Below, in pieces: positions 1-20,224 of a stretch of 20,224 bases of DNA. Below the pieces are notes generated by a model that was given only the letters and a program-made list of their open reading frames with translations, was not told the origin of the DNA and made no database searches. The stretch covers positions 1 to 20,224 of the IMG/VR virus record IMGVR_UViG_3300042305_000103; one strand, given 5' to 3'. The position numbers were made by a program, and so were the translations under genes. The stretch's first letter is position 1. The number at the start of each line of letters is the position of its first letter. The stretch is from a virus.

Positions 1-3000
1 CACCCGGTCGAGGTCCTTGATCGTGATGCGCTGGCCGATCAGCTCGGAGAATGCGTTCTGCGCCTCCGCCGGCATCGCCGCGATCAGGGCGCCGAGCTGC
101 TGGCGCTTGCGAGCGAGGTTCGCCTGGTCGGGAACGATGAGCGACCCGGTCCAGCGGCCCCACGTCCGCATGAACCAGCGGTCCATCGTGAGCTGCTCGA
201 AGTGGCCGTGCAGGTTGGCGAAGAAGCCGTTGCCGATCTTCGGCCCCACCGCCGCCGCGCCGTAGACCATCGTGTCGATGTATTCGCCCGACACGCCCTC
301 GCCGGTGAACGCCTTCACCTCGCGCACCGTGTGCTGCGTCGTCATGAACTCCATCACGCGCGCGATGCCGTGCCGCTCGACGAGCTCGTTGAACATCGCG
401 AGCCCGTTGTCGATTGCGCTCGCGGCCGTCCCGATCCCGACGTCGGTCGGCATCTTCCCGGTCTTGCGGAACGTCCGATAGACGCGCTCGGCCAGCTCGA
501 AGTTCTTGTCGACCTTGAGCCCGTTGGACGTGACCGCCATCGCCCAGGTCATGGCGAAGCGCGCCTGCTCGTCCGTCGCCAGCTCCGGGTGGACGAGGGC
601 CATCACCCGCAGCGCCTTGGTCACCTTCTCATTGTACCAGCCCACCGCGTTCGCGTTGGTCGCCAGCGCGGTCTGCGCGTCGCGCACCGCCATGCCCACG
701 AGGTAGCGCTCGACGGAGCGGGTGAAGCGCGACAGGTCCACGCCGGCCGCCGCCGCCGCCGCGCGCACCATCTTCTGCAGCTTGGCCTTGAACTCGCGGT
801 TGGTCCCGAACTGGGCCTGCCCGGCGAACCGGAACGCATTCTCGACGTTGGCCGCCTCGCCGACGCTCTGGTCGACCGGCTTGCCTTCCGCCTGCCGCTG
901 GTAGCGAGCCCGCTGCTCGAGCACCCGGCCGCGCGCGCCGGCCGGCGCCTGCGTCTGGTCCGCCTCGAAGGCATCCATCGCGGCGCGCACCTGCTCGGCC
1001 GTCGTCGTCTTGGCGTCGAGGCCCAGCACGTTGAGCGCCTGGTCGAGCTGCTCCATCGCGTCGAGCCGCTGGGCGAGCTGCTCGTTGCGGTTCTTCGGCG
1101 CGTAGACCGCCTCGCCGCGCAGCTCCCGGTCGATCGCCGCCAGCAGCTCTTCCGGCGTCACGCGACCCTTCGAGGTCGGGAAGTAGCCGGCCTCCCACGC
1201 CGCGCGCGCCGCCTCGTCCAGCGACAGCTTCGCCGCCATGCTCGCGTCGACCGTGCCGGGCTTGGCCTTGCCCATGCCGGCGGGGTCCCGCAGGTCGACC
1301 ACGAGCCGGCGCCGGCCGCGCTGGGCCGTGTGCCACTTGTCCGCGTCCATCCCCCGCAGCTCGCCGCCCTGGTCGATCAGGCCGCCGCGCGCGGAGAGGA
1401 ACTCGAGCAGCGACTGGCCGAACGCCGTGCGGCTGCTGATCTTCGCCTTCGAGCGCATGTCGTCGAGCGTCAGCTCGAGCGTGTCGAACGCGCCCGACTT
1501 CTTGCCGATGTCGCGAACGATCAGCGGCCGGTTGGCCTGATAGACCGCCATCGGGTCATGCCCGAGCCGCTCGGCCCGAGTGCGCACCCGCGCCGAGACG
1601 ATGGCCGCGTACTGCGTCGCGGCGATGTCGTCGACCGCCGCCGCCTTGAGCTGCGCGAACATGTCGTCGAAGATGAGCTGCGCCGCGTTCGCGTCGCCGA
1701 TCGCGTTCGCCGTCTCGTCGCGGATCAGGTCGAGCTGCGCGCGGAACTCCTCCTCGCTCAGCGTCGCCGCCTCCTGCTGCGTCATGCCATCGGTCGAGAG
1801 GCGGACGTTGTCCGCCAGCTCGTCGAACTGCTCGGTGCCCGAGAACGCCGCCACGAAATCCGACAGGCGCATGCGCACGTCCGCGCCGGTCTGCTGCGCG
1901 ATAGCGATCTGCTGCGACATCCCCTCGGCCACGTTTACGGGCAGCCGCCCGGCGAGGTCGGGCTGGGACTGGAACAGCGTGACCGCGGTCTGCGCGTCGA
2001 TCTCGACGTCCTGCTCGGGGTTGAGCAGGCCGCGCATGAACTCGCCGAATTTCTCCGGGCTGCGCTCGCGCAGCTTCGACTGCTCGGCGAGCTGGTTGAT
2101 CGCCTTCAGCGCCTCGGCATCCTTCTGCGCGTCCTCGGCCGCCTTCCGGCTGCGCGCCGCGCCCTTGCCGCCCGTGGCCGCCAGGAGCAGCGAGCGCACC
2201 ACCGCCGACGCGCCGCCCGCGGCAACCGCCTCGCGGGAGAAGTCCTCGAGGATCTCGGCGTCGGGATTGTAGAAGGCGAACTCGACCACGTTCTGGAGGA
2301 TGCCCTCGGTCACCTCCTGCAGGGCCTCGGCTCCTGCAGAAAGGAAGACGTCCTTCAATTTCTGGAGAATGCCCGAGCGCACCCCTTCAGGCAGCTTGCG
2401 CATGATGAAGTCGAGGCCGAGCTTCTCGGTGACCGCGGTCACCGCGGCGCCGGCGAAGATGGCCGCGTCGCCCTCGGGCGTGCCCTTGGCCCCGACCTTC
2501 TCCTGCTTCTCAGCCTGCTGGTCCGCGCCCTGGCCGAGCAGCATCGGCATGCCGACCGCGCCGCGCGAGATGATGAGCGCCGCAAGCTGCATGCCGAGCT
2601 GGCCCACGCCCTCGGCGATGTCCGTTGCCGTGTTCTGCCGCTCTTCCGGCACGCCAAGCTCGTCGCCCGCCTCCTTCGCCGCCCGGCCCGCGTCGATCAG
2701 CAGCGTCGCCGGGTTGGGGCCGTAGTCGAACCAGAACGCATCCGCGACGCGCTCGCCGAAAGCGCCGCGCACCCCGCGGTCGATCGTGCGAGCGCCCGCG
2801 TCGATCAGCTCGCCGAAGCCCTTCGCGCCAACGCCAATGCCCTTCACGACGCCGGCCGGGACGGAGCGCGCCACGTCGGCGATGCTCGTCAGCACGTCCA
2901 CGTCGTCGCGCGCCACCGAGTAGTTCTCCGGCATGGCGAGGAAGCCGGCCAGCTCGGGGTTCTGCGTCGCCACGTTGTCCAGCCGGCGCAGCTCGGCCTC

Positions 3001-3264
3001 GCGCTCGACCTCGGGGAGGTTGCGCTCCACCACGGACGGCGCCAGACCCATGTCGCGCCCGAGCCGCTGCGCACGCGCAGCCGTCTCCGGCGTCGAGCCC
3101 TGCGCCTGCAGGGCGGACTGCCGCAGCCGGGCCGCCTCGGCCTCGGCGCGCATGCGCTTGGTCGCGGCCTCGAAGTCCGCCGCGCCCACCTGCTCCTGGT
3201 CGTTCGCCGACTGCAGCTCGCCCTTCAGGCGCCGCATCGAGAGGCCGAGGATCTCGTCGTCCAT
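1..3264 (-). CDS. gp16-position large internal virion / polyvalent-type protein, C-terminus beyond the window
   Basis: An open frame of 1088 codons runs from an ATG at 3264 to base 1 without a stop, so the protein is incomplete here. It starts in a TAATG overlap with the preceding gene. Its place, last after gp13-, gp14- and gp15-like genes, and its size fit a T7 gp16-like ejection protein that enters the host envelope with the DNA (inference). The N-terminal 120 residues are charged and helical. Hydrophobic, glycine/alanine-rich helices occur near residues 229-248, 269-288 and 349-368 and could be membrane-active. Residues about 609-740 contain a FLSARGG...GGELRGM...AAWEAGYFP pattern that I associate with domains of large polyvalent phage proteins. 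Residues about 820-1050 form a well-ordered helical module (for example HPELATDEQARFAMTWA and FMTTQHTVREVKAFTG). I see no transglycosylase motif in the visible part. The exact function is unknown. Confidence 0.8.
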   Translation of the reverse strand, partial: MDDEILGLSMRRLKGELQSANDQEQVGAADFEAATKRMRAEAEAARLRQSALQAQGSTPETAARAQRLGRDMGLAPSVVERNLPEVEREAELRRLDNVATQNPELAGFLAMPENYSVARDDVDVLTSIADVARSVPAGVVKGIGVGAKGFGELIDAGARTIDRGVRGAFGERVADAFWFDYGPNPATLLIDAGRAAKEAGDELGVPEERQNTATDIAEGVGQLGMQLAALIISRGAVGMPMLLGQGADQQAEKQEKVGAKGTPEGDAAIFAGAAVTAVTEKLGLDFIMRKLPEGVRSGILQKLKDVFLSAGAEALQEVTEGILQNVVEFAFYNPDAEILEDFSREAVAAGGASAVVRSLLLAATGGKGAARSRKAAEDAQKDAEALKAINQLAEQSKLRERSPEKFGEFMRGLLNPEQDVEIDAQTAVTLFQSQPDLAGRLPVNVAEGMSQQIAIAQQTGADVRMRLSDFVAAFSGTEQFDELADNVRLSTDGMTQQEAATLSEEEFRAQLDLIRDETANAIGDANAAQLIFDDMFAQLKAAAVDDIAATQYAAIVSARVRTRAERLGHDPMAVYQANRPLIVRDIGKKSGAFDTLELTLDDMRSKAKISSRTAFGQSLLEFLSARGGLIDQGGELRGMDADKWHTAQRGRRRLVVDLRDPAGMGKAKPGTVDASMAAKLSLDEAARAAWEAGYFPTSKGRVTPEELLAAIDRELRGEAVYAPKNRNEQLAQRLDAMEQLDQALNVLGLDAKTTTAEQVRAAMDAFEADQTQAPAGARGRVLEQRARYQRQAEGKPVDQSVGEAANVENAFRFAGQAQFGTNREFKAKLQKMVRAAAAAAGVDLSRFTRSVERYLVGMAVRDAQTALATNANAVGWYNEKVTKALRVMALVHPELATDEQARFAMTWAMAVTSNGLKVDKNFELAERVYRTFRKTGKMPTDVGIGTAASAIDNGLAMFNELVERHGIARVMEFMTTQHTVREVKAFTGEGVSGEYIDTMVYGAAAVGPKIGNGFFANLHGHFEQLTMDRWFMRTWGRWTGSLIVPDQANLARKRQQLGALIAAMPAEAQNAFSELIGQRITIKDLDRV

Positions 3265-5528
3265 TACCGCTGCCCCCCGGCGCGCTGCGCCGCTTCTTCC
3301 TTCGCGATCGCAAACGCCCGCGCGATGTTCTCCGGCGTCGCCTCGATGCCGTCCTTGCGCATGCGCTCGACCAGAGGCTTGAGCAGGTCAGGCGGGACGC
3401 CCGTCACGCGCGACAGTCGGGCCCGGTCCACGGCGTTGGACAGCGTGCTGTCCACCCGGAAGGTGTCGCGCTCCTTCTGGTCGCGCAGGTCGAACACCCG
3501 GCGCTCGTCGTCGAAGACCCAGCCGGAGCCCTTGAGCGTGCCCTTGATCAGCAGCTCGTCCGCCATGCGCTGGTAGTCCGCGCCGGTCGGCCGCTTGCTC
3601 GGGTTCGCCGCCTTCCATTCCTCGATCTTGCCGTCGAGCGCGCGGTGAAAGCCCGCCACCTTGGCCGCGCCGGTCTTGTCCGTGTCCTTCGGGGTCGGGT
3701 CGATCCCGGCCTCGCGCAGCGCCTGGTCGACCACCTGCTGGCGCGACCGCTCGCCGGCCTTGGCCGCCAGCCGATCCGCCCTGCCCTCCTGCGCCCGTAT
3801 CGACGCCTGCAGGTCGACCATGCGCTTCCAGTCGCTCTCGGAGAGCGAGGTCCGGTAGCGCGGGTCCGTCAGGTCCACCTTCTCGAAGTCGTCGGGGTCG
3901 AGCCGCCGCAGCTCGGCGTAGACGAGCTGGTCCGTCTGGACCTTGCCCTGCCGCTCGACCCAGTTCTCCAGCCGGTCGCGCTCGAGCGGCTCGGTCTCCA
4001 GCACCGCGAGCTGCTGCGGCGTCAGGCCGTCGAGGCTCTTGCGCCCGTAGACGTGCTCGCGGATGCCGCGCAGGGCCGTGAGGCGCTGGTCCTCCTCGCC
4101 CTGGCGCCGCTGGCCGAACTCCGCCACCAGCATCGCCTCGGCCCGCTCGATGACCTCGGGCGGCTGGCCGGCGAGGCGCTGGCGCAGCTCGGCCTGCCTC
4201 TGGATCAGAGAGCCGCGCACCGAGGCGTCGGACGGCGCCGCCGACCCGGAGCCGATCTTCGCCGACACCTGGTCGAGCACCTGCCCGACCGTCATGCCGG
4301 GCTGCATCATCCGACCGTTCACCCGGAATGCCTGCTCGGCGATGTTCTCGCCGGCGACGCGCCCATAGACCTCGCGGGCGTCGGCGCCGCGATCGGCCGA
4401 CAGGAAGGCCTTGGCGCCCTCGATCCCGAGGAACCACGCGGCATACTGCTCGCTGGGCGAGAGCGCGCGGCCGATCCGCGTCGCGGCCTCCTGCTGGTAG
4501 GCCGCCCAGATCTTGTCGTAGGCCTCGCGCGAGCCGCGCTGCTCCTCGCTCAGCCCGAGGCGCCCGGCGTAGTTCCGCCAGGTCTGGTCGGTGATGCCGC
4601 CGCCGCGCGCCGTCTGGCCGGGGAACGGGTTGCGGGCCTCGCCGCCCTCGAGCTGCCACACGCGGTCGCGCACGTCTCCGGCCGCCACGGGGTCGCCCGG
4701 CTTGGGCATCACGGCGTTGACCGCGTCGCGGGCCACGCGGCCCTGCACCGAGGCCTGCAGCGCGCGGTCGAGCTTGGCCTGCGTCAGGCCGTCGATCTCC
4801 TCGCGGTGCTTGTCGAAGTAGGACTTCGCGCCGAGCGGGTCGGTCAGCGCCATGCGCTCGACCACCGACGACCGGATCGCCGAGCGCGCCGCGCGGCGCG
4901 AGGCCTCGATCACCTCGGCGCTCTGGCCCTGCCGCGCGCCCCAGAACGCCGTCCCGCCCTCGGCCTCGCCCACGAGCTGGTCGACCTTGGCCGGGTCGTT
5001 GTAGGCCGCCGCCGCGTCCTGCACGAGGCCGTCGAGGCGCGCCTTCCAGGTCTCGCCCATCGCCACCGTGCGCTCGCGCGCGACGTGCCGGGCCACGCCG
5101 TCGAGCGCCGCGTCGCGCCGGCGCGCCAGCATCTGCTGCATGAGCCGCTGCTGGTTCTGGCTGCCGAGCCCGGAGACGGCTTCCTTGGACGTGTCGTCCC
5201 ACCACTTCATGGTGTCGTCGTAGGCCGACACCGCGTTGCCGCCCTTGCGCGCATAGACCCCCTTCTCGGGGTCGTGCATGAAAGTGCGCTCGAGGTCGCT
5301 GAACCGCGCGTAGGCCGCCTCGACCTTCAGCGCGTCGTCCTCCTTCTGCATCTCCGCGGCGCGCGTCATGAGCCGCTCGGAGGCGCGCTCGAGCCTCGCG
5401 CCGGCCTGCGCCGCCGCCTCGCCCTGCTGGCCGCCGAAGTCAGCCGGCGACGCCTGCACGCGCAGGAACGGGGACGGGACCGCCTGCGGCTGGACCGTCT
5501 GCTGGGTGAGGACGGGGACGCGCGGCAT
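3264..5528 (-). CDS. gp15-position internal virion protein with lytic transglycosylase-like domain
   Basis: This 754-residue protein lies third in the ejection cassette and nearly matches T7 gp15 (747 residues) in length. The first 280 residues are mostly helical and charged. Residues about 285-425 look like a lysozyme-fold lytic transglycosylase: RVWQLEGGEARNPFPG, with Glu294 as the likely catalytic acid, then GGGITDQTW, then PSEQYAAWFLGIEGAKAFL, the usual C-terminal helix of such phage domains. The rest (about 430-754) is again helical, with many Arg and Glu. The likely role is to open peptidoglycan locally and line the DNA-ejection channel. The start is an ATG in a TGATG overlap with the gp14-like gene, with GAGGG a short way upstream. 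In T7 the transglycosylase is in gp16, so its place here is different. The domain call rests on motif reading only. Confidence 0.8.
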   Translation of the reverse strand: MPRVPVLTQQTVQPQAVPSPFLRVQASPADFGGQQGEAAAQAGARLERASERLMTRAAEMQKEDDALKVEAAYARFSDLERTFMHDPEKGVYARKGGNAVSAYDDTMKWWDDTSKEAVSGLGSQNQQRLMQQMLARRRDAALDGVARHVARERTVAMGETWKARLDGLVQDAAAAYNDPAKVDQLVGEAEGGTAFWGARQGQSAEVIEASRRAARSAIRSSVVERMALTDPLGAKSYFDKHREEIDGLTQAKLDRALQASVQGRVARDAVNAVMPKPGDPVAAGDVRDRVWQLEGGEARNPFPGQTARGGGITDQTWRNYAGRLGLSEEQRGSREAYDKIWAAYQQEAATRIGRALSPSEQYAAWFLGIEGAKAFLSADRGADAREVYGRVAGENIAEQAFRVNGRMMQPGMTVGQVLDQVSAKIGSGSAAPSDASVRGSLIQRQAELRQRLAGQPPEVIERAEAMLVAEFGQRRQGEEDQRLTALRGIREHVYGRKSLDGLTPQQLAVLETEPLERDRLENWVERQGKVQTDQLVYAELRRLDPDDFEKVDLTDPRYRTSLSESDWKRMVDLQASIRAQEGRADRLAAKAGERSRQQVVDQALREAGIDPTPKDTDKTGAAKVAGFHRALDGKIEEWKAANPSKRPTGADYQRMADELLIKGTLKGSGWVFDDERRVFDLRDQKERDTFRVDSTLSNAVDRARLSRVTGVPPDLLKPLVERMRKDGIEATPENIARAFAIAKEEAAQRAGGQR

Positions 5529-6133
5529 CAGTAAAGCCCTCGGCTAAGCAGCTTCCGCTCGGCCAATGCCGCGCCCGAGGCCGCCTCTCCGCCCCCGGTC
5601 ATGCCCAGCCGGTTGTAGACGAGCCACCGATCGGCGACGTTGCCCGCGCCGGACAGCACCGTGCCGCCCGCCGACATCAGGGCGCCCGACATCGCGTTGT
5701 TGCCGCGCATGGTCTGCAGCCCGGCCTCGGCGCCGAAGTTCACGCCCTGCACCCGGTAGCCGTAGGCCTCGCGCTCGGCGTTGTTGCGGATCGTCAGCGC
5801 GTCGAGCTCGCCCATGGCAGCCGTGTCGCCCAGAAGGTCGAGCGGGGTGCCGGCGTCGAGCTGGACGCCTGAGGCGCCAAGCGCCGCGCGCTGCGAGCTC
5901 GCCAGCATGCGGACCTTCCGCCGCTGCTCGGTCTCGGCCACCTCGCCGCGGGCCAGCGCGTCCTGCGCCTGGCGCTCGGCGACGATCTGGTTGTTGCGGG
6001 CGACCGCCGCGTTGTAGTCGCCCGCGGCCTTCGCCGCCTGCCCGGCCTGGATCTGGCCGTATGCCGAGACGCCGGTCCCGAGGACCGAGGCCGCCGCGGA
6101 GACAACGGCAAGGGTGGCAGGATCAACGCACAT
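5528..6133 (-). CDS. gp14-like internal virion protein
   Basis: A 201-residue protein, close to the 196 residues of T7 gp14. It begins MCVDPATLAVVSAAASVLG, a short hydrophobic Ala/Ser/Gly-rich helix at about residues 5-30, followed by an alanine-rich helical segment (GQAAKAAGDYNAAVARNN) typical of phage internal virion protein B. The middle has a conserved-looking RKVRMLASSQRAALGASGVQLDAGTPLDLLGD stretch (residues about 75-105) found in many podovirus ejection proteins. It probably inserts into the outer membrane or periplasm as part of the ejection channel. The ATG at 6133 overlaps the previous gene by 11 bases and has GAGGTG about seven bases upstream. The assignment rests on position, size and residue pattern. 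Confidence 0.78.
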   Translation of the reverse strand: MCVDPATLAVVSAAASVLGTGVSAYGQIQAGQAAKAAGDYNAAVARNNQIVAERQAQDALARGEVAETEQRRKVRMLASSQRAALGASGVQLDAGTPLDLLGDTAAMGELDALTIRNNAEREAYGYRVQGVNFGAEAGLQTMRGNNAMSGALMSAGGTVLSGAGNVADRWLVYNRLGMTGGGEAASGAALAERKLLSRGLY

Positions 6134-6587
6134 GGCGCACCTCGAACCGATGGAATGGCAGCCCCAGCGCGCCCCACGGCGCCGCCGGCGAGATGTCGGC
6201 CCCCAGCCACTCGAGCCACGAGATCGACGCCGTGTTGCGCGCGTCGACCCAGTTCACGAGGGGGTTGAAGACCTCAAGCATCGTGCCGACCCACCGCCTG
6301 CTCTCCTTCGCAAAGCGCATTGGGATTATAGCAAGGTCGTCCGTGCCAAGCAGCCACGCCGAGCCTGAGCCCGTCAGCCGGGCCATCGACGCGCAGCCGA
6401 ACATCGCAACGGGGCGGTCCTCGAGCAGGCCGGTCCACGCACGACGGGAGGAGCGCAGGCTCTCCGCGAGCGCTTGGTCGGGCCGCATCAGCCCGGCCGC
6501 CCAGACCTCGCGCTTGTCGGCCTCGCGCATCCTCGAGGCGATCGGGTCGACGTCGGTGAACGACGCGGGGCGGACCTCAATGCGCAC
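6123..6587 (-). CDS. T7 gp13-like internal virion protein (GNAT-like fold)
   Basis: A 154-residue protein lying between the tail nozzle gene and the gp14-like gene, the same place as T7 gp13 (138 residues). The pattern RPASFTDVDPIASRMREADKRE at the N-terminus, a central hydrophobic strand followed by LLGTDDL, and the closing NTASISWLEWLGADI segment match the phage gp13/DUF2833 family, which has an acetyltransferase-like fold but serves in virion assembly. The start is GTG at 6587, 11 bases inside the end of the nozzle gene, with GAGGTGG upstream; no suitable ATG lies nearby in frame. I would not infer enzyme activity from the fold. Confidence 0.75.
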   Translation of the reverse strand: MRIEVRPASFTDVDPIASRMREADKREVWAAGLMRPDQALAESLRSSRRAWTGLLEDRPVAMFGCASMARLTGSGSAWLLGTDDLAIIPMRFAKESRRWVGTMLEVFNPLVNWVDARNTASISWLEWLGADISPAAPWGALGLPFHRFEVRHVR

Positions 6588-9381
6588 CGAACACCACCTC
6601 GGGGATCAGCCCCAGCACCGTCGCCGGCAGCGGGTAGGACTGCCGCAGGAAGAGCTGGCCGCCCGTCGCCCAGTCGCCCGGCACCGACAGCTTGTAGTCC
6701 CCGGTGTAGAGCCCGGTCGGCGTGTTGTAGGCGTCGGGCCCCTGCTTCAGCTCCTTGAGGTGCGTCTCGCGGGGCCCGCCGGCGAGGCCGCGGCTGCGCT
6801 CCATGCGGATCGTGACGAAGGGGATGACCTTCTTCCGGCCCTGCATCGTGCCGTCCGGCTGGCCGCCCACGTCGAGGCGCAGCGTCTGCAGGTCGCAGAC
6901 GTAGGGCAGCCCGACATGGACCCGCGAGGCCGCGCGATCGAGCGTCACCGTGCCGCCGGAGACCACCTGCGCGGGCTGCACGTCGCCGTTCGCGAGGATG
7001 GCGACGGTCTTGCCGTTGAGGTGATGCAGCCCCGACACCGTCGTGACAGCGCGCCGGACGTTGCCGCCGCGGCCCAGCGCCGTCCACGACGCGCCCGACA
7101 CCGCCGCGCCGGTCAGGTAGTCGCGCAGGGTGAAGGTCGTCGCGCCCGTCACCGTGACCATGTAGCGCTGGCCGGCGGTCGCGTGCGCCACGAACCGGTC
7201 GTCCGAGCTGGCCGGGAAGGACGGGTTGAATGCCAGCGTGCCCTCGATGTCGACCAGGTCGCCCGTGGTCAGCCCGTGCGCCGCGCCCGTCGTGACGACC
7301 GGCGGGTTGGCCGACGTGATCGAGGCGATCGAGACCGGCACGTCGAGCGACAGGCCAGCGTCAACGAAGAAGGCGTCCTGCACGTCGTAGACCTGGCGGG
7401 AGGCCAGCCGCTCGACGTAGCGCCGCGTGACGCCGCCCACGACGCGCCGGACCAGGAGATAGGCGACGTCCTCCGAGCCCTCGGAGACGACCGCGACGCT
7501 CTCGAAGTCGCCGTCCGTGTCGTGCCGGGACCACGCCCAGACCTCGTGCTCGCGCAGGTAGGTGAGCGACAGCAGGCCCCCGTCCGACATGACGCACCAG
7601 ACGACCGACCACGGTGCCTGCGCGTAGGCCCACTCGCGCACCGTGCGCGCCTCGAACAGGTGCCGCGACAGCAGCGTGAGGTCGTCGCCGGTGTAGCTGT
7701 CGACGTCGTACTTGTAGCCGAGGTCGCGCACGATCTGGCCGCGGTCCTGAACGTAGAGGGCCATGCTGCCCACGACGATCGGCGGGACGTCCGCGCCGCC
7801 GCGGTAGCTCTGCGGCTTCACGACCAGCGAGGTCGGGGTGATCGCGTCCGACTGGCCGCCCGGCTTGGCGACCCACTCGCCGCCCGAGGTCATGACCAGC
7901 AGCCCGCCCAGCGAGACCAGGTGCCGGATCTCGTGGACCTGGCGCGAGACCAGCGCGACCTCGATCGCGTCGGCGTCGTCGACCGGGAACGAGGTGGAGA
8001 AGTTGTTGTAGGCGCCGCTCTGCGAGAGGAACAGGCTCTGCCGCTTCGAGTTGGTGCGCCCGTAGACCTTCCGCTCCTCGTGGTAGGTCACGCAGCCGGG
8101 GTAGTTGCCGGCGCCGAAGAACGGCAACGCGAAGTCGGGCGGGCCGTCCGTCATGTCCGGGCTGATGTTGTCGTCGCGGAAGGTCGAGCCCTGCGTGCGG
8201 CCGATGAAGCCGTAGGCCCCGCTCTTCTCGCGGTAGACGATGTAGCTGGCCGCGCCCGCGACCGCCGTCCACGACACGTCGATGTAGTTGGTCGAGCTGA
8301 GCGTCGCCGCCGCCGTCGTGATCCCGAAGGTGCGCGCCGCGGTGCCGCCCGAGCTGTAGGCCGTGAAGCCGGTCGCGTCGGTGTTGTTCAAGGTGAAGGT
8401 GTTCGCGCCCGTCGAGGTGATCGTGAACTCGCGCCCGTTGAGCTCCGTCATGCCGACCACGCCGCTGATCCAGACCGTGTCGCCCGTCGCGAAGCCGTGC
8501 GCCGTGCTGGTGATCTGGCAGGGGTTGGCCTGCGTGGCGCCGGTGATCGTGCGCACCGTGGTGTTGAGGCCCGAGAGGCTCTCCTCGCCGCTGGTCGTCG
8601 CGACGGCCGTCACCTTGTAGCGGTAGGTGACCGCGCCGGCGGTCGCGGGCGTCACCGTGACGCCGGTCGGCTGGGTGATGCCCGGCACGAAGGACACCGT
8701 CGACAGCGTCCACGCAGCGTCCCCGGTCCGCGTCAGGTCGCGCGGCTGGTAGGACGGATGCACGATCGTCATGGTGTCGGCGCTCTGCACGAACTTGAGC
8801 AGCGCCAGGTCGGCCGCGGCATAGGGCGTGGCGATCTGGTAGATGCGCGCGACCGTGCCGCCGGAGGTGAAGGCCGGCAGGGACGCGGTGCTGATCGCCA
8901 CGCCGTCGCGCCCGGTCAGGGTGAAGGTCGAGCCGCCGGTCACCGTCACGATGGCGTTGCGCCCGTTCAGGGCGGTCATGCCGCCGATGCCCGACAGGTA
9001 GACCTCATCGCCCGTCGAGAACCCGTGCGCCGCCGACGTGGTGAACACGCCGGGGCTGGCCTGCGTGATGCCGGTGATCGTCTTGCCCGCCTCGAGGACG
9101 TAGGCGCCGGCCTTGATGACGCGCATCACCAGCTCGCCGAACTCGAGGACGTAGGTGTCGGTCGTGTTGAACTGAAACGGGATCAGCCGGCCGCGCGTCG
9201 CCGACGCCTTGACCTCGCCGACGTAGCGCAGGCCCGCGCGGTTCGACGCGCCGCCATGCGCCTGGACGAAGAAGTTGCGCGCGAGCGCGAGGCCGCTCTG
9301 GTACTTCGCCAGGTCGACGCGCGCATGGAGCGACGGCGACAGCTCGCCGCCGGCGAAGCTGGGCTTGAGCAGCGTCACCAT
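6577..9381 (-). CDS. T7 gp12-like tail nozzle / tail tubular protein B with inserted beta domains
   Basis: A 934-residue tail protein, longer than T7 gp12 (794 residues). The N-terminus, MVTLLKPSFAGGELSPSL, followed by ARVDLAKYQSGLALARNFFVQAHGGASNRAGLRYVGEVK (split here at residue 18), is the hallmark of this podovirus tail family and fixes the start. Three copies of an AHGF-TGD-V-ISG-GM-LNGR...TFTL repeat, like the FCCH domain of E1 enzymes, lie at residues about 102-180, 278-352 and 684-775. The second seems to split a fibronectin-III-like domain (about 235-280 and 355-395). Residues 420-680 and 780-934 carry the conserved tail core, ending with YNTPTGLYTGDYKLSVPG. The gene starts in a TGATG overlap and has no Shine-Dalgarno sequence; the bases before it are CACCTCC. 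Translation therefore likely depends on coupling to the gp11-like gene. Confidence 0.88.
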   Translation of the reverse strand: MVTLLKPSFAGGELSPSLHARVDLAKYQSGLALARNFFVQAHGGASNRAGLRYVGEVKASATRGRLIPFQFNTTDTYVLEFGELVMRVIKAGAYVLEAGKTITGITQASPGVFTTSAAHGFSTGDEVYLSGIGGMTALNGRNAIVTVTGGSTFTLTGRDGVAISTASLPAFTSGGTVARIYQIATPYAAADLALLKFVQSADTMTIVHPSYQPRDLTRTGDAAWTLSTVSFVPGITQPTGVTVTPATAGAVTYRYKVTAVATTSGEESLSGLNTTVRTITGATQANPCQITSTAHGFATGDTVWISGVVGMTELNGREFTITSTGANTFTLNNTDATGFTAYSSGGTAARTFGITTAAATLSSTNYIDVSWTAVAGAASYIVYREKSGAYGFIGRTQGSTFRDDNISPDMTDGPPDFALPFFGAGNYPGCVTYHEERKVYGRTNSKRQSLFLSQSGAYNNFSTSFPVDDADAIEVALVSRQVHEIRHLVSLGGLLVMTSGGEWVAKPGGQSDAITPTSLVVKPQSYRGGADVPPIVVGSMALYVQDRGQIVRDLGYKYDVDSYTGDDLTLLSRHLFEARTVREWAYAQAPWSVVWCVMSDGGLLSLTYLREHEVWAWSRHDTDGDFESVAVVSEGSEDVAYLLVRRVVGGVTRRYVERLASRQVYDVQDAFFVDAGLSLDVPVSIASITSANPPVVTTGAAHGLTTGDLVDIEGTLAFNPSFPASSDDRFVAHATAGQRYMVTVTGATTFTLRDYLTGAAVSGASWTALGRGGNVRRAVTTVSGLHHLNGKTVAILANGDVQPAQVVSGGTVTLDRAASRVHVGLPYVCDLQTLRLDVGGQPDGTMQGRKKVIPFVTIRMERSRGLAGGPRETHLKELKQGPDAYNTPTGLYTGDYKLSVPGDWATGGQLFLRQSYPLPATVLGLIPEVVFGAH

Positions 9382-10004
9382 CAGGAGGTGCTCTCGTCGG
9401 GGTAGCCGCTGTCGTAGCGCGCGCGGACCCAGTCGGCGTCGATCTGGTCGGGCCCGACCGCCTCGCTGCCGTTCGAGACCATCGCGAGGTTGACCGCCCG
9501 GTTGAACTGGGTGTCGGCGTTGGACTTGAGCTGCAGCGAGCCGGTCAGGACGAGCGCCATCTCAGCGGCGAGCTGCCACGCGAAGGCCGTCACGAACTGC
9601 GGGTCGTAGAGCGTCGGGTCATCGACGAACGCGGTGTAGGCCGCCGTCGCGTCGCCCACGTCGCACATGACCACGCGCGAGGCCAGCGAGGCCGAGTAGG
9701 CCACCTCGAACTTGTTCGGAGCCGTGCCGCGCACCCGCGGCAGGATCGCGCGGATCGCCACCGCGTCAGACGGGTAGGCGTACATCACCGTCCAGTTGGG
9801 CGACACCGGGGTGGCGAGGTCGGCCAGCGTCTCGTAGCGCATGGCGAACGACCAGGGCGCGGCGCGCAGGACCGAGCGCAGCGCGGGCTCGTAGAAGAGC
9901 GAGCACTGGTCCGCTTCGTTCGAGCCCTCGTCGAGCGCGGCGATGCGGATGCCGTGGTTCAGGTAGCCCAGCGCCATGTTGCAGATGGAGACCTTCGACG
10001 CCAT
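9381..10004 (-). CDS. T7 gp11-like tail adaptor / tail tubular protein A
   Basis: A 207-residue protein (T7 gp11 has 196). The opening MASKVSICNMALGYLNHG...ALDEGSNEADQCSLFYEPALRSVLRAAPWSFA is the standard pattern of podovirus tail adaptors, which form the ring joining portal and nozzle. The second half contains PQFVTAFAWQLAAEMALVLTGS, also typical of the family. The ATG at 10004 is preceded by a near-perfect AGGAGGTGA Shine-Dalgarno sequence that overlaps the last codons of the upstream gene. The stop overlaps the next start by one base (TGATG). Its place directly before the nozzle gene repeats the T7 order. Confidence 0.88.
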   Translation of the reverse strand: MASKVSICNMALGYLNHGIRIAALDEGSNEADQCSLFYEPALRSVLRAAPWSFAMRYETLADLATPVSPNWTVMYAYPSDAVAIRAILPRVRGTAPNKFEVAYSASLASRVVMCDVGDATAAYTAFVDDPTLYDPQFVTAFAWQLAAEMALVLTGSLQLKSNADTQFNRAVNLAMVSNGSEAVGPDQIDADWVRARYDSGYPDESTS

Positions 10005-10007
10005 CGC

Positions 10008-10253
10008 TCACCTCCTGCGCCTGCGGCGCCGCATCAACCAGTCGTCACCCTCCGGTGCCGGCGGCGGGGCGCCCGGCAACGTCAGTTGCGCGAGCCCGTC
10101 GCCGCCCTGCTGGCGGATCGAAAAGGGCAGCGCCGTCGAGCGCCGCGCGCCGGCCAGCGGCGAGCCGAACGCGAGCAGTCCCTGCACCGGGCCTGCACTC
10201 CCCGTCGCCCTGACGAGCTGCGACGGAGCGCCTCCTGCGTAGAGCGAGACCAT
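10008..10253 (-). CDS. small proline/arginine-rich protein of unknown function
   Basis: An 81-residue protein I do not recognise. It starts in a TGATG overlap with the 713-residue gene and ends three bases before the gp11-like gene. It has a glycine/alanine-rich body (residues 5-60, with LPFSIRQQGGDGLAQLTLPG), a PGAPPPAPEGDDWL linker and a C-terminus of one Met and seven Arg. Two of the Arg codons are AGG AGG, which at the same time form the Shine-Dalgarno sequence of the next gene. Coding is supported by the tight junctions on both sides and the lack of any other frame filling the space. The basic tail could contact DNA or an acidic virion surface, but that is a guess. Confidence 0.7.
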   Translation of the reverse strand: MVSLYAGGAPSQLVRATGSAGPVQGLLAFGSPLAGARRSTALPFSIRQQGGDGLAQLTLPGAPPPAPEGDDWLMRRRRRRR

Positions 10254-12394
10254 CAGGCCACCGTCAGCGTGGCGTAGAGGTCAACGCCGCTCGGCAGGCT
10301 GGCGCTCGGCACGAAGCGCCGCCGCGTGTTCAGCGCGTCGCTGCCGAGCCCCGCGGTCCACGCCGTGCCGTTCCAATACTCGAAGGCGCCGTTCGTCGTG
10401 CCGCTGCTGGCCTGCGTCAGGACCAGCGCGTTGGTGTCCGCGCGGTAGACGTTGATCGTGTGCACCGTCAGCGCCGCGCCGAACAGCGCCGACTGGATGA
10501 ACCCGAAGGTGCCGTTCGACCCGTCGAAGTCGCCGAAGTTCCAGCGGTACTGGCTCGGCAGCGCGTCCGAGGTCTCGTAGAGCAGCGCCAGCGAAAGCAC
10601 GCGCGCGGGCAGCATGATCACGCCAGCCGTGCGGAACAGGAACGCGAATTGGATGTTCGCCGCCGTCGACACGCCCGACAGGTCGCCGCTCTGGGGGACG
10701 TCGGTCCACGAGCCGCTGTTGTCGTCGATCCCGCTCGTCCGGTACTGGACGCGGAAGAGGTCCGGCGCGACGCCCATCGTGTCGTCGCCCAGGTTCTCCA
10801 TGCAGTTGACCAGCACCCGGTAGAACTTGGCCGGCGCCGCCCCAAGCGCGAGCTTGGGGCAAACGATCCGGTTGGGCACCTCCGCCAGGAACCCGAAGTC
10901 GGCCGCAAGCGGATAGGCGCTCATCGCGTTGAGCGTGGTCGTCGTGCCGGGGTTGTAGATCCAGAACATCCAGCCGTCCTCGACCCAGACGAAGGGCGAG
11001 GCGTTGGCCGGGTAGTGAACGAAGATCGGGCTGTCCGTGTCGCGCAGCGCAGACGGCGTCTGGCTGGCCGTGCACGACGAGCGGCGGTCGAGCTGCTGGC
11101 CGCCGGTGTAGTAGTCCGTGACGTAGACCGAGCCCGACGTGCCCGACGACGTCGCGATCACGAGCTTGTCCAGCGACCCGGCGACATCCATCGAGATGAA
11201 GCCTGCGCTCGCCAGGTTCGTGACGGTGCCGCCTGGCGGGACCTCGGACATCGAGTCCGCGACGAACGTCGTGCTTGCTGCCACGACCGACGCCAGCGGC
11301 ACCCGCAGGATGCGGCTCAGCGTCATCAGGTACAAGCATGCCACGCCCGCGCCCGCGCCGTGCGCCAGCGTCGCCACGCGGCCGTTGTTCGCCTGCGAGA
11401 TGTTGCCCGTCACCGCCTGCGCGCCGGTGATCACGATGTCGGAGCCGGTCAGCACCGCCGCGCCAGCGGTCAGCGTCAGCGGCGCGCGGATGTTGTAGCG
11501 GTAGAGCTGGAGCGACGTCGTCGCGCCCTCGGTCGAGTAGACGTACTGCTGCGTCCAGGTGTCCCTGTCGCCCAGCGCGCAGCCGCCGATCACGTCGTTG
11601 GTGATCGTCGCCGCGTCCTTCAGCCAGAAGTTGGCCTTGATCTTGTCGACGGTCGTCGCCGCGGGGATCGCCACCGCCGGGTTCTGGAAGTCCGCGAACT
11701 GGAGCCCCTTGGTCACGAACAGGCCGCCGTTCGTGACCGTCGCGTTCGTGTTCGCGTGCACCAGCATCAGGTCTTCGATGACGTAGGGCGTGCCGGCGGC
11801 GATCGTGCCAGCGCCCGCCGCCAGCGTGATCGACGTGCCGCTGCCGATCGCGCTGATCTGATACCAGGTCGTGATCTGCGTCGGGTCGGTCGAGCCGAAG
11901 CCGATGCGCGAGCCGACCGACAGGCCGGTCGCCCAGGCCGTGCCGCTGCCCGTCACCGCGGTGCCGCTCACCGTCACCGTGCCGGTCGTGTACGCCTCGA
12001 GGATCGCGCGGAAACCGCGCACCGTGTGCGCCGTCGCGGTCGGGAACGTCAGCGTGACAGCGCCGCGCAGCGTGTAGGTGTTGGTCGACGGCACCCAGGT
12101 CCAGAGTTGCACGCGGCGGGTCGCCGCTGCGGCAGCACCGTCAGAACCGAAGACCCAGAACAGGTCGTCGGTGATCTTGATCGGGTGCACGAAGTTCGAC
12201 GGGATCGCCAGCGACGACTCGCCGAAGCTCGCCACGCCCACCGGCGCCGGCCCGATGAACTTGTCGACGTCGCCAGCGCCGAGGTTGAACTGCCCCGTGT
12301 GCTTGCCGCGGTTGATCTTGGTCGCGTCGTAGGCGCCGCCCACGGCGACCTGCGCCAGCGAGCCGTTGAAGACCTGCTCGATCGCCGCCTTCAT
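10253..12394 (-). CDS. large beta-rich virion protein, probable tail appendage or fibre
   Basis: A 713-residue protein rich in Thr, Ser, Gly, Ala and Val with little charge, as expected for an extracellular beta-structured virion protein. Residues about 135-210 contain TVTVSGTAVTGSGTAW...TTWYQISAIGSGTSITLAAG...AAGTPYVIEDL, a beta module seen in many phage tail and fibre proteins. The central part has strands resembling propeller blades (for example GSVYVTDYYTGG). The C-terminus holds YRWNFGDFDGSNGTFGFIQS and FEYWNGTAWTAGLG. It lies between the head genes and the tail adaptor, unlike T7, whose fibre gene follows gp16. The ATG at 12394 is in an ATGA overlap and has GGAGAG upstream. It may bind the host receptor or decorate the capsid; I cannot decide between these. 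Confidence 0.82.
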   Translation of the reverse strand: MKAAIEQVFNGSLAQVAVGGAYDATKINRGKHTGQFNLGAGDVDKFIGPAPVGVASFGESSLAIPSNFVHPIKITDDLFWVFGSDGAAAAATRRVQLWTWVPSTNTYTLRGAVTLTFPTATAHTVRGFRAILEAYTTGTVTVSGTAVTGSGTAWATGLSVGSRIGFGSTDPTQITTWYQISAIGSGTSITLAAGAGTIAAGTPYVIEDLMLVHANTNATVTNGGLFVTKGLQFADFQNPAVAIPAATTVDKIKANFWLKDAATITNDVIGGCALGDRDTWTQQYVYSTEGATTSLQLYRYNIRAPLTLTAGAAVLTGSDIVITGAQAVTGNISQANNGRVATLAHGAGAGVACLYLMTLSRILRVPLASVVAASTTFVADSMSEVPPGGTVTNLASAGFISMDVAGSLDKLVIATSSGTSGSVYVTDYYTGGQQLDRRSSCTASQTPSALRDTDSPIFVHYPANASPFVWVEDGWMFWIYNPGTTTTLNAMSAYPLAADFGFLAEVPNRIVCPKLALGAAPAKFYRVLVNCMENLGDDTMGVAPDLFRVQYRTSGIDDNSGSWTDVPQSGDLSGVSTAANIQFAFLFRTAGVIMLPARVLSLALLYETSDALPSQYRWNFGDFDGSNGTFGFIQSALFGAALTVHTINVYRADTNALVLTQASSGTTNGAFEYWNGTAWTAGLGSDALNTRRRFVPSASLPSGVDLYATLTVA

Positions 12395-12573
12395 GCCGGC
12401 TCTCCATCAGGCGTGGCAACCACCTGCTCCGCGAGGAACGCGCAGATGGGGCCGTTGGTGTCGACGCGGCGCCGGCACGGCACGAAGTCGTGCGGCGCGT
12501 AGTCCCCGCCGACCACGACCTCATAGGAGCTGTTCGCGGCCACGACGTCGCCCGCAGCGATTGCGTGCGCCAT
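12391..12573 (-). CDS. small protein of unknown function (60 residues)
   Basis: The reading frame begins three bases after the stop of the coiled-coil gene and its TGA overlaps the ATG of the 713-residue gene (ATGA), so it sits as a proper link in the operon. The protein begins MAHAIAAGDVVAANSSYEVVV and contains DYAPHDFVPCRRRVDTNGPICAFLAEQ. It has no signal peptide and no membrane segment. Its two cysteines lie about 12 residues apart, with no obvious metal-binding pattern. Its place suggests a minor head or tail component. Confidence 0.68.
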   Translation of the reverse strand: MAHAIAAGDVVAANSSYEVVVGGDYAPHDFVPCRRRVDTNGPICAFLAEQVVATPDGEPA

Positions 12574-12576
12574 CGC

Positions 12577-13068
12577 TTAGCCCAGCCGCGCCTTGATCGC
12601 CGCGACCGCCTCGTGCAGCTCGGTGCGCACCGCGCGCAGGCGCTGGATGTCGGCCTGCAGCTCGTCGCGGTCCTTCGCGAGCTGGTCGCGCGCCTTCGCC
12701 GAGGCCTCGACCTGGTCGTGCGCGCGGGCCAGCATCGCCTTCTCGTCGGCCAGCGCCTTCGCGCGGATCTCCTCGGCCTGCTTGCGCGCGGCGGCGACCA
12801 GCTCGCCGGCCGCCGACTTCGCGTCGGCGAGCAGCTCGTCGACCTTGGCCTGCGCGGCGTCGATCTTCGAGCGCGCCGCCTTGGCCTCGGCCTGGACCTT
12901 GTCGCGCTCGGCCACCGCCTGCGCGTGCGCGGCCTTCGCCTCGTCCGCCGCCTGCAGCAGGCCGGCGGCGTCGCGCAGGACCTCGCCGACCTCGAGCAGC
13001 CCGCGGAGCTGCTTGATGAAGCGCGCGACGTCGTCCGCCGCCTTGAAGAGTTCGGTCGCGTTCTTCAT
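12577..13068 (-). CDS. coiled-coil protein of unknown function
   Basis: A 163-residue protein from the ATG at 13068 (ATGA overlap with the preceding gene, GGAGG just upstream); a longer in-frame extension exists but overlaps that gene in another frame and is unlikely. The first 40 residues (MKNATELFKAADDVARFIKQ...) are mixed, and residues about 40-163 are almost wholly helical, made of Ala, Lys, Glu, Arg and Gln in heptad-like order (AERDKVQAEAKAARSKIDAA). No transmembrane segment is seen. Such proteins in this part of a phage genome may act as small scaffolds, chaperones or spanning rods; nothing in the sequence picks one. Confidence 0.75.
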   Translation of the reverse strand: MKNATELFKAADDVARFIKQLRGLLEVGEVLRDAAGLLQAADEAKAAHAQAVAERDKVQAEAKAARSKIDAAQAKVDELLADAKSAAGELVAAARKQAEEIRAKALADEKAMLARAHDQVEASAKARDQLAKDRDELQADIQRLRAVRTELHEAVAAIKARLG

Positions 13069-13433
13069 CGCAGGCCTCCACGGACCAGCATCGTTACGAC
13101 CAGGCTGGTCGTGCCGTCGCCCGCGGTGACGCGCGGGCGGACCTGCCGCACCAGCTCGGAGATGGCCTCGATCTTGGCCGCGGTGACATCGAGGGCGTTG
13201 CCCTGCGGGTCGGTCAGCGGCGCCCAGTTGGTGCCGTCGATCGTGCCCTCGAGGCGCAGGTTGCCGCCGGCGCCGAAGACGCCGGTCACCTGCACGGAGC
13301 GGTCGGGGTAGGCCACCATGTCGATCGGCGCGCCGTCGTCGCCGTTCAGCATCCCGGTCCATTGGATGACGGACCAGTTGCCCGGAAGCCGCTCGGCGTC
13401 GGGCTGCGTGATGGTCGGGGTTCGGGTCGGCAT
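13065..13433 (-). CDS. small beta-rich virion protein, probable head or tail decoration
   Basis: A 122-residue protein with the pattern VIQWTGMLNGDDGAPIDMVAYPDRSVQVTGVFGAGGNLRLEGTIDGTNWAPLTDPQGNALDVTAAKIEAI...VRPRVTAGDGTTSLVVTMLVRG. I have seen this arrangement in minor virion proteins of many prophages. The SVQVTG...LRLEGTIDGTNW core resembles a compact beta-sandwich. The ATG at 13433 has GGAG motifs about nine bases upstream. It is the first gene after the intergenic hairpin and ends in an ATGA overlap with the coiled-coil gene. The exact place in the particle is unknown. Confidence 0.75.
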   Translation of the reverse strand: MPTRTPTITQPDAERLPGNWSVIQWTGMLNGDDGAPIDMVAYPDRSVQVTGVFGAGGNLRLEGTIDGTNWAPLTDPQGNALDVTAAKIEAISELVRQVRPRVTAGDGTTSLVVTMLVRGGLR

Positions 13434-13458
13434 GTATCAGCTCCGCTCCGGGGTTGCG

Positions 13459-13494
13459 CGGGATGGGGCGGCCGTCGCCGACCGCCCCTGCCCG
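13459..13494 (-). terminator. GNRA-capped intergenic hairpin, possible attenuator or mRNA stability element
   Basis: Read on the minus strand, directly after the TGA of the 61-residue gene, CGGG then CA, GGGGCGGTCG, a GCGA loop, CGGCCGCCCC, AT and CCCG form a ten-pair stem (nine Watson-Crick pairs and one G-U) capped by a GNRA tetraloop. A further four pairs follow after a 2x2 internal loop. No U-run follows, so it is not a classical intrinsic terminator. It fills most of the 61-base gap between two head genes and could reduce read-through or protect mRNA ends. Confidence 0.55.
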
Positions 13495-13680
13495 TCAGAT
13501 CAGCTCGCTCGCGATCTCCGAGGCGGCGTCGGCCTTGGGGGCCTTCGCCCTTGCAGCCTTCGCCGCCTTGTCGACCGCCTCGAGGTTCGCGCTGGGGATG
13601 CCGTCGTAGTCGACCTCCTCGCCGACTTCGACGAGGCGGTTGTCGATGAACGAGCGCTCCAGAACACGAAAACGAGCCAT
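13495..13680 (-). CDS. small conserved-looking phage protein (61 residues)
   Basis: The protein begins MARFRVLERSFIDNRLVEVGEEVDYDGIP, a pattern I recognise from small proteins next to the capsid genes of many podo- and siphoviruses, and continues with an alanine/lysine-rich helix (DKAAKAARAKAPKADAA). The ATG at 13680 has an excellent GAGGAGGGTGA Shine-Dalgarno sequence, and the gene starts 12 bases after the cement gene. Its function is not known. The N-terminal part looks like a small beta domain and the C-terminal part like a charged tail. Confidence 0.72.
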   Translation of the reverse strand: MARFRVLERSFIDNRLVEVGEEVDYDGIPSANLEAVDKAAKAARAKAPKADAASEIASELI

Positions 13681-13692
13681 GCTTCACCCTCC

Positions 13693-14124
13693 TCAGGCGA
13701 TCGTGTAGCCGCGGGCGTAGGGCGTGTTCGCCTGCCGATCGAGGACGAGCCCGGCGACGACCGTGCCGGCCGTCATCGTGCCGACCACGACGAAGTTGAG
13801 GCGAAGCGCGCGGAGCACGCCGGTCGGGACCGCGATGCGCCCGATCTCGGCTCCGGCCGTGAGGTTGGCGAGGGCGACGACCGGGCCCTGCGCGAGCGTC
13901 ACCGGGCTGGTGAACGCCACGTCGGTCGCGGTCTGCACCTGGACGCTCAGCGACGTGCCGCCGGTGAAGGCGGTCACGACCTGCGCCCAGACGTCGAGCT
14001 CGGCGCCCACGCCGATGTCGCGAGACACCGACAGGTCGATGACGTCGGTCGAGACCGCCGTCGTGGTGATGGCCTGCCCGGCGAGCGACGCGCCGGTGAA
14101 CAGGTTCTGACGATCGAAGATCAT
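13693..14124 (-). CDS. Bbp16-like capsid cement protein
   Basis: A 143-residue protein directly after the major capsid gene. MIFDRQNLFTGASLAGQAITTTAVSTDVIDLSVSRDIGVG at the N-terminus (residues 1-40), then VQVQTATDVAFTSPVTLA, a LRALRLNFVVVGTMTAGTVVAGLV segment and the closing YARGYTIA match the layout of the Bbp16 family, the cement protein of Bordetella phage BPP-1. This jelly-roll protein sits on the outer surface of the capsid and locks neighbouring subunits. AAGGA lies about eight bases before the ATG at 14124. The homology call comes from recall of the family pattern. Confidence 0.85.
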   Translation of the reverse strand: MIFDRQNLFTGASLAGQAITTTAVSTDVIDLSVSRDIGVGAELDVWAQVVTAFTGGTSLSVQVQTATDVAFTSPVTLAQGPVVALANLTAGAEIGRIAVPTGVLRALRLNFVVVGTMTAGTVVAGLVLDRQANTPYARGYTIA

Positions 14125-14172
14125 TGCGGTTTTCCTTCTCTGTCCGATCCGAGGTTGCGGTTAACCCAAGCC
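14125..14172 (-). other. 48-base gap between capsid and cement genes
   Basis: This gap holds the AAGGA ribosome binding site of the cement gene and a GGTTAACC palindrome. I see no T-run terminator and no convincing promoter in it. Confidence 0.6.
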
Positions 14173-15168
14173 TCAGGTCACGCGCGTCTCGGTGTTGAGG
14201 AGCGCATCCACGCACCGGATCGGGATGCCGCGGAAAGACGTGATCGGCTTGCCGTCGAACTCCGACAGGCCCAGCCAGACGTTCGTCTTGTCCATCGCCT
14301 GGATGTCGAGCCAGGTCTTGACCGTGCGGTTGACGTAGAACGCCGTGCGGCCCATCCCCATCGCGTGCAGGCGGTTGACCGCGCGCACCATCAGGCGGAT
14401 GAGGTTCGGCGGCGTCGTCGACTGCAGGCCGCCCGCGTTGGCGGTCGTGTCGATGTTGCAGATGCGCGTGGCGAAGCGCCAGTCGCGCAGCGTCAGGCCC
14501 GCCTTCCACTGGTAGTGCGTGCGGTAGCCCTGGAACTGGCCGCCCGCGCCATCGGAGAGCGTCCACTCGCCGAGGTCACGATGCGACAGGCCAGCCTGCG
14601 ACCCCTTCGGGAAGATCAGGTGGCAGGTGTTCGGGCTCCAGCTCACGAGCCAGATCGACGTGTTGGCCGAGGCCGTGCCGCCGGCGTCGATGATGTTCGC
14701 GCCGTTGACCGCCGACAGGCTCGAGTAGCGCGGCGCGAGACCGAGGAAGCGCTCGGGCGTCGCGGCCGTGTTGCCGTAGAAGATGGTCGAGGCCATCGTC
14801 TGGTTCATGCTCTCGATGAACGCGCGGTCCTCGGTGAGCCGGAACTCGGCCGAGTTGCCGTTGAGCTCCGCGAGGTCCTTGTCGATCTCGGCGTAGGCCT
14901 CGAGCATGCCGATCGCGTCGGTGATCTGCGCGGTCGTGCTCTTGCTGTTCGGCACGCCGTAGTTGAGCATGCGCCACGCAGCGCTCGGCAGGCCGGTGCG
15001 CACCGTGGTGCGGTGGCCCGTGCGCTCGTTCGCCTCGAGGACTGTCGCGTCCTGCAGGACCTCGTTGGTCTGCGAGAGCAGCTCGACGATCGTGTCGATC
15101 TTGCCGCTGGGGTCCGTGCGCTTCGCCCAGTCGACATAGGTCGGGTTCAGGTTCCCGATGGTCGCCAT
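14173..15168 (-). CDS. major capsid protein
   Basis: A 331-residue protein starting MATIGNLNPTYVDWAKRTDPSGKIDTIVELLSQTNEVLQD, with TGHRTTVRTGLPSAAWRMLNYGVPNSKSTTAQ (about 51-82) and AEFRLTEDRAFIESMNQ (about 107-123). These features mark a family of podovirus and siphovirus capsid proteins, the one to which BPP-1-type capsids belong, with an HK97-type fold. The length is close to T7 gp10 (345). The gene has a strong AAGGAG site before the ATG at 15168 and begins six bases after the scaffold stop, which fits high expression. It is followed by the cement gene, as expected. The polypeptide is complete, and no maturation protease is encoded nearby. Confidence 0.92.
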   Translation of the reverse strand: MATIGNLNPTYVDWAKRTDPSGKIDTIVELLSQTNEVLQDATVLEANERTGHRTTVRTGLPSAAWRMLNYGVPNSKSTTAQITDAIGMLEAYAEIDKDLAELNGNSAEFRLTEDRAFIESMNQTMASTIFYGNTAATPERFLGLAPRYSSLSAVNGANIIDAGGTASANTSIWLVSWSPNTCHLIFPKGSQAGLSHRDLGEWTLSDGAGGQFQGYRTHYQWKAGLTLRDWRFATRICNIDTTANAGGLQSTTPPNLIRLMVRAVNRLHAMGMGRTAFYVNRTVKTWLDIQAMDKTNVWLGLSEFDGKPITSFRGIPIRCVDALLNTETRVT

Positions 15169-15174
15169 GGCTGG

Positions 15175-15852
15175 TTACTCCTTAGCCTTGGGATAGAGGA
15201 TCTCGGCGGGGGTGCGCTGCTGGGCCGAGGCATCGCCTCGCACCAGCCCGTCCTCGCCGAGGGCTTTTCCGACGCGGTACAGAAGCCGGGCCATCTCGGG
15301 GTGGTTGCCCGCCCCGGTGCTGTCCAGCATCCGCTTGAAGGCCGCGGCCTCCTTGCCCATGACGCCGTCGATCGCCTTCGTGATCGAACCGAGCGAGGCG
15401 GCGAACTTGTCGCCACCGAACTCGGCGTCGGACTTCATGGACGAGACCAGGCCTTCCTGCTGCGCGGTCCACGCATCACGCTGCTGCTTCGCGACGTCCG
15501 CCATGCGGGCGGCGTAGATGTCGCTCAGCTTCTGCGCCTGCTCGTTCGAGAGCCCCAGTTCCTTGAACACGGGCGTCGCGGCTGCGAGCGCGGCGTCGTC
15601 GAGCTGCATGCCCTCGGGGAGCTTCAGCTCGTACTTTTCAGGGGCGCCGTCCGCTGGCTTGGCCTCGCCTTCCGGCTTGGCCTTGTCGGCGGCGTCGGTC
15701 GCTCCCGCTGCAGCGTCTGCCTTGGTGTCGGCAGCCGCAGCGGCCGAGATGGCGGAGGCCGGCGCGTCGGGCGTCGGCTTGGCCTGCTCGGTCGCAGCCT
15801 GTCCGGCACCCGCGTCGGTGGAAGCCTGTGCGGTAGTGCTCTGGTCAGACAT
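15175..15852 (-). CDS. scaffold-like capsid assembly protein
   Basis: A 225-residue acidic, helix-rich protein immediately before the major capsid gene, the usual place for a scaffold. The first 70 residues are low-complexity and rich in Ala, Thr, Asp, Glu and Gln. Residues about 70-160 contain YELKLPEGMQLDDAALAAATPVFKELGLSNEQAQKLSDIYA, a pattern common to phage scaffolds and capsid assembly proteins. The rest is helical and ends with ILYPKAKE. It is shorter than T7 gp9 (307). No serine protease triad is seen, so capsid maturation probably proceeds by scaffold exit. The ATG lies eight bases inside the end of the preceding gene. Confidence 0.82.
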   Translation of the reverse strand: MSDQSTTAQASTDAGAGQAATEQAKPTPDAPASAISAAAAADTKADAAAGATDAADKAKPEGEAKPADGAPEKYELKLPEGMQLDDAALAAATPVFKELGLSNEQAQKLSDIYAARMADVAKQQRDAWTAQQEGLVSSMKSDAEFGGDKFAASLGSITKAIDGVMGKEAAAFKRMLDSTGAGNHPEMARLLYRVGKALGEDGLVRGDASAQQRTPAEILYPKAKE

Positions 15853-16168
15853 TCGTCTTGCTCTCCTTGAGCATGGTGGTGAACACGTCGGGCGCTGCGT
15901 CGCCCAGCTCGGCCATGACGAAGAGGCCGACGTTGCGCGCCCCCTCGTTGAACGCGTCGCGCGCGCCGTGGCCGGTGAAGGTCGAGCGGAAGACGCCGCA
16001 ATGGTCGAGCAGCCGCCACATCACGCGGCGCCCGGCCGGCGTGGCGACGACGTCGCGGAGGTCCTCGAGCTGCCGGTTGCGCTCGCGGCGCGCGAGGCTT
16101 TCGCGCTCGCGGACGTCCTGTTGCTCGCCGGCATTGAAGGGCTCGGGCTTGCGGCGCGGCTCGCTCAT
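15845..16168 (-). CDS. Bbp19-like protein
   Basis: A 107-residue protein between portal and scaffold genes. Residues about 38-66 (LRDVVATPAGRRVMWRLLDHCGVFRSTFTG), then NEGARNVGLFVMAELGDAAPDVFTTMLKE, closely follow the Bbp19 family, named for the BPP-1 gene. Its role is not well established; its conserved place beside portal and scaffold suggests head assembly. The N-terminus is highly charged. The start overlaps the portal stop (ATGA), and the end overlaps the scaffold start by eight bases. Confidence 0.83.
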   Translation of the reverse strand: MSEPRRKPEPFNAGEQQDVRERESLARRERNRQLEDLRDVVATPAGRRVMWRLLDHCGVFRSTFTGHGARDAFNEGARNVGLFVMAELGDAAPDVFTTMLKESKTNV

Positions 16169-17856
16169 GCCGGAACTCCCATCCCAGCCAGCACGCGCTC
16201 GAGCCCGTTCTGGTCACCGATCGGCGTCTCCGCCATCGTCTTCGCGGTGTTCGCCGCGGCGTCGGTCATCTGCATCGCCTGCGCCTGCTGCGCCTGGCGC
16301 GCCTTCTCCGCGCGGAGCTGCTTCACCTGGTCGTCGGTGCGGATCAGGTCGGACGGGACCCCGATCATGGCCCCGTAGTTGTCGACCGCCTTGTCGAAAT
16401 CGACCTTGTCGAGGACCTCGGGCTTGGCGCCGGCGAGGCCGATCGCGAACGTCGCGTAGTCGCGGATCGAAGCGGTGCCGACCGCCTTCTGCGCCTGCGC
16501 CAGCGTCGAGATGTATTCGACGCGCAGCTCGACGCCCTGCAGTTCCTGCGGCGGCGGCGGCAGCAGCTTGTTGCGCGCCATGATCGCGACCGTGCGGTCG
16601 ATCAGCGGGTCAAGCAGCTCGTCGTGCAAACGCTCGAGCACCGGCCCGAGCATGAGCAGCTTCTCCTCGTGCCGCTCGTCGATCTCGCGCGCGGTGATCT
16701 GCCGGCGGTCGGAGTTAGCCAGCATCAGGAACAGGTCGGCGTAGAATGCCGACTTCACGTCGCCCTGCTTCGCCTGGATGTCGACCATCAGCTCGTTGAC
16801 CCGAGGGTTGACCTCAAAGGCCGGACGGAACGCGGGCTGGCCGCCAGCCGCCGCGGCCATGTCGACGTAGGTGATCGAGCCCGGAAGGATCGACGCCGCC
16901 TGCTGGCGCAGCGACGACGGAGCCACCATCGGCGGGTTCACCATCTTGTCGATGGCCTGCGCCTTGCGCTTCGCCATGACCTGGAGCTGCTTGATGTCGG
17001 GCAGCGCCTCCATGCCGGGGCTGCGCCCGTAGACGTCCGTGCCGGTGACGTGCCACCGCGGCGCCATGATCGGGAACTCGTTGAACCCCGACACGCGCAG
17101 GAACTCGCCATCCGACGAGCCCGCCTCGTAGTGAACCGAGCGGAACGCCATGCCCTTCGCGCCGGGCGTGTTGGCGACGCGCTTGTCGTTGGGCTCGATG
17201 AGCTGCACGACGTTGACCCAGCGATCGAGCGCGCCCTGCTGGAACAGCGCCTTCGTGCCGTCCGTGCAGGCCTCGAGGCCGTACTCGCTCACGACCTGGC
17301 CGACCGTGAGCTGCATCTCGCGGTAGAGCGTGTCGACGACCAGGCGCGGCGAGTTGGCGATCATGAACTCGCCGACCGTGAACGGGTAGCAGCGGATCAC
17401 GTCCTCGTCGTCCTCGAGCACCGACATCGCGCCGGTGCCGAACACGCCCAGCTCCTCGTAGACGACCGGCAGCACGTTGTAGAGGTTCGAGCGCGCGAAC
17501 ACGGTCATGAGCCGGTTCTGCACCTGCTCGAGCCAGGAGCGCACCGGGCCGAAGCCCATCATCTCGAGGTCCGGCGTCTGCAGCTTGAACCACGGGCGGG
17601 CCGGCGAGGTGATCCCGGCCATCATGCCCGAGGCCAGCGTCCGCGCGGCGAGCGTGCCGGTCGGGTCGATGATCCGGCCGTTGCGCTTGTCGCCCTTGTT
17701 GCTGTCGTTCGACTGGTTCGTCAGGAACCGACCGCGGCGCGGCAGGATGTTGTCCGACAGGTCGTTCCAATGACTAAGCCATTGCGACCGCTCGTCGCGC
17801 AGCGCGGAGAGGCGCCGCTCGAACTGCTTCTTCGGGATGCCGGGGTCGATCGCCAT
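16165..17856 (-). CDS. portal (head-tail connector) protein
   Basis: A 563-residue protein similar in length to T7 gp8 (536). The N-terminus has FERRLSALRDERSQWLSHWNDLSDNILPRRGRF, and residues about 70-93 have AARTLASGMMAGITSPARPWFKLQ, both hallmarks of the podovirus head-tail connecting protein family. PGMEALPDIKQLQVMAKRKAQAIDKMVNPP in the middle and a Gln/Ala-rich C-terminal helix (QVKQLRAEKARQAQQAQAM) that would form the crown or barrel also fit. Twelve copies should form the ring that receives DNA from the terminase and binds the gp11-like adaptor. The ATG at 17856 follows the upstream gene at once but lacks a clear Shine-Dalgarno sequence, so translation may be coupled. Confidence 0.92.
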   Translation of the reverse strand: MAIDPGIPKKQFERRLSALRDERSQWLSHWNDLSDNILPRRGRFLTNQSNDSNKGDKRNGRIIDPTGTLAARTLASGMMAGITSPARPWFKLQTPDLEMMGFGPVRSWLEQVQNRLMTVFARSNLYNVLPVVYEELGVFGTGAMSVLEDDEDVIRCYPFTVGEFMIANSPRLVVDTLYREMQLTVGQVVSEYGLEACTDGTKALFQQGALDRWVNVVQLIEPNDKRVANTPGAKGMAFRSVHYEAGSSDGEFLRVSGFNEFPIMAPRWHVTGTDVYGRSPGMEALPDIKQLQVMAKRKAQAIDKMVNPPMVAPSSLRQQAASILPGSITYVDMAAAAGGQPAFRPAFEVNPRVNELMVDIQAKQGDVKSAFYADLFLMLANSDRRQITAREIDERHEEKLLMLGPVLERLHDELLDPLIDRTVAIMARNKLLPPPPQELQGVELRVEYISTLAQAQKAVGTASIRDYATFAIGLAGAKPEVLDKVDFDKAVDNYGAMIGVPSDLIRTDDQVKQLRAEKARQAQQAQAMQMTDAAANTAKTMAETPIGDQNGLERVLAGMGVPA

Positions 17857-17859
17857 CGC

Positions 17860-18075
17860 TTACTGGCCGAGCAGCGTCTTGCCGGCGGTCATGGCGGGCC
17901 CGCCCGCGAGGTCGCCGGCGGACGCGATCGTGGAGCTGTAGCCCTGCGCGGCGCGCGCGCGGCGCCGCTCGTCCGAGCGCGCGCGGCTCACGGCCTCGTC
18001 GACCTCCTTCGGAGGCTCGGGCGGCGGCGGAGGCGGCGGCGGCGGAGCGGGCGCTTTCGGCGCGGACATGCACAT
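17860..18075 (-). CDS. proline-rich small protein in the T7 gp7.3 position
   Basis: A 71-residue protein beginning MCMSAPKAPAP, followed by a run of prolines, an acidic-basic linker (EPPKEVDEAVSRARSDERRRARAAQG) and a C-terminal YSSTIASAGDL...AGKTLLGQ motif common to a family of small podovirus proteins. The frame extends 20 codons further to a TTG at 18135, but the ATG at 18075 is preceded by GGGGA at a good distance and matches the usual MC start. T7 gp7.3, a small tail-assembly protein with a Gly/Ser end, lies just before the portal as this gene does; the link is by position and composition only. The proline run is coded by GC-rich triplet repeats and may be prone to slippage. Confidence 0.72.
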   Translation of the reverse strand: MCMSAPKAPAPPPPPPPPPEPPKEVDEAVSRARSDERRRARAAQGYSSTIASAGDLAGGPAMTAGKTLLGQ

Positions 18076-18106
18076 GCGGTAGTCCCCGGAACGAAACGAG
18101 GACCAA

Positions 18107-18135
18107 CCTATAGCACCGCCTTGGGATTTCGCCAA
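18107..18135 (-). promoter_or_regulatory. candidate sigma-70-like promoter in front of the head genes
   Basis: On the minus strand TTGGCG (18135-18130) and TATAGG (18112-18107) are separated by 17 bases, with four of six matches to each consensus hexamer. They lie in the 65-base gap after the large terminase, one of the few internal non-coding spaces, about 30 bases before the proline-rich gene. The CTATAGG core also recalls phage RNA polymerase start sites of T7 relatives. The site would raise head gene output above that of the terminase. Confidence 0.4.
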
Positions 18136-18140
18136 TGCCC

Positions 18141-19559
18141 CTAGGCGAACGGGTCGTAGTCGTGCGCGGCAATCGCAACGGCCGCCCGGCCCCGGTCGTC
18201 GAGGCGCGGCGGCGGCGCGACGTGCTCGGCGAAGGTCTGCGCCAGAGCGTCGGCCAGGTCAGGGCTGCGCCCGAGGCGTTCCTTCACCAGGTCCTTCGCC
18301 TCGAGCTGCAGCTTGTCGCCCTTGAACGTGTAGGTCGGCGTCGTGAGCTCGGCGACCAGCTCGTCGATCGGCGGCAGCGCGCCGCCGCCCTTGATCCAGT
18401 CGCACATCTCGAACCACATCTCGGCGCGCTTGTTCAGGTAGCGCGCGTCGTTGGGCCGGCCGGCGTAGTGGACCGGCAGGGGCGCGTGGCCGAGAAGCTG
18501 GAGCTGGTCGATCCAACCGCCGCCGAACCCGCCCGTGTTGTCGACGAAGGTCGCCTGCGCGCGCCAGTCGGTGATCTTGCGCGCGACCGCGCCCGCGCCC
18601 TGCACCGAGTTGACGTTCCGCAGGATGATCGGCTCGAAGGCCACGAGGCCCTGGCGCGGGAAGATCACGCTGCGATCGTCGCCCTCGCGCGCCACGTCCA
18701 CGCCCAGCACGCGCGGCGCGAACGAATACTCGTCCTCGCGCCGGTGCCGGCGCATCGCGTCGCGCACCTCGTCGGGCCCGATCAGCGCGTTGAGGCTCGA
18801 GGGCGGGAACCGGCCGAACACGTTGACCAGCACCCACGGGCTGTCCCGCCCATACTTTTCGATCTGCTGGCGCGCCCAGTCGATCGACACGCGCGGCGTG
18901 CGCAGCGGGTCGTCCGGGTCGGCGGTGATCTCGTGCAGGAACCAGAGGTGCTTCTCCGTCGTCGACGCGCGCCAGAGCGGCCCCTCGAGGTGCGTCGGGT
19001 TCCCAGCCATCATGAGCTTGGTCTCGACGCCGGAGGCGAGGCCGGCCTCGGCCGCGGCCATGACCGCGTCGGGGATGCCGCCGACCTCGTCGAGCAGGAA
19101 CAGCAGGTAGTCCGCATGGAAGCCGGCCAGCGTGTCCGCCTGCTGCGTCGAGTCCGCGCCCTTCGACCAGGAGCGCGCCGACATGAACCACGTCTCGGGA
19201 TGCTCGCGGCAGACGATGCGCTGCTTCTGCCACTCGAAGGCAGCGGTCAGGAGCGCTGAGCGCTTCTGCCACTTAGCCATCTCCTTCCAGAGCCCGTCCT
19301 TCAGGTTGTCGCCGGTGATCGAGGTCGCCGCGATGTTCGCGTGCGGGCGCGTCAGCAGGAAGTTCCACGCCAGCATGGCGAGCAGCGCGGTCTTGCCCGG
19401 CCCCTTGCAGGCCTTGAGCGCCAGGCGCTGGTTGTGCGGGAAGGCGCTCAGGACGTGGTCCTGCCACGGGTCCGGCACGACGCCGAGGCACTCGCGCACG
19501 AAGACCTGGGGCTTCTCGCGCCAGAGCCGGATGCGATCGGCGGCGACGGCGCCGGTCAC
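18141..19559 (-). CDS. terminase large subunit (ATPase-nuclease)
   Basis: A 472-residue packaging motor. The ATPase domain has a Walker A motif ACKGPGKT (residues 50-57), Walker B LLFLLDEVGG (152-161, with Asp157 and Glu158) and the coupling motif AGN (185-187). The RNase-H-fold nuclease domain has GVDVAREGDD with Asp288, FVDNTGG with Asp340 and LADALAQTF with Asp437 as the three likely metal ligands. It cuts concatemeric DNA and pumps it into the head through the portal. The start is GTG at 19559, overlapping the small terminase stop (GTGA); the frame is open further upstream, but that part lies antiparallel in meaning to the small terminase frame. The sequence is complete, with no missing catalytic residue. 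Confidence 0.94.
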   Translation of the reverse strand: MTGAVAADRIRLWREKPQVFVRECLGVVPDPWQDHVLSAFPHNQRLALKACKGPGKTALLAMLAWNFLLTRPHANIAATSITGDNLKDGLWKEMAKWQKRSALLTAAFEWQKQRIVCREHPETWFMSARSWSKGADSTQQADTLAGFHADYLLFLLDEVGGIPDAVMAAAEAGLASGVETKLMMAGNPTHLEGPLWRASTTEKHLWFLHEITADPDDPLRTPRVSIDWARQQIEKYGRDSPWVLVNVFGRFPPSSLNALIGPDEVRDAMRRHRREDEYSFAPRVLGVDVAREGDDRSVIFPRQGLVAFEPIILRNVNSVQGAGAVARKITDWRAQATFVDNTGGFGGGWIDQLQLLGHAPLPVHYAGRPNDARYLNKRAEMWFEMCDWIKGGGALPPIDELVAELTTPTYTFKGDKLQLEAKDLVKERLGRSPDLADALAQTFAEHVAPPPRLDDRGRAAVAIAAHDYDPFA

Positions 19560-20029
19560 TCGTCCTCGCCCTCGCCCTTGAGGCTGCGCAGCACCAGCGC
19601 CTCGAGGCTGACCGTGCCCGTGTGCTCGACGCCGACCTTGTCGCCGAACCGCTTCGGGCTCATGCGCGCGAGCGCCCACTTCCGCACGTCGACCCGCAGC
19701 CGCCGATGCCCGAGCATGTCGCCGCGCTTGATCTCGCGCCGGCCGTCCTCGTGCTCGGTGATGACGTCGCCCTCCATGGGCGTGTCGGCGATCTCGACCA
19801 GCTCGTCGAAGATCGTCTGGGCGCGGGCGTCGCAGGCTTCGTCGTACTGCGTCCGAAAGTCCGGGTGCTTGGGCATCCACGAGAAGACCGTCGTCATCCC
19901 CGGCATGGCCGGGTCGCGGCAGACCGAGCGCAGGCTCTCGCCGCTCGCGATGCGCGCGCAGAGCGTCGATGCCAGCTCGGGCGTGTAGATGCTTGGCCGG
20001 CCCATCTTGGGCTTGGTCTTGCGCTTCAT
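19556..20029 (-). CDS. terminase small subunit, Sf6-like
   Basis: A 157-residue DNA-recognition subunit. The N-terminal GRPSIYTPELASTLCARIASGESLRSVCRDPAMPGMTTVFSWMPKHPDFRTQYDEACDARAQ is the helix-turn-helix region of the Sf6-type small terminase family. The middle (FDELVEIADTPMEGD...) is the oligomerisation helix region, and the end is acidic (KGEGEDE). It binds the packaging site and stimulates the large subunit, whose gene overlaps it by four bases. The ATG at 20029 lacks a Shine-Dalgarno sequence; the ATG eight codons later, just before GRPS, is an equally possible start. It is the first gene of the operon. Confidence 0.88.
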   Translation of the reverse strand: MKRKTKPKMGRPSIYTPELASTLCARIASGESLRSVCRDPAMPGMTTVFSWMPKHPDFRTQYDEACDARAQTIFDELVEIADTPMEGDVITEHEDGRREIKRGDMLGHRRLRVDVRKWALARMSPKRFGDKVGVEHTGTVSLEALVLRSLKGEGEDE

Positions 20030-20135
20030 GGCGTTGGGAATATGCCAAGCCCCCCGGCTTGCGGCAAGGGTTACGCCCGTTCCCTGTCGTTACCTCCCGG
20101 CGTTACCTCGATTTCCCCTGCATTGTCAGCGCCCT

Positions 20136-20195
20136 AGCCCCCTCTAGTAGTAGTAAGTAACAAGGTTACAATATATATATATACATGAGGGGGCT
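20136..20195. repeat. 9-bp inverted repeat flanking the AT-rich tract
   Basis: AGCCCCCTC at 20136-20144 is exactly complementary to GAGGGGGCT at 20187-20195. The arms enclose the tandem TAG TAG TAG TAA, the GTAAC palindrome and the AT-rich run. The arms may merely share G-rich composition. Confidence 0.45.
20157..20169. repeat. palindrome GTAAC-AAG-GTTAC, candidate operator
   Basis: Two perfect five-base arms separated by three bases lie beside the AT-rich tract. The same half-site recurs three more times within 90 bases on the small-terminase side. This pattern fits a dimeric DNA-binding protein with additional half-sites, but no regulator gene is in view. Confidence 0.45.
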
Positions 20196-20199
20196 CTAT

Positions 20200-20220
20200 G
20201 GGGGGGGGTATCCCCTCCCC
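20200..20220. repeat. G9-TAT-C4TC4 inverted repeat at the right edge
   Basis: Nine G residues are separated by TAT from CCCCTCCCC, giving a nine-pair stem with one G-T wobble and a three-base loop. It ends four bases from the window edge. The G run may also be subject to sequencing error. Confidence 0.4.
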
Positions 20221-20224
20221 TCGT

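Follow-up and report, generated by a model that had tools for sequence, protein, structure and literature searches.

The window, the whole stretch of DNA analysed here, is a complete IMG/VR virus record of 20,224 b, classed as linear and possibly a fragment. Its genes, called by codon usage trained on the relative G001, all point leftward and comprise virion genes, the gene for the large terminase subunit TerL (18141-19559, minus strand) and that for the small subunit TerS (19556-20029, minus strand; PF20901, Sf6 type). The 195 b beyond terS contain no gene. Since the record ends at 20224, inside the element described here, the window holds about half of that element. Only the start of its far, primase-side half (20184-20224) is present, and the remaining sites are visible in relatives only; the match to the relative L002 begins at L002:1646, in an intergenic region spanning 1476-1838. 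A tRNA search found none, a generic scan of 19500-20224 for sigma-70 promoters and terminators gave no match, and no Rfam family reached the gathering score within 19900-20224. A scan of genome contigs returned one match, a distant contig of a Rhizobiales MAG (TerL 52%).

The pentamer GTTAC/GTAAC occurs seven times in the window, and five of these copies are found within 20070-20169; the refuting condition set by the original prediction, that the motif be no more frequent here than elsewhere in the genome, therefore did not hold. The five copies that it had noted start at 20070, 20089, 20102, 20157 and 20165. The first (20070-20074) reads GTTAC on the plus strand; the second and third (20089-20093 and 20102-20106) have a pitch of 13 b, as they do in L002, G001 and G009; the fourth and fifth (20157-20161 and 20165-20169) form a tight central pair with a pitch of 8 b. 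Dinucleotide shuffles of 20030-20224 gave a mean of 0.38 sites, and none of 5,000 reached five. When nine other islands were shuffled in the same way, the observed number was reached in 2 of 5,000 shuffles for G006 and in none for the remaining eight. Among all 512 canonical 5-mers, GTTAC/GTAAC was the most clustered in the window, G001, L002, L082 and L054, and its clustering rank over whole records was 1 in G001, 2 in G006 and G009, 3 in G010 and 5 in G007.

Three further features that had been predicted from the letters were also present: a 13-base palindrome, GTAACAAGGTTAC, at 20157-20169 with 5-b arms and a 3-b centre; a direct repeat of a 13-b unit at 13-b spacing (20083/20096); and an A/T alternation at 20171-20183. 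The alternation, which we propose as a melting element, abuts the central pair and occupies the same place in L002, G001 and G009. Both the central pair and the AT run are enclosed by a 14-b inverted repeat (arms 20136-20149 and 20182-20195) that is kept in L002. We considered this repeat as a working structure and rejected it: the folding z score was -2.2 for the window against -0.6 for L002, and the corresponding stretch of G001 gave another fold, with no equivalent of the repeat in it.

The whole element could be seen in relatives recovered through their terminases. Fifty-six TerL loci were found, and whole or nearly whole records were used for nine of them (G001, G010 and seven others). 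Two close relatives were L002 (TerL 99%, TerS 92%) and G001 (44,652 b; TerL 93%, TerS 83%). Both ends of the G001 record (L072 1-500 and L074 14150-14652) fall within similar tandem-repeat coding sequence, and its 49-b end repeat therefore does not establish that it is circular. The gap between terS and a divergent primase/helicase gene measures 363 b in L002 and 355 b in G001. L002, G001 and G009 carry nine sites each in a 4-2-3 arrangement, read from the primase side towards terS, about an (AT)n run, with iteron sets on both sides of that run; the window record ends before the second set. In L002 and G001 the central pair is 8-9 b apart and abuts the A/T alternation. The primase of G009, in which the nine sites are retained, is 96% identical to that of G001.

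Orientation of the sites varied among these relatives. On the terS strand, the window and L002 have GTAAC at the site at 20070 and L004 has GTTAC; at the fifth site the window has GTAAC and L002 has GTTAC. The central pair forms a direct repeat in L002 and an inverted one in the window; in G001 it is inverted in the opposite sense. Because the centres of orthologous sites flip between A and T at two sites, we write the unit as GTWAC, and what had been called a half-site is better read as a symmetric unit. Comparison of G001 with G009 showed identity at 45/45 core bases and 279/310 spacer bases. Between the window and L002 the figures were 24/25 and 165/175, and cores were conserved no better than spacers.

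In L002, G001 and G009 the array is placed 5' of the primase-helicase gene and not immediately 3' of it. The primase gene lies 1.4 to 4 kb from the array, inside the early operon, in G006, the record of L121 and G007, and the VapE gene of G010 is about 5 kb away. The position of the array follows the early/late boundary, not the primase gene, and in most records it stands directly before the terminase or late genes.

The edges of the element carry candidate promoters. We propose a late promoter with a -35 of TTGCCG at 20062-20067 and a -10 of CATATT at 20039-20044, both on the minus strand. The pattern TTGCCG-N17-CAWAWT matched once each in the window, L002, L004, G001 and G009, always just before terS; it was absent from G006 and G007, and its one match in L121 was in an unrelated place. 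An early pattern, TTGCGY-N17-CA[TG]C[CT]T, had a single match ahead of the primase gene in each of L002, G001 and G009 and none in G006 and G007. As the promoter patterns were first spotted by eye, these searches confirm their conservation and do not amount to discovery. A GTWAC site lies 2, 2, 3, 12 and 12 b upstream of the late -35 in the window (the site at 20070), L002, L004, G001 and G009, respectively; the early -35 of L002, G001 and G009 has one 7 b upstream.

A 15-bp palindrome that the original prediction had overlooked, TTGSSAWWWTSSCAA, covers the late -10 at 20034-20048 without a mismatch. With one mismatch it also lies over the early -35 of G001 (at 34279) and in the cro/cI gap of G001 and G009; in G001 the genes on either side of this gap are one that is CI-like (HTH_3) and one that is Cro-like by a weak PHROG match. 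A second operator-like site with one mismatch occupies the gap after TerL in the window (18121-18135), and such sites follow TerL in G001 (36515) and L002 (3733) as well. The window has three palindrome sites, one of them coding. In the 44.6 kb of G001 six sites were found at no more than one mismatch, against a mean of 0.07 in 15 shuffles, an excess that is partly built in because the consensus was drawn by eye from the same sequences. The six lie in the cro/cI gap, at both element edges, after TerL, in the converging gap between the late operon end and the integrase gene, and, in one case, in coding sequence. Positions of the palindrome include, besides those given above, L058 1148-1162 and G001 21839 and 34578.

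Judged from sequence, the palindrome is likely to be the operator of the CI-like repressor, and the set of sites may be stoperator-like. CI-type operators in mycobacteriophage L5 include scattered stoperator-like sites. The present palindrome resembles CI-type operators in its distribution over the cro/cI gap, the two element edges and further gaps; it differs in that G001 has only the six sites and in that binding by the repressor is putative. GTTAC itself was considered as the repressor operator and rejected, as the cro/cI gap holds the TTGGGA palindrome and a single GTAAC. The suggestion that the region is a late promoter with operator thus survives in part: there is a candidate promoter at the terS edge with a palindrome over its -10, but the operator candidate is not GTTAC.

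The divergent gene beyond the element, complete in G001 (902 codons), encodes a DnaG-type zinc finger (CHC2), a weak match to toprim and a helicase half; the window record stops short of this gene. We modelled the helicase half (residues 345-902) from nine sequences, with a mean pLDDT of 78 and a pTM of 0.63. A Foldseek search of the PDB with this model placed SCCmec Cch (5dgk) first (E 9.2e-9, TM 0.43-0.45). In VIA-align, Cch was aligned with a Z of 13.9 and an rmsd of 6.6 over 420 residues spanning 11-533, and MCM helicases, which made up most of the 50 matches shown, had Z of 13.1-14.7 over at most 281 residues; only Cch among those 50 aligned over more than 281. Because MCM helicases score equal to or above Cch, the comparison points to an MCM/Cch-like helicase fold and not to a DNA specificity. 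A sequence search of the PDB with the helicase profile gave weak P-loop matches only (best E 0.005). Cch is a relative of satellite initiators. Cch2 uses its C-terminal domain to bind a site with 5-nt iterons, three AAGTG repeats (PMC7581432).

We extended the search to a wider set of phages with a DEAD-helicase alignment and with the primase-helicase, taking the best 80 of 81 and the best 80 of 272 relatives. This yielded 158 new loci; the scan took in the 150 that were 6,000 b or longer and omitted the 8 shorter ones. At a cluster threshold of log10 p < -3.5, a strong GTAAC cluster was present in 16 of the 150 loci, which merged by contig name to 11 distinct phage records of 47-69% GC. The cluster lay beside the lowest-GC stretch of the locus in all 11. 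Relatives of P0003 at no more than 40% identity were mostly without GTWAC arrays, the exceptions being L246 and L242.

In three of the distant phages the array is located at the end of a gene for a VapE-domain helicase, starting 18 b before the stop codon in L127, 62 b after it in L149 and at the stop in L160. The gene after the array points the same way in each of the three, and the array therefore needs no divergent promoter. A candidate wing motif that had appeared, by eye in six VapE tails, to be paired with GTWAC was discarded, since a larger list disagreed and L133 has the motif without an array. GC skew showed no switch around the arrays of L127, L149, L160 and L126.

The ends of VapE genes were then compared with the rest of their own loci. 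The densest 5-mer in the 400 b round each stop codon was scored against as many as 300 stretches of 400 b drawn at random from that locus, in a non-redundant set of 32 genes from which redundant regions and incomplete tails had been dropped. The stop region ranked in the top 5% of its locus in 14 of the 32 and in the top 1% in 7, and 12 different 5-mers were represented among the 14; the other 18 genes, those of L149 and G010 included, were outside the top 5%. L126, whose centre is much like that of L127, uses another repeat, GTAGA (from 5398). In G003 a GGTCA array lies between two converging 3' ends, the second belonging to a 92-codon gene call (L103 18182-18480; G003 38182-38480), and from this placement it needs no promoter there. 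Dense arrays of other 5-mers were also seen round the VapE stop in the phages L218, L216, L219, L141 and L156. These comparisons of sequence suggest that iteron specificity may be swappable among VapE-helicase phages.

Phages in which tblastn with the primase-helicase, VapE domain and DEAD helicase gave no match (CP2 and the six TerL relatives G004, G005, G012, G013, G014 and G019) were also ranked. The 5-mer came 12th of 512 in CP2, 334th in G004, 112th in G005, 68th in G012, 489th in G013, 254th in G014 and 354th in G019. CP2, SAC and Olaya were intermediate, with ranks of 12, 14 and 17; clusters of 5, 4 and 3 sites were seen among them. The CP2-like Xanthomonas phage CP2 (L075) has three small GTAAC clusters, at 5976 before a late gene, at 34142 over the opening codons of a small gene, and at 42524 beside a purine run and inside a gene annotated as replication initiation protein; similar clusters occur in L076, L077 and L078. 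The GTWAC clusters of CP2-like phages are not explained by the same initiator. G004 (L115 6721-6955) carries a tandem GGCGTACTC-type repeat with ACTCG 22 times in 400 b, which is off the lowest-GC spot and not origin-like.

The main rival to an origin is a transcriptional regulator of the late genes. GTWAC would then be the site of a phage or host transcription factor serving the early and late promoters, the AT run would be promoter DNA, and there would be no origin. The short distances between GTWAC and both -35 hexamers are consistent with this explanation, but the sites are spread over about 250 b and most are far from either promoter. Because the array is mostly placed just before the terminase or late genes, at the early/late boundary, a late-gene role would also explain its position, and the clusters of CP2-like phages are close to two gene starts. 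The analogous array of G003, made of another 5-mer, sits between converging 3' ends, and the better operator candidate is a different motif, the 15-bp palindrome. G001 and G010, which both bear the array, have virion, replication and recombination genes in common, but no recognisable regulator common to both was detected by BLASTP at E 1e-2; the sole other match covers 44 residues of a gene pair with no family assignment (E 0.006). We consider this explanation unlikely, if a serious competitor.

It had also been suggested that the region is a packaging (pac or cos) site, which would be recognised by TerS. Repeated short sites do occur at pac and cos sites, the element is directly upstream of terS, and two records, the window and L004, end inside it. 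This suggestion is disfavoured by G009, in which all nine sites were kept despite a change of terminase. The terminase of G009 (L098 7286-8961) is mosaic: its TerS (DUF5681 type) has no detectable similarity to the window TerS (P0001), and its TerL is 50% identical over 228 residues in the C-terminal half, with no match to the window TerL in the N-terminal half. The site is thus not co-inherited with TerS, and the contigs L002, G001, G009 and L085 continue straight through the element. A packaging site is consequently improbable. Still less probable is that GTWAC marks sites of a host nucleoid or replication factor, or recurs for some other reason such as a modification target, without a phage-specific reader: phages of 47-69% GC, with initiators of two kinds, do share the 5-mer, and CP2-like phages have it in small clusters, but phages with the same VapE and DEAD helicase families carry other 5-mers at the same place (GTAGA in L126, GGTCA in G003), which a phage-encoded reader fits better.

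The remaining option of the original prediction, a replication origin, is the best supported of its three, on the strength of the array, its conservation, its co-location with the lowest GC and its independence from the terminase. We think it probable that the element is a replication origin, PICI/SaPI-like in its working, merged with a divergent early/late control region. This reading draws on the array not following the terminase in G009, on its needing no divergent promoter in L127, L149 and L160, and on its being part of the broader pattern of 5-mers at VapE stops. In the mechanism that we propose, the phage primase-helicase would bind the GTWAC iterons through its C-terminal domain. This initiator would belong with the AAA+ helicases of Cch/SaPI-Rep type; in L002, G001 and G009 its gene begins beyond the element, across from terS. 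Rings of the helicase would form on the iterons to the left and right of the (AT)n run and melt it to start theta replication, and the fused DnaG-type domain would make the primers. The late (terS) promoter, TTGCCG-N17-CATATT, and the early (primase) promoter, TTGCGY-N17-CATCCT/CAGCTT, would act from the edges of the element under a CI-like repressor bound to the palindrome overlapping both. As both are overlapped by it, both would be shut in the prophage.

In PICI origins an AT-rich region lies between two sets of iterons (PMC6092414). The element shares with PICI/SaPI origins the clusters of short iterons on either side of AT-rich DNA and, by prediction, a helicase-type initiator. Only the distant L127, L149 and L160 also share the placement of the array at, or close to, the 3' terminus of the helicase gene. 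The present elements differ in belonging to tailed phages with their own virion genes and not to satellites and in a primase part of DnaG (CHC2) type; in L002, G001 and G009, moreover, the array precedes the initiator gene on its 5' side and is fused with divergent early/late promoters. Given this 5' position and a function that is predicted, we describe the element as one that would work like a PICI-type origin and do not class it as a member. SCCmec offers a second likeness, in the 5-nt iteron of Cch2 (PMC7581432) and in Cch (5dgk) as the best full-span structural match of the modelled G001 helicase half; the Cch2 site has three AAGTG repeats, against nine GTWAC here.

In lambda O-type origins, as here, iterons lie beside an AT-rich tract. 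The element differs from them in not being inside the initiator gene and in having 5-bp iterons in either orientation instead of long direct repeats. No published description of such an array was found in the literature searched, which took in a minority of subscription papers.

A wider reading, that satellite-type origins, with sets of short iterons about an AT tract and read by Cch- or VapE-class helicases, are a general module of tailed phages with interchangeable 5-mers, GTWAC being a widely shared one used with two initiator architectures, is put forward tentatively, as a possibility that we do not yet favour. If true, it would go against the published claim that no replicon besides PICIs has this origin layout, and would suggest that satellites took the layout from phages, or the reverse. 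Our main reading, if right, would bring together in a segment of ~350 bp the origin, both promoters (early and late) and the operator of the repressor for a phage group that is little known, and would provide a rule for finding origins in metagenomic phages, namely dense 5-mers at the end of a VapE gene or at the early/late boundary, by the lowest-GC spot. With such an origin layout in phages that have their own virion genes, the relationship between satellites and phages would become testable.
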